The notes beneath the pieces were generated by a model. That model was not told the origin of the DNA, ran no database searches, and was given only the letters and a program-made list of their open reading frames with translations. The position numbers and the translations under genes were made by a program. Positions 1 to 64,000 of a stretch of 64,000 bases of DNA are shown here, piece by piece. How positions within the stretch are numbered: position 1 is the first letter of the stretch; every line of letters begins with the position of its first letter. Origin of the DNA: Brevibacillus composti (lineage in GTDB: Bacteria > Bacillota > Bacilli > Brevibacillales > Brevibacillaceae); assembly GCF_016406105.1 (NCBI RefSeq), contig NZ_CP066308.1, positions 1,251,501-1,315,500 on the forward strand, given 5' to 3'.

Positions 1-7
1 ATAATAA

Positions 8-52
8 TGAAAAAGAAGTCCTCTTTCGCCGGGAAAGGGGACTTCTTTGTGT
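8..52 (-). terminator. Rho-independent terminator of the moaDE-moeB unit
   Basis: A hairpin (AGAAGTCC...GGACTTCT) with a U-run on the minus strand lies just past the stop codon of the MoeB-like gene at 69. Confidence 0.7.
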
Positions 53-68
53 GCAAAGGGGAAAGCGT

Positions 69-1094
69 CTAGGCGCCGATATACTTGGCATGCAGCGTGC
101 GGGCCAGACTCACGTCGTCTGTCCCCTGCACGAGCACGCGGCCGTCGGGAAATACCACCAGCGTATGCGGATCGGCATGGAACCGCAGGAGAAACTTGTT
201 GCGCTCCACCTGCCCGAGCGGGGAGAGCCTCTCCGCCAGCTTTTCCAGATCGAGCGAGGTGTCCGCGGCGGGGGAGATTTGCACCGTGTCCCGTCCGCAG
301 AGGGAGACCGCCTGTCCATCCTGCGAATCCGGCTGCAAAAAGGAAAACTGCCGTTGTCCGCATGTCGGGCAATCGGCGCGTCTGCTGCCGCTCACCTTGA
401 TTTGCTGATGCTGGTTGTTCCAGAGATCGAAATGCTCCAGATAGGGATTGAGCGCAGCCTCGTCTCCCACGAGCAGCTTGAAGGACTCCGTCGCCTGATA
501 AGAAGCAATGATGTGAATGATCGGACCGATTACGCCGGCAGTATCGCAAGTAGCCATTTCCCCGGGGTTGGGCGCTTCCGGAAAGAGACAGCGAAGACAT
601 GGCGTGATGCCGGGCCGAATCGCGGTAAATGTGCCGGTGGCGCTCACGGCGCCGCCGTACACCCAAGGGATGCCGTGCTTTACGCAAACGTCATTGACCA
701 GATAGCGCACCTGAAAGTTGTCCGTCGCATCCAGCACCAGATCGACATCGGCCAGCAGGGACTCGGCATTGTAGGCGGTCAGGTCGGCCACGACAGGCTC
801 AATCGTCACGTCGGAGTTGATCCGGGTCAGTTTGGCGTGGGCGGCGATCGCCTTGGGCAAATGCTGCCGGGCATCCTCCTCATCGTAGAGCATCTGCCGC
901 TGCAGATTGCTCGGCTCGACAAAATCGCGGTCGATGATGCGGACAAAGCCTACGCCTGCGCGGACCATGTGATTGGCCGAGACGGTTCCCAGCGCGCCCA
1001 TGCCGACGATGGCTACACGGCTCTTCGCCAGCCGCTCCTGTCCGGTGCGGCCGATGGGGGCAAACAGGATTTGACGGGAATAGCGGGTATGCAA
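69..1094 (-). CDS. MoeB/ThiF-family adenylyltransferase (E1-like)
   Basis: Predicted cytosolic E1-like enzyme that adenylates the C-terminal glycine of a ubiquitin-fold sulfur carrier such as MoaD or ThiS. The N-terminal Rossmann/ATP site is visible as VAIVGMGALG around residues 28-37. An RxxNLQRQ-type segment (PSNLQRQ) and two CxxC zinc pairs (CLRC mid-protein, CPTC about residue 240) are typical of the family. The protein continues about 95 residues beyond the zinc ribbon, which is longer than plain MoeB. The start is TTG; AAAGGAG overlaps the stop of the upstream MoaD-MoaE gene and lies 9 bases away, so the pair is translationally linked. The neighbourhood argues for the molybdopterin role; a ThiF role cannot be excluded. 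Confidence 0.85.
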   Translation of the reverse strand: MHTRYSRQILFAPIGRTGQERLAKSRVAIVGMGALGTVSANHMVRAGVGFVRIIDRDFVEPSNLQRQMLYDEEDARQHLPKAIAAHAKLTRINSDVTIEPVVADLTAYNAESLLADVDLVLDATDNFQVRYLVNDVCVKHGIPWVYGGAVSATGTFTAIRPGITPCLRCLFPEAPNPGEMATCDTAGVIGPIIHIIASYQATESFKLLVGDEAALNPYLEHFDLWNNQHQQIKVSGSRRADCPTCGQRQFSFLQPDSQDGQAVSLCGRDTVQISPAADTSLDLEKLAERLSPLGQVERNKFLLRFHADPHTLVVFPDGRVLVQGTDDVSLARTLHAKYIGA

Positions 1095-1099
1095 AGAGG

Positions 1100-1807
1100 T
1101 TAGCTCCTTTCTCCGTCATCCGGGAGCGCGATCGGATTCCACGGCCCTTGCTGATGGCCTTTCCACTCGCTGCCGTCCTCCCAGATTTCCTTTTTCCATA
1201 TCGGAACGATTTGTTTTAAGCGTTCGATCGCGTATTCGCCTGCTTCAAAGGCCGCCTTCCGGTGCGGAGTAGCCACGACGGCTACGACGGCGATCTCTTC
1301 GATGGCCATATCGCCGATTCGGTGATGCATGGCGACCTGGGCACCCGGCCAACGCTCCTCAATCTCACGCGCGATTTGTTTCATTTTTTCCACCGCCATC
1401 GGCTCATAGGCTTCATACGAGAGCGAGACGGTGCGCTGTCCATGGGTAAATTCGCGTACCGTCCCGACAAAGGAGAGGACGGCGCCCGCATGGGGATTCA
1501 TGACCAGCTTCATCAGTTTTTCGACCTGCAAAGGCTCGGTGGTAATCGCGAACCGAGGCTCCTGTCCTCCGCTCACCGGAGGCAGGATGGCGATCTCGTC
1601 TCCGGCCTGGATCGTTTTGTCCGGCGTCGCGTATTCCTGATTGAGCGAGATGAAGCAGCTTCCCAACAGGGAAGAAAGTGCGGGATACTGGCTGGATACG
1701 GCCTGCAAGAGGTCTTGGACGGTGGCACCCTCCGGCAGCGCTAGAGAGATGCTGCGTGTACCTGCCCGCTCGGCCAAACCGGCAAACAATAGAACGGAAA
1801 TTTGCAT
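1100..1807 (-). CDS. MoaD-MoaE fusion, molybdopterin synthase
   Basis: Both subunits of molybdopterin synthase in one 235-residue chain. Residues 1-81 are MoaD-like (ubiquitin fold) ending in the diagnostic Gly-Gly at about 80-81 (PPVSGG). Residues 85-235 are MoaE (segments [40 protein letters not shown]). The start is the ATG after GAGGAG at 1807, not an upstream in-frame codon without a ribosome site. MoaD must present a free C-terminal glycine for thiocarboxylation, so this fusion probably needs proteolytic processing, as known for mycobacterial MoaX. It is the first gene of a two-gene unit with the MoeB-like E1 and is divergent from moaC. Confidence 0.9.
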
Positions 1808-2044
1808 ACGGCACTCCTCATTTCCCCAGATATTCATATAGGAAAAAGATCTTCTCTACCAGTGAAGATAACACAATTGCAGGGAACTGCCAAATCCCGG
1901 TGTGTCTTTTCGGAAGATTCCCGATTGATTTCTGGAAGGGGCGCAGGTAAGGTAAGAGTAACAGCCCCACCCGATAGCAGGGCGATACAGGAGGCCTCCG
2001 CAGAAGACGTTGCGGAGTGCCGCACAGGAAAGGATATCAGAGCG

Positions 2045-2527
2045 ATGAGCGACCAATTGACCCATTTCAACGAACAGCAGCGCGCCCAAATGGTAGATGT
2101 ATCCGACAAGGAGATTACCAAGCGGGAAGCGGTTGCTGTCAGCAAAATTACGATGAAGCCGGAAACGCTCCAGCGCATTCGCGAAGGACAGATCGCCAAG
2201 GGGGATGTGCTGGCGGTCGCCCAGGTGGCGGGCGTCATGGCGGCGAAAAAGACCTGGGACATCATCCCGATGTGTCATCCGCTCCCGCTGACCGGAATCG
2301 ACATTCGCTTTTCATATGGGGACGATGTGACACTGGACATCGAGGCGACGGTCCGAACGACAGGCAAGACCGGCGTCGAGATGGAGGCGCTGACAGCCGC
2401 AGCCGCGGCAGCGCTCACGGTGTATGACATGTGCAAAGCGATGGATAAGGGCATGGTCATCGGCCCTACCTACCTGGAACGAAAAACGGGCGGCAAGAGC
2501 GGAGACTTCCACCGGAGCGAGGCATAA
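2045..2527 (+). CDS. moaC: Cyclic pyranopterin monophosphate synthase MoaC
   Basis: Cytosolic enzyme that converts the MoaA product to cyclic pyranopterin monophosphate, the second part of the first step of molybdenum cofactor synthesis. At 160 residues it has standard length. Family segments are plain: [37 protein letters not shown] (catalytic His region) and [23 protein letters not shown]. The ATG at 2045 is preceded by GAAAGGA. Longer in-frame extensions upstream have no homology. It is divergent from moaDE-moeB and followed after 7 bases by an MFS transporter, so the latter is probably cotranscribed. Confidence 0.95.
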
Positions 2528-2534
2528 CCCACAC

Positions 2535-3935
2535 ATGAGCCGATTATGGAATTCCTATCCGCGCAGCATACGGCTTCTGGCCATCGCTGCGGTGATTCAT
2601 TCTACCGGGATGGCCTGTATCTGGCCCCTGGTCACGATCTACATTCACGATTTTCTCGGAAAGTCTCTGGCGGTAGCCGGGGGTGTACTGATGCTGAATC
2701 AGGGCGCTTACCTGGTGGGCAGCGTGATCGGCGGGATGCTTTTTGACCGCTGGGGAAAAATGCTCACCTTGTCGGCAGCCACGGCAGGGGCGGTGGTAGT
2801 CGCCATCGGCCTGGGATTTACCACCGATTTTACGGTCTACACGATCCTTCTGCCGCTGAACGGTTTTTTCTCCGGAATCATGTTTCCGGTGCTCAATGCC
2901 TTGATTGGCCTTTTGTGGCCGGAGGGCGGCCGCAAAGGGCTGAATATGGTCTACGTGGCGCTCAATGTCGGCGGCGCCATCGGTTCGGGAGCCGCCGGCA
3001 TTCTGGCGAGCATCTCGTTCGCGTGGACCTTCTATGGCAATGGCGGGCTGCAAGTGCTGGTGCTCGTGGTGTTCCTCGTCTTGAACCGCTCATATGATCT
3101 GGAAAAAGGACGCCCTAGGGACAATGCCCGAGCGGCAGAAGCCGCGGGTGGGGAGGGGGCTGCAGAGGCAGTCCGACAGATGCCCGCAGCAGCAGCCGGG
3201 CAGACGTCTACAGCCGCAATCGGGCAGACGCCCGCAGCCACAGTTGGGCAGACGCCCGCAGCTGCGGGCAAAAAGGAGCCTGCCGCAGCACCTACGGCGA
3301 GCACCGCTGCCCATCCCGATGTCGCGGCCGCAAAATCTGTGGCATGGGTGGCGCTGGCCATCTTGTCGGCCGGCCTGCTGGTTTGCTGGGTGATCTACGT
3401 GCAGTGGACGACCGTTTTGTCCGCCTACATGCAGACGCTCGGCATCACGCTGAAGCAGTACAGCCTGCTGTGGACGCTGAACGGCGCCTTGATCCTGCTC
3501 GGACAGCCGCTGATCTCATGGGTGATCCGGCATTTTGCCCGCAGCTTGCGGGCACAGATGCTGCTGGGCGGCTATCTCTTTTCCCTGTCCATGCTCATTC
3601 TCTCCCAGACTACGGTCTACGCAGGGTTTTTCGCAGCCATGTTCATCATCACCTTGGGAGAGATGCTGGTATGGCCGGCAGTCCCGACGATTGCAGCCGA
3701 ACTGGCCCCGGCCGGGCGAGAAGGCTTGATTCAGGGATTGATCGGCGGAGTGGGATCGGCCGGACGGATGATCGGACCCTTGCTCGGCGCTGTGACCTTT
3801 GAAGCCTTAGCGGCAAAAGGGATGTTCTACGCGATGGCTGCGCTTGCGCTCCTCGCCGTGCTCTTCTTTGCGGTGTACGCGTCATTTATCAAGCGGCCGG
3901 AGTTGAAGCCGACGATTTCGGCACAGAGGCACTAG
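2535..3935 (+). CDS. MFS transporter with Ala/Gln-rich central loop
   Basis: Integral membrane protein of the major facilitator superfamily, 466 residues. The first half carries the MFS motif-A-like GGMLFDRWGK. The central cytoplasmic loop (about residues 187-268) is an Ala/Pro/Gln-rich low-complexity insert containing repeated GQTPAA-type units, unusual for MFS loops. The second half resumes with hydrophobic segments from about residue 272. The start ATG at 2535 follows moaC by 7 bases with a GGAGCGAGG ribosome site inside moaC. The substrate cannot be told; the pairing with moaC is suggestive but does not prove a molybdate or cofactor link. Confidence 0.8.
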   Translation: MSRLWNSYPRSIRLLAIAAVIHSTGMACIWPLVTIYIHDFLGKSLAVAGGVLMLNQGAYLVGSVIGGMLFDRWGKMLTLSAATAGAVVVAIGLGFTTDFTVYTILLPLNGFFSGIMFPVLNALIGLLWPEGGRKGLNMVYVALNVGGAIGSGAAGILASISFAWTFYGNGGLQVLVLVVFLVLNRSYDLEKGRPRDNARAAEAAGGEGAAEAVRQMPAAAAGQTSTAAIGQTPAATVGQTPAAAGKKEPAAAPTASTAAHPDVAAAKSVAWVALAILSAGLLVCWVIYVQWTTVLSAYMQTLGITLKQYSLLWTLNGALILLGQPLISWVIRHFARSLRAQMLLGGYLFSLSMLILSQTTVYAGFFAAMFIITLGEMLVWPAVPTIAAELAPAGREGLIQGLIGGVGSAGRMIGPLLGAVTFEALAAKGMFYAMAALALLAVLFFAVYASFIKRPELKPTISAQRH

Positions 3936-3954
3936 CCGGAGACGGGCTACACGC

Positions 3955-3983
3955 TTGACACTCCCCACGCGCTCAAGTAGTAT
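3955..3983 (+). promoter_or_regulatory. SigA promoter of the SAM-riboswitch transcript
   Basis: TTGACA (3955-3960), a 17-base spacer and TAGTAT (3978-3983) form a near-consensus vegetative promoter just upstream of the S-box leader. Confidence 0.75.
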
Positions 3984-4016
3984 GAAATCAATTCAAAAGT
4001 GAATAGATTCTGTTTA

Positions 4017-4179
4017 CTTATCCAGAGAGGTGGAGGGACTGGCCCGATGAAGCCCGGCAGCGGATCCGCGAAGCAATTTACGCGGGTGCTGTGCCAATTC
4101 CAGCAGGAGCTCTCCTGACAGATAAGAACGCGGCTACATGATCTCCGCCCCTTTTTCTGTTCGGGAAAAGGGGCTTTTT
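4017..4179 (+). ncRNA. SAM-I (S-box) riboswitch with terminator
   Basis: CTTATC at 4017-4022 pairs with GATAAG at 4121-4126 as P1. Between them are the S-box signatures AGAGGTGGAGGGACTGG, GATGAAGCCCGGCA and the GTGCCAATTCC...CAGGAG segment. A rho-independent terminator follows (GCCCC stem 4147-4174 with a T-run), as expected for SAM-dependent premature termination. It lies between a strong promoter and the aminotransferase at 4211, placing that gene under methionine/SAM control. Confidence 0.93.
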
Positions 4180-4210
4180 GCATGATTATGAGGAAGGGAA
4201 AGAAAATCAT

Positions 4211-5392
4211 ATGCGCATCCAACCATCCGCCATGGTTGACCGGCTGCCGACGCAATTTTTTGCCACGCTGGTCGCCAAAGTAAACAAGGCCATAGCGGCC
4301 GGACATGACATCATCAATCTGGGGCAGGGCAATCCCGATCTGCCGACCCCGCCGCATATCGTGGAGGAGCTCTCGCTGCAAGCCGCTCGCCCGGTTCATC
4401 ACAAATACCCGCCCTTTAGCGGCCGACTGGAACTGAAGCAGGCTGTCGCCCACTGGTACAAAGAGGAGTTCGACGTCGACCTGGACCCGGAGGAGGAGGT
4501 GGCGATCCTGTTCGGCAGCAAGACCGGCCTGGTGGAGATATGCCAGGTGCTGATGAATCCGGGAGATGTCGCATTGGTACCGGACCCGGGCTATCCGGAT
4601 TACTGGTCCGGAGTAGCCGTGGTAGACGGCCGCATGGTGATGATGCCGCTGCGGGCGGAGAACGCCTTTTTGCCTGATTACGGCCAGCTCAAGGCAGAAG
4701 ATCTGGAAAAGGCGAAGCTGATGTTCCTGAACTACCCCAACAATCCGACAGCGGTCAATGCACCGGTGGAGTTTTATGAAGAGACGATTCGCTTCGCGAA
4801 GCGGCACGAAATCGTGGTCTGCCATGATTTTGCCTACGGCGCGATCAGCTTTGACGGCAAAAAGCCGGTCAGCTTCCTGCAGGTCCCCGGGGCCAAAGAG
4901 GTGGGGGTGGAGTTTTACACCCTGTCCAAAACCTACAACATGGCTGGCTGGCGGGTAGGGGCGATGGTCGGGAACAAAGAGCTGGTGAGGCTGATTAACC
5001 TGATCCAGGACCATTACTTTGTCAGTCTGTTCGGCGCTGTGCAGATGGCAGCGGCCAAAGCGATGACCGGCTCCCAGCAGTGTGTGCGCGACCTGGTACA
5101 GGTCTACCAGAGCCGCCGGGATGTGCTGTTTACAGAGATGCATCGCATCGGCTGGCAGGCCAACCCTTCGGAGGGGTCGTTCTTTGCCTGGCTGCCCGTA
5201 CCCCAGGGCTATTCGTCGGTAGAATTTTCCGATTTGCTGCTGGAAAAAGCGCATGTCGTCGTCGCTCCGGGCGTCGGGTTTGGACCGACCGGGGAAGGGT
5301 ATGTGCGCGCCGCGCTGTTATCCACGGAAGAGCGGCTCGCGGAGGCTGTCCGGCGGATTGAGAAGCTGGGCTTGTTTGCCGGGGAAAAATAA
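4211..5392 (+). CDS. mtnE: MtnE-like PLP aminotransferase (methionine salvage)
   Basis: Class I/II PLP aminotransferase, 393 residues. Motifs include NLGQGNPDLPTPPH near the N-terminus, PDPGYPDYWSG, NYPNNPT, HDFAYGA and the Schiff-base lysine in SKTYNMAGWR (about K240). These segments match Bacillus YkrV/MtnE, which transaminates 2-keto-4-methylthiobutyrate to methionine. The SAM riboswitch directly upstream supports the same role. The start is ATG 4211 after AGGAAGGGAAAG; an upstream in-frame TTG sits in the terminator and is rejected. No other mtn genes adjoin it, so it is an isolated member of the salvage pathway. Confidence 0.88.
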   Translation: MRIQPSAMVDRLPTQFFATLVAKVNKAIAAGHDIINLGQGNPDLPTPPHIVEELSLQAARPVHHKYPPFSGRLELKQAVAHWYKEEFDVDLDPEEEVAILFGSKTGLVEICQVLMNPGDVALVPDPGYPDYWSGVAVVDGRMVMMPLRAENAFLPDYGQLKAEDLEKAKLMFLNYPNNPTAVNAPVEFYEETIRFAKRHEIVVCHDFAYGAISFDGKKPVSFLQVPGAKEVGVEFYTLSKTYNMAGWRVGAMVGNKELVRLINLIQDHYFVSLFGAVQMAAAKAMTGSQQCVRDLVQVYQSRRDVLFTEMHRIGWQANPSEGSFFAWLPVPQGYSSVEFSDLLLEKAHVVVAPGVGFGPTGEGYVRAALLSTEERLAEAVRRIEKLGLFAGEK

Positions 5393-5478
5393 GCGCATAG
5401 TAACCTTCCGCTAACATGGTTGTTGCTCATCTTGAGTAGGTTTTTCTTGAAATGATTTATGAAACGGTGCTGTAGTGA

Positions 5479-5677
5479 GAAGAAGCATGTTTCCCTGCTC
5501 AGCTCCGGGTTCCGCCCCAGGGGGAGCATAGACTGTCCGCTCCGGGACGATTCACGGGGGAGGCGCAAAAGGAGCAGTTGCTTCGAGGTCATCCCACGTT
5601 GCGCTCCTTAATCCCGCGAATCGTCCCTCCACTGGGTAAGGGCTCCACAGTCGCATCACAGGGAAACATGCTTCTTC
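5479..5677. repeat. ~200-bp imperfect palindromic repeat, copy A
   Basis: The segment begins GAAGAAGCATGTTTCCCTG and ends with its exact reverse complement. Inside, nested complementary pieces recur (GGGACGATTC.../...GAATCGTCCC, AAGGAGC.../...GCTCCTT), so the strand could fold into one long hairpin. Copy B at 5753 shares arms and the loop segment GAGGTCATCCCACGTTGCG in opposite orientation. These two copies account for most of the 780-base gap between the aminotransferases; no credible protein is encoded in it. Confidence 0.8.
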
Positions 5678-5752
5678 ATGTGTCCGTTCACAAAAGACAT
5701 GTGGGTGTAAAGCTACGTAGTAAATAGGGATGCGCTGAAAAAGGAGGTATTT

Positions 5753-5952
5753 GAAGAAGCATGTTCCCATGCGTAGCGACTTTGCGGAGCCCATCTGAGC
5801 GCAGCAGCGGCCCTCGGGAAAAAGGGTCGCAACGTGGGATGACCTCGTTAGCGTTGCTCCTTTTGCGCACCCCCCGGGGGACGCTGTGGAGTGGACAGTG
5901 AATCATCCCAGCAGGGCGGAGAACGGAGCCTAGCATGGGAACAGGCTTCTTC
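5753..5952. repeat. ~200-bp imperfect palindromic repeat, copy B
   Basis: Starts GAAGAAGCATGTTCCCATG and ends with CATGGGAACAGGCTTCTTC, its near-complement. The interior CGCAACGTGGGATGACCTCG and GCTCCTTTTGCGC match copy A in inverted orientation. The arm after the right end, read on the minus strand (TAGGCTCCGTTCTCCGCCC), corresponds to the left arm of copy A and to the right arm of copy C near 46 kb. Confidence 0.8.
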
Positions 5953-6174
5953 TCATAATAGCCACGTGACTTGTTAATGCAAGACATAAGCAACTTGACG
6001 TTCCTATTGTTCCCGCACTTTTCCCGAGCAGTGGCAATTACACCACTGGAGCTTCTTCGACCGAACCCTCGCTCGACATAGTCAAAACCTATTCCGTCGA
6101 TAGCTTTGTGAGATTGGACTTATCCACGGGGCAGTGATAAAACAGGAATAAGCAAAATCAAGGGGGAACATGAC

Positions 6175-7377
6175 ATGGAGTATTCCTTTTCACAATCAAC
6201 CAATGCGCTCACCTCTTCGGCGGTGCGTGAAATCTTGAAATTAACCCAGGGCAACCAGGTGCTGTCGCTCGCGGGAGGCCTCCCTGCAGAAGACTCTTTT
6301 CCGATCGAAGAGATGCGCGAGGCATTCAACCGGGCGCTTGATCTGGGACCAAAATCACTTCAATACGGTTTGACGGATGGATATATCCCGCTCCGGGAAT
6401 GGGTCGCGTCGCGGATGAAGCAAAAGCATATGAATGTTGGCGTAGAAAACATGCTGATCACTACCGGCTCCCAGCAGGCCGTCGACTTGCTCTGTCGCGT
6501 CTACCTGGACGAAGGCGACGTCGTGCTGGTAGAAAATCCAACTTATCTTGCTGCTGTGCAACTCTTCCAGTTCCGCGGCATACGCGCTATTCCGGTGGAT
6601 GGAGACGCAGAGGGCATGGACATGGATGACCTTGCCAGAAAAATCGCACAATTTCGCCCGAAAATGGTCTACGTCATCCCGACATTTGCCAACCCGACCG
6701 GCAAGGTATGGAGCGCGGAGCGCCGCCTGGGCCTGCTCCGCCAATGCCGCGAGCACAATATTTTGATTCTGGAAGACGATCCCTATGGAGAAATCCAGTT
6801 CGACGGAGAGGCTCCGTATCGCAGCATCTTCTCCCTGGATGAACACCCGCAGGGTTCGGCTGTCGTTTACACCAGTACCTTTTCCAAGATCGTCGCCCCC
6901 GGTTTGCGGACGGGATGGGCGATTGGGGACAGCCGCGTCATCCAGATGATGGTCAAGGCAAAACAGGCGATCGACCTGCAGTCCAGCACGATCGACCAGA
7001 TTGCCCTGCATCAATTGCTGGATCGCTTTGATCTGGAAGCCCATATCGGAAAAATCCGCTGTTCCTATCAGGAGCGGATGGAGTGGATGCATGAGCTCTT
7101 GACCCGCGAGGCATGGACCGGGATGAAATGGTCCAAACCGAGAGGCGGCATGTTCCTCTGGGTGGAACTCCCCGAGCATATTCATTCGGAGAAACTGCTC
7201 GCCCAGGCTGTCAAAGAAGGAGTAGCGTTTGTGCCGGGTGTGCCGTTTTACGCGGCTCAGGCGCAGACCAATACCATGCGGCTCAACTACACGCTGCTGG
7301 ATCGGGAGAATACCGAGCTGGCCGTCAGCCGTTTGGGAAAAGCTTTTGCCGCCTACAGCCAGGTCGTGGCGGGATAG
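6175..7377 (+). CDS. LysN/PatA-type PLP aminotransferase
   Basis: Fold-type I PLP aminotransferase of the 2-aminoadipate/aromatic type that resembles the catalytic half of MocR regulators without the DNA-binding domain; 400 residues. Visible motifs: LAGGLPAEDSFP, LQYGLTDGYIPLREW, TTGSQQAVDLLCRV, PTFANPTGKVWS, EDDPYGEIQFDG and the Schiff-base segment STFSKIVAPGLRTGW. The start ATG 6175 follows AAGGGGGAACATGAC. It stands alone behind the palindromic repeats and is closed by a strong terminator, so it is monocistronic. Exact substrate (2-aminoadipate, aromatic or branched amino acids) is not decidable here. Confidence 0.85.
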   Translation: MEYSFSQSTNALTSSAVREILKLTQGNQVLSLAGGLPAEDSFPIEEMREAFNRALDLGPKSLQYGLTDGYIPLREWVASRMKQKHMNVGVENMLITTGSQQAVDLLCRVYLDEGDVVLVENPTYLAAVQLFQFRGIRAIPVDGDAEGMDMDDLARKIAQFRPKMVYVIPTFANPTGKVWSAERRLGLLRQCREHNILILEDDPYGEIQFDGEAPYRSIFSLDEHPQGSAVVYTSTFSKIVAPGLRTGWAIGDSRVIQMMVKAKQAIDLQSSTIDQIALHQLLDRFDLEAHIGKIRCSYQERMEWMHELLTREAWTGMKWSKPRGGMFLWVELPEHIHSEKLLAQAVKEGVAFVPGVPFYAAQAQTNTMRLNYTLLDRENTELAVSRLGKAFAAYSQVVAG

Positions 7378-7405
7378 CGATCATCTATATACCGGGAAGC
7401 ACAAA

Positions 7406-7453
7406 GGGTGCACCGCGCAATCATCACCGCGCGCTGCACCCTTCTTTTTTTAT
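7406..7453 (+). terminator. Terminator after the LysN-type aminotransferase
   Basis: GGGTGC...GCACCC stem followed by TTCTTTTTTT. Confidence 0.75.
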
Positions 7454-7466
7454 TAGGTGAAGAGTA

Positions 7467-7523
7467 TTGTCAAACCCAATTGGGAATGATAATATTTATC
7501 AATAATAGTGATATTCATTATCA
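7467..7523 (+). promoter_or_regulatory. Promoter overlapped by two Fur boxes
   Basis: TTGTCA (7467-7472), a 17-base spacer and TAATAT (7490-7495) form a promoter. Two 7-1-7 palindromes match the Fur consensus TGATAATnATTATCA: TGATAATATTTATCA at 7487-7501 (overlapping the -10) and TGATATTCATTATCA at 7509-7523. This arrangement predicts iron-dependent repression of the DUF2325 gene at 7580. Confidence 0.72.
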
Positions 7524-7579
7524 ATTAAACAAAAACAAAGTCTTGCACATAAAAAAAGATCAGTTAGGAGGAGCATGTG

Positions 7580-7861
7580 ATGTCATCCATTCTCGTGATT
7601 GGCGGAGACCGCCTCGGAAATATCGTGGACTTTTTGCAGGGGCAAGGTTTTACCGACATCCACCATGTCACAGGGCGGAAGAATTCCCAGACCGGCGTCA
7701 AGATTCCTACCGGCACCCACATGATTTTGGTGCTGACGGATTTCGTCAATCATAATTTGGCCAAGACGGTAAAGAGCCAGGCCAAGGACAGGGAACTGCC
7801 GATATTGTTCTGCAAGCGTTCCTGCTCTGCGATCGCCAAAGCGCTGGTGCAGGGGGCGTAA
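7580..7861 (+). CDS. DUF2325 domain protein, Fur-box regulated
   Basis: Small 93-residue protein starting SSILVIGGDRLGNI, the characteristic beginning of DUF2325 proteins, with a conserved CKRSCSAIAKAL segment near the C-terminus containing two cysteines. Biochemical role is unknown. TAGGAGGAG lies 6 bases from the ATG at 7580; an adjacent GTG three bases upstream is too close to it. The promoter carries two Fur boxes, so expression should rise in iron starvation. It is followed by a 48-codon gene that might be cotranscribed. Confidence 0.8.
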   Translation: MSSILVIGGDRLGNIVDFLQGQGFTDIHHVTGRKNSQTGVKIPTGTHMILVLTDFVNHNLAKTVKSQAKDRELPILFCKRSCSAIAKALVQGA

Positions 7862-7927
7862 GGTAAATACATAGCCTTCGTCGTGGTTACACTACCACTG
7901 TAAGCACATCAAACGGAGGAATGACAG

Positions 7928-8074
7928 GTGAAATACAACCGTCTCGATGAACTGCCGATCGCCAATCTGACCGAGCAGCAGCTGCAGCAGCTGCAGGCGG
8001 CGGAAAAAGAATTGCTCAAGGAAGGCTCAGATGTTTATCTGATCGCATTTGAAAAGCCGGCCCCGTCCAAGTGA
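7928..8074 (+). CDS. Small hypothetical protein, 48 residues
   Basis: GTG start 7 bases after a clean GGAGGA. The product is Gln/Leu-rich and helical (LTEQQLQQLQAAEKELL) and ends EKPAPSK. A terminator stem begins inside the last codons. I do not recognise the family; the ribosome site and terminator argue that it is real. Confidence 0.65.
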   Translation: MKYNRLDELPIANLTEQQLQQLQAAEKELLKEGSDVYLIAFEKPAPSK

Positions 8075-8086
8075 CAGGGCCTTTTT
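8059..8086 (+). terminator. Terminator overlapping the end of the 48-codon gene
   Basis: GGCCC...GGGCC with a TTTTT run; the 5' half lies within the coding sequence. Confidence 0.6.
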
Positions 8087-8102
8087 GCTGTGCGGTGAGC
8101 GG

Positions 8103-8366
8103 CTAAAAAATAAACTGGTCCAGATGCTGCTTCAGCGCGTCGATCCCGATGGCAAACCCGAGGCATTGGCTGGATTGAATGATAAAGGCATTGAGCCCGA
8201 CCACTTCTCCGTTCAGATTGATTAACGGGCCGCCGCTGTTGCCTGGGTTGATCGCGGCATCCGTTTGAAAAATCTCGTCGTAGACGCGTTTGGCCACCTG
8301 CAAGCGGCGGTTTTTGGCGCTGATAATCCCGGCTGTGACGGAGTTTTCCAACCCAAGCGGGGAACC
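8103..8366 (-). CDS. 3' half of interrupted trypsin/HtrA-like protease
   Basis: Reading from the 9-bp core (8366) to the stop, this encodes [20 protein letters not shown] and the catalytic serine motif NPGNSGGPL, ending HLDQFIF. It has no start or ribosome site of its own. Upstream of the core the open frame continues only into low-complexity element DNA (to 8561). The matching 5' half with the His and Asp residues ends at the same 9-bp core at 12055-12063, in the same codon phase. Joined, they give a 237-residue protease without PDZ domain, triad at about H88, D118, S194. Confidence 0.88.
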
Positions 8367-8392
8367 GTCTGTTTCGATAGCGGCAAACAAAG
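8358..8392 (+). repeat. Left attachment junction of the element
   Basis: Core CGGGGAACC followed inward by GTCTGTTTCGATAGCGGCAA. The inner arm is an inverted match to the inner arm at the right junction. Confidence 0.75.
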
Positions 8393-8448
8393 GCGGGGTA
8401 TCGACGGGGCGAGAGGCATCTCCTGCACCGGGCGGGCATTTGCACCGG

Positions 8449-8560
8449 CCAGGCACTGTACCATCGGGCACTGTGCCAGCCAGGGACGCACCAGCCTGAC
8501 ACTTTACCGTCCAGGCACTGTACCACCAGGCACTGTACCACCAGGCACTGTACCCAGGCA
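8449..8560 (+). repeat. 15-bp tandem repeats near left end of element
   Basis: Three adjacent copies of CCAGGCACTGTACCA (8511-8555, last base varies), one intact copy at 8449-8463 and degenerate copies between. They lie between the left core and the recombinase stop codon and are the only part of the element with no gene. They may be protein-binding repeats or simply slippage products. Confidence 0.75.
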
Positions 8561-8586
8561 CCGCTTAACCGGGCTCTTCTCAGCGG

Positions 8587-10056
8587 CTACCGGTACTCCA
8601 CCAGGCGGAGCAGGGCAGGGCGGCCTTGGTGCGGTGCCGCGGGCGGACCTGCTTCGGCCTCCAGCCTCTGCAGTAAGAGCTGGATCAGCTGCTTGCGCTC
8701 CTCGCGCGTCGCCTGCTCCCAGATCCACGCCCAATCCAGCTTCCGTTTTTCCCCTTTTGCCTCCATCGCGATTTTCTCCATCAAGGCTGCGGGGCTGCAT
8801 TCCTCGTCCGACCGCTCCATTTCCTCCCTGGCCAGCTCCCGCTGTCTGGCCTGCAATTCCTCCAGCGAAATCACCCCGGCTTCATAAGCCTGCATCCAGC
8901 GCCGTCGTTTTTGCGCGAGCTGCTCTGGCGATCCGGCAGCCCGATGCACGGGGGAAGCGGGCCGCTTTCTCTGCAGGGTGTGCCGCATGGCGGACCAGAG
9001 CTCTTCCTGGAAGGAGGAGAGTCGATCCAGCAGCTCCGCCTCCAGCCGGTCTTCCCGCAGCGCGGGCGCCTGGCACGCGCCTTCTTTCCGGTTTTTGCAC
9101 AGATAGTAGACGTGGCGGTAGCGTTTGCCGCTGTTTTTGCGGATCACTGCTGTCTTTCCCCGCATCTCCCCTTGGCAGCGGGCACAGTAGAGCAGGCCGG
9201 AGAAGAGAAAAGGGGAGGCCAGTGCCCGCGGATGCTTTTGCTGTCGATGCAGCAGCCGCTCTTCGGCACGTCGAAACGTCTCCCGGTCGATGATGGCCGG
9301 GTGGGAGCCCTCGATTAGAATCCATTCATCCGGTTTGTTCTGACGCTGACCCGCTTCCGCATAGTTCCAGCGAAGCGTCCCGCAATAGACGGGGTTGCGC
9401 AGCAGGCGGCTTACGGCACTGCCGCTCCACTTGCCGCCGTGCTTTCCCCGATAGCCCTCCCGGTTGGCCCGCTCAGCGATCTGTCCGGGTGTGCTGCCGG
9501 CTACATATTGCTGATACATCCGCTGGACGACCGTCGCCTCCTCCGGATGGGGGACGAGCTGCCCTTGCTTGAGTGTGTAGCCGTAGGGGGGAGGGCCGCC
9601 CGGCCGCTTTCGCTCGCGGGCCATCTGCTCCATTCCCAGCTTGACGCGTTCGCCGAGATTTTCCCGCTCCCACTGGGCCAGTGCCGCTACCAGCGTGATG
9701 AACAACCGGCCGATGGCGGTCGTCGTATCGTATACCTCCGTGCAGCTCTTAAAGCGGACGTTCGATTCCTCGAATACCTGCAAGAGCTGATACAAATCGA
9801 GGACGGACCGGGTTAGCCGATCCAGCCTGTAGACCAGCACGATATCGATTTTTCCAGCCCTCACATCCGCGAGCAGGCGCCTGAGCTCCGCTCGATGGAT
9901 ATCCTTGGCGCTGACCCCCTCATCCGTGTAGACGCCGGCCAGCGCCCAGCCCTGAGACTGAATGTAGGCGAGCAGCCGCTCCTTTTGCGCGGCGATGGAG
10001 AAACCCTCGGCAGCCTGTTCCTCGGTGCTCACCCGCAAATAGATCGCTGTCCTCAT
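8587..10056 (-). CDS. Large serine recombinase
   Basis: Site-specific recombinase, 489 residues. The resolvase catalytic domain occupies about residues 3-150 with nucleophile S10 in YLRVSTEEQ and the YRLDRLTRS segment. It is followed by the Recombinase domain (about 165-270, PPYGYTLKQG, LLRNPVYCGTL) and a zinc-ribbon with CARC, then a coiled-coil-like region. The start is ATG 10056 after GGGAGGGG; an open extension to 10218 has no ribosome site. All domains appear intact. The gene lies between the element's attachment junctions and very likely catalyses its integration and excision, like SpoIVCA for skin. Confidence 0.92.
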   Translation of the reverse strand: MRTAIYLRVSTEEQAAEGFSIAAQKERLLAYIQSQGWALAGVYTDEGVSAKDIHRAELRRLLADVRAGKIDIVLVYRLDRLTRSVLDLYQLLQVFEESNVRFKSCTEVYDTTTAIGRLFITLVAALAQWERENLGERVKLGMEQMARERKRPGGPPPYGYTLKQGQLVPHPEEATVVQRMYQQYVAGSTPGQIAERANREGYRGKHGGKWSGSAVSRLLRNPVYCGTLRWNYAEAGQRQNKPDEWILIEGSHPAIIDRETFRRAEERLLHRQQKHPRALASPFLFSGLLYCARCQGEMRGKTAVIRKNSGKRYRHVYYLCKNRKEGACQAPALREDRLEAELLDRLSSFQEELWSAMRHTLQRKRPASPVHRAAGSPEQLAQKRRRWMQAYEAGVISLEELQARQRELAREEMERSDEECSPAALMEKIAMEAKGEKRKLDWAWIWEQATREERKQLIQLLLQRLEAEAGPPAAPHQGRPALLRLVEYR

Positions 10057-10216
10057 CGCATCCCCTCCCGAAGCGCGGCATGCTAGAGTGTACAGACAAA
10101 GGGGCTCGCGTATGCCTGACCTACCTAAACTTTTTCCGCGAAAACACGGGGATCGCGGCCAGGCCCTGTCGGGATCGCACCGCAAGCGCCGGCGAGGGAA
10201 ATCCCCTCGACAGGAC

Positions 10217-10258
10217 AAAAAAAGCCTGCGGCGTCATAGAGTTCAGACGCAGCAGGCG
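10217..10258 (-). terminator. Terminator of the HxlR gene
   Basis: On the minus strand, GCCTGCTGCGTC...GACGCCGCAGGC is followed by TTTTTTT. Confidence 0.75.
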
Positions 10259-10283
10259 AGACGGGCGAGGGCAGCAGCAGGAT

Positions 10284-10604
10284 TTACATCCACTTTTGCC
10301 CCCAAGTATGAATGGACTCGATCACAGGACGCAGCTCTTCCCCTTTTTCGGTGAGCTGGTACTCGATGCGGACGGGAATCTCCGGGTATACCTTCCGTTC
10401 CAGAATCCCCTGTTCTTCCAGTTCCTTTAGTCGCTCCGAGAGCATTTTATCACTCATCTGTGGAACCATTTCCCGGATGTCCTTAAACCTTACAGCTCCA
10501 CGCAGCAGCACGTTGATAATCAGGCCGGTCCATCTCTTGCCGAGAATGTTGATGGCCCCTTCGTATTTCGGACAGGTTTGCTCGTTTTCAAATGCTTGAC
10601 CCAC
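10284..10604 (-). CDS. HxlR-family transcriptional regulator
   Basis: 106-residue winged-helix DNA-binding protein. Family features: Cys near the N-terminus (ENEQTCPKYEGAINILGKRWTG), FKDIREMVPQMSDKMLSERLKELEEQGI and YQLTEKGEELRPV. Start is GTG at 10604 with AGAGGTGA upstream. It is inside the recombinase element, divergent from the YheC/YheD gene, and ends in its own terminator. HxlR proteins often sense electrophiles through the conserved Cys. A role in control of the recombinase or of the divergent gene is only inference. Confidence 0.88.
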   Translation of the reverse strand: MGQAFENEQTCPKYEGAINILGKRWTGLIINVLLRGAVRFKDIREMVPQMSDKMLSERLKELEEQGILERKVYPEIPVRIEYQLTEKGEELRPVIESIHTWGQKWM

Positions 10605-10843
10605 GATGGTGTCACCTCTGAGGTACTTCTACTATGTCTTTATTGTAGCATATCCACTTGAATAAGGTAAGTAACGCGCGTTTGCAGCGGTACCTATTGT
10701 TTTTTCCAACCCCGCGCAGATTATGCGTACACCTGGGGCATCCGCCCCGGCAGGTAGGCGCTTGCCCGATTCCCGCCTGTGCGTTTCCCCCGATTCTTTT
10801 CTGTCATAGACTATCCCAGATGAGAGACGGAGGAAGGGATTGC

Positions 10844-11950
10844 ATGGCAACCAAACCGATACTGGGCATTCTTACCTGGCGGGAAGGAAAGCGTTTCGAA
10901 GAGCCGGGCTATTTGCGCCGCTTAGTGCTGGCCGGCAGGCAGATGGGTGCGGAGACTTTTCTCTTTTCCCACCAGGATGTTTTTTTGTCGCAGAAAAAGA
11001 TAAGAGGGTTTGTGCCCGCCAAAGGCGGCGGCTGGGAAAGCCGAATGTTTCCCTGGCCCGAATTGGTGATTGACCGCTATCGAAAAAGGGTAAAGGAATA
11101 TATGCGGCTCCGTCACAGCGGCCTGTTTTCTTTTGCGAACAGCCCGTTCAGCAAAAAGTGGCGCGTGACGGAGTTCTTGTCCAAGCACGATCGGGTAAAG
11201 CGGTGGGTACCGGAGACGCGGCTGTATGCCAGAGGGAGCGTCAAAGCGATGCTGAGCCGCTACCCTATCGTTTACGTAAAACCGGGCAACGGAACAGGAG
11301 GGCGGAGCATCGTCAAGATCGCCGCGCAGGGGAAGCAGTATCTCGTGCAGGGGCGGGATCGGCGGCTGCTTCAGAAAAAGGCGAGCTTCAGCAGCGCGGA
11401 GGCAGTCGAGCGCTGGATTCAGCGATGGGTGCGGGAACAGCGGATCCGGGACGGAAATTTTCTCGTCCAGCAGGGTCTCGATCTCGCTCTCGTCCCGAAC
11501 CGCGTGGCCGATGTGCGCCTCCTGATTCAAAAAAACGGAGCGGGCGAATGGGACGTGACCGGCTGCGGCGTGCGCCTCGGCCCCGTCGGCAGTTCGATCT
11601 CCAATCTGCACGGAGGCGGCGAAGCGATCTCCTTCTCCCGTTTTGTCGCCAAGCGGTTCGGTGCGGAGCGAACCAGACAGATACAGCAGGAATGCAGCCA
11701 GATGGCCCATGAAGTTGCCGCCGTACTGGAGGAGAAGTTTGGCCGGATGATGGAATTCGGGCTGGATGTGGGAGTGGATGTCCAGGGCCGGGTATGGCTG
11801 ATCGAAGTGAATCCCAAGCCGGGGCGGGAGATCTTCCGCCAGATGGGGGATCGGGAGACGTATGCGGAGGCGATCGCCCGGCCGGTCTCTTTTGCGCTCC
11901 ACGTGATCTCCACGGAAGGGAGGCAGAGAGCCCGCCATACGGGTACCTAA
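10844..11950 (+). CDS. YheC/YheD-family ATP-grasp, spore coat-associated
   Basis: 368-residue ATP-grasp protein of the YheC/YheD family (endospore coat-associated proteins in Bacillus). Family segments: PWPELVIDRYRKR, FFANSPFSKKW-like FANSPFSKKWRVTEFL, YVKPGNGTGGRSIVKI, VQQGLDLALV, RLLIQKN, and the metal-binding C-terminal LIEVNPKPGREIF. GGAGGAAGGG precedes ATG 10844; an upstream open frame from 10658 is not supported. As cargo of the element, it ties the insertion to sporulation. The ligase substrate is unknown. Confidence 0.88.
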   Translation: MATKPILGILTWREGKRFEEPGYLRRLVLAGRQMGAETFLFSHQDVFLSQKKIRGFVPAKGGGWESRMFPWPELVIDRYRKRVKEYMRLRHSGLFSFANSPFSKKWRVTEFLSKHDRVKRWVPETRLYARGSVKAMLSRYPIVYVKPGNGTGGRSIVKIAAQGKQYLVQGRDRRLLQKKASFSSAEAVERWIQRWVREQRIRDGNFLVQQGLDLALVPNRVADVRLLIQKNGAGEWDVTGCGVRLGPVGSSISNLHGGGEAISFSRFVAKRFGAERTRQIQQECSQMAHEVAAVLEEKFGRMMEFGLDVGVDVQGRVWLIEVNPKPGREIFRQMGDRETYAEAIARPVSFALHVISTEGRQRARHTGT

Positions 11951-11967
11951 AAACAGGACCGCCTCCA

Positions 11968-12513
11968 TCACAAGGTCGCCTCCATCGCTGCTCGCTGCGA
12001 GCGAGGGCAGGCGGGATGGCGGGGGCGGATACGGTTTGCCGCTATAGCAACAGGCGGGGAACCAATGCTGATGACCCATTCGCCGACTTTCGTGTCCGAG
12101 GAGGTGCCCAGCGGCAATGGGTACAGCTTGCAATCTGCATCAATCTTGATCACCGCATAATCACGCACGCGATCTGCCAGTACCCGTTTCGCTTCGAAGA
12201 CGCGCCCGTTGTATAATTTGACGAGGATGGTGCGCGATTTTCCGATGACGTGTTCACTGGTCAGGATATATCCTTTGGGATGAAAGAGAAAGCCGGAACC
12301 GTAACTTCGCTCGGATGCCAAAGACTGTTGATCGGAAACAAGGCTGCGGATCAGGTCTTCTACATTATGGGACGGATGGGTATCTTCCGTAACAATGGAA
12401 ACAACGCCATCCCTGACACGCTCGATGATCGGGACGAAGAAGTTGAAGGGGTGCAGACTGCTGCTCACAGGGTATTTGACTCTGGCGTAGCTGTTCCATT
12501 TTTTACTTTTCAC
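11968..12513 (-). CDS. 5' half of interrupted trypsin/HtrA-like protease
   Basis: GTG start at 12513 preceded by GGGGGAG. Encodes the first barrel of a trypsin-like serine protease: YGSGFLFHPKGYILTSEHVIG (His at about residue 88), RDYAVIKID (Asp about 118) and VGEWVISIGSP, where the family normally continues into GL...TAGIIS. Instead, after the core at 12055-12063, the frame enters element DNA and stops 29 codons later with unrelated residues. The serine-bearing half is 3.7 kb away at 8103-8366. No signal peptide or membrane segment is evident, so a cytosolic protease is predicted after rejoining. Confidence 0.88.
   Translation of the reverse strand: MKSKKWNSYARVKYPVSSSLHPFNFFVPIIERVRDGVVSIVTEDTHPSHNVEDLIRSLVSDQQSLASERSYGSGFLFHPKGYILTSEHVIGKSRTILVKLYNGRVFEAKRVLADRVRDYAVIKIDADCKLYPLPLGTSSDTKVGEWVISIGSPPVAIAANRIRPRHPACPRSQRAAMEATL
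12028..12063 (-). repeat. Right attachment junction of the element
   Basis: Read on the minus strand: GGTTCCCCG followed inward by CCTGTTGCTATAGCGGCAAA. It pairs as an inverted repeat with the left inner arm around the core, the expected form of a split attP dyad. Confidence 0.75.
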
Positions 12514-12776
12514 GTTTCTCTCCCCCTACAGCAGATAGGTATGTATCATCTTATGGCAAGGGCAGAGGGAAGGAACGCCCAAAATATAAGCCGTGGGATA
12601 TATCAATATTTTTAATTGATATAATAAAGAAATAGCATTGGTATAATGATAATGAAAAGTTTATAATTACACTAGTAAAGAATATTTCGAACATATAAGC
12701 AGTTTCGCAAAATATGCATGTTGACGATACTGCGCCAAAAATAGGGGAATGCTTAGGTATTGGAGGATGTAGAGAG

Positions 12777-13319
12777 ATGGATGTAAAAACAATCATACTT
12801 GGCTTTTTGAATTATGGAGAGATGAGCGGCTACGACATCAAGCAGGCGTTCACCAACTGTATCGGGTTTTTCTATGACGCCAGCTTCGGCGCGATCTACC
12901 CGGCCCTCCGCAAGCTGGAGGAAGAGGGCTTTGTCACCAAGCAGGAGATCATCCAGTCTGGCAAGCCGAACAAGATTTTGTACAGCATTACGGAAGCGGG
13001 GAAAGAATGCTTCCAATCGGAGATGCAGTCTCCGATCCTGCCGCCCGTGCTTCGCTCTGACATGCTGGTCAAGATCTTTTTCAGCGAAGGGCGCACGCAA
13101 AAAGAGAAGGAAGAGCTCTTCGAAAACTGTCTGGAGACGCAGCGCAGCATGCTCAAGCAGAGCCGCGAGTCGTTTGCAAAGCTGCAGGAAACCTTTGATG
13201 ATTACCAAAAATTTTGCTGGGAATACACCATCCACCATCTGGAGTCGACCATCGACTTTCTGGAAAAGAGGATGCCTGCTCTCTTGACGAGCAAAAAGGA
13301 GCACGCCTTTTCGGTGTAG
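12777..13319 (+). CDS. PadR-family transcriptional regulator
   Basis: 180-residue winged-helix regulator: ILGFLNYGEMSGYDIKQ, ASFGAIYPALRKLEEEGFVT and LYSITEAGKE are PadR N-terminal hallmarks, followed by a helical C-terminal dimerisation domain (Vir_C-like) rich in Glu/Lys. ATG 12777 follows TTGGAGGATG. The upstream 230 bases are conspicuously AT-rich and hold TATAAT-like motifs, but no single promoter could be chosen. No adjacent efflux or stress gene identifies its target. Confidence 0.88.
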   Translation: MDVKTIILGFLNYGEMSGYDIKQAFTNCIGFFYDASFGAIYPALRKLEEEGFVTKQEIIQSGKPNKILYSITEAGKECFQSEMQSPILPPVLRSDMLVKIFFSEGRTQKEKEELFENCLETQRSMLKQSRESFAKLQETFDDYQKFCWEYTIHHLESTIDFLEKRMPALLTSKKEHAFSV

Positions 13320-13342
13320 GATGAGCAATCCATAAAAGAACA

Positions 13343-13379
13343 AAAAGCGGAGGGCCCTGTGCAGCCCCCGCTTTTTGTT
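13343..13379. terminator. Bidirectional terminator between padR and M29 peptidase
   Basis: AAAAAGCGG...CCGCTTTTT hairpin between convergent genes. Confidence 0.7.
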
Positions 13380-13448
13380 GTTCGCGGCGAAAACTCCGCC
13401 AAAAGACGGGCCAAAAGACGGGAGAAGCCCCGTTTTTCCCTTGCCGGC

Positions 13449-14561
13449 TTACTTCAGATTTTCCGGATTGAGGCTCTCCAGCTCGGGAACCACAAAGCGG
13501 CCGTCTTTGCGAATCAGGCGGTCATCGAACCAGATTTCGCCGCCGCCCCATTCCGGGCGCTGGATGTTGACCAGATCCCAGTGGACGGAGGACTTGTTGC
13601 CGTTGAACGCTTCGTCATAAGCCTGGCCGGGCGTGAAGTGGAAGCTGCCGTCAATTTTTTCGTCGAACAGGATATCCTTCATCGGATTCTGGATGTACGG
13701 GTTGACGCCGATGGCGAATTCGCCGATATAGCGGGCTCCTTCGTCGGTGTCAAAGATCTCGTTGATTTTCTTCGTATCGTTGGCTGTCGCTTCCACGATC
13801 TTGCCGTCTTTGAAGGTCAGCTTGATGTTGTCGTATGTAAAGCCTTGGTACGGGGACGGCGTATTGTACGTGATCACTCCATTGACCGAGTCGCGGACAG
13901 GGGCGGTAAACACTTCGCCGTCCGGGATGTTGTTCTGGCCCGAGCATTTGATCGCGGGAATGCCCTTGATGGAGAAAGTGAGATCTGTACCGGGACCGGT
14001 GATCCGCACTTTATCCGTCTTTTCCATCAGCTCGACGAGGTTGACCATCGCCTTGTCCATCTTGCTGTAGTCCAGCGTGCATACCTTGAAGTAGAAATCC
14101 TCGAAGGCCGCTGTGCTCATATTGGCCAATTGAGCCATGGAAGCATTGGGGTAGCGGAGGATGACCCATTTCGTCTCCGGCACGCGGACATCCAGCACGG
14201 GGCGGGTCAGCAGCTTGGAATACAGCTGCATCTTGTCGCCGGGGACGTCTGCGTATTCATTGATGTTGTCGCCGCCGCGGATGCCGATGTACGCGTCCAT
14301 CTTCTTCATGAAGGAAACGTCCGCATCGCGCATGACCTCCAGCTGAGCTTCGTTGGTTCCGAGCAAAAGCTCGCGCTGAATCGTCGGATCGATCAGCTGC
14401 ACATATGGATGGCCGCCCGCTTTGTACACTTCCCTGATGACGGCGCGGGTCAGTTCGGATACGTTCCCGATGGTGTAGATGAGAACGTTTTCACCTTTTT
14501 CGATGCGTGTCGAGTAGTTGACCAGCACGTCCGCCAGTTGTTCAATACGTGGATCTGTCAT
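13449..14561 (-). CDS. M29-family aminopeptidase
   Basis: 370-residue thermophilic-type aminopeptidase T/AmpS relative, a cytosolic metallopeptidase removing N-terminal residues. Characteristic segments: SEYTRAVIREVYKAGG-like LTRAVIREVYKAGGHPYVQ, GPGTDLTFSIKG, NIPDGEVFTAPV, EFAIGVNPYI, and the metal-ligand region FHFTPGQAYDEAFNGNKSSVHWDLV. ATG 14561 is preceded by AGGAAGGG; a 42-codon open extension overlaps a terminator hairpin and is excluded. Confidence 0.93.
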   Translation of the reverse strand: MTDPRIEQLADVLVNYSTRIEKGENVLIYTIGNVSELTRAVIREVYKAGGHPYVQLIDPTIQRELLLGTNEAQLEVMRDADVSFMKKMDAYIGIRGGDNINEYADVPGDKMQLYSKLLTRPVLDVRVPETKWVILRYPNASMAQLANMSTAAFEDFYFKVCTLDYSKMDKAMVNLVELMEKTDKVRITGPGTDLTFSIKGIPAIKCSGQNNIPDGEVFTAPVRDSVNGVITYNTPSPYQGFTYDNIKLTFKDGKIVEATANDTKKINEIFDTDEGARYIGEFAIGVNPYIQNPMKDILFDEKIDGSFHFTPGQAYDEAFNGNKSSVHWDLVNIQRPEWGGGEIWFDDRLIRKDGRFVVPELESLNPENLK

Positions 14562-14620
14562 AGGTTGGTTTTCCCTTCCTTTCGCATGCGTCTCATTCGT
14601 TATTGTACACATAGCAAACA

Positions 14621-14648
14621 GAAAAAAGCTACCCACGCCCAGGGTAGC
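14621..14648 (-). terminator. Terminator of the YjcZ-type miniprotein gene
   Basis: GCTACCC...GGGTAGC with a T6 run on the minus strand. Confidence 0.7.
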
Positions 14649-14728
14649 TTGCGTATGAAACGCGCTTATGCAGGATCCGGTCTTCATGTATATGCAATCA
14701 TGCGCGCATTTTTGACCAAACTCGATGA

Positions 14729-14824
14729 TTAATTGTCACAAGAGCAGCCGACAATTACCAACAGGATGAAGAGAATCAACACGAGTGTGAAATCGTCGAG
14801 GTTTCCGTTAAAGATGCTACTCAT
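14729..14824 (-). CDS. YjcZ-family tiny membrane protein
   Basis: 31-residue protein ending in a single transmembrane helix: FTLVLILFILLVIVGC then SCDN. The hydrophobic core matches the tiny YjcZ family of Bacillales sporulation-associated miniproteins. AAAGGAGG lies 7 bases upstream of ATG 14824 and a terminator follows. A sibling occurs at 60356-60451. Function is unknown. Confidence 0.82.
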   Translation of the reverse strand: MSSIFNGNLDDFTLVLILFILLVIVGCSCDN

Positions 14825-14996
14825 TACAACATCCTCCTTTGTTTGTTAAGCGTTAGTGCTTACATCCATAACATATGGGTTTTCGCACAAGGCCGTAACG
14901 GGCAAACGCCTATTTTTGCGAAGTATATTATTCTGAAAACATGGAAAAGCTAGAGGATACGAAAGCACTACGCGAAACGAAAGGATGGCATTTGTC

Positions 14997-15233
14997 ATGC
15001 GCAAAGCCTTGTCCAGCATGGGCCACTATTACTTGGAACCCGTCATGATCAACGTAGGAGAAGACTTCAAGTCAATCGTCTGGAAAGCGCAATACGATAT
15101 GGATTTCAGCACGGAATGTCTGTTTTGCTTCTCCGAACGAATTACCGGCTACCGGGTGGAGGACGAAGCAGGCCGCTCCGGGAAGGTGGCGGTTTGTCCG
15201 CATTGTGAAAAAGTAAACGCGATTTACGCCTGA
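14997..15233 (+). CDS. Small zinc-ribbon protein
   Basis: 78 residues with two Cys pairs, ECLFCFSE and VCPHCEK, forming a likely zinc ribbon in the C-terminal half. ATG 14997 is favoured because GAAAGG lies 13 bases upstream; ATG 14985 in the same frame is almost on top of that site. Family and function not recognised. Confidence 0.65.
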   Translation: MRKALSSMGHYYLEPVMINVGEDFKSIVWKAQYDMDFSTECLFCFSERITGYRVEDEAGRSGKVAVCPHCEKVNAIYA

Positions 15234-15388
15234 TTTCTGTCAGACACCTTTTTCCTCTCCCGGGGAAAAAGGGATGGACAAAAATCGACCGAGCCGGGGC
15301 CCGCTTTGCCGCTAGCTGACCGGAAAAAGGCTGCGGCAGCAGGGATTGGCCGCATGCAGGGGAGATCCTCGCGCACCGATGAGACGGA

Positions 15389-15418
15389 AACGATGTCCGG
15401 AAAAGGCATCGTTTTTTC
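15389..15418 (+). terminator. Terminator upstream of the YgiT-type gene
   Basis: AACGATG...CATCGTT followed by TTTTT. It closes the region after the zinc-ribbon gene; the rest of that 290-base gap shows no further feature. Confidence 0.65.
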
Positions 15419-15525
15419 TTGTGTCTGCCACTCTATCCACCAAGTACCACCGCGGTTTTAGCAGGATTGAACCCTGAAAAATCGAATAGGTAGGGGACAT
15501 ACATACGCAGGATAGAGGTGAAGGC

Positions 15526-15924
15526 ATGCACAAGAAATGCAGCCGCTGCGGAAAGGATACAGAAATCGTGCTGCGCAATGTGGTTTACCGGAAAAGGGTG
15601 AAAATAACCAATGTTCCGGTCCAGGTGTGCCAGGATGACGGCTGTTCCCATTTGCAGGTGATTGATGTGGTTAAAGAGGATCTCAAAGACCTCATGGAGA
15701 ATCTCGGCCACAACCCGCAGCGGCAGAGTATTGAATTTGAGCAAGTATCGGAGCTGTCACATATGCTCCTTTTGATCGCCAGGCAGGAGGAGGATGCCAC
15801 GGTTCGGGAAGCCCTGGAAGAGAGGGTAAATGAACTGTTGGACCTGTTTCTCCTGGCCCAGTCGCTGGGGGATCAGGACTGGATGAAAGAGCTGCGGCAG
15901 AGACTGACCAAAATCATGATCTAA
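15526..15924 (+). CDS. YgiT-type zinc-finger protein
   Basis: 132 residues. The N-terminus has a MqsA/YgiT-like zinc motif (CSRCGK ... VCQDDGC) followed by an acidic helical tail with no HTH domain. In antitoxins of the MqsA type the same zinc fold is joined to a DNA-binding domain, which is missing here, and there is no toxin gene beside it, so an antitoxin role is not supported. Ribosome site GGTGAAGG before ATG 15526. Confidence 0.72.
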   Translation: MHKKCSRCGKDTEIVLRNVVYRKRVKITNVPVQVCQDDGCSHLQVIDVVKEDLKDLMENLGHNPQRQSIEFEQVSELSHMLLLIARQEEDATVREALEERVNELLDLFLLAQSLGDQDWMKELRQRLTKIMI

Positions 15925-16029
15925 GCAGCGAAACCGGCGGAGTGCCCTGCACCCCAAACATGGACTTCCGCTTATCTTTTCCGTATACTAGTGCCACATC
16001 GTCGTATTTGGAGAGGAGCTGCAAAGCTG

Positions 16030-16356
16030 ATGTCAGTGGATCAACTTCATTCCTTGGAGGAGCTGGACCGTTTCGTAGCGGAGCCGGGCAAACGCTTGCT
16101 GTTTAAGCACAGCACGATCTGCCCGATCAGTACCACCGCTCATGAGGAATTCTTGTCATTCTTGGGAGAGCAGGAGGTTCCGGCGGCGGTCATCCTGGTT
16201 CGCGAGGATCGCCCGGTGTCCAATGCCGTAGCCGAACGCTTCGAGATCAAGCACGAGTCCCCGCAGATTTTTCTGCTGGAGGATGGCCAGGTAAAATGGC
16301 ATACGTCGCACTGGAAAATTACCAAGGCGGCCATTGCCGAAGCCGTCCAGGGGTAA
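16030..16356 (+). CDS. ytxJ: Bacillithiol-system monothiol protein YtxJ
   Basis: 108-residue thioredoxin-fold protein with the family motif FKHSTICPIS (single Cys) and SPQIFLLEDGQVKWHTSHWKIT. YtxJ is thought to act as a monothiol bacilliredoxin-like partner in bacillithiol biochemistry. Position next to aroA and ccpA matches B. subtilis gene order, although ytxG and ytxH are absent here. GGAGAGGAG precedes ATG 16030. Confidence 0.9.
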   Translation: MSVDQLHSLEELDRFVAEPGKRLLFKHSTICPISTTAHEEFLSFLGEQEVPAAVILVREDRPVSNAVAERFEIKHESPQIFLLEDGQVKWHTSHWKITKAAIAEAVQG

Positions 16357-16364
16357 GACAAAAG

Positions 16365-16402
16365 AAAAACGGGTTGGCATCGAGGCCAGCCCGTTTTTTT
16401 TT
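16365..16402 (+). terminator. Terminator after ytxJ
   Basis: ACGGGTTGGC...GCCAGCCCGT stem with T9; convergent with the FtsA-like gene. Confidence 0.8.
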
Positions 16403-16448
16403 ATGGATGTTATATTTCTGTGGCCGGTGCATTATTCCGAGTGCTGCG

Positions 16449-18629
16449 TTATTCCCAGTACAGTTCCAGCTTGTCCCCCGCATGCAGCTCGGTATGGAAG
16501 GAAGCGGGCTCGCCATTGACCAGCATGACCAACCGGGTGATGCCCTCTGTCTCCGGCCGCTCCAGCGAGACATCCACATAGCGGAACACATCGCTGAAGA
16601 CGGGAGCCGTCGGAGGCGAGGCTTTTACGGTGATGACCGCCTCATTTTCCACCTGCTCATCCTGGTCGGCCGGGCGGCCATTCATGGTAATGCTCAGCGC
16701 AGAGAGGGTGATCGTCACCGGCTGACCGTTGAAGCGGACCGAGATCGATTCCTGCACCCACTCCTCGGGAGGAATCACGTCCCGGATCGCAGGGGCGTGG
16801 TAGGGCTCCTCACGGTACACCAGTCTGTCTCCCGGACGGATAAAATCGCTGAGCGCCGCGTCTTTGCCGCCTATCTGGATGATCTTCATCCGGGCTGGCA
16901 GGACGGTTTCGCGGCCGTTTACCACGAAGCGGAAGAACTCCTCGTCTCCCTCCGAAGCGCCGGCGTCGAGCATGCCTGCTTCCTGCAGGACTTCCTCGAC
17001 GGTGCGCGGCAGCCGGATTACGACCTCGCTGCGGTCTTGCAGCGGCGCGTCCAGCGGATGGGGCATGCCGTTGACGAGCGCGATCGGTCCGAGCGAGACG
17101 GGCTCATCATTAACGGTCAGCTCCAGCGTATCCAGCTTGTCCATCAGGTCGATCACTTGGGCCTGTGCATCCTCGCCGTCTGCTCCGGCGAGAGCCACGA
17201 TCCGGTCGCCTTCGCTGATCGGCGTATCCAGCCCGCACGCCTCTCCGTTTTTCTCGATGACCGGCGGGGTGCCGTGACCGCCGGGGATGATCCTCATGCG
17301 GCCGTTGACCGTCAGGGTGATCGCCATCCCCGGTCGTCCGTGCAGCCGGCGGATATCCAAGCCAGACGCGATCAGCGCATCGCCCACCGTCATCTTGCGC
17401 AGGTCGAAGATGCGGATCGCGGCATCATTTACGGTGACGGTGACGTATTTTACCGGATGGCGGCGGGCAGCCACGGCGATGCCCACCGGCGTGACGAAGG
17501 CCGGGCCGTCCAGCAGCGGATGCTCGCCGACGAATTGGCGGATGGCGTCCGCTCCTCTGACCGCTACCCGCGAGGCTGGCAGTCCCAGCGCTTCGGCGAC
17601 GCGCTCGGTCAGCTTGGGCGTCAGGCTGCCGCCGCCGATCAGCATCACCGCTTGCGGCGGCTTGCCGTTCAGCTCCAGGATCTTCGCGGCGATCTTGCCG
17701 GCGAGATTGGTGATCTCCGGCAGGATCGCCTTGACGACTTCTTCACTGGAGAGGGTTTGCTCCAATCCCAGGATATCGGTGAAGGAGATCTTCTCGGCGT
17801 GGGTGAGCGCGCGCTTTACCTCTTCCGCCATCGGGAAGTCCAGCAAAAAGGCGTTCATCAAGGCATCGGTGATCTCGTCGCCCGCGACAGGGACCATGCC
17901 GTAAGCCGTGATCGCCCCCTCCTCGGTCAGCGCGACGTCAGACGTCCCCGCACCGATGTCGACGAGCGCGATATTCAGCCGGCGCATGGTGACTGGAATC
18001 AGCACGTTGATCGCGGCGATCGGCTCCAGCGTGAGGGCCTGCATATCCAGGCCGCAGCGATGGAGTGCGGCGAGCAGGGAGTCGACGACCATGCGCGGCA
18101 AAAAGGTAGCGATCACATCGACACTGGCGATCTCTCCGCGCTGGTCGATCAGATTGCCGATCAGCTCGCCGTCGAGGAAGTAATTGACCACGCTGTACCC
18201 TACGCAGTAGTAGCGGGTCACGTCTTGTTCATTCAGTTCCTGTGCCAGCTGCGCTTGGGCTTCCTGGACGGCGGAAAACTCCAGCGTCAGCACATCGTCT
18301 CGGGTCACGGCCGCGTGGCGGGAGAGCGGCAGGTCCATGCGCACGCGCTTTGTCCGAAGCGAACGTCCCGCGGCAGCGACGGCTACCTTTGTCAGCGGGC
18401 CGTGTTTTTCTTCCAGTTCTTCTTTTATCTTTCCAATGACTTTAGATACGGCCATCACATCGTGAATTTGACCGTCCAGCATCGAGCGCTCGCTGTGTTC
18501 GCGGATCGTGCAATCGATGACGCGAAACTGCTCTCCTGTGGGCTCGACGATCAAACCTACCACGCTGCGCGTCCCGATATCCAGAGCAAAAATCAGCTCT
18601 TCCGGGGCCGAATGTGGGTGCTCAGACAA
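16449..18629 (-). CDS. FtsA-like actin-fold protein with long beta-rich C-terminus
   Basis: 726 residues. About 1-385 form an FtsA/PilM-type ATPase: phosphate-1 loop ALDIGTRSVVGL, LVDIGAGTSDVAL (phosphate-2) and MLIGGGSLTP (adenosine). It contains the shuffled 1C-like segment ALTHAEKISF. The C-terminal 340 residues hold repeated short units of the form VTVNxxxxxL (VTVTVNDAAI, ITLTVNGRMR, ELTVNDEPVS, FFRFVVNGRETVL, ISVRFNGQPV), probably several small beta-grasp-like folds. No C-terminal FtsA membrane amphipathic helix is evident, so it is not the canonical ftsA. The start is TTG 18629 after GAGGAG. Role in envelope or division is inferred only. Confidence 0.82.
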   Translation of the reverse strand: MSEHPHSAPEELIFALDIGTRSVVGLIVEPTGEQFRVIDCTIREHSERSMLDGQIHDVMAVSKVIGKIKEELEEKHGPLTKVAVAAAGRSLRTKRVRMDLPLSRHAAVTRDDVLTLEFSAVQEAQAQLAQELNEQDVTRYYCVGYSVVNYFLDGELIGNLIDQRGEIASVDVIATFLPRMVVDSLLAALHRCGLDMQALTLEPIAAINVLIPVTMRRLNIALVDIGAGTSDVALTEEGAITAYGMVPVAGDEITDALMNAFLLDFPMAEEVKRALTHAEKISFTDILGLEQTLSSEEVVKAILPEITNLAGKIAAKILELNGKPPQAVMLIGGGSLTPKLTERVAEALGLPASRVAVRGADAIRQFVGEHPLLDGPAFVTPVGIAVAARRHPVKYVTVTVNDAAIRIFDLRKMTVGDALIASGLDIRRLHGRPGMAITLTVNGRMRIIPGGHGTPPVIEKNGEACGLDTPISEGDRIVALAGADGEDAQAQVIDLMDKLDTLELTVNDEPVSLGPIALVNGMPHPLDAPLQDRSEVVIRLPRTVEEVLQEAGMLDAGASEGDEEFFRFVVNGRETVLPARMKIIQIGGKDAALSDFIRPGDRLVYREEPYHAPAIRDVIPPEEWVQESISVRFNGQPVTITLSALSITMNGRPADQDEQVENEAVITVKASPPTAPVFSDVFRYVDVSLERPETEGITRLVMLVNGEPASFHTELHAGDKLELYWE

Positions 18630-18803
18630 TGGGATGTCACTCCTCGTACCGGTGGTAATTCCGGGAAATCATGCTTCCTACTCATTCGACTCGAAGGCTG
18701 AAGAATCCTGTCGAAACAAGGAATCTTCTTCGCCCTCCAAGAAAATTTTGAAAATGTGAAAGAAACTTCACAATTTACTTTCGCGCTTTTTGGCGCTAAA
18801 CTG

Positions 18804-18832
18804 CTGACAAGGGAGTTTCGATGAATTATAAT
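18804..18832 (+). promoter_or_regulatory. SigA promoter of aroA
   Basis: CTGACA (18804-18809), a 17-base spacer and TATAAT (18827-18832). Confidence 0.75.
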
Positions 18833-18892
18833 AACCCTAATTTATTTGAATAGCCTACAAAAAAACAGAAGAGAAGAGGAGAGTGGAGACGA

Positions 18893-19984
18893 ATGGCACA
18901 TGATCCAGTCGAAACCATGCGTAAACAGATAGACGAGATCAATTTGGAGATTCTCGCCTTAATCAACAAGCGTGCTTCCCTTGTCCAGGAGCTGGGCAAA
19001 GAAAAGCTGAAACAGGGCATCAACCGATTTGATCCCGAGCGCGAGCGCGAAATGCTCAACCTGTTGGTCGAAAACAACAACGGTCCTTTCGAGGACAATA
19101 CCATTCGTCATCTCTTCAAACAGATATTCCAAGCGTCGCTTGATCTGCAAAAGAGTGACAACAAAAAGGTACTCCTGGTCAGCCGGAAAAAGCAGCCGGA
19201 AGATACTGTACTTAGAGTGAAAGGCGTAGAATTTGGCGGAGGCGAACCGCTCCTGATCGCCGGCCCTTGCTCGGTGGAGAGCTACGAACAGGTTCGCGCG
19301 GTAGCGGAAAACCACGTCAAACGCGGACTTCGCGTCATTCGCGGCGGCGCCTACAAGCCGCGCACCTCGCCGTACGACTTCCAAGGTCTCGGAGAAGAAG
19401 GCCTGCAGATCCTGAAGCGCATCGGTGACGAATTCAACCTCGTGACCATCAGCGAGATCGTGACGCCTGCCGACCTGGAAAAAGCTACCCAATACATCGA
19501 TGTGATCCAAATCGGTGCCCGCAACATGCAAAACTTCGAGCTGTTGAAAGCGGCTGGACGTCTGAACCACCCCATCCTGCTGAAGCGCGGTCTGTCCGCC
19601 ACGATTGAAGAGTTCATCTACGCAGCCGAATACATTTTGTCCGAGGGCAATACACAGGTGATGCTGTGTGAGCGCGGAATCCGCACCTATGAAAAAGCGA
19701 CGAGAAACACGCTGGACATCTCGGCAGTGCCGCTCTTGAAGCAGGAGACGCATCTCCCTGTATTCGTGGACGTGACCCACTCCACGGGACGCCGCGATCT
19801 GCTTCTGCCGACCGCGAAGGCCGGTCTGGCCGTCGGCGCAGACGGCATCATGCTCGAAGTGCATCCGGACCCGGATGTGGCGCTCTCCGATGCCAAACAG
19901 CAGGTAACCATCCCGCATTTCAACGAGATTGTGGATGAACTGCTCGCATCGGGTCTCTATAAGGAAGCAAAGGTTTTGGTGTAA
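18893..19984 (+). CDS. aroA: Chorismate mutase-DAHP synthase AroA
   Basis: Bifunctional first enzyme of the shikimate pathway in the Bacillus nomenclature: condenses phosphoenolpyruvate and erythrose-4-phosphate to DAHP and carries a regulatory chorismate mutase domain (about residues 5-90: [19 protein letters not shown]). The DAHP synthase barrel follows ([77 protein letters not shown]). 363 residues, as in Bacillus. Own promoter and terminator; followed by csoR and ccpA. Confidence 0.96.
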
Positions 19985-20009
19985 GACGAAGATAACGAAC
20001 ACATAGAGC

Positions 20010-20046
20010 GGCTCTCCCCTACATCGGCGGGGAGGGCCTCTTTTTT
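20010..20046 (+). terminator. Terminator after aroA
   Basis: CTCTCCCC...GGGGAGGG-type stem then CTCTTTTTT. Confidence 0.7.
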
Positions 20047-20105
20047 CTAACCTGACTGAACCGGGCGGCGGGGTATCAATACCGCTTGGACACATGGCCG
20101 CAGCG

Positions 20106-20135
20106 AGAAGAAACATGCTCTCCTGGTACGGAGAC
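20106..20135 (+). repeat. Possible fragment of the palindromic repeat family
   Basis: GAGAAGAAACATGCTCTCCTG resembles the arm GAAGAAGCATGTTTCCCTG of copies A and B. Only one arm is present, so this is a tentative relic. It lies in the 290-base aroA-csoR gap, which shows nothing else. Confidence 0.35.
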
Positions 20136-20273
20136 TCGTTACATACAAGGACTTGACCGATCGCCCCTTCATCGTTATGATCGTGACGAAGAATCCCTGC
20201 CATTTGACGAAAAACGGCCTAAACAGTAAGCTAACCATAATAGGAGCATTTTTCGGAGAGAGGAGCATTATCC

Positions 20274-20582
20274 ATGAGTGAGCAGGACCATTGCTGTTCG
20301 ACGGATCGGTCTACCCCACGCGCAGATAAGATCAAGGCGAATATGATTGCCCGTTTGAATCGGGTCGAGGGGCAGGTGCGCGGTATTCGCGGAATGGTGG
20401 AAAAGGACGTCTACTGTGATGACATCCTGAACCAGATCGCCGCTGTTCAATCCGCGCTGAATGCAGTCGGCAAAATGCTTCTCGAAGGACACATGAAAAG
20501 CTGTGTCATGGAGCGGATTCAACAAGGGGACAACGAGGTTATTGACGAGCTGCTGAAGACGATGAACAAACTGATGAAATGA
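20274..20582 (+). CDS. csoR: CsoR-family metal-sensing repressor
   Basis: 102-residue all-helical tetrameric repressor of the CsoR/RcnR family. IARLNRVEGQVRGIRGMVE is the family signature; the Cu(I) ligand pattern is present as Cys in VYCDDIL and His/Cys in GHMKSC. An extra CC pair lies near the N-terminus. GAGAGAGGAG precedes ATG 20274. No copZ or copA follows, so its targets lie elsewhere. It occupies the place where Bacillus has motPS near ccpA. Confidence 0.88.
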   Translation: MSEQDHCCSTDRSTPRADKIKANMIARLNRVEGQVRGIRGMVEKDVYCDDILNQIAAVQSALNAVGKMLLEGHMKSCVMERIQQGDNEVIDELLKTMNKLMK

Positions 20583-20591
20583 CAGGGGAGA

Positions 20592-20635
20592 GTGTCCGGA
20601 AAACGATTGCAACCGGACACGCCTTGTCGTATCAT
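20592..20635 (+). promoter_or_regulatory. ccpA promoter with embedded cre-like palindrome
   Basis: TTGCAA (20607-20612), a 17-base spacer and TATCAT (20630-20635) form the promoter. GGAAAACGATTGCA at 20598-20611 matches 12 of 14 positions of the cre consensus TGWAANCGNTNWCA and overlaps the -35. It is nested in a perfect inverted repeat GTGTCCGG (20592-20599)/CCGGACAC (20613-20620). Autorepression of ccpA is the simple reading. Confidence 0.6.
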
Positions 20636-20696
20636 AGGTGCATACATTTATGAAAATGCTATGAAAACCATAAAATAGGGAAAGCGAGGGTGTGTG

Positions 20697-21716
20697 ATGC
20701 CGGTAACAATCTATGATGTGGCGAGAGAAGCAGGAGTCTCGATGGCAACCGTTTCCCGGGTGGTAAATGGGAATCCGAACGTAAAGCCGCTGACCAGGAA
20801 AAAGGTACTGAGCGCGATTGAGCGTCTCGGGTATCGGCCCAATGCAGTCGCCCGCGGTCTAGCCAGCAAAAAGACAACGACGGTCGGTGTCATCATTCCG
20901 GATGTTTCCAGTCTGTTTTTTTCTGAATTGGCCCGCGGCATTGAAGACATCGCGACGATGTATAAATACAACATCATTCTCTGCAACTCGGACCAACGCC
21001 TGGAGAAAGAGCTGCAGCTGATCAACACGCTTTTGGAAAAACAGGTGGACGGGCTTTTGTTCATGGGCGCGGAGATCAAGGAAGACCATCTGCAAGCGCT
21101 GAAATCCGCCTCTGTTCCGACGGTACTGGCGGCCACGAGGGATGCCGACAATACGCTGCCTTCGGTGACGATCGACCATTTCCAGGCGGCTTATGATGCG
21201 ACCCGGGAATTGATCGATCACGGGCATAAGCGGATCGCGATGATCACCGGGCCGATGAACGACCCGCTTGGCGGTTTGATCCGCTACGAAGGGTACAAGC
21301 GTGCCCTGCAGGACGCCGGTCTGCCGCTGGATGAGGCCTTGGTTGCGCACGGCAACTTTTTCTACGAGTCTGGCCTCAAGGCGACGGCCCAGTTTCTCAC
21401 ACTGACGGAACGGCCTACAGCGGTCTTCGCGGCCAACGATGAGATGGCCATCGGGGCGATCCACGCGGCGCAGGATGCCGGGCTGCAGGTTCCCCGCGAT
21501 CTGGAGGTCATCGGCCATGACAACATTCGCCTGGTAGAGATGGTACGTCCGCGGCTCACCTCGGTGGTGCAGCCGATGTACGATATCGGGGCGGTGGCCA
21601 TGCGCCTCTTGACCAAATATATGAACAACGAACAGGTGGATGAGCATGTCGTGCTGCTTCCGCATCGGATCGAGCATCGGGAGAGCACGCGTCCGCGCGA
21701 AACGGCTGACAGCTAA
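20697..21716 (+). CDS. ccpA: Catabolite control protein A
   Basis: 339-residue LacI/GalR-family regulator that with HPr-Ser-P binds cre sites to control carbon metabolism. HTH at the N-terminus ([23 protein letters not shown]), hinge helix region [14 protein letters not shown], then a periplasmic-binding-like domain ([42 protein letters not shown]). Gene order aroA-ccpA-acuC supports CcpA over other LacI members. ATG 20697 follows GAGGGTG; the preceding GTG is too near. Confidence 0.93.
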
Positions 21717-21755
21717 GATCAGCGCTGCGGCTGCAGCAGCAGGAGGAGAACAGCG

Positions 21756-22685
21756 ATGAAAATCGGAATCATCGGGGCAATGGATGAAGAAATTGCCCTG
21801 TATCGGGAAAAGATCACCGATGCGGTCACGGTGGAAAAATCTGGAATTACCTACTACCAAGGAAAATGGGAAGGAAAAGAGATCGTGCTGTGCAAGTCGG
21901 GGGTAGGGAAAGTGAATGCCGCCGTGACGACACAGCTGTTGATCGATCAGTTTCAAGTAGATCGCGTCATTTTTACCGGAGTCGCCGGTGCGGTCCATCC
22001 CGAGCTGAACATCGGAGATATCGTCGTGTCCACGGACTGCATCCAGCACGATATCGATGTGACGCCGCTTGGGTTTGCGCCCGGACAAATCCCGTTTTCG
22101 GAAAAGTCCAGTTGGGCAGCGGATGCGGCCCTGATCGAGCTGGCCGTCAAGGCGGGCCGGGAGCTGGATGCAGGGATTCAGGTGACGACCGGACGCATCC
22201 TGTCCGGCGACCAGTTCGTCGCGGATAAGGAAAAAGTGCAAAAGCTGTACGAACTGTTCAAGGCGCATTGCATCGAAATGGAAGGGGCGGCAGTCGGGCA
22301 GGTGTGCGACATGAACCAGACTCCCTTTGTCGTGGTTCGCTCCATGTCGGACAAGGCCGACGGCTCCGCCCACGTCAATTTCGCCGAGTTTACCCAGCTG
22401 GCGTCCGAACGATCCTTCCATATCGTCCAACAGATGCTGAGAGACATGACACCCGCTGTCATCGTCTACTCGACAAAGAACTGCATCGACTGCGATATGG
22501 TGAAGCAATGGCTGACCGCCAAAGGGATCGCTTTTGAAGTCCGCGATGTGATGACCAGCCGGGCCTACCAGGAAGAAGTGGAGCGCTTTGGCTTCATGGG
22601 CGTCCCGGTCACCGTGGTCAAGGACAAGGCGGTCAAAGGCTTCCAGCCGGCAGAACTGGAACAGCTGATCGCCGGGCTGGCCTAG
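21756..22685 (+). CDS. mtnN: MTA/SAH nucleosidase fused to glutaredoxin-like domain
   Basis: 309 residues. About 1-230 are 5'-methylthioadenosine/S-adenosylhomocysteine nucleosidase: MKIGIIGAMDEEI, GVGKVNAA, FTGVAGA, CIEMEGAAVGQVC with catalytic Glu, and RSMSDKAD with catalytic Asp. Residues about 233-309 form a NrdH/glutaredoxin-like domain: VIVYSTKNCIDCDMVKQWL with CIDC redox motif, RDVMTSRAYQEEVERFGFMGVPVTVV and GFQPAELEQLI. The reading frame is continuous. Plain MtnN is about 230 residues, so the redox domain is a true C-terminal addition. It follows ccpA and ends at a strong terminator. Confidence 0.92.
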   Translation: MKIGIIGAMDEEIALYREKITDAVTVEKSGITYYQGKWEGKEIVLCKSGVGKVNAAVTTQLLIDQFQVDRVIFTGVAGAVHPELNIGDIVVSTDCIQHDIDVTPLGFAPGQIPFSEKSSWAADAALIELAVKAGRELDAGIQVTTGRILSGDQFVADKEKVQKLYELFKAHCIEMEGAAVGQVCDMNQTPFVVVRSMSDKADGSAHVNFAEFTQLASERSFHIVQQMLRDMTPAVIVYSTKNCIDCDMVKQWLTAKGIAFEVRDVMTSRAYQEEVERFGFMGVPVTVVKDKAVKGFQPAELEQLIAGLA

Positions 22686-22730
22686 AAGCGCCCGCTGCCC
22701 GAACTGTTTCTGCCGATCGATCCTTCATGT

Positions 22731-22761
22731 AAAAAAACCGGTCATTTTCGACCGGTTTTTT
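22731..22761. terminator. Bidirectional terminator between mtnN and acuC
   Basis: AAAACCGGTC...GACCGGTTTT between convergent genes. Confidence 0.85.
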
Positions 22762-22801
22762 GTTTTTTCACTGCCTGCAGCCCGCCCTTCTTGCCTAGAT
22801 G

Positions 22802-23953
22802 CTACTCGGCGATCGGGGCGTGCATCAGCGCGCGCTCCAGCGTGATGCGGTTTTTTTCCGTAATTTCAGACCGCCGCGGAATGGGGGGAAACGGCGGATC
22901 GAACAAAGTCGACGGCAGCTTCTCCTGGCTCAGCGGCTGCCAGCGGGACAGCCATTTCTCCGGCAGAGGACCGTCGCTCAGCGGCTGATCCCGCATTTCG
23001 CTCCACAGCAGCGTCCACGCACGGGGAACGACCCGCCAAATGTCATAGCCGCCGCCCCCGACAGCGATCCATCTCCCCTCGCAATACTGATGGGCCAGCT
23101 CATGGGCAAGCCTCGGGATCGCCTGGTAGATTTTCATCGAACAGGCCAGATGCGTCAGCGGATCGTAGGTGTGGGCGTCACATCCGTTTTGCGTCAGGAT
23201 GACGTCGGGCTTGAAGCCGCGAATCAGCTTGGGGATCAGCTCCTGGTAGACAGCCAGGAACGAATCGTCCTCGGTAAACGCATCCAGCGGAATATTGACG
23301 GAGTAGCCGTAACCGCTTCCATCTCCGCGTTCCGTCAAGTTGCCCGTGCCCGGAAACAGGTATTTTCCCGTTTCGTGCATGGAGACAGTCAAGACGTGGG
23401 GATCGTCGTAAAAGGCCCACTGGACGCCGTCCCCGTGGTGAGCGTCCGTGTCGATGTAGAGCACCCGTGCATTCCAATGCTTGCGCAAATAGGCGATGGC
23501 GACGGAGCAGTCGTTGTAGATGCAAAAGCCGGAGGCGCGGCCGCGGAAAGCGTGATGCAGCCCGCCTGCGGGATTGAAGGCGTGGTCTGCCTCGCCGTTC
23601 ATGACCGCATCCACCGCTTGCAACGTACCGCCGACGATGAGCGCAGCCGATTCATGCATACGGGGAAAGCAGGGGACGTCCTCCGTTCCCAGTCCGTAGC
23701 TGGCGGCAGCGGGGAGCTCTATGTCGCTATGGCCCTGTTCCCGCACGAAATCGATATAGCGCTGGTCGTGAACCAGGGCCAGCTCTTCGTCTGTCGCCAT
23801 CCGCGGCGGCAGGATGTCGCTGTCCTGCAGCAGCCCGTAAGCGCTCATCAGATCATGCGTCAACAGCAGGCGGCGTTGATTGAAAGGATGTTCATCGTGA
23901 AAGTAATACCGGGTGTATTCCGGGGAGTAGACCAGACGAGCGTTCCGGCTCAA
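22802..23953 (-). CDS. acuC: Acetoin utilization protein AcuC (deacetylase)
   Basis: 383-residue class I histone-deacetylase-fold enzyme; in Bacillus AcuC removes the acetyl group AcuA puts on acetyl-CoA synthetase. Zinc/charge-relay residues sit in YIDTDAHHGDGVQWAFYDD and GCDAHTYDPL. TTG start overlaps the acuB stop (TTGA), implying translational coupling. Last gene of acuA-acuB-acuC. Confidence 0.93.
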   Translation of the reverse strand: MSRNARLVYSPEYTRYYFHDEHPFNQRRLLLTHDLMSAYGLLQDSDILPPRMATDEELALVHDQRYIDFVREQGHSDIELPAAASYGLGTEDVPCFPRMHESAALIVGGTLQAVDAVMNGEADHAFNPAGGLHHAFRGRASGFCIYNDCSVAIAYLRKHWNARVLYIDTDAHHGDGVQWAFYDDPHVLTVSMHETGKYLFPGTGNLTERGDGSGYGYSVNIPLDAFTEDDSFLAVYQELIPKLIRGFKPDVILTQNGCDAHTYDPLTHLACSMKIYQAIPRLAHELAHQYCEGRWIAVGGGGYDIWRVVPRAWTLLWSEMRDQPLSDGPLPEKWLSRWQPLSQEKLPSTLFDPPFPPIPRRSEITEKNRITLERALMHAPIAE

Positions 23954-24594
23954 GGGTGCATTCCCCCTTCACCGGGTGTGCCAACGGTGAAGCCTCGGTC
24001 ACGGAGCAATTGAAAAACAGGGCGGGGATCAATCGTCTGGACGCGAAAGACGAGATGCTTTTTCCCCGGCTGCGATCCCGGGAAGACGACGATGCTGGTG
24101 ATGTTGATCTGGGCTTCGCGAAAGATCTGGCTGACTTCTGCCAGCATGCCGACGCGATCGTCCACTTCCACATCGATATGGGAGCTTGGCTTGTTGACCC
24201 CAAACAGTTCAATCAGGCTGTTGAACAGGTCGGATTCCGTAATGATGCCGACCAGCCGATTCCCTTCTACGACAGGGAGGGAGCCGACTTGATGCTCATA
24301 GATCTGCATCGCCGCATCTTCGATGAAATCCAGCGGATGGGCAGTGAGCACCTGACTCTTCATGATGGCGGAGACGGGCTTGTTCAAGACCGTCTGGTCA
24401 TCGTCGCGGGGGAGCAAGGCCGAGGGCAGCGCCTCCCGCAGATCGCGGTCAGAGACGATGCCGACCAGCCGCTCCTGTTCGATGACCGGCAGATGCCGGA
24501 TTCGGTTGCCCCTGAGCAATTGCAGGGCTTCACCGATCGTCGTCAAGGGAGATACCGTGACGACTCGCTTGCGCATGATGTTTTCGACTCGCAT
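23950..24594 (-). CDS. acuB: Acetoin utilization protein AcuB (CBS-ACT)
   Basis: 214 residues: two CBS domains (MRVENIMRKRVVTVSPLTTIGEAL..., PVSAIMKSQVLTAHPLDFIEDA...) and a C-terminal ACT domain (SHIDVEVDDRVGMLAEVSQIF). Length equals Bacillus AcuB. Presumed adenine-nucleotide or ligand sensor acting with AcuA/AcuC in acetate/acetoin metabolism. ATG 24594 lies 8 bases after GGGAGG. Confidence 0.93.
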   Translation of the reverse strand: MRVENIMRKRVVTVSPLTTIGEALQLLRGNRIRHLPVIEQERLVGIVSDRDLREALPSALLPRDDDQTVLNKPVSAIMKSQVLTAHPLDFIEDAAMQIYEHQVGSLPVVEGNRLVGIITESDLFNSLIELFGVNKPSSHIDVEVDDRVGMLAEVSQIFREAQINITSIVVFPGSQPGKKHLVFRVQTIDPRPVFQLLRDRGFTVGTPGEGGMHP

Positions 24595-24680
24595 ATAGGA
24601 AACCTCCCGATTCGTCAGAGGCAATGTTGACGAATGTAATATGATCCGTTCGTGATCGTCGTCGGGCCGAGACAGGGAAG

Positions 24681-25313
24681 TCAGAAGAGATAACGATTAT
24701 GAAAGCGCATGGCGTCAAAAGCGGCGATAGACTCCGGCGGCACGCGCTTGCCGATCCGAGCCATCAGGCAGTTTGCCGGGTGAGAACAGATCTCCGGATC
24801 GTCGGTAGCCATCCAGACCATTCCCACGCTGCCCATGACTTTTTCCATCACTTTGCGGTATTGCCAGACATCCAGCCCGGTGCCTTTCAAATCCCAATGC
24901 CAGTAGTACTCCGTCGTAATCACGATGTAATCTTCCATCGCATCATCGCTGAAGGAGACCTCCAGAAGAGCTTTGGCAACGCCGCCTGCCCGTATCCGCT
25001 GACTCACTTCGATGGCGCCCAGCTCCAGCAAATCGGGCAGCTTCGCCTCCGACCAGCGCTCCATCGGATCGGGATAGAGAAAGGTGACGTACCCCAATAC
25101 CAGATCCGCCTCGCGAGCGAGAACGATTCGCCCCTCGGGCAGGCTGGCGATCTCGACCAGCGCTTTCTGCTGCTCCTCGGGAATCCGGAACGCCTTCAAG
25201 CCTTCATCAAATCGCATCGCCGCCAGACGCTCGGCAGGAACAGGACCCTCCAGCAGCAGCTCGGTGCCGTTTACCGTCAGACGCTTGGAGCTGTATCTTT
25301 TGACGTGTTCCAT
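24681..25313 (-). CDS. acuA: Protein acetyltransferase AcuA
   Basis: 210-residue GNAT enzyme, the same length as Bacillus AcuA, which acetylates and inactivates acetyl-CoA synthetase AcsA. Segments EVSQRIRAGGVAKALLE (acetyl-CoA loop) and EYYWHWDLKGTGLDVWQYRKVMEKVM fit the family. GGGAGG before ATG 25313. Its substrate gene acsA, adjacent in B. subtilis, is absent from this locus. Confidence 0.93.
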   Translation of the reverse strand: MEHVKRYSSKRLTVNGTELLLEGPVPAERLAAMRFDEGLKAFRIPEEQQKALVEIASLPEGRIVLAREADLVLGYVTFLYPDPMERWSEAKLPDLLELGAIEVSQRIRAGGVAKALLEVSFSDDAMEDYIVITTEYYWHWDLKGTGLDVWQYRKVMEKVMGSVGMVWMATDDPEICSHPANCLMARIGKRVPPESIAAFDAMRFHNRYLF

Positions 25314-25333
25314 ACAGTCACCTCCCGTAGTAG

Positions 25334-25367
25334 GAAAACAGAGATGGCCCGTATGTACCATCTCTGT
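25334..25367 (-). terminator. Terminator of the PBP gene
   Basis: ACAGAGATGG...CCATCTCTGT with TTTT on the minus strand. Confidence 0.75.
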
Positions 25368-25381
25368 TGCTTCATCTGATT

Positions 25382-28300
25382 CTAGCTGTATTCCATTTCG
25401 TTTGCTTTTACACTGTTGGATTGTGGCGATTCTCCGTAATTATTCACGGCGGTGACATAATAGGTTCCGGCCACATCACCGATCTTGTGCACATAGCTGG
25501 TTCCTGTCACGGTATCGAGCAGGAGGTAACCGCTGGCGGGATCGGGGCTGAAGTAGATGTTATAGGCGATGACCTGTTCGCTGGTCCGGTTCGCCTTCCA
25601 CTCCAATTTCCACCCGCCCGACGCCAGGGTCAGCTTGAGCGATTGCGGAGAGGAGGGGGGAACGGCAGCAGGTTGGTCCGATCCGTTATCCGCTCCGCTT
25701 CCCGTTCCGTTATCACCCGAATTTTCCCCGGGAACAGAGCTTGCCGGCGGCTGCATGACATCCGGGATATCGGGCATTTCTGCTCCGCTGTCCGGCCCGA
25801 CAGGCAGCTCCCACGTGCCTGCCGAAGATCCGGGCGATGCGATGGCGGAAGGGGAGGATTCATTCCCCTCGATATCCACAGCCGTGACGTAGTATCCGGC
25901 ATTGACGTTTCCGCCTTCATCGGTATACGTCAGGACGGCCGGGTCTTTCACGGTCGCGATCTGCACGAATCCTGCGTACGAGTCTGAGCGGTAGACCCGG
26001 TAGCCGAGCAGATCGGCCTCTCCTCCGGCTTGCCAGCCGATCGCCGTCTGATTGCCGGAATGGGTCGCCGTTACGTTGCGCGGGGTCGCGGGAGCGCCTT
26101 CGACCGCTGTCCGCGGGTCTTCTTTTTCTGGCAAGCGATGCTCCCAATCGGCCGGCTTGGCGGCGGATTTCCGATTTTCTTCGGTGATTTCCAAGATCCG
26201 CTTGCCATCCGGAGCCGGGTCTGGCGAGCGATAGAAAATGCCTTCCGTCACGAAGTCGTCAGGAGTGCCTTCTTTTGCCAGATAGCGTTCATTGTTATAG
26301 ATGACGATGCGGGCGCGCTTGTGGGCGTCGTCCACTTTCGTCGGGGCAAAGCGGCGGTTAAACAAATCGGTGATCAGATGTCCCGCTTCTTTGGAAAGCT
26401 CGCTGGGAAGCAAGCCCGATTTGCTGTCTACCGTAAGGCTGATCACGCCTGCCGGCTTCTTGAAGGTGGCATCCGGCGGCGAGACCTCCGGATATTTTTC
26501 GCCAATTTCCTTGATGATCTTGCTCCATACGGTCATCGGTACGTATTGATCCCTTCTCGGCAACCGATACGGCTCGTCATAGCCGATCCAGACGCCCAGG
26601 GAAACCTCCGGCGTATACCCGACAAACCAGAGATCGTTGTCATTATTGGTCGTCCCCGTTTTGCCGGCGATGTCTATTTTCCGCGGCACGTGCTTGCGGA
26701 TATGGGCGCCGGTCCCGGCATTGACGACATCGCGGAGCGTGTCGGTGATCAGGTATGCCGTCTCTTCGCTGTACACCTGGACAGGCTGCCCCTCGTGGCG
26801 GTAGACGATTCTGCCCTGACTGTCCTCGATCCGGTCGATCAGATAGGCGTCGACGAATGAGCCGTGGTTGGCAAAAGTGGCATAGGCGTTGGTGATCTCC
26901 TCGACGGTCAATCCGTAGGTAAGGCCGCCGATTACCCCTGTCGCCGCGTAGTGATCATTCTCCACTATGGTGGTGACACCCATCTTTTTCACGTATTCCA
27001 GCGCGGTGGGGATGCCCACCTGCAGGTAGGCTTTAATCGCCGGAATATTCCAGGACTGCCGCAGCGCTTCACGGACGCTGACGATGCCCTGAAATTTATT
27101 GTTCCAGTTCATCGGCATGTGAGAGCCTTTTTGGCCGTCTGCCAGAACCAGCGGCGAATCGTCGATCGGCGATCCCGGCTGCAGGATACCCAGTTCAAAA
27201 GCAGGGGCATAGGCCAGCAGCGGCTTCATCGCGGAGCCCGGTTGGCGCGGAGCGGTGGCGTGATTCGTCTGTTCCACTTTAAAATCGCGGCCGCCGATCA
27301 TGCCCAGAATCGCGCCGGTTTTGTTGTGAATGAGCATCGCGCCCACTTCCTGCAGCGCATTTTCAATCTTTTCTGTCTTCCCGTTCGAGCGGCGAATCGT
27401 ATATGTCGCGTTCTTCCCGAAGTTATCCGGATCGGCGGCGATTTCCTGCATGTATTTGTCGATTCCTTTATGGATGGTGGTGTGCACCTTATAGCCGCGC
27501 GTCAGGATTTCCCGCCGCTTTTCCTCGATCAGTTGGCGGTATTCATTGCGCCCGATGGTTTCCTTGTCGCGCCCTTTTGCTTTCAGTTCGCTGTCCACCA
27601 GGGCGCGTGCAGCCCGCTCCTCGATCTCCATCATGAGAAACGGCACATCCCGATAGGCCTGCTGCGTCGGCTTCGCCAGCCGCACCTGCAGATCGGCCGC
27701 ATGAGCTTCGTCATACTGAGTCTGGGTGATGTAGCCGTTCTCGATCATCCGATCGAGTACCATTTTTTGGCGTTCCTTGCCGCGCTGGTACCCTTCGGCG
27801 GTAAAAGGCGTGTACATGCCGGGGTTTTGAATCATCCCCGCCAGGTAGGAGGATTCCGCCAAGTCGAGATCTTTTACGTCTTTGCCGAAAATCCCCTTGG
27901 CCGCCGCCTGCACACCGTAGACGACCGAACCATTTATGTTTTTCCCCAGGTAGATTTCATTGAGGTATGCCTCCAGGATCTGGTCCTTGGAAAACATGCG
28001 CTCGATCCGGATGGCGCTGAAGATTTCCCGAACCTTGCGGGAATGGCTTACCTCCTGGGAAAGGATCGTATTTTTGACGAGCTGCTGCGTGAGCGTACTC
28101 CCGCCGGTTACGACCGGCTGATTGGTAAAGTCCTGGTAGGCTCCCCGCAGTGTCGATTGCAAGACCACCCCTTTGTGATGAAAGAAATTTTTGTCTTCTG
28201 TGGCGATGATGGCATTGATGAGGTAAGGCGATACCTCCGTCTTTTTCACCAGTCGTCGGTCACCCTCAGATGCGCGCAGCTGACCGATCAACGAACCGTC

Positions 28301-28543
28301 GTTGTAGTAGGCAAAGCCAGTCAGGTAGTTGGTGAAAATCTTTTCTGCCAGCTCTTCCTTGCTGCGAACAGGCTCTTCCTTCACGAGGGCGGCAACGTAG
28401 CCTGCCAGAATTCCTCCTGCCAAAACGCCCCCCATCAGTCCGAGCATGAGCAGACCAGAGGCGATGAGCGTTACCATTCTTCTGCGGCTACGCCGGCGTT
28501 TTTTCTTTGTCGTCTCCGAGGAAGAAGTGTGGTTGTTCGACAT
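25382..28543 (-). CDS. Class A penicillin-binding protein with FN3 domains
   Basis: Bifunctional peptidoglycan glycosyltransferase/transpeptidase of 1053 residues anchored by an N-terminal membrane segment (about 23-50) after a basic cytosolic tail (KKKRRRSRRR). GT51 domain: ATEDKNFFHHKG and GGSTLTQQLVKN. Transpeptidase: PGSAMKP (nucleophile Ser), SWN and KTGTT. The C-terminus carries two fibronectin type III repeats (about 865-950 and 985-1045) separated by a Pro/Gly/Ser linker, a common extension in Bacillales. ATG 28543 follows GGGGGTC. It lies between acuA and tyrS where B. subtilis has acsA. Confidence 0.93.
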   Translation of the reverse strand: MSNNHTSSSETTKKKRRRSRRRMVTLIASGLLMLGLMGGVLAGGILAGYVAALVKEEPVRSKEELAEKIFTNYLTGFAYYNDGSLIGQLRASEGDRRLVKKTEVSPYLINAIIATEDKNFFHHKGVVLQSTLRGAYQDFTNQPVVTGGSTLTQQLVKNTILSQEVSHSRKVREIFSAIRIERMFSKDQILEAYLNEIYLGKNINGSVVYGVQAAAKGIFGKDVKDLDLAESSYLAGMIQNPGMYTPFTAEGYQRGKERQKMVLDRMIENGYITQTQYDEAHAADLQVRLAKPTQQAYRDVPFLMMEIEERAARALVDSELKAKGRDKETIGRNEYRQLIEEKRREILTRGYKVHTTIHKGIDKYMQEIAADPDNFGKNATYTIRRSNGKTEKIENALQEVGAMLIHNKTGAILGMIGGRDFKVEQTNHATAPRQPGSAMKPLLAYAPAFELGILQPGSPIDDSPLVLADGQKGSHMPMNWNNKFQGIVSVREALRQSWNIPAIKAYLQVGIPTALEYVKKMGVTTIVENDHYAATGVIGGLTYGLTVEEITNAYATFANHGSFVDAYLIDRIEDSQGRIVYRHEGQPVQVYSEETAYLITDTLRDVVNAGTGAHIRKHVPRKIDIAGKTGTTNNDNDLWFVGYTPEVSLGVWIGYDEPYRLPRRDQYVPMTVWSKIIKEIGEKYPEVSPPDATFKKPAGVISLTVDSKSGLLPSELSKEAGHLITDLFNRRFAPTKVDDAHKRARIVIYNNERYLAKEGTPDDFVTEGIFYRSPDPAPDGKRILEITEENRKSAAKPADWEHRLPEKEDPRTAVEGAPATPRNVTATHSGNQTAIGWQAGGEADLLGYRVYRSDSYAGFVQIATVKDPAVLTYTDEGGNVNAGYYVTAVDIEGNESSPSAIASPGSSAGTWELPVGPDSGAEMPDIPDVMQPPASSVPGENSGDNGTGSGADNGSDQPAAVPPSSPQSLKLTLASGGWKLEWKANRTSEQVIAYNIYFSPDPASGYLLLDTVTGTSYVHKIGDVAGTYYVTAVNNYGESPQSNSVKANEMEYS

Positions 28544-28567
28544 GATCTACGACCCCCTAGCATCCTG

Positions 28568-28576
28568 ATTATACCA
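28568..28576 (-). promoter_or_regulatory. Extended -10 of the PBP promoter
   Basis: On the minus strand TGGTATAAT lies 25 bases upstream of the PBP start. The expected -35 position (TATCAT, 17-base spacer) coincides with the target duplication of the adjoining insertion sequence, so the insertion abuts this promoter. Confidence 0.5.
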
Positions 28577-28599
28577 TAGGAAAAACCGCGATGATAGCG

Positions 28600-30202
28600 T
28601 ATGAGTAAAATGTTCGTGGGCAAACCGAAAAGAAATTTTTGAAGAAAAATCAGTTGGAGGGTATAGAAAAGGGCTTCTCTTCTTGGTAAAGTGTAAAGCG
28701 CCAAAACCAAACACACCAAGGAGGAGAAACCCTGTGAGCAAGTTTACCACGGAATTTCCCACAATGAAAGAGCTTGAAACGTTGTTGTTTCGAACGTTGC
28801 AGGAACAGTTCGCTGCCGGTATGGCTTATATTTTGGAAGCGTTGGACGAGTATCTGATGCATCAACGGGATCATTCACGCTTTCGGCTAAAGGACCAACG
28901 AGAAGTCCAGATCGACACGCTCTTTGGTACGGTTCGATTCAAACGGCGATTGTATCAGGATCGCGTGAAGGGTCAACATGTGTATTTGTTGGATCGTATG
29001 CTGGCCTTTGACGGGCGGGAGAAGCTAAGCCCGTTTTTGGAAGAGATAGCGATCGAATTTGCTAGCCAAGGCCCCTCGTACCGGGACAGCGCAAAACGCT
29101 TGGAAGCGTTACTGGGGTATCGGGTACTGAGCCATGAGGCCATTCGGGACAAACTAATCACGCGGGTTGAACAAGCATCAACCATCGTGTCGAAAGCGAC
29201 CCGAAGGTCGGTTCGCGTATTGTTTGTGGAAGTGGATGGACTTTACACCTCATTGCAGAGGCAACGCCAGCGGGGAATGGAAAATCGAATGGCGATTGTG
29301 CACGAAGGATGGGAACAAGAGGGGGACCGAGTGCGGCTTAGGTCGAAACGCCATTACCTGCATACGACGAAGGGAGAGTTCTGGGAAGGGTTTGGCGACT
29401 TTCTGGTTCGTCATTACGACATGGATGAAAACACATGGATCGTAGTCAATGGGGATGGGGCCAATTGGATTGGAGAATGCGAATCCTACTTTCACCGCTG
29501 TATTTACACACTGGATCGCTTTCATGTGGCGCGAGAATTGCGCCGATTCCTGGGTCAGTTGCCAGAGACGTGGCAGACGGTAAGGCAGGCGTTGGCGGCC
29601 TTTGAAGCGGATATCTTGCTGGCGACAGTAGAGTCCGTACCGGAGGAAAAGATTCTGGAAGAGCACCGGAACGAATGGCGGAAATACGTGGCCTATTTAC
29701 GGCGGCATCGAAGGCATCTTATCGACTATCGAAAGGTTCTGGGTGAAGCTGGTATCGACACGACGGGCATGCGTCCAATGGGGAGTGCGGAAGCGCAAAT
29801 GCGGGTGATGGCAAAAAGGACCAAACGAGGCGGCTACAGTTGGAGTGTACGGGGAGTACAAGCGATGTTGCGAGCCATTATGGCACGACAAGAGGGAAGT
29901 CGTTTGAGCGGCCAGGCGATAGCGAAGAAGCAAGTGTTACAGCCCAACCCAATGGTCCGAGTGAAGGACTTGCTACGGGAAGTGAAAGAGCAGGCAAAAG
30001 GCTATATAAACGGGACGATCCGCCTGTTGCACGGGCCATATCAAAGCAGCCCTACCGGGCTGGCCTTAAAAGCCCTTCGCGGATGAGGCAAAAATCGAGT
30101 GGAAGAAAGGAATCATACAAAAATAAAGCGCTTTCAAGAAGAGGAAACCAGAAGTCTTATTTTGGAGACAAAAAAATCCTGCCCACTATGGCTTGACTCA
30201 CA
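28600..30202 (+). mobile_element. ISLre2-family insertion sequence
   Basis: About 1.6 kb. Ends are imperfect inverted repeats: left TATGAGTAAAATGTTCGTGG, right (complement) TGTGAGTCAAGCCATAGTGG, both followed by GCA. An identical 11-base direct repeat CGATGATAGCG (28589-28599 and 30203-30213) flanks it as the target duplication. One transposase gene inside. It separates the PBP promoter from the tyrS leader without disrupting a gene. Confidence 0.88.
28734..30086 (+). CDS. ISLre2-family transposase
   Basis: 450-residue transposase of the ISLre2/UPF0236 family: HRFRLKDQREVQ-like start, LFVEVDGLYTSLQRQ, HEGW, VVNGDGANWI, FHVARELRR and TKRGGYSWSVRGVQAM. Start is GTG 28734 directly behind AAGGAGGAG. 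The frame is full length and undamaged, so the element may still be active. Confidence 0.92.
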   Translation: MSKFTTEFPTMKELETLLFRTLQEQFAAGMAYILEALDEYLMHQRDHSRFRLKDQREVQIDTLFGTVRFKRRLYQDRVKGQHVYLLDRMLAFDGREKLSPFLEEIAIEFASQGPSYRDSAKRLEALLGYRVLSHEAIRDKLITRVEQASTIVSKATRRSVRVLFVEVDGLYTSLQRQRQRGMENRMAIVHEGWEQEGDRVRLRSKRHYLHTTKGEFWEGFGDFLVRHYDMDENTWIVVNGDGANWIGECESYFHRCIYTLDRFHVARELRRFLGQLPETWQTVRQALAAFEADILLATVESVPEEKILEEHRNEWRKYVAYLRRHRRHLIDYRKVLGEAGIDTTGMRPMGSAEAQMRVMAKRTKRGGYSWSVRGVQAMLRAIMARQEGSRLSGQAIAKKQVLQPNPMVRVKDLLREVKEQAKGYINGTIRLLHGPYQSSPTGLALKALRG

Positions 30203-30219
30203 CGATGATAGCGGCCGAG

Positions 30220-30508
30220 TTGACAGCTTGCGACGGTTTATGCAAGAATAGCTGTATATGCCTTACCCCATAGGAATATGAGCGTTGAACGGCGACAGTA
30301 GCATGTGACGAGCGGAATGCAGAGAGCTGGTGGAAGGTGCAAACCAGCCCCGGTCACAATCGTGAAGTACACGTCGGGAGCTCTCCGGCAATCCGGACGG
30401 TGCAGGCCGATATCCTGCATGTCGAGCGGAAAAAATGAGTCTTCATTTTTTCAACTAGGGTGGTACCGCGGGTTTCATCTCGTCCCTATCAGGGGACGGG
30501 ATTTTTTT
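30220..30508 (+). ncRNA. T-box leader of tyrS (UAC specifier)
   Basis: TTGACA at 30220-30225 begins the promoter. The leader carries the stem I features AGAGAGCTGGTGGAAGGTGCAA, a specifier loop with the tyrosine codon UAC in GAAGTACACG (about 30364-30373), the T-box AGGGTGGTACCGCGG (30457-30471), and a terminator CGTCCCT...AGGGGACG with T7. Uncharged tRNA-Tyr is expected to allow read-through into tyrS. Confidence 0.95.
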
Positions 30509-30549
30509 GTTTTTTGACGATTCTTGACAAAGAGGGGCTGTATGAATCC

Positions 30550-31821
30550 ATGAGTAGCGAACAAAGCACAGAAAAATTCACCTTGACCGAGGCGCAGAAA
30601 CAGGAAGTGGAGCGCCAGCTGGCGGTGATTCGCCGGGGTGTCATGGAAATCATTCCGGAGGAGGACCTCCGCCGCAAGCTGGAGCGTTATGTCGTCACCG
30701 GACAGCCGTTGAAAATCAAGCTGGGTCTGGACCCGTCGGCTCCGGACATCCACGTGGGCCATACGGTTGTGCTGCAAAAAATGCGCCAGTTCCAGGAGCT
30801 GGGCCATACGATCCAACTGCTGATCGGCGATTTTACCGGCCGGATTGGCGATCCTACGGGCAAATCGGAAACCCGCAAGCCGCTGACCGAGGAGCAGGTA
30901 AAAGAAAACGCCAAGAGCTATGTGGAGCAATTCGGCAAGGTGCTGGACGCCAGCCGGATTGAGATCTTCTACAATTCCACCTGGCTGGCGCCCTTGACCT
31001 TTGCCGACGTGGTGGAGCTGGCCGCAAAGACCACCGTCGCCCGTATGCTGGAGCGCGACGATTTCGAGAAACGCTACAACAATGAGCAGCCGATTTCGCT
31101 GCACGAGTTCTTCTATCCGCTGATGCAAGGGTATGATTCCGTCGCGCTGCAGTGCGATGTGGAGCTCGGCGGGACCGACCAGAAATTCAACCTCCTGATG
31201 GGCCGCAACCTGCAGAAGGAGTACGGCCAGGAGCAGCAAGTGATCATCACCATGCCGCTGTTGGAAGGGCTGGACGGCGTACAGAAGATGTCCAAGAGCC
31301 TGGGCAATTACATCGGCGTCAATGAACCGGCCAACGAAATTTACGGAAAAGCGATGTCGGTGCCGGATGAGCTGATGGTCCGCTACTACGAGCTGGCCAC
31401 CGATTTGTCCAATGAAGAGCTGGAGGCGCTGCGGGCGGGTCTTGCCGACGGCAGCATCCACCCGCGCGATGCCAAAATGCGGCTGGCCAAGACCTTCGTC
31501 CGGATGTACCACGGCGAGGAGGAGGCGGAAGCGGCAGAGAACTACTTCAAAACCGTCTTCCAGCAGCGCGCCTTGCCGACAGATATCCCCGAGGTGACCG
31601 TCGACAAGTCCGCTTATGAAAGTGGCGAAGTCAATATCGTCAACCTCGTGTTTGACCTGAAACTGGCCGATTCCAAAGGGGAGGCCCGCCGCATGGTGCA
31701 GCAGGGCGCGGTCAAGGTGAACGAAGAGAAAGTGAGCGACATCAACCAGAATGTGGCACTGGCTGATGACCTGGTCGTTCAGGTGGGCAAGCGGAAATTT
31801 GCCAAACTGAAGCTGTCCTAG
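30550..31821 (+). CDS. tyrS: Tyrosyl-tRNA synthetase (TyrZ-type)
   Basis: 423-residue class I synthetase: DIHVGH (HIGH box, residues 68-71), [34 protein letters not shown] and a C-terminal S4 RNA-binding domain ([31 protein letters not shown]). Sequence around the HIGH box resembles the TyrZ rather than TyrS lineage of B. subtilis, although the gene sits at the tyrS position. Ribosome site AGAGGGG; ATG 30550. Controlled by the T-box leader. Confidence 0.95.
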
Positions 31822-31865
31822 ACGAATGGCGATGGCCCATTCGCAGCGCTTCCCATTGCAAGCAA

Positions 31866-31901
31866 AAGCTCCGGCGCGAGATCTCTCAGCCGGAGCTTTT
31901 T
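31866..31901 (+). terminator. Terminator after tyrS
   Basis: AAGCTCCGG...CCGGAGCTT stem then TTTTT. Confidence 0.85.
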
Positions 31902-31983
31902 TCATCAACCTGCAAAACTTTTCTCGTCCGAATAAGTCCAATAACAGGAAGGCTTTCGGAAGGAAAAGGAGTGGAAGAAGCCG

Positions 31984-32529
31984 ATGATTACATTAGCGCA
32001 AGCGATTCCCCTGCGCAGATCGATCGAGCGGCAGATCGATTATCTGCGGGAAGAGCGCATGGAATATGCGAGTGTCACCGTCGCCAAAGGGGAGAAGCCG
32101 GAGTTCCCCCAGCGCACCATCGAGATGATCACCGCCGAGCTGGATGAAGCACGCGCCGATTACCTGCGATTGAGTCATCTGATCGCGGAGGCCAACCTGC
32201 AAAAAGCGGTCGAGTGGGATGGCAAGATGATTTCCCTGATCGAAGCGATCGAACGGGCCAAGCAGCTGCGGGAAGAGGCCAGCCAGTGCAAAATTTTGGG
32301 CATGCGAAAAAAGATCGAACACGCCCCCGCCTCCTTTCACGGACGCGGACGCTCCCGTCATCAGGAAGGGGGAAGCGATCTGATCACAGTCGCTACCTAT
32401 GACCCGGATGCCTACAGAGAGCTGGGCAAGAAGCTGGAGCGGCGGGCCAATCTGTTGTCCGGCAAGATCGAAGCCGCCAATCATTCGATTGCGATCGATT
32501 TTGACGCAGCACGATACATGGGAGAGTAG
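31984..32529 (+). CDS. Hypothetical coiled-coil protein
   Basis: 181 residues, charged and strongly helical, with no signal peptide or membrane segment. The first 75 residues (LAQAIPLRRSIERQIDYLREERMEYASVTVAKGE) recall the DIP1984 family of small helical proteins, but the match is only by eye. A basic stretch (HGRGRSRHQEGG) lies mid-protein. AAAGGAG precedes ATG 31984 at longish spacing. Function unknown. Confidence 0.65.
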   Translation: MITLAQAIPLRRSIERQIDYLREERMEYASVTVAKGEKPEFPQRTIEMITAELDEARADYLRLSHLIAEANLQKAVEWDGKMISLIEAIERAKQLREEASQCKILGMRKKIEHAPASFHGRGRSRHQEGGSDLITVATYDPDAYRELGKKLERRANLLSGKIEAANHSIAIDFDAARYMGE

Positions 32530-33201
32530 CCGGGCAGTCCGGCTTTGGGGGGAAAACGTTCGTTTTCTCTCGAAAGCTGGCTTGTCCAGCAGGGCAGGAG
32601 AGTGTGAGCACCGCGGCTCCAGGCGTATTGGAGCAACCATCTTTTTTGAAAAGATAACGTGACTATGTACAAACGGATCACGGGTGACATTTGACCGTTT
32701 ACAAGCTGACACCTGACGGACTTTTCGTGCTGATATCTGCTCCGTCTCCTGCTTTTCCATATCGGGAACCGGCTTCCGGATCAAAGTGGTGCCGGTCCAC
32801 CTTATCTTGATCGGGGGTGGACCTTACACATCGCGGCCAGCTTTTGCGATGAACCCTAATGGGTGGGCTGTTCCTGTTGTGCTGCTTCGGGGCTACTTGT
32901 TGGCCTCGGAATCTTCCAAATGAAAAATGGACAATCAGGGTACAAATTAGCTAGATTGTGGTATCATGTTACTAGACCATGCATACACTAAAAAGACCGC
33001 AGGTGCTGTCACACCCACGGTCTGCACAATAGACCTTCCCCCCAATGGGGGCGGCTCATAGTTCTGGGTGAAGTAGATCACGGAGTTGGGAAGCTCAAGG
33101 GTGATCTACTTCTTTTTGGTCAAAACGCACTATAGTCAAATGGGTTAGCCTATGATAGAGGTTAACGAAGCACCCTTAAACAGAGGCGTAAGTGGGCTTT
33201 G
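32530..33201. other. Gene-free stretch with hairpins; possible toxin-antitoxin relic
   Basis: No protein gene is supported. It contains a hairpin AGACCG...CGGTCT (32994-33024) and a long stem GAAGTAGATCAC...GTGATCTACTTC followed by TTTTT (33072-33119). On the minus strand the latter reads AAAAAGAAGTAGATCACCC, the typical 3' end of a type I holin-like toxin message (Lys-Lys-Lys-stop, then hairpin), but a stop codon lies eight codons before the lysines and no toxin helix is present, so at most a remnant remains. Confidence 0.4.
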
Positions 33202-33608
33202 TCATTGATCACGGTCTACTTTTGTGATGAACCAGGTATCATTTCTTTTGGATATCGTGATGTTTTCAAAGTAATGAGTGGTCTGTTCCTGTTCGGTGGG
33301 AGAAGCACTTACGGTAACGACTACACTGTACTGATCATCTGATATTTTATTGACTTTCGCTTCAACTATTTTATCCAGGTACTGATTATGAAAAACATCC
33401 AGTTCTCCGGATTCCACTGCCTTTCTTGCATCCCCAGCAGTAAGGCGAAGAAGAACTTCTCTGTTTCCGCTATATTCCGCCTCAATATACTGAGTGGCGA
33501 TGTTCAGTATCGTTTCCTCAACGGTTTCGTTATCTTGTACATTTGAGCAGGCACTAAGCACAAAAAACAGGAAAAAAAAGTGAAGACAGGTTGTACTTTT
33601 CGCATCAT
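33202..33608 (-). pseudogene. Lipoprotein gene with frameshift in a T8 tract
   Basis: The plausible start ATG-ATG (33608) behind GAGGG begins a signal peptide MMRKVQPVFTFF, but the frame then fails. The downstream frame has a lipobox (FFVLSACSN) and a compact domain ending WFITKVDRDQ. The two meet at a run of eight T (minus strand; A8 at 33572-33579). One extra T would give a continuous lipoprotein of about 136 residues. This could be a sequencing error, a mutation, or slippage-based on/off switching. It follows the amidase gene after 44 bases. Family not recognised. Confidence 0.6.
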
Positions 33609-33652
33609 TCCAGTTTCCCTCGCAGCAATCATAATGTTTTAGGTGCTGTACG

Positions 33653-34618
33653 TTAATAAAGCCACCAATTCTGAATTCCTCGATAAATTTCATATGCAAT
33701 ACCATCTTGTCCATCACTAGTTTTCAAGTATCTTAAATCTGAACTATTTGAAATAAATCCAGTTTCTGTAATGACCGCAGGCATTTGTGTTCCTCTGAGT
33801 ACTGCAAGATTTCGATTATCCTGATAGGGTGCTTTGTAGTCCTGGAGTATACTTATAACTCTATCATGAATAAATCCTGCTAAACTCCTACTTAAAGATA
33901 TATGGTGGTTGTTTGGATAAATTGCAGTTGTTCCTTTAACCCTTGTATCTGTTACAGAATTTAGATGCACGCTTACGAACAAATCTGCATTTACATCATT
34001 TGCAAGGCTATACCTATCAACATAGTCAACATAATCATTGGAGTCTCGCGTCATATAGACTGTAGCATCTAATTCCACCTCAAGATAATCCCTAAGTAAT
34101 CTTGCGATTTTTAAGTTTAATTCTGCTTCTGTTGTCCCATCGCTTGCAACTGCACCTGGATCTCTTCCGCCATGACCAGGATCAATTACAATTACGGGGT
34201 CAACTCCAGGATCATTACCTAAAGGAACAATTTTACTGTTACTCTCCACTTCTCCTTCATCGGTCACATTCACCCGTTCAAACGGGATTGAAAAGTCATA
34301 CATATCTAGATATTTAAGCGACTTCCCATTTACTAGAAACTCTACTTCATGGATCTCATCAAATTGAAAAATAGTCCCCAATAATGAGTCCAATATAAAG
34401 CCTACATTATGATTGTTAGTCAGATTATCAACAAATTCTTCACTAAAGTCAATTATTAACCTTTCTCCATTAATGTCCAGTTTTTCGATCTTAGTATTTT
34501 TAGGGATTTCACTAAAAAGATTGTTTTTTTCGTGTTTTCCTGATAATAATTCATTTAGAGCGAATTCAATTTTATCGAGAGTGCTCGTTGCTTTACTAGG
34601 AAGATTTACTTTCACCAA
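33653..34618 (-). CDS. GerMN-domain N-acetylmuramoyl-L-alanine amidase, leaderless
   Basis: 321 residues. About 10-110: GerMN (sporulation/germination) domain. About 140-320: Amidase_3 with zinc ligands in VIVIDPGHGGRDPGA, GTTEAELNLKIA, SVHLNS and the catalytic ITETGFIS. It would cleave the amide bond between muramic acid and the stem peptide. No signal peptide is encoded; an in-frame TGA lies 8 codons upstream of the TTG start, so export is lost or the 5' end is deleted. An out-of-frame ATG (MRKIWY) just upstream might be the old N-terminus. DNA here is visibly AT-richer than neighbours, suggesting transfer. Confidence 0.82.
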   Translation of the reverse strand: MVKVNLPSKATSTLDKIEFALNELLSGKHEKNNLFSEIPKNTKIEKLDINGERLIIDFSEEFVDNLTNNHNVGFILDSLLGTIFQFDEIHEVEFLVNGKSLKYLDMYDFSIPFERVNVTDEGEVESNSKIVPLGNDPGVDPVIVIDPGHGGRDPGAVASDGTTEAELNLKIARLLRDYLEVELDATVYMTRDSNDYVDYVDRYSLANDVNADLFVSVHLNSVTDTRVKGTTAIYPNNHHISLSRSLAGFIHDRVISILQDYKAPYQDNRNLAVLRGTQMPAVITETGFISNSSDLRYLKTSDGQDGIAYEIYRGIQNWWLY

Positions 34619-35104
34619 CTCATCAGTACCATATTTTTCTCATTTCCAAAATTACCTCTAAATACCATTTTTTGTTTATAATAACAACTTTATCCTATTT
34701 TTGCAATATATTAACTTAATTTTTCTTAATATCTTTCCTGATGGTATTGTCTTTGGGCTTACTGAATAAACAAAATTATTTGTCTTCCGAAGGCGTTACG
34801 TCCTCTCATAATTGAAATTAGGTTCATGCAAAATGAGATATTCACAGAAATAATCGAGCAGGTGGGAGTGAGTTGATCATGATTGAATTGGTGGGAAATT
34901 GTATAATGACATACGCTGGGGTCAACTTGCTGCGATCATCCCGTGGTGTAGCACGGAAAAAAATACGCGGTCATAGAAGAAATCGACGTGAGCTCAATTC
35001 TCTTTGTCCGATTACACTGCTTTAGGAGCTTTGTACATCAGAAGTGGATGCACGGTAAACGAGTACTACCATTACTTCCTTGTGCTTCGCAATTTGCAGA
35101 AGAT
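34619..35104. other. Gene-free AT-rich stretch upstream of the amidase
   Basis: No coding frame with a ribosome site and no terminator or RNA family recognised. AT-rich near the amidase and more balanced towards the insertion sequence. Confidence 0.5.
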
Positions 35105-36752
35105 TAGCTAGGGGCTGCTGAACGGTTTTCAAACTTCAAAAATGTTTCCAAAAGCAGGAATTCTATAGGAAAGAAGACGGTTTAACCAGGAGACAAAAAA
35201 ATCCCGCAGCCTACGCTCGAGGTTCATCACCAGGAGCTGAAGCGCAATGACGGTTTCACTTGTTTTCGCAAGGCATGCTCGAATACGGCCAAGCCCATAC
35301 CTGCGCTTGCCCTCACCAAATTTGCCTTCTATGGCGTTGCGTTTTCGTGCATCTTGTCTTGCGACTCGCCGTTGTTCTGTCGCTTCTTCGCCTTGTACGG
35401 GACGGCCAAGCGCCGGACCGCTCAAACGAATGCCATGCGCTTTGCAAAATGCCCTGTTTTGCCGGGTGCGATAGATTTGATCGGCAAGTACCGCCTTCGG
35501 GTAACAACCAAAGCGTCTCTTGTATGCTTCTACAGATTCGATCAGCGTCACCCCTTCGTTGAAGCTGTCCCATGATAGACGCTCCAGAAAAGCATAACCG
35601 TTCACCATGCTGACCGATACTTTGGCGCCAAACTCTACTCGCGCTTTCGCTTTGCCGCGTACGACCGGGCGGACGTGCGGTTGGTGGATGCTCACGATTC
35701 GATCTTCGATCTGATGCGTTTTGCGTTCAAACATCATGCGTTGCTGTCGATACAGTTCCTGAATCACAAGCAAGTCGCGATATTGTTTCCGGCTCAAAAG
35801 TGTCAGCGGCTGCCGTGAGGCCATGTTGCGGATAATTTGAAGGTTACGTGCTACATACCGGAGTTGCTTGCCGATCGCTCGACGAATCACCTTGCCGTTT
35901 GCACGACGCTGTTTGGCCACGGCCAGGTACTCCTTTCGAGCTTTATCCCGATAAGTCCGTGGTTTGCGGGAACGACCAATCTGTGGAGCATGTAACGTAT
36001 CGATGATCTCCTCCAGTTTCTCACGCGCCTCGTTCAGCAAGTTCAAATCGGTTGGGTACGCCACATCCGCCGGGGCACATGTGGCATCCAGCAACAAGAC
36101 ACCCTGGTTCGGATCTTCCTCGGATGTTGAGTGACGCTTGGTCGTACGTTTACCTTTGGATTTTGTACCTGATTTTGGTTCATCGTCACGGTCGGAATCT
36201 GGAATTGATTTAGCGGCCTCAACCGCGATGATCTCGTTGATTTCACGGAGAACCGGTTCGCCTAAACGTTTGCGAAAATGCGTCATGAGCGACGGGTGGA
36301 ACGGTGGATGATCCTGATAGCCTTCCAGCCCGATGAAGTATTGCAGATACGGGTTTTCGACAATCTGCTGGACCGTTTCCCGGTCCGACAGTTGCAAACG
36401 TTCCTGAATGATGAGTGCCCCGAGAGCGACACGGATGGAAACGGCCTTTTGTCCACGAAACGATATGCGGAAGGACTTGGCATACTTTTTCTCTGCATGT
36501 GCCCACGGTACCAACCGAGCCAACTTGACCCAGCGATTTTCTTTACTCAACTTGCCGCCAAATGGCAAGAAAAAATCATCAGGGAGAAGCAGTTGATTTT
36601 CACGATGAGAGAGAAATTCGTACATTCAGATCCGCTCCATGTGCAAGGAATTTGAAGAAAAATCGTCGATTTCCTTGCACATGATTTCGATGAAAGCGAG
36701 GCAAAACCCTTGTGGTTACAGTATTTTTTATCTGTTCAGCAGCCCCTAGCTA
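35105..36752 (-). mobile_element. IS5-superfamily insertion sequence
   Basis: Perfect terminal inverted repeats TAGCTAGGGGCTGCTGAAC (35105-35123) and its complement (36734-36752). The outer CTAG is itself palindromic, so it may be a target duplication rather than part of the ends. A single transposase gene fills the element. A hairpin built on ATGTGCAAGGAA...TTCCTTGCACAT (36638-36684) precedes the transposase and might limit read-in transcription. Confidence 0.88.
35129..36625 (-). CDS. IS5/IS1182-type transposase
   Basis: 498-residue DDE transposase. N-terminal domain RISFRGQKAVSIRVALGALIIQERLQLSDRETV-type helices, catalytic Asp in LLLDATCAPADVAYPTD, second Asp in VLADQIYRTRQNR and the C-terminal Glu in GKFGEGKRRYGLGR. 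A charged linker with KSKGKRTTKRH lies in between. ATG 36625 follows ATGGAGCGG. Full length, apparently intact. Confidence 0.9.
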   Translation of the reverse strand: MYEFLSHRENQLLLPDDFFLPFGGKLSKENRWVKLARLVPWAHAEKKYAKSFRISFRGQKAVSIRVALGALIIQERLQLSDRETVQQIVENPYLQYFIGLEGYQDHPPFHPSLMTHFRKRLGEPVLREINEIIAVEAAKSIPDSDRDDEPKSGTKSKGKRTTKRHSTSEEDPNQGVLLLDATCAPADVAYPTDLNLLNEAREKLEEIIDTLHAPQIGRSRKPRTYRDKARKEYLAVAKQRRANGKVIRRAIGKQLRYVARNLQIIRNMASRQPLTLLSRKQYRDLLVIQELYRQQRMMFERKTHQIEDRIVSIHQPHVRPVVRGKAKARVEFGAKVSVSMVNGYAFLERLSWDSFNEGVTLIESVEAYKRRFGCYPKAVLADQIYRTRQNRAFCKAHGIRLSGPALGRPVQGEEATEQRRVARQDARKRNAIEGKFGEGKRRYGLGRIRACLAKTSETVIALQLLVMNLERRLRDFFVSWLNRLLSYRIPAFGNIFEV

Positions 36753-37287
36753 CCCTTTATCATTTGCTTACGACTCATTTTCGGAGGAATTCAATTCTTT
36801 GCTATAATCCAAACTGTACGGCCAGCAGTAGATTATGTATAACAGGAAAACATACCCAATTGATAGAAGATCTCCTCGTTTGTCTTTCCAAGTCTCAAGT
36901 GGTAAAGTGACGTATTCGTTGATTTTGGGGCCAATGATTAGCGAAGTTTTATTGGCTTGTTACGTTTTGATAAAAAATCTCTGACTAAGAATAACTTCAG
37001 TGAATGTGTAACATTGCAAGTTACCGCGGAGTTCAAGGTTCAAGGATACGTTTGAATTTACAAAACGATTTTTTGTGTACCAATACTACCAAAACCCAGA
37101 AACCATCGGTTACTTGAGCGGGGTGTCGGGAGAAAGACGAGGTGTAAGAATGGAAGTAGGTATGGAAGGATACTAGCAACGCATGCATCCTGACTTTCTC
37201 GATAATTGCCCAGGCACGTTGCTAATATAATCAAGCCATGTATGGTGGAAGCACAACTAACTATAAATTCAAACTGTTGTTCATTAA
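36753..37287. other. Unassigned stretch between IS element and rpsD
   Basis: About 535 bases with no supported gene. A TATAAT-like box with nearby AT-rich DNA (about 36800) is present, but nothing follows it. No RNA family recognised. Confidence 0.45.
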
Positions 37288-37323
37288 AAAAGAGCAGGCC
37301 GACAAGCGGCACTGCTCTTTTCT
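37288..37323 (-). terminator. Terminator of rpsD
   Basis: On the minus strand AAAGAGCAG...CTGCTCTTT-type stem with a T6 run immediately after the rpsD stop. Confidence 0.85.
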
Positions 37324-37335
37324 GTATCCGAGAGA

Positions 37336-37932
37336 TTAACGGCTGTAGAACTCAACGATCAGAACTTCGTTGATTTCAGCAGGCATTTCTTCACGGTCTG
37401 GGAGGCGGTTGAACGTGCCTTCCATTTTGTTATCGTCGAACGTGATGTAGTTCGGCAGGAAGTTGCGGCCTTCCAGGGAATCCTTAATGATTTGCAGTCC
37501 GCGGGATTTTTCACGCAGAGAAATCACATCGCCTGGTTGTACGCGGTAGGAAGGAATGTTTACCTTCTTGCCGTTTACGAGGAAGTGACCATGGTTTACC
37601 AGCTGACGAGCAGCAGGGCGAGTTGGTGCAAAGCCCATGCGGTATACCACGTTATCCAGACGGGATTCCAGCAGCTTCATGAAGTTTTCACCCAAAACGC
37701 CAGCCATTTTGCCAGCTTGATCGAAGGTGCGACGGAATTGCTTCTCGTTTACACCGAACATGTGGCGCAGCTTTTGTTTTTCTTGCAGCTGGAGACCGTA
37801 TTCGCTCAGTTTACGGCGGTTGTTGTGGCCGTGTTGTCCTGGCGGGAAGTTACGTTTAATGTCTTTGCCCGTTCCGTCCAGGGAGATGCCCAGACGACGA
37901 GCCAGTTTGTGGCGAGGTCCTGTGTAGCGCAT
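37336..37932 (-). CDS. rpsD: 30S ribosomal protein S4
   Basis: 198-residue primary 16S rRNA-binding protein. Begins [16 protein letters not shown]4 RNA-binding domain around residues 92-155 ([34 protein letters not shown]). A typical zinc-free form. AAAGGAG before ATG 37932. Transcribed alone from its own promoter with a long leader; in Bacillus S4 represses its own synthesis through the leader. Confidence 0.97.
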
Positions 37933-37939
37933 ACATTCA

Positions 37940-38167
37940 TTCTCCTTTAAGTTGGATTCGCAGGTGTTTACTTCCGCGAGGCTAGTTTCATCTTTATCTA
38001 CACGAACTTCGGACGGTAGCGTTTCCGCATCGTGCTCCTAGGCAGGAGTTCAGCCGCAGCCTGCAAAGGGACGAAACTAAGAGGGCTAACCTCCCGTTTT
38101 TACCTACAATCAATGCTACCCTGTACACATACACTCAATATTACAGGTTTTATTCGGAGAATGTCAA
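37940..38167 (-). promoter_or_regulatory. rpsD promoter and structured leader
   Basis: TTGACA (38162-38167), an 18-base spacer and TAATAT (38138-38143) on the minus strand, followed by about 190 untranslated bases before rpsD. The leader has several pairing segments (for example CTCCTGCCTAGGAGC), consistent with the S4-autoregulatory leader of Bacillales; the RNA class was not confirmed. Confidence 0.6.
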
Positions 38168-38238
38168 GAAAAATTGGGGAGTTGCCTGCTTGCAGCATGC
38201 GGCGCTGCTTATTTTTTCTCTGTCTTTCTGTGACAGGT

Positions 38239-40572
38239 CTAGCGATAAAACGGAGGAGCTTCCAGTTGGCTGCGCTTCTCCAGGAAACGGACAAACGCGA
38301 CGGCTGCATCTGCGCGGGAGACGCTGCCCTCCGGACGGAACTCATCCTTGCCATCCATGATTCCCAGCGCGGAGACGATGATGATCGCGCCCTTATGCTT
38401 GGATTGGCCGATGTCGGTCAGCTCCGAGTGGAACATCTCCGAGTGTTCGGCCAGCTTGCTGTAACCGAGGGCACGCACGAGCATATCGGCCAGCTCTTCG
38501 CGGGTAATCTTCTCATCCGGCTTGAGAGAAGTTGAATTTTTGTCCAGCAGACCGCGGTCCACAGCTGCTTCCACCGCCGCAAAGTAGCGGGAGGTGTTGG
38601 CTACATCCGCAAAGCTCGCCTTGCGTTCGGCTGCAATTGGGAACAGGCGCCCCTGGTTCAGGCTGAGCATCAGCATCTCGATCATTTCGCCGCGTGTGAT
38701 CTCTTTGTTTGGCAAAATTTTGCCGTCAACCAAGGAGAGGGCGTCATACTCGTACATCAGAAGCAGTTCCTTTTCCGCTTGATGCCCTTCCAGATCGGCT
38801 GGAGGAGTACGATGCAGCTCGATCGCTTTTCCAGTCGCTTGGCTGCGCCATTCACCCGTTTGGGCATCCAGGAAATACCCATGCTCGTACGGAGTGACTC
38901 TCATCCGATAAACCAGCTCGGCTTCCTGCTTGGAAAGCGGCACAGCCGCGATCTCTTCTCCGGACGCAAGCGGTTTTGCGGGTTGCGGCTTCAGCATGTA
39001 TACGGCCTCCGGCTGCGCTTCCTTCAGCCATGCCGCGGCGGCTTTTTCGGCAGAGAGGTGGGCAGGCAATTTCGCTGGGTAGCTCTCCCGGCCGATATCG
39101 ATGTTATACCCGGAGAGCTCGCCGGTCGCCGTGTTATACGTGAGGTGTGCCGAGCCTGTTGCTGCTCGGATTCCGTTTACCAGGCGGATGAAGTTTACTG
39201 TGTAGTGATCCGTCACTTCGGTTTCATCATGCTGGGGACCGACCAGATACAGTTTGTCTGCCAGCGTGGGAGCCAATCTCTTTAGGTCATCGACGGCTTT
39301 TTTGCGCAAGGCTTCTTTGTCCACGCTCTTTTTCGTTTCCGTTGTTTCCGACTTTTTCATGATCTCATACCGATTGTTGTGGTAGGTGTAGATGTCGCCT
39401 GTCGAGGCTTCCACAGCGGCCGAGGCGTAGAGGTTTTTTTCCTTGTTTTCGAAATCGAGATACCAGACGGCTTTGCCGCTGCGGTAATCTCTCTCGCTGT
39501 AGTTCGCGGAGCGCAGGCTGTAGCCGGACAGGCCAAAGGCTTTGTCGACGATGGATACAGCGGCATTCTGCGTGAGCGCCGGCCCGCGGTGACGGGGAGC
39601 GAGCGGAGTTTTGCTGACTTGCACAGGATCTTCCTCGCGTTCTTGGCGACTCAACATCGGTGTCAGCAGGCTGCCGTCCTTTGCGTCCAGGTAGAGAGAG
39701 AAGGGGTTGGCGTAGACAAGGATCGGCTTGTCTCTCATCTCCCCTTGGGCTTCCCAGGGAATGACGTAGGAGAGGTCAGGCGCAAGCTCGCTTCTAAAGC
39801 GTTCGGCCGCTTCCTCGGGAGTCAGCATTCCGTTGGCGCTCTCAAACGTGGCCGTATCGCTCCAGGAAACAGAGAGATTGCTTACCTTTCCCGCTGGATT
39901 GATCGTGATGTCCACGCTGTTGTCGGGGAAGGGCACGTCATTTACCAGGCGCACAAAGCGAAAGGTGTAGGAGGCGTCGGGATGGAGCGGCGTTTTGAAA
40001 AGCGGCATATCCTCCATGTACAAACGCGTCTCCTTGCGCTTGGCAGGCAGATTTTCGGCGAAAAATCGCTGGGCTGTTGCTTGTGCGTCCGCATAAGAGA
40101 TCCGGTTGGCGTAATCGGGCTTGGCGGCCGTCCTGTCGTAGTAGGAGAATGCCGTCAGCTCGCCGGTATTGGCATGGATTCCGACACTGTAGGAGAGGTC
40201 TATCTCTTCCTGCGTTTTCGACTTTTTCACCCAGTAGAATGTCCACTCGGGAAACGTGCGCCAGGTATCGGCGGAGCGGAAGGAGACGTTCTCCAGTTCC
40301 ATGCCGGCAGCGGGCACAAAGGCACTGGCCATCTTCAGGGCCGCTTCTTTTGTGATTTTCACCTTTTGGGTGGTGATGGCGGCATCCGATGGAGCGACCC
40401 CTTGTTTTACCGGCAGGGCCGGCGATGCCGGACTGCTCTGGCCGGCGGCAGCGGAAGCGCTGGCTGGGGAGGCGGCATCAGTTGCCATCGCCTCTGCGTA
40501 TGCCAGGGAGCCCGGAGCCAGCAGGGTGGCGCTCAATACGATGGATCCAGAGCGTATCAGCAGCTTTTTCAT
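38239..40572 (-). CDS. Exported YcdB-domain protein with SLH anchors
   Basis: 777 residues with a signal peptide (MKKLLIRSGSIVLSATLLAPGSLAYA). Two PepSY/YcdB-like regions occupy about 65-330 and 345-590 (repeated ITKEAALKMASAFV..., LTPEEAAERF..., LSAEKAAAAWLKEA...). Three S-layer-homology segments follow at the C-terminus (NKEITRGEMIEMLMLSL, EKITREELADMLVRALG, GSVSRADAAVAFVRFLEK), which should bind pyruvylated secondary cell-wall polymer. GGAGGG precedes ATG 40572. Molecular role unknown; such proteins are common in Brevibacillus-like genomes. Confidence 0.87.
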   Translation of the reverse strand: MKKLLIRSGSIVLSATLLAPGSLAYAEAMATDAASPASASAAAGQSSPASPALPVKQGVAPSDAAITTQKVKITKEAALKMASAFVPAAGMELENVSFRSADTWRTFPEWTFYWVKKSKTQEEIDLSYSVGIHANTGELTAFSYYDRTAAKPDYANRISYADAQATAQRFFAENLPAKRKETRLYMEDMPLFKTPLHPDASYTFRFVRLVNDVPFPDNSVDITINPAGKVSNLSVSWSDTATFESANGMLTPEEAAERFRSELAPDLSYVIPWEAQGEMRDKPILVYANPFSLYLDAKDGSLLTPMLSRQEREEDPVQVSKTPLAPRHRGPALTQNAAVSIVDKAFGLSGYSLRSANYSERDYRSGKAVWYLDFENKEKNLYASAAVEASTGDIYTYHNNRYEIMKKSETTETKKSVDKEALRKKAVDDLKRLAPTLADKLYLVGPQHDETEVTDHYTVNFIRLVNGIRAATGSAHLTYNTATGELSGYNIDIGRESYPAKLPAHLSAEKAAAAWLKEAQPEAVYMLKPQPAKPLASGEEIAAVPLSKQEAELVYRMRVTPYEHGYFLDAQTGEWRSQATGKAIELHRTPPADLEGHQAEKELLLMYEYDALSLVDGKILPNKEITRGEMIEMLMLSLNQGRLFPIAAERKASFADVANTSRYFAAVEAAVDRGLLDKNSTSLKPDEKITREELADMLVRALGYSKLAEHSEMFHSELTDIGQSKHKGAIIIVSALGIMDGKDEFRPEGSVSRADAAVAFVRFLEKRSQLEAPPFYR

Positions 40573-40784
40573 AAATATCCCTCCAAGGTGACATGATGTT
40601 CGTTCTTATCACATCTGACGCAGGGAGGGGAAGGTCCGTTTCATCCAAAACGGCGAGGGGGAAAACGGAGAGGAAAGATGGGAATTTTGTCCCGGTATTG
40701 CGCGAATCGTTATGGAATTGCAAACATTCATCTTATATAATGAATAAGAGTTCATAAGTGAATAACGGCTGAGGAGGAACCCTA

Positions 40785-41369
40785 TTGCTTACCGTCATCT
40801 ACCTCGTTCGCCACGGAGAGACCGATTGGAATCTGGCGCGTCGAATCCAGGGCCACAGCGATGTTCCACTGAATCAGCGCGGTCTCAGTCAAGCCGAAAA
40901 GGTAGCTGCCCGTTTTCAGGATGTCGAGATTCACGCCGTTTACTCCAGTGATTTGACGCGCGCGAGGCGCACTGCCGAATGCATTGCCGAGAGGATCGGC
41001 ACACCGACCGTCCACACGCTGCCGACTCTGCGCGAGCGGTGTTATGGACAGTGGGAGGGACTCACCTACGAGGAGATCCGGGCTCGCTTTGAAGATATGG
41101 ACGAGGCGGCATGCGGAATCGAAACGTTCGAGGCGATGCAGCAGCGGGCATCAGCCGCGCTGACAGAGCTTGCGATCAGGCATGCGGGCCAAACGATCGT
41201 GGTCGTTTCCCACGGCGGCCTCATCAACAGCTTTTTGCACCATGTAACCAACGGCCAGCAGGGAACAGGCATTACCCAGCTGGACAATACCGGCATCAAC
41301 CAGTTCCTTTTCCAAAACGGGAAGTGGGAAGTAGTCAAAATAAATGATATAGACCATTTGAAAGGTTGA
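40785..41369 (+). CDS. Histidine phosphatase (phosphoglycerate mutase family)
   Basis: 194 residues with the phosphohistidine motif YLVRHGETDWN, SSDLTRARRTAE, ERCYGQWEG and VVSHGG. Cytosolic phosphatase of the PhoE/CobC type; substrate uncertain. TTG start 6 bases after GAGGAGGA. It is followed 27 bases later by the GGDEF gene, likely an operon. Confidence 0.88.
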   Translation: MLTVIYLVRHGETDWNLARRIQGHSDVPLNQRGLSQAEKVAARFQDVEIHAVYSSDLTRARRTAECIAERIGTPTVHTLPTLRERCYGQWEGLTYEEIRARFEDMDEAACGIETFEAMQQRASAALTELAIRHAGQTIVVVSHGGLINSFLHHVTNGQQGTGITQLDNTGINQFLFQNGKWEVVKINDIDHLKG

Positions 41370-41396
41370 GATTATAGCTGAGAGAGGGAGTATTGT

Positions 41397-43673
41397 GTGT
41401 CAAGTAAAATGTTGGGAAAGTTAGAGACGGTCTTTTCCTACATGGCCCACTTTATGCTGCTATCCTGGCCGGAAAAGCGCCCGGGCATTCTTTTCTTGAC
41501 AGATTCAGCCGGAAAAGTGGTTACGAACATGGAGATGCAGGTCGGCCAATCCTGGAATCCCAACAATCTTGACTTCCGGGCGGGCAGTCAACTTTGTACG
41601 GAGACCCATTCTTCCGTCTACCACGCCTTGCGCACGGGCGAGATTGCCGTTCATACATCCGAAGACGGAGAGCTGGTATTCGGGGCTTTTCCGCTCAAGG
41701 AATATGACGGTCGCATCAGGGCAGTAATCGGAATGGTGGCGCCGCAGCAGGAGATCGATTTTGACCTGGCCTCTTACATGAGAGGGCTGGAGTCTTTGAT
41801 ACGGATGGGATATGACGCGTACATCCAGCACGCGACCACAGAGATCATCATGAAGCTGAACCGTTTTGACAACACCCGCGATCTTCTGGAGGGATTGATC
41901 CAGCAGATAGCCGATGTGATCCAGAAAGGACATTGTTCCGCTGTCAAGCTCAGTGAGACCAGTATGCTGATATTGCCGGAGTTTCACACGACTGAAGTGC
42001 TGGAGGGCGAGGACCGCCCCTACCAGATTACGCAGCTGGCTGCCCGGTTTGCCGGAATCCCCATAACGCCATCCGTGGAGAATGATCATCGCACGGTGAT
42101 CCTCCCGATTACTTGCGAGGGTAAGCCGCTTTACGCTCTGTTTCTGCACCTGCTGCCCGAAGATAATCTGCAGTATGACGAGAGAGATGTCGCTTTTTTG
42201 CAGGAGGTTGGCGAAAAGGCGAGCTATGCGCTCTGGCGGACCATGGTGGCGGACGACCTGCGCAGGGATGCCAGCAAAAAAGATTTGCTGTATCAGCTGA
42301 TGACCAAGATTCAGGCGTCGATCGATGTCAATGACGTTTTGCACGAGATCGTCAGCAGCATTCGCTATTTGTACCCTCATGCATCTGTCGACCTCTTTCT
42401 CACGGTGGAAACAAATGCGACGACTCCGGTGAAGCCGCTCTCTTTCTACGATGACGAGGCGTCGACCAGCACGCGGGCCTATCTGGAAGGAAGCCTGGTT
42501 ATGGATTATGAGGAAAGGGACGGCGTCAAGGTAGCCGTGCTGGCCGCACCGTTGCTCGGCAAGCAGGGGATCTACGGAGTCCTGCAGCTTGTGACCGATT
42601 GGACGGTTTTCCTCAGCCCGCAAGAGACGGAGTACATTTCCATTTTGGCGGAAACGGCGGGAAAGGCGTTTGAAAACGCACAGCTGTACCAACAGTCCCG
42701 CAACCTCATCCGGGAACTCCGCCTGATCAATGAAATGGCCAGACAGTTGAATCGCAGCCTGAATTTGCAGGAAATCCTTGATTTTGTCATCGAAATGCTG
42801 CTGGAGACGTTTTCCACGGAGTTTTCGGCGATCTTGCGCAAACAACCGGGAACAGACCTCTTTGAGGTGATCTCTTCTTCCCTAGCAGAATGCCAGGGAC
42901 GTTCCATTCATGCGGAAGTCAGCCCCATATCCGACATATTGTCGAGCAAACAGGCGCTGCTTCTCGTACCGCCGGGCTCTGAACCGATTTCCCTCTCCTT
43001 GCTTCCCTGCTTATCCCATATGTCCTTCGCCTCGTTGATGGGCGTGCCCTTGCTGGTTGACGGTGAACTGGGAGGAGTCCTGATCGTAGCAGATTCTCGC
43101 CATCATTTCTTTAGTTTTGACGATTATAAGCTGTTGGAGATTTTCGGTCAGCACGCCAGTTTGGCCATGACCAATGCCATGCTTCATACAGAAGTGGAAC
43201 GCATGGTGATCACCGACAATCTGACGGGGCTGTACACCCGCCGTTACCTGAACCAGCGCGTACAGGCATCACTGGAAAAGGACAGCTTTGGCTCCTTGAT
43301 ATTGATGGATATCGATTATTTTAAAAAGGTCAATGATACTTACGGCCACCAGGTAGGGGACGAAGTCTTGATCCAGGTAGCCAATCTGATCAAGCGGCAT
43401 ATCAGGGAAAGCGACATCCCCGCACGCTGGGGCGGCGAGGAGCTGGCCGTATACCTGCCGCGTGTGGACAAAGCGACGGCGCATGCAATCGCCGAGCGGA
43501 TTCGTACCTATGTGGAAAAAGAAACATCGCCGCCGGTAACCATCTCTTGCGGCCTGGCCAAGTGGCACAAGGAACGGACGGGGGAGATCAGCGTGGAGTC
43601 GCTGTTTTACCTGGCGGATATAGCGTTATACGAGGCGAAAAATAAAGGCAGAAATCAGGTCATTTTAGCATAG
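41397..43673 (+). CDS. GAF-GGDEF diguanylate cyclase (DgcP/YtrP-like)
   Basis: 758 residues, no membrane segment. N-terminal sensory region with GAF-type domains (about 160-290, 300-430 and 440-600), then GGDEF (about 600-757). Active-site loop is RWGGEELAVY, and the inhibitory I-site RESD lies five residues upstream. It should make cyclic-di-GMP in response to cytosolic ligands. Position between rpsD and refZ matches ytrP/dgcP of B. subtilis. GTG 41397 behind GAGGGAG. Confidence 0.9.
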   Translation: MSSKMLGKLETVFSYMAHFMLLSWPEKRPGILFLTDSAGKVVTNMEMQVGQSWNPNNLDFRAGSQLCTETHSSVYHALRTGEIAVHTSEDGELVFGAFPLKEYDGRIRAVIGMVAPQQEIDFDLASYMRGLESLIRMGYDAYIQHATTEIIMKLNRFDNTRDLLEGLIQQIADVIQKGHCSAVKLSETSMLILPEFHTTEVLEGEDRPYQITQLAARFAGIPITPSVENDHRTVILPITCEGKPLYALFLHLLPEDNLQYDERDVAFLQEVGEKASYALWRTMVADDLRRDASKKDLLYQLMTKIQASIDVNDVLHEIVSSIRYLYPHASVDLFLTVETNATTPVKPLSFYDDEASTSTRAYLEGSLVMDYEERDGVKVAVLAAPLLGKQGIYGVLQLVTDWTVFLSPQETEYISILAETAGKAFENAQLYQQSRNLIRELRLINEMARQLNRSLNLQEILDFVIEMLLETFSTEFSAILRKQPGTDLFEVISSSLAECQGRSIHAEVSPISDILSSKQALLLVPPGSEPISLSLLPCLSHMSFASLMGVPLLVDGELGGVLIVADSRHHFFSFDDYKLLEIFGQHASLAMTNAMLHTEVERMVITDNLTGLYTRRYLNQRVQASLEKDSFGSLILMDIDYFKKVNDTYGHQVGDEVLIQVANLIKRHIRESDIPARWGGEELAVYLPRVDKATAHAIAERIRTYVEKETSPPVTISCGLAKWHKERTGEISVESLFYLADIALYEAKNKGRNQVILA

Positions 43674-43728
43674 GAGCCGGGGCAGGCTCTTTTCTTTTTC
43701 AGACCATTTTTCATGCGGGAGGCAGAAC

Positions 43729-44721
43729 ATGGCGAATTATGTACAGAAGCCGGCGGCAGAAGTGGCGAAAGGGGTTTTTCAATTGGAAATTCCCACCCCC
43801 TTTTCCGTTGGACCGGTCAATCTCTATCTTTTGCAGGGAGAGAAGCTGACGCTGGTCGACGCAGGGCCGCTGACAGAGGAAGCCTGGCATGCTTTGAACG
43901 CCGGACTGGAATCGATTCAGGTCCGGCTGGAGGATATCGAACAGGTGATTCTCACCCATCACCACGTGGATCACTGCGGACAGCTGGAACGACTGCGCCG
44001 GGTGTCGCAGGCGCATACGATGGCTCATCCGCTCGCGGTGCCGTATGTGGAGATGGACGAAGCGTTTCTTTCTTTCCACGACCGCTTTTTTTATGACTTG
44101 TACAGGGAGAGCGGCGTGCCGGATGAGAAGCTGGTCATTATCGAGAAATACCACAGGCTGATTACTACCTTTGCGGAGAAGAGCCGGATTGACACCGTCC
44201 TGAAGCACGGCCAAAAGGTACCCGGCTTGTCGGAGTGGACGGTTCTCTATACGCCGGGACATTCGCAGAGCCATCTGTCGCTCTACCGTGAAACAGACCG
44301 CGTGATGGTTGCCGGCGACCATATCATCAAGCGGATCTCGTCCAATGCCTTCATCGAGCCGCCGCGAGATCAGTCGCAGGCCCGTCCGCTGACATTGGTG
44401 CAATACCGGACGGCTCTGCAGATGTGCGCGGACATGGAGATTGATCTGGCTTTATCGGGTCACGGGGAGCCGGTGGCCGGCCACCGCGAGCTTATCTTGC
44501 AGCGGCTTCAGAAAAATTGGGAACGGACCGATCGACTGAGGGAGCTGCTGCGGGATGGTGAAAAAACGGCCTATGAGCTGAATGCGCTGCTCTTCCCCAC
44601 CCTCTATGAGCAGGAACTGCCCTTGACGCTGTCGGAGACATTGGGGCATATCGATCTTTTGAAGATCCTGCACCAAGTGGAATGCAGAGAGGCCGAGGGG
44701 GTCCTCTACTACTCCCTGTAA
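43729..44721 (+). CDS. Metallo-beta-lactamase-fold hydrolase
   Basis: 330 residues. Zinc-ligand motif THHHVDHCG (about 76-84), YTPGHSQSH, VAGDHI and LSGHGEP fit the glyoxalase II-like MBL branch, with a C-terminal helical winged domain (RLRELLRDGEKTAYELNALLF) seen in YqgX/RNase-type thioester hydrolases. Cytosolic; substrate unknown. GGGAGG precedes ATG 43729. Confidence 0.9.
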   Translation: MANYVQKPAAEVAKGVFQLEIPTPFSVGPVNLYLLQGEKLTLVDAGPLTEEAWHALNAGLESIQVRLEDIEQVILTHHHVDHCGQLERLRRVSQAHTMAHPLAVPYVEMDEAFLSFHDRFFYDLYRESGVPDEKLVIIEKYHRLITTFAEKSRIDTVLKHGQKVPGLSEWTVLYTPGHSQSHLSLYRETDRVMVAGDHIIKRISSNAFIEPPRDQSQARPLTLVQYRTALQMCADMEIDLALSGHGEPVAGHRELILQRLQKNWERTDRLRELLRDGEKTAYELNALLFPTLYEQELPLTLSETLGHIDLLKILHQVECREAEGVLYYSL

Positions 44722-44805
44722 GCGCAGGATGACGACATCTCCATGCAGCAGAATAAGCCTATTCTTCCTCGGAAACGCTAATCGAGACGAAGAGGAGGGA
44801 CGAAG

Positions 44806-45810
44806 ATGCGCAAAGCATGGAGCATTGTGATGCTTGCCTTATGGTGTACAAGCCTTGTCGGCTGTAATCAGATGGGGGTTCAGCAAAATGCGGGATCTGC
44901 CTTCGAACAGATCCGCGACCGCTTCATGGAGGAGAAGGCCTTTTCTTTCCACGGGAGAACCAAACTGGTGACGGGCGATACGGCCTACGGGAATGCGGTC
45001 AATTTTTCCGGCCGAAAAGAAGGCGACGACATGCTGATGAAGGTGGATGTCTCGGTTCCCGAGCAAAAACAGCTGAAAAGCCTGTCGCTGCTGAAGAAAA
45101 ACCAGCAATTATACGTGCTAAGCGACGGGGCTGAGGACTGGGTGGAGGCCAGTGGCGGCGACACTGTCTTTCGTCAGGAGCTGAACAACTGGGACCCGGT
45201 TTTTGCCATGGAACAGATGAATGAGCTGAAAAAAAGCGTGCTTCCCTTGAATGACCGCAATCAAGAGGATGATATCGAGGCAGTGCGCGTCATTCTGGAT
45301 TCGACCAGGCTGAAGAGCTGGCTCGCCGACCAGATGAAAAGCCAGACGAGGGCAACCACCCAGTCGCAGGGCAGCCCCAAGCTGCAGGTGGAGGCTCTTC
45401 ATCAGCCGCGTCTGAAGTACGCCCTGAGACTTTCGGACGGCGCATGGAATCGGCCGCGCAGTGAGGCGGCGACAGTCCAATCCACGGAGCAGCCGCCCGT
45501 CGATGAGATTATCGACCAGATGGAGCTGGAAGCGGAGTATACGATCTACTACAACAGACACACCATGCTGCCCGTCAATATGACGATGGCGATCCGCTCC
45601 GAATATGACGCAAATGATCAGCGGATTCGGGAGTACACGCAGGTGGAGACTTTCTTCCAGAATTACGGGCAGCGCTTCTCGTGGCCTGAACCCGGCCAGC
45701 GGGGAGCTGGAACGGGCGCTGGGGCTGGCACGGGCGCTGGAGCTGGAACGGATGCTGGAACTGGAGTTAGTCCGGGTGCTGGAGCTGGCACAGGTACCAA
45801 TCAGCAGTAA
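44806..45810 (+). CDS. Lipoprotein with Gly-Ala-Thr repeat tail
   Basis: 334 residues. Signal peptide with lipobox LVGC (Cys about residue 20). The body resembles DUF6612/LppX-like envelope lipoproteins (AFEQIRDRFMEEKAFSFHGRTKLV..., LKSWLADQMKSQT..., YTIYYNRHTMLPVNMTMAI). The last 45 residues are (GAGTGA)-type repeats with no fixed fold. GAGGAGGGACG before ATG 44806; terminator at 45831. Function unknown, extracytoplasmic. Confidence 0.82.
   Translation: MRKAWSIVMLALWCTSLVGCNQMGVQQNAGSAFEQIRDRFMEEKAFSFHGRTKLVTGDTAYGNAVNFSGRKEGDDMLMKVDVSVPEQKQLKSLSLLKKNQQLYVLSDGAEDWVEASGGDTVFRQELNNWDPVFAMEQMNELKKSVLPLNDRNQEDDIEAVRVILDSTRLKSWLADQMKSQTRATTQSQGSPKLQVEALHQPRLKYALRLSDGAWNRPRSEAATVQSTEQPPVDEIIDQMELEAEYTIYYNRHTMLPVNMTMAIRSEYDANDQRIREYTQVETFFQNYGQRFSWPEPGQRGAGTGAGAGTGAGAGTDAGTGVSPGAGAGTGTNQQ
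45702..45800 (+). repeat. In-gene GGAGCTGGAACGGGCGCT-type tandem repeat
   Basis: Degenerate 12-18-base units coding for Gly-Ala-Gly-Thr; repeat number may vary between strains by slippage without changing frame (6-base periodicity). Confidence 0.7.
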
Positions 45811-45830
45811 CCAAATAGCCCCGAACACAG

Positions 45831-45863
45831 TAAGGCCCGGAGCTCGGCTCCGGGTCTTTCTGA
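45831..45863 (+). terminator. Terminator after the lipoprotein gene
   Basis: GGCCCGGAGC...GCTCCGGGTC followed by a T-rich run. Confidence 0.75.
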
Positions 45864-45960
45864 ACAGATAGGAATGTATGAGATTGGGGATAGCCGACAG
45901 GGCTGTCCTGTTTTCATTTGACGCAAAAGAATTTATTAGCTGTAAACGGCGCCGTAGCGG

Positions 45961-46074
45961 GAAGAAGCACAAAGGCTTACAGAGGAATCATGCCCCCTGC
46001 AAGCGACTGTGGAGCGACAGTCCCGCTTCCGTGCAGGGCGCAACCCGGAGCCAAGCAGAGGAGCATGGTTCTTC
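45961..46074. repeat. Imperfect palindromic repeat, copy C (short)
   Basis: Begins GAAGAAGCACAAAGG and ends AGCATGGTTCTTC. The inner GCGACTGTGGAGC matches the right arm of copy A; GGGCGCAACCCGGAGCCAAG (complement CTTGGCTCCGGGTTGCGCCC) matches its left arm. About 85 bases of the centre found in A and B are missing. It abuts the endonuclease gene's 3' end. Confidence 0.72.
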
Positions 46075-46107
46075 ACACCCGAAGGCCTCGTCATTGAGCG
46101 GGGAGGG

Positions 46108-47001
46108 CTATTCTCTCATCGAAGGGAGAGACATACGCAAACCCCCGCTAGCGTCAGGGCCGATCTTCTCCGGACCACGGGTCCTATCCGGAGGCGGGAC
46201 CTCGACGGTGAGGACGACGGGGTAGTGATCGGACTTGCCCACGCGGGGGGCAGCCGCATCGATCAGGATCAGTCTCGGCGAGAGCAGGATGCGGTCGATC
46301 TCTTTTCCGCCCCCCGTTTTTCCCGAGAGGGTGATCAGCCGTTGTCCCCGTTCGTGGAGGGGATCGCGGAAAAGGGTGCGCAGCCCGTCCAGGATGAGAT
46401 CATCCGGTGTCGTGTTGAAATCTCCAGCGAGGATGGCATGGGTGCCAGAATCTTCGCGCAATTGTTTTGCCAAAAATTCGCTTTGCTTGACGCGTTCTTC
46501 ATGGTGCAGCCCAAAATGGGTAGTATAGACATCAAAGGGCTGTCCGTTTCGCTTGAGGGTGACCTTCAGTACGCTCCGAGGCTCAAGCTCGGAGGGGAGC
46601 ATCACCATTCTGGCTGATTGGATCGGGTACGTGCTGAGCACGGCATTGCCGTAGGTGCCGACGATCAGATTCAGGGATGGGCCATAGGCGTAGTTCATGC
46701 CCAGCATCCCGGCGATTCGTTTGACCTGATGCTGGAATCCCGACCGGGGCAGTCCATTGTCTACCTCCTGCAGCGCAATGATGTCCGCCTGCAGGCCGGC
46801 GAGCTCCGCCGCTACCGCCGCGGGGTCGGCATGACCGGCTTCATCCCGGCATCCGCGAATATTGTATGTAACGATTCTCATGACTGGATCGTTATTCCCT
46901 AAGGAGAAGCCTTCGCCTGCAAAGAGGTTGGAGACCTCCACGCCGCGGGGGGGAAGCAGCGAAACAATCAGAAATGTCAGACTGACGAATGCGCGTTTCA
47001 T
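46108..47001 (-). CDS. Endonuclease/exonuclease/phosphatase-family protein
   Basis: 297 residues. N-terminal hydrophobic segment (VSLTFLIVSLLPP) suggests export or anchoring. EEP fold motifs: VTYNIRGC, ALQEVDNG (metal-binding Glu), YTTHFGLH, ILAGDFNTTPDD and GKSDHYPVV (catalytic His). Could hydrolyse DNA, phospholipid headgroups or inositol phosphates; substrate undecided. AGGAGG precedes ATG 47001. Confidence 0.88.
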   Translation of the reverse strand: MKRAFVSLTFLIVSLLPPRGVEVSNLFAGEGFSLGNNDPVMRIVTYNIRGCRDEAGHADPAAVAAELAGLQADIIALQEVDNGLPRSGFQHQVKRIAGMLGMNYAYGPSLNLIVGTYGNAVLSTYPIQSARMVMLPSELEPRSVLKVTLKRNGQPFDVYTTHFGLHHEERVKQSEFLAKQLREDSGTHAILAGDFNTTPDDLILDGLRTLFRDPLHERGQRLITLSGKTGGGKEIDRILLSPRLILIDAAAPRVGKSDHYPVVLTVEVPPPDRTRGPEKIGPDASGGLRMSLPSMRE

Positions 47002-47182
47002 GGGCTACTCCTCCTGTCGTACTTTTATCATACCTTGCCAGTTGGTGGGAGGAATACTGGAAAACTTTGTCGAACTAATAGGAAGACTATCTTTTTCTGC
47101 CGAATGGCTAGTAAAATGAAGGACGATGCCACCCGACAGCCCCTCTCGTGAGCAGGGCGCCTAGGGGAAAGGAGCAGGATGG

Positions 47183-47800
47183 ATGGACCAGACCAAACTG
47201 CGCATTTTGTCCGCAGCAGCCATGCTTTTTGACCAAAAAGGGTACCATGGAACCAGCGTCCGGCAGATCGCCGAACAGGCTGAGGTCAATGTTGCTCTGA
47301 TTTCCTACCACTTTCACGGCAAGCAGGGCGTTCTGGAAAGACTGATCTCCTATTACTTTGAGACCTTGTTTCGACAGCTGAAGGAGCTGGAGGAGCGGGT
47401 AAAAGCATGTCCACCCATGGAAAAGCTGGAGGCCGTCATCCGTCTGTATCTCGGCTTTCAACGTGAGAATGCCGCGATTACCAGGCTGATTCAGCGTCAG
47501 CTCAGCGTGGAATCGATCCTCGCCCGGGAAGTGATGACACTCTACATCAGCCGGTGGAAACACGGGATCGCTCAGCCGATTGAGGAAGGGATCGCAGCGG
47601 GCCTTTTTCGGCCTGTCTCCGTCGACCACCTCCTCTTGATCACCGCGAGTCAGTTGATCTATCCGTTTATGCATCCCCAATCGGTCCGCGACGTGTTCGG
47701 CCAGGAACCGGCATCGCCAGCCTTTGTCGATTGGCTGGCTTCTGAAATTATCCGCTCTTTGCAATCCAGGCTTTGTTTGCCTTACAATCAGGAAAGGTAA
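47183..47800 (+). CDS. refZ: Forespore division regulator RefZ (TetR family)
   Basis: 205-residue TetR-type DNA-binding protein: HTH KLRILSAAAMLFDQKGYHGTSVRQIAEQAEVNVALISYHFHGKQGVLERLI-like arrangement. RefZ (YttP) of Bacillus binds sites near the origin and inhibits FtsZ to place the polar septum in sporulation. Assignment rests on length, HTH similarity and the position between the ytrP-like cyclase and ezrA. AAAGGAG before ATG 47183. Confidence 0.8.
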   Translation: MDQTKLRILSAAAMLFDQKGYHGTSVRQIAEQAEVNVALISYHFHGKQGVLERLISYYFETLFRQLKELEERVKACPPMEKLEAVIRLYLGFQRENAAITRLIQRQLSVESILAREVMTLYISRWKHGIAQPIEEGIAAGLFRPVSVDHLLLITASQLIYPFMHPQSVRDVFGQEPASPAFVDWLASEIIRSLQSRLCLPYNQER

Positions 47801-47847
47801 AAAAGCTTGCACCTATTGGAATTTTACGCTAAGGGGTTGTCCTAACC

Positions 47848-50526
47848 GTGAAGAAGAAATGGATCCTGCTATGCCTTGCGGGAATGATGTTATATAGCCA
47901 ACCGGCACTCGCTACGCCTTTTCCGGAAAAAACAGAAGAAATCGTACAGGATGCCGAAGGACTGACGAATGCCAAGGAGAGAGCCAAGTTTGCAGAGGAA
48001 CTTGGGCAGTTGCCCGGCTCTTACAAGGTAGTCATTGTCGAAAGCACGGAGCCCGAGGCGCAAAGCCCGGATGAGTACGCACAGAAGCTTTTTGACAACT
48101 ACAATTTGTCTGACGAGTACTTGATGGTCGTCCTCGACATCAACACCGAGCAGCTCGGCGTCTACCCCGGGCCGGCCCTGCAGGCTAAAGGGGCCACCCA
48201 ATCCCTCTTGCATGATAAAATTACGGCCTATTTCGAACCGTTCCGCAACCAGAAAGAGTATTTTGCGGGGATCCAGACCTTCCTCGGCGAGGTAGAGGCC
48301 GAACTGAACAGACAGCAAAATCAAAGCAAGCCCGTTGCTGCTACCAGCGCGGAGACAAGCCCTGATGACGAGAAGCAGGTCAACAGCGGCTGGCTCAAGC
48401 TGCCATGGTGGCTGTACGCGGTCGGCATCGTCTTCGCCGCGCTGTCCGCGGGACTTGTCTACGCAATGTTTCGCCGCCGCTCCATCTTTCACCAGGTAGA
48501 TGAAGTAGAAGATTGGAAAGATGAACTGCTCGAAAAAATCAACGTAATCGAGGTGGACAATAAGCTTCGCCGCTCGTCCGGAAAGACGGAAGAACAGTAT
48601 CTGTATCTGGCGGATCGAAAGGAAAACCTGCTGCGCAATCGCATGCCTGATGTAGAAATGATGATCCTGGACGCGGAAGAGGCTTGCGACCGGTTCCGCT
48701 TCAAGCTGGCACTGGGCATTCTGGATGAAGCCAGAGAGACCCTTGAAGCAATCGAACAGGAGCTGCAGGAGCTGAAGTCAGATACCACAAAGGTGGTCAC
48801 CAAGAAAAAAGAAAGCAAGCTGGCCATTCCCGAAATCGGCAAGCAAATGGAGCAGGTCGAGCGGCGTTTGTCCGATCTGCGTCTGGAGTACGGCCTCTCT
48901 TTTCACGAGTTGAAAGCCGGGCTTGACGACGTAGAGAGCATGCGCAGCCGGATTCAGGAACTGCGGGCCGAGGGCGATGATGTCGGCGCTTACGACCTCA
49001 CGCTGCGAGCGCAAAAGATCCTGGGCAAAATATCTGACGCGATTGAGCAGACGCCCAAATGGCGGGAGCGGGTCCTGAAGGAAATGCCCGAGGAATTTCG
49101 CCAGCTGGAGGATGGCATTGCGGAAGCGGCCGGCGACGGATACGATCTGGACCGCACCGCGCTGGACAATTCGCTCCTGCAGGCGAAACAAATGTTGACC
49201 GCTGCCCGAACAGCATTGGAAGAAGGAAATCTGGAGCTGGTGGAGACGCATGCCAAAGCATTTGAGGTGCTGATCGATTCGACGTACCAGAGCATCGAGG
49301 AACTGGTTCTCGCGCAGCGCGCAGCGGCAAGTGCCGCCTATGCGGCTGCAGCGGCTGCAGCGGCAACGCCTACAGCGCCAGCGTCTGCTCCCACGGCGGA
49401 TCCAGCGTCTGCACTTGCAGCAGCTCCGGCTCCAGATGCTGCGACAGACGCCGCTTTTTCGACAGAGGAAAGCTCCGATGCCGGAGCTGACACAGGTGAA
49501 AGAGCATTCGCGGCGGCTGCAGCGGCAATGGCCGAGGCTGCGCCTGCTGCCCCCGTCGCGTATCCCGGCGTACTGACCGGAGCCGAAGCGGAGCAGGATC
49601 GCGGATATGGACGATTCCCGAGTACGCATGGAGCTGTCCAGCATCCGGACAGCCCGGATGCCCCCGCCTCTCTAGAGGCAGACAGCACGATCAGCCGCCT
49701 GGAACGAGAGGAGCTTTGGAAGCGGGAGACCGTTGCCCAAGACGTTGCCCAAGACGCAGGCGAAACAGCGGATGAAACAACTGCTCAGACCGCTGACGAA
49801 GCAGCAGGCGAAACGGCAATGTCAAAAGCAGCAGGAGCAGCGGGATTGTCTGTAGCACCGGGCGAAGCAGCGGCATCTACCGCGGCAGGCGGCGCGGACC
49901 AGACGGCACCAGCCCATCCTGCTTCCGGCCAATCTCAATACGACGAAAACGACGAGGAAGACGAGTACGAGCTGGTGATCCCCAAATCCGAGGTGGAGCT
50001 GGAGGAAGAGGAGGACGATCAGCCTGCTCCGCCCCAGCGTTTGGATATCCGCACGGAGGACGAGGCGCTGGACGAGCTGGAGCGCATCTCCAACGCGCTC
50101 GTCAGAGTACGTCAGCAGATCAAGCGAAGCTATCTTCCGGGAGTGCCGGAGCAGCTCAAATACCTGTTTGAAGATGTCGTGCAAATTCTCGGGAGAATTC
50201 AGGCGGTCATGGAATCGTACCGCTACGACATCGAAGAAGTATCCATGCTGATCAACGATGCCAACGAGCTTCTGATCGAGACGGAGCAGCTGGCAGAACG
50301 GACGATCTCCACCTGCCAGCGCGCGGAGGGAGCGATCCAGTACACCAACCGTTACCGCAGGCAAAACCGGCAGGTGAATGACCTCTTGTCCCAAGCGGAA
50401 CTGGCATTCCGTCAGCTGATGTTTCAAGAGGCGTACCTGTTGGCAGAGGAAGCGCGCTTGCTGATCGAGGGTGCACAGGCCGAACCGGAAAAAGGGTGGC
50501 TCCTGCGCCGGAAGAAAAAGGGGTGA
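47848..50526 (+). CDS. ezrA: EzrA-like division protein fused to extracellular TPM domain
   Basis: 892 residues. Signal peptide 1-22; TPM domain about 27-155 (VQDAEGLTNAKERAKFAEELGQL..., EYLMVVLDINTEQLGVYPG); membrane helix about 186-207; then EzrA-type coiled coil 215-495, where EDWKDELLEKIN, SGKTEEQYL, MPDVEMMILDAEEACDRFRF follow EzrA of Bacillus. An Ala/Glu/Asp-rich low-complexity insert spans about 497-725, and EzrA-like helices resume at 735-880. Ordinary EzrA has only the helix and coiled coil and negatively regulates FtsZ rings. Topology fits: TPM outside, EzrA inside. GTG start after AAGGGG. Confidence 0.83.
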   Translation: MKKKWILLCLAGMMLYSQPALATPFPEKTEEIVQDAEGLTNAKERAKFAEELGQLPGSYKVVIVESTEPEAQSPDEYAQKLFDNYNLSDEYLMVVLDINTEQLGVYPGPALQAKGATQSLLHDKITAYFEPFRNQKEYFAGIQTFLGEVEAELNRQQNQSKPVAATSAETSPDDEKQVNSGWLKLPWWLYAVGIVFAALSAGLVYAMFRRRSIFHQVDEVEDWKDELLEKINVIEVDNKLRRSSGKTEEQYLYLADRKENLLRNRMPDVEMMILDAEEACDRFRFKLALGILDEARETLEAIEQELQELKSDTTKVVTKKKESKLAIPEIGKQMEQVERRLSDLRLEYGLSFHELKAGLDDVESMRSRIQELRAEGDDVGAYDLTLRAQKILGKISDAIEQTPKWRERVLKEMPEEFRQLEDGIAEAAGDGYDLDRTALDNSLLQAKQMLTAARTALEEGNLELVETHAKAFEVLIDSTYQSIEELVLAQRAAASAAYAAAAAAAATPTAPASAPTADPASALAAAPAPDAATDAAFSTEESSDAGADTGERAFAAAAAAMAEAAPAAPVAYPGVLTGAEAEQDRGYGRFPSTHGAVQHPDSPDAPASLEADSTISRLEREELWKRETVAQDVAQDAGETADETTAQTADEAAGETAMSKAAGAAGLSVAPGEAAASTAAGGADQTAPAHPASGQSQYDENDEEDEYELVIPKSEVELEEEEDDQPAPPQRLDIRTEDEALDELERISNALVRVRQQIKRSYLPGVPEQLKYLFEDVVQILGRIQAVMESYRYDIEEVSMLINDANELLIETEQLAERTISTCQRAEGAIQYTNRYRRQNRQVNDLLSQAELAFRQLMFQEAYLLAEEARLLIEGAQAEPEKGWLLRRKKKG

Positions 50527-50530
50527 GCCG

Positions 50531-50728
50531 ATGATACTCCCTATTTTTCTGATCGCTGCCGGCATCCTGCTCATGCTCCAGCCGCGCACCAAACGCTGGA
50601 GAGACCGATTGCTTGCCCATTTTGGCGGAGACGAGCAAAAGGTGAAACAGCGGGCCAACACGTTTATGCTGCTCGGCTTTGCTTTTTTGCTGGCGGGGCT
50701 TGCGTACCTCTACAAATTCACGGGATGA
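50531..50728 (+). CDS. Small two-helix membrane protein
   Basis: 65 residues with two hydrophobic helices (ILPIFLIAAGILLML and TFMLLGFAFLLAGLAYLY) joined by a basic loop. Starts four bases after the ezrA stop with AAGGGGTGAG as ribosome site, so cotranslated with ezrA. Family not recognised. Confidence 0.75.
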   Translation: MILPIFLIAAGILLMLQPRTKRWRDRLLAHFGGDEQKVKQRANTFMLLGFAFLLAGLAYLYKFTG

Positions 50729-50729
50729 A

Positions 50730-50762
50730 AAAAAGAGCATCGACCGTCAAAAGTCGATGCTC
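50730..50762 (-). terminator. Terminator of the YtfP-like gene
   Basis: GAGCATCGAC...GTCGATGCTC with T7 on the minus strand; on the plus strand the T-run is absent. Confidence 0.7.
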
Positions 50763-50916
50763 AACCATGTAAGAAGATAAAGGGAGTTGGGGTGTGTGAG
50801 AGTACCCGCATCCTAGTTTCCCCCAAAAGGCCAGGAGCTAAACCGGCCATTCGGAAAAGAAAAACAGGCGATAGCCGACCTGCGCAACCTCTCTCCGAAA
50901 TGCGGAAGAGTTTTTT

Positions 50917-52197
50917 TTATGCCAGTACCCGTGCGGTCTGCGCGCTATGCGTACCGGCGACATACCCGGTAGAAAAGGCGATGGTGATATTGTAGCCGCC
51001 TGTATGTGCATGGACGTCCATGACTTCGCCGGCGAAAAAGAGACCGGGCATCAGCTTGGATTGCATGGTGCGCGGGTCGATTTCCTTGGTGCTTACGCCG
51101 CCTCCGGTGATAAACGCCTCTTCCAGCGACAGCGTGCCGGTAATCGTAAGCGGAAATGCTTTGACCAACTGAGCGAAATCTCTCCACTGCTGCTTGCGCA
51201 TATGACTCAGCGTCGTCTCTTCCGCGATGTTGGCCAGCGACAAGAGGACGGGGATCAGCCGCTCCGGTACGAAGCCTTTGATCACATTCTTTACCGCTTT
51301 TTTGGGATGCTCCTCAAGCAGCTGCCAGCTCTCCTCCATCACCTCATCCACATGCTTCTGCGGCATGAGATCAATTTTCAGGGAGAGCGGCGCGGCGCCG
51401 AACTTTTTCTGCGTCACCGAGACGTAATGCCCTTGTCGGAGAGCGGCTGGGCCGGAGATGCCAAAATGGGTGAAGATCATATCGCCTTCCTGGGTGCTTA
51501 CTTTTTTTCCTTTGGGATCGTACAGGGTGAGCTCGATCTCCCGCAGCGACAAGCCTTGCAGGAATTTGTCCCGGATGTAGGGATCATTTGCTGTCAGCGG
51601 GACCTCCGTGGGATACAAATCCGTGATCGTATGGCCGGCAGCCCGGGCCCATTCATAGCCGTCACCCGTAGAACCGGTCTGCGGAACGGAGCATCCGCCG
51701 ACGCAGATGACCACACAGGGGGATGCGAGGCGCTCGCCGTTTTTGAGCAGCACGCCCGCCGTCTGTCCGTTTTCATACACGACCTGTTCGACCGGGCTGT
51801 TCAAGCGAACCTCGACACCCTGGCGCTTCATTCGCTCGATCAAGGCGCCCGCTACCGTCACTGCTTTGTCCGTGACGGGAAACATCCGCCCGCGATCCTC
51901 TTCCTTGAGGGCCACACCCAGCTCCTCAAAAAAGTGAATAATATCGCGGTTGTTGAATTGGGAAAAGACGCTAAACAGAAATCGTCCGTTTCCCGGCATT
52001 TGTTTAATCAGTTCATCCTGTTCTTTGGCGTTGGTCACATTGCAGCGGCCTCCGCCGGATATAATCAGTTTCCGCCCCAGCTTGGCCCCTTTTTCCAGGA
52101 GACAGACCCGTGCTCCCTGGGAGGAGGCCGCAATGGAGGTCATTAGTCCGGCGGGACCGCCGCCAATTACGATGACATCATAGTCTCGTGCCTTCAT
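50917..52197 (-). CDS. BaiN/HI0933-family flavoprotein (YtfP-like)
   Basis: 426-residue FAD-dependent oxidoreductase. Dinucleotide motif DVIVIGGGPAGLMTSIAA at the start; family hallmarks SGGGRCNVTN and TGGGVSTKEIDPRTMQSKLMPGLFFAGEVMDVHAHTGG-type C-terminus with FAD contact. Acts in the cytosol; natural substrate not established for YtfP. ATG 52197 behind AAAGGACG; a 26-codon open extension lacks a ribosome site. Confidence 0.9.
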   Translation of the reverse strand: MKARDYDVIVIGGGPAGLMTSIAASSQGARVCLLEKGAKLGRKLIISGGGRCNVTNAKEQDELIKQMPGNGRFLFSVFSQFNNRDIIHFFEELGVALKEEDRGRMFPVTDKAVTVAGALIERMKRQGVEVRLNSPVEQVVYENGQTAGVLLKNGERLASPCVVICVGGCSVPQTGSTGDGYEWARAAGHTITDLYPTEVPLTANDPYIRDKFLQGLSLREIELTLYDPKGKKVSTQEGDMIFTHFGISGPAALRQGHYVSVTQKKFGAAPLSLKIDLMPQKHVDEVMEESWQLLEEHPKKAVKNVIKGFVPERLIPVLLSLANIAEETTLSHMRKQQWRDFAQLVKAFPLTITGTLSLEEAFITGGGVSTKEIDPRTMQSKLMPGLFFAGEVMDVHAHTGGYNITIAFSTGYVAGTHSAQTARVLA

Positions 52198-52275
52198 CTG
52201 GTTTTCGTCCTTTTTTACTGAAATCAGCAGCAAGATGCGTGCATCCGTTATTGTACCACAGAAAAAGAAACGCAC

Positions 52276-53133
52276 CTATTTTACCGAAGCGTCATCTGCG
52301 GCTCCGAGAATATCGCCCAACGCACGCTTTTCCAGGAGGTAGGAAGCCGTCGCCTGCTGGCGCTTGAGGCCGGTGATCACATAGCCCTGTGCGAAGTAGT
52401 GGGTGAACAGCTCGCGGGTTGCTTCTCTCCACGCGCGTGCCGCTTCCATGTCTGCCTGTTTCACTTGCTGGAAATGGGCGGGGACCGCCAGCCAAAAGCG
52501 CTCCTCCGCGCATTGCAGATCGATGTCTACAGGGCGGACGACGCCCTCTGTCTCCTTCCAGGAGAGGACGGAGGGGAGCTTGTCGTCCCCCGCTGCCGCT
52601 CCGGCGAGGGAAGGCGAGCCCGCTTTGTAGCGTTTCACCCGCTGGCTGGCGATGTGCCAATCCAGCAAAAAGCGATCCGTCGGCAGCCCCTTGTTCATCT
52701 CATCGGCCAACTCGCCGTAGCAGTCGGGAATATAGCGATGCACCACTCCGCCCAGCTTGACGAGGTTGAGGTAGGCATTGACCGTCTCGAGCGGATCGTA
52801 CGTCCAGGTAATCCGCTTGTACCCGGCCGCCAGGGCTTCGCTGCGCTGCAGCCATTTCATCTGGACGCCCAGTCCCTGTTTGCGGTAGGCAGGCAAAAAT
52901 CCGAGCATGTGGGAGCAGAGGTGCAGCTCGCCATCGGTATAGCCGGGAAAGCTGTAGAGAAAGCCGATCATGTTGTCGCCGTCAAAGGCACCGAGAAAGA
53001 GGCCGCCAAATTTGGCGATCGTCAGGGTCATATGCAGCGGTACGACGGAGGATTCGCTCCATACCGCGCCCTCCAGTTCCTCCAATTTTTCCAGGTCCGT
53101 TTTCTCTACCAGTTTGCGAAAGATGATGGTCAT
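52276..53133 (-). CDS. GNAT-family acetyltransferase
   Basis: 285 residues. Acetyl-CoA-binding segment GFLPAYRKQGLGVQMKWLQR and preceding beta strand (GLFLGAFDGDNMIGFLYSF) identify the GNAT fold; TWTYDPLETVNAYLNLVKLGG and YIPDCYGELADEMNKGLPTDRFLLDW fit the COG3375 group. C-terminal 90 residues form an extra domain. AAGGAAGGA before ATG 53133; a much longer open frame to 54264 is on the wrong strand of ytoP and excluded. Substrate unknown. Confidence 0.85.
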   Translation of the reverse strand: MTIIFRKLVEKTDLEKLEELEGAVWSESSVVPLHMTLTIAKFGGLFLGAFDGDNMIGFLYSFPGYTDGELHLCSHMLGFLPAYRKQGLGVQMKWLQRSEALAAGYKRITWTYDPLETVNAYLNLVKLGGVVHRYIPDCYGELADEMNKGLPTDRFLLDWHIASQRVKRYKAGSPSLAGAAAGDDKLPSVLSWKETEGVVRPVDIDLQCAEERFWLAVPAHFQQVKQADMEAARAWREATRELFTHYFAQGYVITGLKRQQATASYLLEKRALGDILGAADDASVK

Positions 53134-53289
53134 CGCTGTTCCTTCCTTTCCGTTCGTAACGTCTGACAGGATAAGCATTCGCTCTTGGAAAACCGGATTC
53201 CTGCCGCATCGTAAGGAGGCGGGGGCGCAGGTTGCATCCCGACCGCCCGTGATCAATAATAGAAGGATGGAAAGAGGAGGGATTGCCGT

Positions 53290-54369
53290 ATGGACAATCA
53301 ATTTCAATGGGAATTGTGGAAGCGTCTGACGGAAGCGCCGGGGGTTTCCGGATTTGAAGAGCCTGTTCGTGCGATCATGCGCGAATACATAGAGAGCTGC
53401 ACCGAGGAAATCGTCATGGATCGACTGGGAAGCATATTCGGGGTGATGCGCGGCGATGAGAAGGGACCGCGCATTATGGCAGCCGGCCATCTGGATGAAG
53501 TGGGATTCATGGTCACAGGCATATCGGAAAAGGGCTTTCTTTCCTTTCAGCCGGTCGGAGGCTGGTGGGGACAAGTTCTGCTGGCCCAGCGCGTTCGCGT
53601 CATCACGCCAGCCGGGGCGGTAGAGGGCGTCATCAGTTCGATTCCTCCGCATGTGCTCAGCGATGATCAGCGCAATCGCCCGATGGATGTGCGCAACATG
53701 TACATCGACATCGGAGCCGATTCCGGCGAGGAGGCGCGAAAAGCAGGCATTCGCCCGGGGCAGCAGATCGTTCCCGTATGTCCGCTTACCCCGATGCTCA
53801 ATCCGCGCCGGGTCATGGCAAAGGCATGGGACAACCGCTACGGCTGCAGTCTTGCCGTCGAGCTGGCCAAAGAGCTGAAGGAGCGGCCGGATCATCCGAA
53901 CGTCGTCTACGTCGGGGCGACGGTACAGGAGGAGGTCGCCGGGATGCGCGGAGCGAAGACAGCGGCCGAACTGATCAATCCGGACCTGTTTTTCGCCCTG
54001 GATGCCAGTCCGGCTGGCGATATTCCGGGCGTGCGGGATGGCTCCGGAAAGCTGGGAGGCGGCGTCCTGATGCGCCTGTACGATCCGTCGTACATCATGC
54101 CGACCAACCTGCGCGACTTTTTGATCTCGATTTGCGAGGAAGAGAATATTCCGTATCAGATCTACATCGGAAAAGGCGGCACGGATGCCAAAGTCGTCCA
54201 GTACCACGGCATTGGGGTGCCCTCTGCGGTGATCGGCATTCCGTCGCGCTACATTCACAGCCACGCCGCCATTATCGACCGCGATGACTATGAGGCTGCC
54301 AAGCGGCTGCTGATCGCGGCGGTCCGCAAGCTGGACAAATCTACCTACGAAAGCATCCTGCCGAGATAG
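53290..54369 (+). CDS. M42-family aminopeptidase (YtoP-like)
   Basis: 359-residue cytosolic tetrahedral metallopeptidase of the glutamyl aminopeptidase/FrvX type. Metal ligands in AAGHLDEVGF (His/Asp), AKAWDNRYG (Asp), ATVQEEVAGMRGA (catalytic EE), DASPAGD (Asp) and the final IHSHAAIID (His). GAGGAGGGA before ATG 53290. Followed after 18 bases by a hypothetical gene, likely one operon. Confidence 0.92.
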   Translation: MDNQFQWELWKRLTEAPGVSGFEEPVRAIMREYIESCTEEIVMDRLGSIFGVMRGDEKGPRIMAAGHLDEVGFMVTGISEKGFLSFQPVGGWWGQVLLAQRVRVITPAGAVEGVISSIPPHVLSDDQRNRPMDVRNMYIDIGADSGEEARKAGIRPGQQIVPVCPLTPMLNPRRVMAKAWDNRYGCSLAVELAKELKERPDHPNVVYVGATVQEEVAGMRGAKTAAELINPDLFFALDASPAGDIPGVRDGSGKLGGGVLMRLYDPSYIMPTNLRDFLISICEEENIPYQIYIGKGGTDAKVVQYHGIGVPSAVIGIPSRYIHSHAAIIDRDDYEAAKRLLIAAVRKLDKSTYESILPR

Positions 54370-54387
54370 AGAGGAGGAGGGACCAGC

Positions 54388-54894
54388 ATGCAGGCGATTA
54401 CCCTCTACCGCAAAAGCCTGGGAGAAGACGTATCATTCGAATACAATATTTACGACAACAAGTTTTCGCCGAGCAATCTGGCGGTGCGCAAAGTGCTGAT
54501 GGCGATGATGGACAGCGTACGCGCGCGCTTGACCCATCTCGAAGTGGAGTACAATGACCGGATGCTGGCGGACAATTGGGGTGCCAAACGCTCCGCCGAA
54601 TGGCTGGTTCTGCTAGGCGCCACAAAGGAAAACATGCAGGAGAATCGAAGCGGGGATATCGTCGTCAGCAGGAAGTTCAGGGCGCCGATGACGGACGAGA
54701 GCTACGAGTTTTTTTACACGCGGAATGACATCTCCGTTTTTCCTCATTACCGGATGCAGGAAGAAGAGGCCGACCGGATTGTCTTCTATTTTTCCCGTTA
54801 TCTGCAGTTGATCGCGCCGAGGCGGGAGTCCGAAGCCTTTCTCGCCGGATTGGAACAAGTCCAGCTGCCGTATAAAGTGGTTGAGCTGGGCTAG
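54388..54894 (+). CDS. Hypothetical protein, 168 residues
   Basis: No recognised family. Soluble, mixed alpha/beta composition, with EEEADRIVFYFSRYLQLIAPRRESEAF near the C-terminus. GAGGAGGAGGG precedes ATG 54388; close to the M42 peptidase and ended by a bidirectional terminator, which supports expression. Confidence 0.72.
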   Translation: MQAITLYRKSLGEDVSFEYNIYDNKFSPSNLAVRKVLMAMMDSVRARLTHLEVEYNDRMLADNWGAKRSAEWLVLLGATKENMQENRSGDIVVSRKFRAPMTDESYEFFYTRNDISVFPHYRMQEEEADRIVFYFSRYLQLIAPRRESEAFLAGLEQVQLPYKVVELG

Positions 54895-54914
54895 ACCGCT
54901 ATTGCTGGATAACA

Positions 54915-54958
54915 AAAAGAGCCATCTGCCGCCTTGTATGGGCGGAATGGCTCTTTTG
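54915..54958. terminator. Bidirectional terminator
   Basis: AAAAGAGCCAT...ATGGCTCTTTT between convergent genes. Confidence 0.85.
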
Positions 54959-54960
54959 CA

Positions 54961-56373
54961 TTACAGGCTGACTCTTCGCTGCAGGCTGATGTCCCTTTTT
55001 TCCTGGATGCGATCCAGCAGCTCATTTGCCCGCGAGATTTGGTGGGCGCGGTAAAAGGTTTCTAAGGTCACGCATTCGAAAAAGGCGCGCACGACCGTGG
55101 GACAGAACTGCGTCCCGGCATGCTGGATCAATTCGTCGCAGGCCTTCGAAAAGGAGAGTCCTTTGCGGTAGGCGCGGGACGACGTCATGGCGTCGAAGGA
55201 ATCGGCCACGGCCGCGATCCGTGCCCAGATCGGGATGTCTTCTCCGGCCAGTCTGTCCGGGTAGCCCTTGCCGTCAAAGCGTTCGTGGTGATGGCGCGTG
55301 ATGACCATGATTTTTTCGATTTCATCGGCATGATGTCGGCCGGATTCCGCATAGAGCCGCTTCAAAACGGCTTCTCCGCGCACTGGATGGGACTGGATTA
55401 TCTCATATTCTTCTTCCGTGAGACGGCCCGGCTTGAGGAGGATGCTGTCTTCGATGCCAATCTTGCCGATATCGTGGAGCAGGCCCCCCGTGTAGATGGT
55501 ATCGAGCGTCACGCTGTCGAAATTCATCTGCTCGCCGATGATGCGCATGTAAAATGCCACCCGCTGGGAGTGTCCGGAGGTGTAGGCATCTCGCTCTTCC
55601 AAAGCAACGGCCAATGTTTTCAGGATGCTTTGGTTCGTCTCTACCAGCTGTTCGCCTCTCAGCTTGGAGCTGAGCAGGGCCTTGTCCTTTCGCCGTGTGT
55701 TGTAAAAGAGAATCGCTGTGATGAAGTAGCTGCCAAGTACGAGGACGATCAGCAACGTTTGGAGATTCGACAGTTTGTGATAGAAATTGGTTTCGGATGT
55801 AACGAGACTCACATGCCAGTCCCATTGCGGGAAATAACGGACGACGGCAATTTGTTTCTCATCCGTCTTCGAGCCAGGGATCTGTGATGGGTAGGAGATG
55901 ACGCTGTTTCCCTTGTGAAGAACTTCGCGGGCGAGCATTCTTCCCTCGGAATCTGTCATGTGGAAGAGGTTTTGGCCTTCCAGGCGGGAATGCACGATCA
56001 GCTTGCCTTGCGAGTTGAAGACGAGAAATGATTCGCCAGGCTGCATGATGATGTCCACCGCACCGGAATCGCGCGTGCCGTCGGGCAGCTTGGGCCCGGC
56101 GAGCAAGGTTTTCGCTTCATTTTCCGCCTCAGGCAAGGAAAGGGAACGATCCTGCACCCGGTCATCGTACAAGCGCAAAATTTGAAATATGGAATTGAGC
56201 TGCCTTTCCATGGCCTCGATCTCGTTCTGATAGTAGACGAGCTTGGTCTCTTGGTATCCGAAGAACACGATGACGGAAAAGAAAATCGGTAGCAAAATCA
56301 AGAACACGGGATAAAGACGGGTTTTCATCTTCTTCTTCAGCTTGAGTGGCAAGGCGCTACGTCCTTTCCGCAT
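54961..56373 (-). CDS. Membrane HD-GYP phosphodiesterase
   Basis: About 470 residues. Membrane helix (VFLILLPIFFSVIVFF), an extracytoplasmic sensor of double-cache type (about 45-215, FLVFNSQGKLIVHSRLEG), a second helix (LLIVLVLGSYFITAILFY), then an HD-GYP domain: LLHDIGKIGI and HHHERFDGKGYP with HD and GYP residues. It likely cleaves cyclic-di-GMP, opposing the cyclase at 41 kb. Start uncertain: ATG 56373 (MRKGRS) chosen; MKTRLYPVF at 56328 is the alternative. Confidence 0.85.
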   Translation of the reverse strand: MRKGRSALPLKLKKKMKTRLYPVFLILLPIFFSVIVFFGYQETKLVYYQNEIEAMERQLNSIFQILRLYDDRVQDRSLSLPEAENEAKTLLAGPKLPDGTRDSGAVDIIMQPGESFLVFNSQGKLIVHSRLEGQNLFHMTDSEGRMLAREVLHKGNSVISYPSQIPGSKTDEKQIAVVRYFPQWDWHVSLVTSETNFYHKLSNLQTLLIVLVLGSYFITAILFYNTRRKDKALLSSKLRGEQLVETNQSILKTLAVALEERDAYTSGHSQRVAFYMRIIGEQMNFDSVTLDTIYTGGLLHDIGKIGIEDSILLKPGRLTEEEYEIIQSHPVRGEAVLKRLYAESGRHHADEIEKIMVITRHHHERFDGKGYPDRLAGEDIPIWARIAAVADSFDAMTSSRAYRKGLSFSKACDELIQHAGTQFCPTVVRAFFECVTLETFYRAHQISRANELLDRIQEKRDISLQRRVSL

Positions 56374-56489
56374 ATTGGTATTCTTCTTTTCTCCATAATA
56401 GGCGAAATAGTCTGCCGCTTCAATAAAATCAACGAATAATGTCGAAAAATAGATAAGAGGAATGACCGCCGTCATCCCTCCAGTACGGG

Positions 56490-56627
56490 TTAGGTGGAGG
56501 GGCGATTGGGGCCCTCCAATTTTTTGTTGCCGTAGCCTGGCGCATCGTTTTGCACGGAGCGGGGCTGATCCGTCTCTTCTCTGCGCACGTCATGGTTGCT
56601 TGCTGCCTTCTTTTTCATCTGGTCCAT
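56490..56627 (-). CDS. Small conserved protein ending KKLEGPNRPST
   Basis: 45 residues, highly hydrophilic, no membrane segment. The C-terminal GYGNKKLEGPNRPST is typical of a small conserved protein family in Bacillales, as far as I recall. AGGAGGG lies 5 bases before ATG 56627. Lies 31 bases from the MFS gene stop on the same strand. Function unknown. Confidence 0.78.
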   Translation of the reverse strand: MDQMKKKAASNHDVRREETDQPRSVQNDAPGYGNKKLEGPNRPST

Positions 56628-56658
56628 GTTGGTCCCTCCTTATTAAAATCTCGGATTA

Positions 56659-57942
56659 TTACTTGGCCGGCTCTTTTCCCCGGACGGGACGGGGGACTCG
56701 GTCTGGGGCAGCAGGACCGCCCTGTTTGTGGCGGGGCATCGCATACAGGGCGAACAGTCCCATCACGGCGATGAGAACGATCGTGATGAGGGCATAGGTG
56801 ATCCACGGATAGGGGCTGCCCACGCCGCCCAGGCGCTCGACCATCGTTCCGCCGATGCTGGTGCCGAGCGCGGTGCCGATTCCGGAGACGAAATTGGCGA
56901 TGCCAAAATAGGCGCCCAGCCACTCTTCCCGGGCAAAATGGCCGACGAGGCTGTCCTGCACCGGCATCAGCAGCATCTCTCCGATGATAAACAGGATGGC
57001 GGCTCCGCTGAGCGTCGCGAAGCGATCCGCGAAGCCGATGCCAAACAGTCCCGTCCCCACCATCAGGATGCCGAGGATCAGCGATAGGTACGGGTTGATC
57101 CGAAACAGGATGAAGCGGGAGATCAGGCCTTGCAGCAGCACCACGCTGACGGAATTGATCGTCCAGATCAGGCCGATCAGATGGGCCGACTTGAGGACGT
57201 ACTCCCCGCGCAGCGGCAGCACGAGCGTAAATTGAGCATAGAACGCCCAGATCAGCAGCGTAATGCCGGAGTAGAGCAGAAAACTGCGGTGCCGCAAGAT
57301 GTAGCGGTACTCCGACAGGGGTGTGCTTTTGCAGTCTGGACCGACGCAGCGGTCGTTTGGCAACAGCAAGCGGATCCCCGCAGCCAGCAGCAGAAAAACA
57401 AAGGCAGCCATCACAAACGGGTAGAGATTGCGGGCGGTCATCCAGGTAATCGTCAGCCCCGCGAGGATAATGCCCAGGTGCGCAAAGATGCCGCGCCAGG
57501 AAAAGGCTGCCGTCCGCTGGAAGGTTTGGACGGTATCTGCGATCATCGCTTTGATCGTCGGTGCCAATAGCCCGACGCCCAGTCCGTTTACCCCGGAGAA
57601 AAACAAAAAAGCCGTGTAGCTCTCACTGAAGTGGTAGCCGAACATGGCAGCTGCCTGCAGCAGGGAGCCGGCCATCATGATAGCGCGGCGGCCGAGGCGG
57701 TCGGACAGCGGTCCTCCCAACAAACTTCCCGCCTGGTACGCGACGCTGCCCACGCCAAGCACCAGACCTACCTGCCCGAGCGAAAGGGCTCTCGCTTTTT
57801 TCAGAAACACAGGAAAGACGGGTACGATCAGATAGGAGGCCAGATGCATAAAGAAGACCAGGACTAACAGCAGCGTGTAGGTCTTGTTTCGCCAAAGCGT
57901 GTTCTCTGCCGCAACGTTCACGGGCCTCCTCCTCTCTGTCAT
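56659..57942 (-). CDS. MFS transporter
   Basis: 427 residues, 12 predicted membrane helices. Motif A is GGPLSDRLGRRAIMMAGS. A short cytoplasmic loop with Cys pair (NDRCVGPDCKS) joins the halves. The pattern resembles multidrug-type efflux proteins; substrate unknown. ATG 57942 after GGGAGAG. Possibly cotranscribed with the 45-residue gene downstream. Confidence 0.87.
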   Translation of the reverse strand: MTERRRPVNVAAENTLWRNKTYTLLLVLVFFMHLASYLIVPVFPVFLKKARALSLGQVGLVLGVGSVAYQAGSLLGGPLSDRLGRRAIMMAGSLLQAAAMFGYHFSESYTAFLFFSGVNGLGVGLLAPTIKAMIADTVQTFQRTAAFSWRGIFAHLGIILAGLTITWMTARNLYPFVMAAFVFLLLAAGIRLLLPNDRCVGPDCKSTPLSEYRYILRHRSFLLYSGITLLIWAFYAQFTLVLPLRGEYVLKSAHLIGLIWTINSVSVVLLQGLISRFILFRINPYLSLILGILMVGTGLFGIGFADRFATLSGAAILFIIGEMLLMPVQDSLVGHFAREEWLGAYFGIANFVSGIGTALGTSIGGTMVERLGGVGSPYPWITYALITIVLIAVMGLFALYAMPRHKQGGPAAPDRVPRPVRGKEPAK

Positions 57943-58134
57943 CTCGGCAATCTCTCCCTAGTATGCTTGCCCGCCCCCGCATACTATGCACGCCAAAATG
58001 GGCACCTGCGGAATTCGACGCGACAGAGGCATCCGTCCAATCCAACGAGTGTTCCCTGGCATAAACCTATTACTGTAAAAAAATATGTGGGCATACAAGA
58101 GCAAGGTTGCGTCAGTCGACAAGGAGGGACAAAC

Positions 58135-58236
58135 ATGAGTAGATTTTTTTCCAATCACGACGGCTTCGAAGTAGTGATTTGGATTCTGGTGATCATCTTT
58201 CTCCTCTCCATATTCTTTGATGAAGGGATCGATTGA
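58135..58236 (+). CDS. Tiny single-helix membrane protein
   Basis: 33 residues: a polar N-terminus (MSRFFSNHDG) and one membrane helix (FEVVIWILVIIFLLSIFF). AAGGAGGGAC five bases upstream makes the gene convincing. Similar in style to YjcZ miniproteins but without the FALI core. Overlaps or abuts the following 74-residue gene. Confidence 0.75.
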   Translation: MSRFFSNHDGFEVVIWILVIIFLLSIFFDEGID

Positions 58237-58238
58237 GG

Positions 58239-58463
58239 GTGAGCGCTTACCGTCCGATTCGCCGGTTGAACCGTTATTACAAAACGAATGACGGTTTTCG
58301 CTCCTGGGTTAAGGCGAATGAGAAGTGGTTCCGTGAAAATCCGGAAGTGTTTCAGCAAATGCTGAGAAATCCCCACATGGTGAATCTGTTTATGGATCTG
58401 ATGGTGCTCAATTCCCCGCGGATCCAGAGGAGGCTTCGCCGAAGCGGAAAACCGGGAAAATAG
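58239..58463 (+). CDS. Hypothetical protein, YlbE-like?
   Basis: 74 residues, basic and helical: NDGFRSWVKANEKWFRENPEVFQQMLRNPHMVNLFMDLMV. The pattern of aromatic-Arg-Asn-Pro repeats recalls YlbE-like small proteins, at low confidence. GTG 58239 is favoured with AAGGG 10 bases upstream; TTG 58233 is possible. Immediately follows the tiny membrane protein. Confidence 0.68.
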   Translation: MSAYRPIRRLNRYYKTNDGFRSWVKANEKWFRENPEVFQQMLRNPHMVNLFMDLMVLNSPRIQRRLRRSGKPGK

Positions 58464-58570
58464 AAGATCTGACCGAAAAAACGGCCTGTCCGAGAGGGAG
58501 GGTCGTTTCCTTTTTCATATTTGTCCATCCGCCGGCGTAGGCATTAGCATACGTCGTTTGAGCCGGAGGG

Positions 58571-58888
58571 ATGGAGTTGGGACAGGTCATTTTCACTTTT
58601 TTTGTCGCATACGGCATTGTGGTGGGCGGCTCGCTGTCCGGCGGATTGGGCGCATTTTTGAATGAAAAACCGCCGCTCTGGTCGATCGCCCAATTGGCGG
58701 ATCAATTAAAAATCTGGGGACTGGTGGGGGCGCTGGGCGGTACGTTTGACTCCTTTTTGCAAATTGAAAAGATCCTGGCGGGCAATTTTTCACCGGTGTT
58801 CAAACAATTGGTGATGATTGTCGTCGCTTTTCTCGGGGCCCATATGGGTACGATCTCGATTCAGTGGCTGGTCCAGGTGCGTTCATGA
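58571..58888 (+). CDS. ytrH: Sporulation protein YtrH
   Basis: 105-residue membrane protein with three hydrophobic helices: IFTFFVAYGIVVGGSLSGGLGAFL, KIWGLVGALGGTF and QLVMIVVAFLGAHMG. The GGSLxGGLGAFL and LKIWxLVxxxGGTFD segments match YtrH, a mother-cell (SigE) sporulation protein required for robust spores. Ribosome site GGAGGG almost touches ATG 58571, so a start at TTG 58577 is possible. Stop overlaps the ytrI start (ATGA). Confidence 0.85.
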   Translation: MELGQVIFTFFVAYGIVVGGSLSGGLGAFLNEKPPLWSIAQLADQLKIWGLVGALGGTFDSFLQIEKILAGNFSPVFKQLVMIVVAFLGAHMGTISIQWLVQVRS

Positions 58889-59364
58889 AGATCAAGCTGT
58901 GGAAGAGGTATGTCGCCCTGGTGATGATCGGCGCGATTCTGGGCGGCTCGGCAACGCTGTTTGCCTACGGCAGGGAAATGGAGCAGATGATGCTGGTCCG
59001 GCGAAGCCTGGAGCTGTTGAATGAAAAGCTGATGGATGAGAACCAGCGCTTGAAGCAATCGGAAAAAGTGGCCCGTCGAAAGCAAGAGGTGCTGGTCGAG
59101 GAGATCCGGGTCACGGTGCTGGAGACCAATTTGCACGAGACGATCCAGCTGGAGGTGGCCCGGCAATTGGAAAAGGACCTCGCCTCTCTGAAGGGAAAGA
59201 AGGTGGAGCAGGTGGCGGAAATCCAGGAAATGCTGCACGAGATGCTGCGCAGGAGAGAGTACATTATCGAGGGGACGATGGTCGAAGTGCGGGTCAAGAC
59301 CGTGGCGATCAGCAGGGCCCTCCACTTGTTCGTAACCGCGGAGGCCAAGCGGGAAGAGCCGTAG
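58885..59364 (+). CDS. ytrI: Sporulation membrane protein YtrI
   Basis: 159 residues: N-terminal membrane helix (YVALVMIGAILGGSATLFAY), then a coiled-coil (EMEQMMLVRRSLELLNEKLMDENQRLKQ) and a short folded tail (GTMVEVRVKTVAISRALHLFV). Matches Bacillus YtrI, cotranscribed with ytrH and needed for sporulation. The ATG overlaps the ytrH stop by four bases. Confidence 0.85.
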   Translation: MKIKLWKRYVALVMIGAILGGSATLFAYGREMEQMMLVRRSLELLNEKLMDENQRLKQSEKVARRKQEVLVEEIRVTVLETNLHETIQLEVARQLEKDLASLKGKKVEQVAEIQEMLHEMLRRREYIIEGTMVEVRVKTVAISRALHLFVTAEAKREEP

Positions 59365-59475
59365 AGAATAGGTGAAACTTTTCTCGAGACTGTCCCGTAT
59401 TACTGGTACAGAAGTTGATCTTTCGACCGCGCAATTTGCGATGGAATCGATGCGATCATAAGGAGAGAAGGATGG

Positions 59476-60252
59476 ATGTCGATGTTCAAAAAGCTGATGG
59501 CCAGTGTGGGAATTGGTTCTGCCAAGGTGGACGCCCGTTTGGTGGAAGACTCGCTCATTCCGGGGGAACAGGTGACGGGAGAGGTGCATATCAAGGGCGG
59601 CGATGTTACGCAGACGATCGATGAGATCTATATGTATGTCGTCACGCATTACGAGCGGGAGAGCAACGATAAAAAGGTAAAAGAGGAGATGATCCTCGCC
59701 AAGCACCGCATCTCGGAAACATTTGTGCTGAACCCGCAGGAAGAAAAGGTGATTCCGTTTTCCTTCCAGCTTCCCTTTGAGACGCCGCTGACGATGGGGC
59801 GGCAGCCCGTGTACCTGCGGACCGGTCTCGACATCAAAAATGCGGTGGACCCCGGCGATTCCGACTTTATCGAGGTGAATCCGCATCCCCTGATGGCAAA
59901 GGTGCTCGATGCCATCAGATCGCTCGGTTTTCAGCTGTACAAGGTGGATTGCGAGTACAACCGCCTGCTCGGGCGCACCTACCCGTTTGTGCAGGAATTC
60001 GAGTTCCGCCCGACGGGAGCGTACCGCAGCCGGCTGGAGGAGCTGGAAGTGGTCTTTTACCTGAAAGAAGGAGAGCTGGAAGTGCTCATGGAGCTGGACA
60101 AACGCTCCCGCGGCTTTTTCGGCGGGCTGCAGGAGGCATTTAATCTGGACGAGCGCTATGCTCGCTTCCGCGTGACCGAGGCGGACTTGACCCGCCCCAC
60201 AAGCGACCTGGCGAGCGGGATCGATGCGCTGATACGCAAGCACCTGCGCTGA
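59476..60252 (+). CDS. spo0M: Sporulation-control protein Spo0M
   Basis: 258 residues, arrestin-like all-beta protein: begins MSMFKKLMASVGIGSAKVDARL and contains GEVHIKGGDVTQTIDEIYMYV, as in Bacillus Spo0M. It modulates the phosphorelay and early sporulation. GGAGAGAAGG before ATG 59476; ATG 59482 is the only close alternative. Followed by a strong terminator. Confidence 0.93.
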   Translation: MSMFKKLMASVGIGSAKVDARLVEDSLIPGEQVTGEVHIKGGDVTQTIDEIYMYVVTHYERESNDKKVKEEMILAKHRISETFVLNPQEEKVIPFSFQLPFETPLTMGRQPVYLRTGLDIKNAVDPGDSDFIEVNPHPLMAKVLDAIRSLGFQLYKVDCEYNRLLGRTYPFVQEFEFRPTGAYRSRLEELEVVFYLKEGELEVLMELDKRSRGFFGGLQEAFNLDERYARFRVTEADLTRPTSDLASGIDALIRKHLR

Positions 60253-60296
60253 TGCGCGTGCCGGCGAGTCGTGGAGATGCCGCCGCCAAATCGCAA

Positions 60297-60326
60297 AAGG
60301 CCCGGAGCCAGGCTCCGGGCTTTTTC
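60297..60326 (+). terminator. Terminator after spo0M
   Basis: AGGCCCGGAGC...GCTCCGGGCTTTTT. Confidence 0.8.
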
Positions 60327-60355
60327 GTTGGATCGGGCAAAGGATACCTGCCAGA

Positions 60356-60451
60356 TCAGTCTTCAGAGGTGCCTACGATACTAAGCAGAATGAACAGCAC
60401 CAGAATCAGGGCAAACCCGGCAAACCCGCCGCTATTGAAAAGATTGCTCAA
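60356..60451 (-). CDS. YjcZ-family tiny membrane protein
   Basis: 31 residues: MSNLFN then a Gly/Phe-rich link and the helix FALILVLFILLSIVG, ending TSED. FALIxVLFILLxIVG is the signature of YjcZ-type sporulation miniproteins. TTG 60451 is chosen because GAGGGGG lies 9 bases away; an ATG three codons upstream touches that site. Sibling of 14729-14824. Confidence 0.8.
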   Translation of the reverse strand: MSNLFNSGGFAGFALILVLFILLSIVGTSED

Positions 60452-60565
60452 CCGACACATCCCCCTCTGTCAAAAGACTATGCTCTTATCGTACGGGCGC
60501 CTGATCGGTTCCGTGATACCGACAAATACCCATTTTTCCGCCGGGAAAGATTATTCGAAATATTA

Positions 60566-60595
60566 TTGACAATGATAACAACGTTGGCGTATGAT
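60566..60595 (+). promoter_or_regulatory. SigA promoter of the glycine-riboswitch operon
   Basis: TTGACA (60566-60571), an 18-base spacer and TATGAT (60590-60595). Confidence 0.72.
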
Positions 60596-60621
60596 TCGAA
60601 TTAATTGTATACAGCGGATGA

Positions 60622-60846
60622 CGATTGTGGGAGAGACCGTGACGCAAGAGCCGGCACCGAAGGAGCAAGTCCCAAAAATCCTTGGGATAGAATCTCTCAG
60701 GTACAAAGTACCACAATCGGACGCACCTCTGGAGAGAGCGAACAGCCACCCAAGGGGAAGACTCCGAACAGGAGTTAAACTCTCAGGTAAAAAGGACAGA
60801 GGAAAGGTAGATTACACATGATCTATCTTTCCCCTGTCCTTTTTTG
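60622..60846 (+). ncRNA. Tandem glycine riboswitch with terminator
   Basis: Two glycine aptamers in series. The first (about 60622-60718) has GGGAGAGACC...GCCGGCACCGAAGGAGCAA...CTCTCAGGTA. The second (about 60724-60802) has GGAGAGAGCG...GCCACCCAAGGGGAAG...CTCTCAGGTAAAAAGGACAGAGG. A terminator (60793-60846, AGGACAG...CTGTCCT, T6) follows and competes with aptamer 2, implying glycine-dependent read-through. Drives glyA-sdaAB-sdaAA-gcvH. Confidence 0.95.
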
Positions 60847-60958
60847 TGTTTTCCTGACAGATGAAAAAACCGCGGCTTCCGCAGCTTGACGCTGTGCAGG
60901 GCAGGTTTTTCGCATGGGGAGAATCGGGGGAAAGATGGCTACCAAGGAGGAGTATCGG

Positions 60959-62200
60959 ATGAGTTTGCGCGAGCATGATCGGGAAATCTACGAAGCGATC
61001 GAAGCGGAGCATCGCCGCCAACTGGGGACCCTGGAGTTGATCGCTTCCGAAAACTTTGTCAGCGAGGACGTCCTGGAAGCGATGGGCTCGGTCTTGACCA
61101 ACAAATATGCGGAAGGCTACCCCGGCAAGCGGTACTACGGCGGCTGTGAACATGTGGACGTCGTGGAGCGGCTGGCGATCGAGCGGGTATCGAAGCTGTT
61201 TGGCGCGGCCTATGCCAATGTACAGCCCCACTCCGGCGCCCAGGCCAATACCGCGGTCTTCTTCTCTCTCCTGCAGCCGGGCGATACCTTTATGGGGATG
61301 AATCTCTCGCATGGGGGGCATCTGACCCACGGCAGTCCGGTCAGCCTCTCGGGCAAGTGGTTTCAAGTGGTCGCCTACGGGGTGCGGGAAGATGATCATC
61401 TCATCGATTACGACGAAGTAGAAGCAGTAGCCCGCCGCGAACGTCCCAAGCTGATTATCGCCGGAGGAAGCGCGTATTCGCGGACGATCGACTTCGCCCG
61501 GTTCCGCGAAATCGCCGATCTGGTGGGAGCCAAGCTGATGGTGGACATGGCCCATATCGCCGGCCTGGTGGCTGCAGGTTTGCATCCGTCGCCCGTGCCT
61601 CATGCGCATGTCGTAACCAGCACGACCCATAAAACGCTGCGCGGCCCCCGCGGCGGAATTATTCTGACCAATGACGAGGAAATCGCCAAGGGCGTAAACA
61701 AGGCCATTTTCCCCGGGATCCAGGGCGGTCCGCTGATGCACATCATCGCGGCCAAAGCGGTGGCTTTTCAGGAAGCGCTTCAGCCGGATTTCCGCGCGTA
61801 TGCGCAGCAAGTCGTCCAAAATGCCAAAGTCCTCGCGGAGACATTGAAGGAAGAGGGCGCGAGACTGGTATCGGGCGGTACGGACAACCACCTGGTTCTC
61901 CTCGATACGCGCGTCTTTGGCCTGACAGGCAAGGAAGCGGAGCATCTGCTGGAAGAGGCGGGGATCACGACGAACAAAAATACCATTCCCTTTGATCCGG
62001 AGAGCCCGTTTGTCACCAGCGGAATCCGCCTTGGCACGGCAGCGGCCACGACTCGAGGCATGAAAGAAGAGGAAATGCGGACGATCGGACGCGCGATCAC
62101 TGCCGTTCTCAAAGGAAAGGGAGACCTGGCGGTACGGGAGAAAATCAGCCGCCTGTGCGAGCAGTATCCGCTTCATCAACAAGGGACCCGTGTCCGCTGA
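60959..62200 (+). CDS. glyA: Serine hydroxymethyltransferase
   Basis: 413-residue PLP enzyme interconverting glycine plus methylene-THF with serine. Family segments: [32 protein letters not shown], the Schiff-base [14 protein letters not shown] and [16 protein letters not shown] [13 protein letters not shown]. Start ATG 60959 follows AAGGAGGAG at ideal spacing and gives the usual N-terminus; an upstream ATG at 60935 is weaker. First gene after the glycine riboswitch, so here it likely runs in the serine-forming direction when glycine is abundant. Confidence 0.95.
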
Positions 62201-62211
62201 AGGAGGCGCCT

Positions 62212-62745
62212 ATGATCTACAACAGCTGCTTTGACATCATCGGCCCGATCATGGTCGGTCCCTCCAGTTCGCACACGGCCGGCGTAGTGTCGATCGGAAA
62301 GTTTGTCCATGAACTCTTGGGAGCGGCACCGATACGGGCGGAAGTGATCCTCTATGATTCTTTTGCGGAGACCTACAAAGGGCACGGGACGGACAAAGCC
62401 ATCGTCGGGGGACTGATCGGATTGGACACGGACGATCTGCGCATCCGCGAAGCCCTTTCGTTGGCTTCAGCCCAAGGTGTGGACATCTCGTTTTCCTTTG
62501 CCGAGCGCTGTCCGCTGTACGATCATCCCAACACGGTGCAGGTGATCGCGGAGCTTGGCCAAGAGGTGTATCGCGTATGCGGCGTCTCGCTGGGGGGCGG
62601 CATTTCCAAAATCGTCTCGCTCAATGGCGAGGCCGTAGAGATTTATCTGAACCAGCCCTACGATCCGGGCTTCATTAAACAGGGATTGAAACATCGCGAG
62701 ACGGCGGAGCAAAGGGGCGAAGAAGCATGGATTTCCGTTCCATGA
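62212..62745 (+). CDS. sdaAB: L-serine dehydratase beta subunit, without ACT domain
   Basis: 177 residues: SDH beta domain with CFDIIGPIMVGPSSSHTAG, GHGTDKAIVGGLIG, HPNTV and SLGGG. The C-terminal ACT domain (about 70 residues) present in Bacillus SdaAB (about 220 residues) is missing; the protein ends after YLNQPYDPGFIKQ... and a 20-residue tail. AAGGAGG overlaps the glyA stop. Overlaps sdaAA by 19 bases. With SdaAA it forms the iron-sulfur enzyme deaminating serine to pyruvate and ammonia. Confidence 0.92.
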   Translation: MIYNSCFDIIGPIMVGPSSSHTAGVVSIGKFVHELLGAAPIRAEVILYDSFAETYKGHGTDKAIVGGLIGLDTDDLRIREALSLASAQGVDISFSFAERCPLYDHPNTVQVIAELGQEVYRVCGVSLGGGISKIVSLNGEAVEIYLNQPYDPGFIKQGLKHRETAEQRGEEAWISVP

Positions 62746-63599
62746 CGGAACTGATCGAGCTGTGTGAGCGTGAGAAAAAGAGCATCGCCGAGATCATGAT
62801 TGAGGTCGAAGCGAGCAAATCCAAACGGAGCAAGGAAACCATCATCCAGATGATGAAGGAAAGACTGATCAAGATGAAGGAAGCCGTGGATCTGGGCAGC
62901 GCCGATCCGACGCCGGCTCCGAGCGGCATCTCTGGCGGTGACGCGTATCTGATGGAGAGGTATCGGGAAAAGGAAAAGCCGCTGACTGGCGCGATCGTCT
63001 CCGATGCAATGCGCTACGCCTTTGCCACCTCGGAAACCAATGCCCGGATGGGTGTCATCGTCGCGACCCCCACGGCGGGTTCCGCGGGGATATTGCCAGG
63101 TTGCCTGTTTTCCCTGCATGAAAATGCCCGGTTTACGTACGAGCATCTCGTCATGGGGCTGTTTACGGCCAGTGCGATCGGGTACGTAATCGCCAACCGC
63201 TCCTTCATCTCCGGAGCGGCTGGGGGATGCCAGGCGGAAGTAGGCTCGGCCACGGCGATGGCGGCAGCGGCCATCGTGGAAATCAAGCAAGGAAGCCCGA
63301 AACAGGCGGTCATGGCAGCGGCGATGGCGCTGAAATCGATGCTCGGCCTGGTCTGCGATCCGGTGGCGGGACTGGTCGAAGTTCCGTGCATCAAGCGCAA
63401 TGTAATCGGGACGTCGATCGCTTTTGCCGCGGCAGACATGGCGCTGGCCGGGATTGAAAGCCGAATCCCCTGTGACGAAGTGATCGCCACGATGTATGAG
63501 ATCGGCAGCACCATGCCCCGGGCACTGAGAGAGACGGCGCTGGGCGGACTTGCCGTCACGCCGACGGGACAAGAGATGAAAAAGCGGATTATGGGATAG
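62727..63599 (+). CDS. sdaAA: L-serine dehydratase alpha subunit
   Basis: 290 residues. Contains GISGGDAYLMERY, SGTAGILPGCLF-like VATPTAGSAGILPG, ANRSFISGAAGGCQAEVGSA and LGLVCDPVAGLVEVPCIKRN, with the cysteines that ligate the 4Fe-4S cluster. ATG 62727 has AAGGGGC upstream inside sdaAB. Standard length and intact. Confidence 0.95.
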   Translation: MDFRSMTELIELCEREKKSIAEIMIEVEASKSKRSKETIIQMMKERLIKMKEAVDLGSADPTPAPSGISGGDAYLMERYREKEKPLTGAIVSDAMRYAFATSETNARMGVIVATPTAGSAGILPGCLFSLHENARFTYEHLVMGLFTASAIGYVIANRSFISGAAGGCQAEVGSATAMAAAAIVEIKQGSPKQAVMAAAMALKSMLGLVCDPVAGLVEVPCIKRNVIGTSIAFAAADMALAGIESRIPCDEVIATMYEIGSTMPRALRETALGGLAVTPTGQEMKKRIMG

Positions 63600-63613
63600 T
63601 GGGAGGAACCGTG

Positions 63614-64000
63614 ATGAGTGACGTTCGAGAAGGTTTGGCATACAGCAGGGAGCATGAGTGGGTGGAAAAACTGAGTGAGACGCGGGTGCGGGTCGGAATC
63701 TCCGACTTTGCCCAGGAACAGCTGGGTGACCTCGTGTTTGTAGAGCTTCCGGAGGTGGGGGCGAAGGTGACGATGGACGAAAGCCTCGGCTCCATCGAGT
63801 CCGTAAAAGCCGTTTCCGACATTTTTTCTCCCGTCAGCGGCACGGTTGTGGAAGTGAACGGGAAGCTGGAAAATGACCCGGAGGCGATCAATCAAGACCC
63901 GTACCAAGAAGGCTGGCTGGTTGTCATTGAGCTGAGCGATCCGGACGAGCTGAATCAATTGCTTACGGCCGAACAGTACGCCGAGTTTGTCTCGGAAGAA
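63614..64000 (+). CDS. gcvH: Glycine cleavage system H protein (partial)
   Basis: 129 codons visible; the gene runs past the window edge without a stop. Lipoyl domain with the lipoylated Lys in GSIESVKAVSDIFSPVSG, preceded by SREHEWVEKL and GISDFAQEQLGDLVFVELP; then ENDPEAINQDPYQEGWL. GGGAGGAACC before ATG 63614. It shuttles the aminomethyl group in glycine cleavage. It follows sdaAA by 14 bases in the riboswitch operon, although gcvT/gcvP are not seen here. Confidence 0.93.
   Translation, partial: MSDVREGLAYSREHEWVEKLSETRVRVGISDFAQEQLGDLVFVELPEVGAKVTMDESLGSIESVKAVSDIFSPVSGTVVEVNGKLENDPEAINQDPYQEGWLVVIELSDPDELNQLLTAEQYAEFVSEE

What the first reader, a model, noticed from the sequence alone, without database searches (positions are those of the whole stretch)
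8103..12513. Protease gene split through its catalytic triad by a precisely placed recombinase element
The minus-strand gene starting at 12513 contributes His and Asp of a trypsin-like triad and stops making sense at the 9-base core CGGGGAACC (12055-12063). The Ser half (NPGNSGG) resumes from an identical core at 8358-8366. Both cores fall in the same codon phase, so removing 3,697 bases yields a continuous 237-residue protease. An active enzyme is possible only after excision. This is the logic of sigK/skin-type gene reconstruction in sporeformers; I know of no such case described for an HtrA-like gene.
Basis: partly seen in the sequence, partly recalled or inferred. Interest (0 to 1): 0.92.

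Follow-up and report, generated by a model that had tools for sequence, protein, structure and literature searches.

The report
Split protease gene in spore-formers
In most Brevibacillus species examined, a protease gene typical of spore-formers is cut in two by a small element that carries its own excision enzyme, yet both halves are still kept intact by selection, so the bacterium most likely splices the gene back together at DNA level, probably when it makes spores.

Summary
A trypsin-like (HtrA-type, no PDZ) gene is split at the Ser of I-G-S-P-L-G-L by a 3,697-bp element with an intact large serine recombinase (LSR). The element's ends, joined, form a near-palindromic attP centred on a TC crossover dinucleotide. 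The orthologue is present in 39 of 39 family genomes and interrupted in 31; in the genus 25 of 26 are split at the identical codon. Both halves are under strong purifying selection, the recombinase follows host phylogeny, and paired att half-sites co-vary. The one intact genus member is nested in the split clade, has lost the element, and its site equals (54 of 54 bp) the join predicted for a relative. The gene was found only in SpoIVA-positive Bacilli (170 of 170 carriers among 398 genomes). It has a conserved GerE/sigma-K-like upstream block; the recombinase mostly has a sigma-E-like one. Best reading: skin-type mother-cell excision that rebuilds a late spore protease. Sporulation timing is inferred; no excision was observed. 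It is a new, small (2.1-3.7 kb in the genus), near genus-wide variant of a known kind. In three relatives (a fourth by signature) a second LSR element leaves the gene in three pieces.

The parts
12058..12513 (-). 5' (N-terminal) part of the protease gene: GTG start, His88 and Asp118, ends at G-S of the core
   Evidence: Pfam Trypsin_2 profile 1-89; orthologues 74-93% identical in the 25 other genus genomes; dN/dS median 0.052 in 25 split genomes
8103..8363 (-). 3' (C-terminal) part of the protease gene: S-P-L-G-L ... NPGNSGG (Ser194) ... FIF stop
   Evidence: Trypsin_2 profile 82-144; 90-98% identical in the 25 other genus genomes; dN/dS median 0.002 (0.018 with the other filter)
12034..12063 (-). 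attL: core (12055-12063) plus inner half-site 12034-12054
   Evidence: inverted-repeat arm I1; attP symmetry
8358..8388 (-). attR: core (8358-8366) plus inner half-site 8367-8388
   Evidence: inverted-repeat arm I1; attP symmetry
8587..10056 (-). large serine recombinase (Resolvase + Recombinase + Zn ribbon), intact; open frame extends to 10218
   Evidence: Pfam; relative at the same locus in the 25 split genus genomes, own included
10087..10115 (-). sigma-E-like motif of the recombinase: GCATA-N16-TGTACACT
   Evidence: conserved block (21 elements aligned); regular-expression match in 22 of 29 elements
10284..10604 (-). HxlR/DUF24-type HTH regulator with a CPK motif and its own TGNTACAAT-type upstream block
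   Evidence: Pfam HxlR; present in 27 of 30 collinear gaps; upstream alignment; absent in G002
10844..11950 (+). YheC/D-type ATP-grasp protein, cargo on the opposite strand
   Evidence: Pfam ATPgrasp_YheCD; in 25 of 30 gaps, absent from G003, G025, G032, G033, G037
10805..10812 (+). CATAGACT, -10-like motif upstream of the YheC/D gene
   Evidence: CATA-type octamer near 21 of 24 YheC/D genes scanned
12546..12584 (-). protease promoter-like block TTTTGGGCGTTC-N17-CATAAGATGA (GerE-like box and sigma-K-like -10)
   Evidence: TGGGC box, 17-18 nt, CATANNNTGA in 39 of 39 family genomes; only match of that layout in own genome

Best explanation
The segment 8358-12054 is a small domesticated integrative element that interrupts an HtrA-type protease gene of spore-formers. 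[quoted passage not shown] It pairs attL and attR, cuts at the TC dinucleotide of the shared core, releases the element as a circle with a palindromic attP, and leaves an in-frame attB (G-S-P-L-G-L). The rebuilt 237-aa protease is then transcribed late by sigma-K with GerE. The forespore and vegetative cells keep the interrupted copy, so the arrangement is inherited. Shown by sequence: split, att sites, intact recombinase, selection on both halves, inheritance along the host tree, one natural precise loss. Inferred: excision in sporulation, sigma factors, protease activity. Unknown: the directionality factor. The 2.1-2.2 kb elements hold only HxlR and the LSR as conserved genes, so HxlR, a very small ORF or a host protein would have to serve, or none is needed.
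For: Same codon split in 25 of 26 genus genomes and in G038. dN/dS of both halves in the 25 split genomes (N 0.052, 98 of 300 pairs usable; C 0.002, 56 of 300; with G002 included and another filter 0.047 and 0.018). No SD-like site before a C-half start in 20 of 26 elements; tails after the N half vary from 8 to 433 aa. attP symmetry 14-21 of 25 in 26 of 26 elements scored, TC on both sides in all 26; half-sites fit their own partner better than re-dealt ones (0 of 2000 reach it). LSR distances follow host AmpS (Spearman 0.81, n=24 of 29). G002 lies inside the split clade (local support 0.906 for the nested group of five), lacks LSR (E 1e-60) and HxlR (E 1e-32) genome-wide, and its site equals the join predicted for G005 at 54 of 54 bp and for seven other relatives at 52-53. 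Protease in 170 of 267 SpoIVA-positive and 0 of 131 SpoIVA-negative Bacilli. Promoter-like motifs. Solved relatives are HtrA-type proteases.
Against: No reads, RNA or PCR seen. Sigma-E, sigma-K and GerE assignments rest on consensus matches, with the GerE and sigma-E consensus recalled. The window's own GerE-like box and those of five other genomes fail the recalled consensus at its first position (33 of 39 match). The -10 ends TG, not TA, and no AC-type -35 was shown. The sigma-E pattern is absent in 7 of 29 elements: 4 are near-matches, G032, G033 and G037 are not. HxlR has a vegetative-type upstream block, so stress-linked control is possible. G002 shows that the element is dispensable. A C-half open frame with some start codon exists in 23 of 26 elements, with an SD-like site in 6.
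Confidence: 0.8

Rival explanations
1. The element excises reversibly, but under redox or other stress control (HxlR/DUF24 regulator) or at random in growing cells, giving a phase-variable protease rather than a developmental one.
For: HxlR is next to the recombinase in 27 of 30 gaps, has a CPK motif in all 25 genus rows and dN/dS 0.061; its upstream TGNTACAAT-type block looks vegetative.
Against: Between HxlR and the recombinase most aligned rows have a terminator-like T-run and then a separate promoter-like block (21 rows). HxlR relatives at 56-69% identity lie elsewhere in the family genomes whose gap holds no HxlR, which suggests a captured host gene. The protease is limited to SpoIVA-positive genomes.
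Confidence: 0.12
2. Ordinary integrative element that has simply inactivated a dispensable gene; nothing is rebuilt.
For: LSR insertion into genes is common (recalled); an element-free relative exists (G002); the LSR resembles phage integrases (36-44% in the 12 listed of 1323 phage records).
Against: Both halves are under purifying selection while split in 25 genomes, frame and attP symmetry are conserved, and the recombinase is open in all 30 gaps.
Confidence: 0.04
3. The two halves are made as separate polypeptides that assemble into one protease.
For: The split lies between the His/Asp part and the Ser part; a C-half open frame with a start codon exists in 23 of 26 elements.
Against: Tails added at the split differ widely (8-433 aa, alike only among close relatives) and an SD-like site precedes a C-half start in only 6 of 26.
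Confidence: 0.03

Closest known systems
skin in sigK (B. subtilis, C. difficile; largely recalled)
   Same: LSR-encoding element interrupts a mother-cell gene in frame; recombinase first, host gene later
   Different: Target is a protease, not a sigma factor; element 2.1-3.7 kb in the genus with no phage genes recognised; present in nearly the whole genus
gin in gerE (B. cereus ATCC10987; PMC5595907, part 1 and passages)
   Same: Non-phage element, 9-bp core, LSR; rearrangement shown experimentally there
   Different: gin is 28.6 kb with three recombinases and a 42-aa factor GirX; here one recombinase, and ORFs under 45 aa were not surveyed
yin in yabG (C. botulinum V73; PMC10747680, abstract and results part 1)
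   Same: Element splits a sporulation protease gene that is under sigma-K control
   Different: YabG is a cysteine protease; yin is prophage-like and reported from a single isolate; here many species and inherited along the host tree
SPbeta in spsM (PMC4191935, search listing only)
   Same: Excision rebuilds a spore gene
   Different: SPbeta is an active phage; this element carries 2-3 genes
HtrAw of Brevibacillus sp. WF146 (PMC5359297, outline and abstract)
   Same: Trypsin-like HtrA protease from the genus
   Different: HtrAw has a membrane anchor and a PDZ domain; the gene here has no PDZ. A longer HtrA-like paralogue is elsewhere in this genome (G000:C1:4418172, 491-aa frame); whether it is HtrAw was not tested

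Membership tests
Sporulation-specific gene-intervening elements | Element interrupts a coding gene with direct-repeat core, precise in-frame junction | tested here: met
   natural empty site in G002
Sporulation-specific gene-intervening elements | Element encodes an intact site-specific recombinase and has att sites | tested here: met
Sporulation-specific gene-intervening elements | Interrupted gene is a sporulation gene | tested here: inconclusive
   Only in SpoIVA-positive genomes and GerE/sigma-K-like block; expression not measured
Sporulation-specific gene-intervening elements | Excision occurs in the mother cell during sporulation | not testable with these tools
   needs reads or PCR
Sporulation-specific gene-intervening elements | Directionality factor supports excision | tested here: inconclusive
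   Only HxlR and LSR are conserved among ORFs of 45 aa or more in the shortest elements; smaller ORFs not surveyed
Large serine recombinases | Resolvase, Recombinase and zinc-ribbon domains | tested here: met
HtrA/DegP proteases (PDZ-containing) | Trypsin-like domain, complete when the gene is intact | tested here: met
   Trypsin_2 profile 1-144 of 144 in naturally intact G002 and G028 proteins; HtrA chains best in PDB
HtrA/DegP proteases (PDZ-containing) | C-terminal PDZ domain; NCBIfam HtrA/Do score cut-off | tested here: not met
   No PDZ in the intact G002 or G028 protein; best NCBIfam hit of the G002 protein TIGR02037 with 216 bits against a cut-off of 416

The most novel reading that the evidence does not exclude
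In B. fluminis, Brevibacillus sp. SYP-B805 and one MAG (and by signature B. migulae) the gene lies in three pieces, divided by two distantly related serine-recombinase elements less than a dozen codons apart. An active protease would then need two separate, orthogonal DNA splicing events in one mother cell. The family would be a case where a lineage has kept DNA-level introns in one protease gene through most of its diversification.
Probability: 0.55. Interest if true: 0.87.

Novelty: new variant of a known kind. Interest (0 to 1): 0.8.

Why it matters
The known elements that I compared are larger and of patchy occurrence (gin 28.6 kb, yin in one isolate; skin and SPbeta recalled), so it is unclear whether they serve the host. 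Here a 2-4 kb element follows the host tree through most of a genus, both gene halves and the paired att half-sites look selected, and one relative has lost it naturally. That makes the question whether DNA excision is useful timing control or merely tolerated directly testable. It also gives a very small recombinase unit and 26 co-varying attP sites, of use for serine-integrase work.

Tried and rejected
Assembly artefact: rejected, the split recurs in many independent assemblies. Chance repeat: the 9-mer alone would not exclude it; the attP palindrome and the recurrence do. HxlR in the element as an indispensable directionality factor: not supported, G032 and G033 have LSR1 with the nearest HxlR relative elsewhere. 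Recurrent independent insertion inside the genus: rejected, LSR and host trees show the same clades. Live phage: no phage genes recognised among the element's proteins that I scanned; its LSR is 36-44% identical to the 12 phage records listed. My first box-to-CATA tally returned none because the search stretch was too short; corrected. A long exact core in the second B. laterosporus split gene: none found. Not done: structure prediction and fold search; a survey of ORFs under 45 aa; base-by-base reading of B. migulae; a check whether G027 is misassembled. Rows left out: G027 from element, attP and promoter-of-LSR work; G031, G032, G033, G037 from the attP symmetry count (under the simple two-piece join they give 7, 7, 9 and 4 of 25, because that is not the real join there); the LSR upstream alignment holds 21 elements only. 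In print: searches showed no report of this split in Brevibacillus in their listings; subscription papers and preprints are not held.

Full report
OBSERVATION. The core 9-mer CGGGGAACC lies at 8358-8366 and 12055-12063. On the minus strand both read GGT-TCC-CCG in one phase. The 5' part (GTG at 12513) ends VISIGS and the 3' part continues [12 protein letters not shown]...NPGNSGG...FIF stop, 237 aa joined. Each half alone matches its own part of Pfam Trypsin_2 (1-89 and 82-144 of 144); the naturally intact relatives G002 and G028 match 1-144. HtrA solved structures align across the site in the G002 protein (best 1l1j, E 4.5e-46), so the join is normal HtrA sequence. The gene ends 43 residues after the catalytic Ser, and the intact relatives show no PDZ domain.

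ELEMENT. Between the cores are, on the gene strand, an HxlR/DUF24 regulator and an intact large serine recombinase, and on the other strand a YheC/D ATP-grasp gene. Just inside the cores lie 24-nt arms, 88% complementary. Joined in a script they make an attP with 21 of 25 symmetric positions around TC, the first two bases of the Ser codon.

SELECTION. In the 25 split genus genomes, Nei-Gojobori dN/dS medians are 0.052 for the N half (98 of 300 pairs with dS 0.05-1.5), 0.002 for the C half (56 of 300), 0.126 for the recombinase (41 of 300), 0.061 for HxlR (91 of 300), and 0.111 for YheC/D in 23 genomes (36 of 253). An earlier run with G002 included and only dS > 0.05 required gave 0.047 (220 pairs) and 0.018 (118 pairs) for N and C. 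Synonymous sites are near saturation and pairs are not independent. A broken gene would not look like this in 25 genomes. In-frame extensions at the split differ widely.

ATT SITES. Over 26 elements (25 genus plus G038), symmetry is 14-21 of 25 (6.25 expected at random), with TC on both sides in all 26. Leaving out the four positions nearest the core, a species' two half-sites fit each other better (mean 15.04 of 21) than half-sites re-dealt among species (13.85, sd 0.30; 0 of 2000 reach it). Relatedness among species contributes to this, so it is not a probability. The sites change together, as expected if still used.

HISTORY. Recombinase distances follow those of the host AmpS (Spearman 0.81, n=24 of 29; genus only 0.61, n=21; Mantel p 0.001). 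The recombinase tree and a host-gene tree show the same clades in the genus apart from the order within G000/G004/G021 and inside the tight group around G005. G002 is nested in the split clade (0.906 for a group of five; its exact sister is unresolved, 0.154). It lacks the recombinase (none at E 1e-60) and the HxlR relative (none at E 1e-32), which the other 38 family genomes have inside or outside the element. Its continuous site is identical at 54 of 54 bp to the join predicted for G005, and at 52 or 53 to seven other relatives. This is a natural precise loss, and it shows that the element can be lost without killing the lineage.

SPORULATION LINK (inferred). In a sample of 398 Bacilli genomes, 170 have the protease at E 1e-38 or better and 267 have SpoIVA. 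All 170 are among the 267, none among the 131 without SpoIVA (genomes are related, so the p-value is not to be read literally; some weaker matches may be PDZ-containing paralogues). Upstream of the gene, intact or split, 39 of 39 family genomes have a TGGGC box, 17 nt (36) or 18 nt (3), then CATANNNTGA. 33 of 39 boxes fit the recalled GerE consensus; the window's own does not at its first base. The layout occurs once in the window's genome. A sigma-E-like pattern (mostly GCATA-N16-TGTA[CG]ACT; exact regular expression) precedes the recombinase in 22 of 29 elements, with near-matches in G004, G019, G020, G024 and none in G032, G033, G037. The window holds two such matches on both strands: this site and one at 12717, minus strand, 204 nt upstream of the protease start, which I did not examine. 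PMC3789822 (passages) says that sigma-E and sigma-K share -10 sequences and differ by ATA against AC in the -35. PMC517825 (passages) gives spacing in a figure legend. YheC/D genes have a CATA-type octamer near their start in 21 of 24 scanned (two of the 21 lie inside the longest frame); the background of CATA[CG]A[ACT]T is 9 per 128 kb.

THREE PIECES. G032 (B. fluminis), G033 (MAG) and G037 (sp. SYP-B805) have element 1 at G-S-P plus a second LSR, 24-30% identical to LSR1 in the matches and 48-56% to that of G031, near N-S-V-T-A-G, leaving [12 protein letters not shown] alone between the two. B. migulae (L130) shows both LSR types and a gap of 8,952 but was not read base by base. G031 (B. massiliensis) has only element 2. 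G027 (B. dissolubilis) has LSR2 and an inverted C half.

COMPARISON. Papers seen: PMC5595907 (part 1 of the text and passages), PMC10747680 (abstract, results part 1), PMC517825, PMC3789822, PMC4750369 (passages), PMC5359297 (outline, abstract); PMC4191935, PMC5025042, PMC6957869 from search listings only. skin and its sigma-E-controlled recombinase are recalled. The logic is that of skin, gin and yin. Differences are the target, the small size, no recognised phage genes, near-fixation in a genus, and double elements. Searches listed no report of it.

VERDICT. Rebuilding by excision is well supported. Timing in the mother cell is likely but rests on motifs and on distribution.

Noticed in passing
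No long exact core was found. A further candidate for gene rebuilding.
   Followed up: partly
   Followed up: partly
window 8449-8554: 15-nt tandem repeat (CCAGGCACTGTACCA, 6.9 copies) between the recombinase stop and attR; that gap is over 200 nt here and about 30-60 in several relatives.
   Followed up: no
window 10284-10604 and relatives: HxlR looks like a host gene captured by the element: one match per genome at E 1e-32, in the element in 27, elsewhere at 56-69% identity in 11, none in G002. Might penalise loss of the element.
   Followed up: partly
G000:C1:3889405-3891451 (L002, L005): Two adjacent further serine recombinase matches (29-33% identity), one with an internal TAG.
   Followed up: no
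window, minus strand, starting at 12717: A second sigma-E-like pattern match about 200 nt upstream of the protease start.
   Followed up: no
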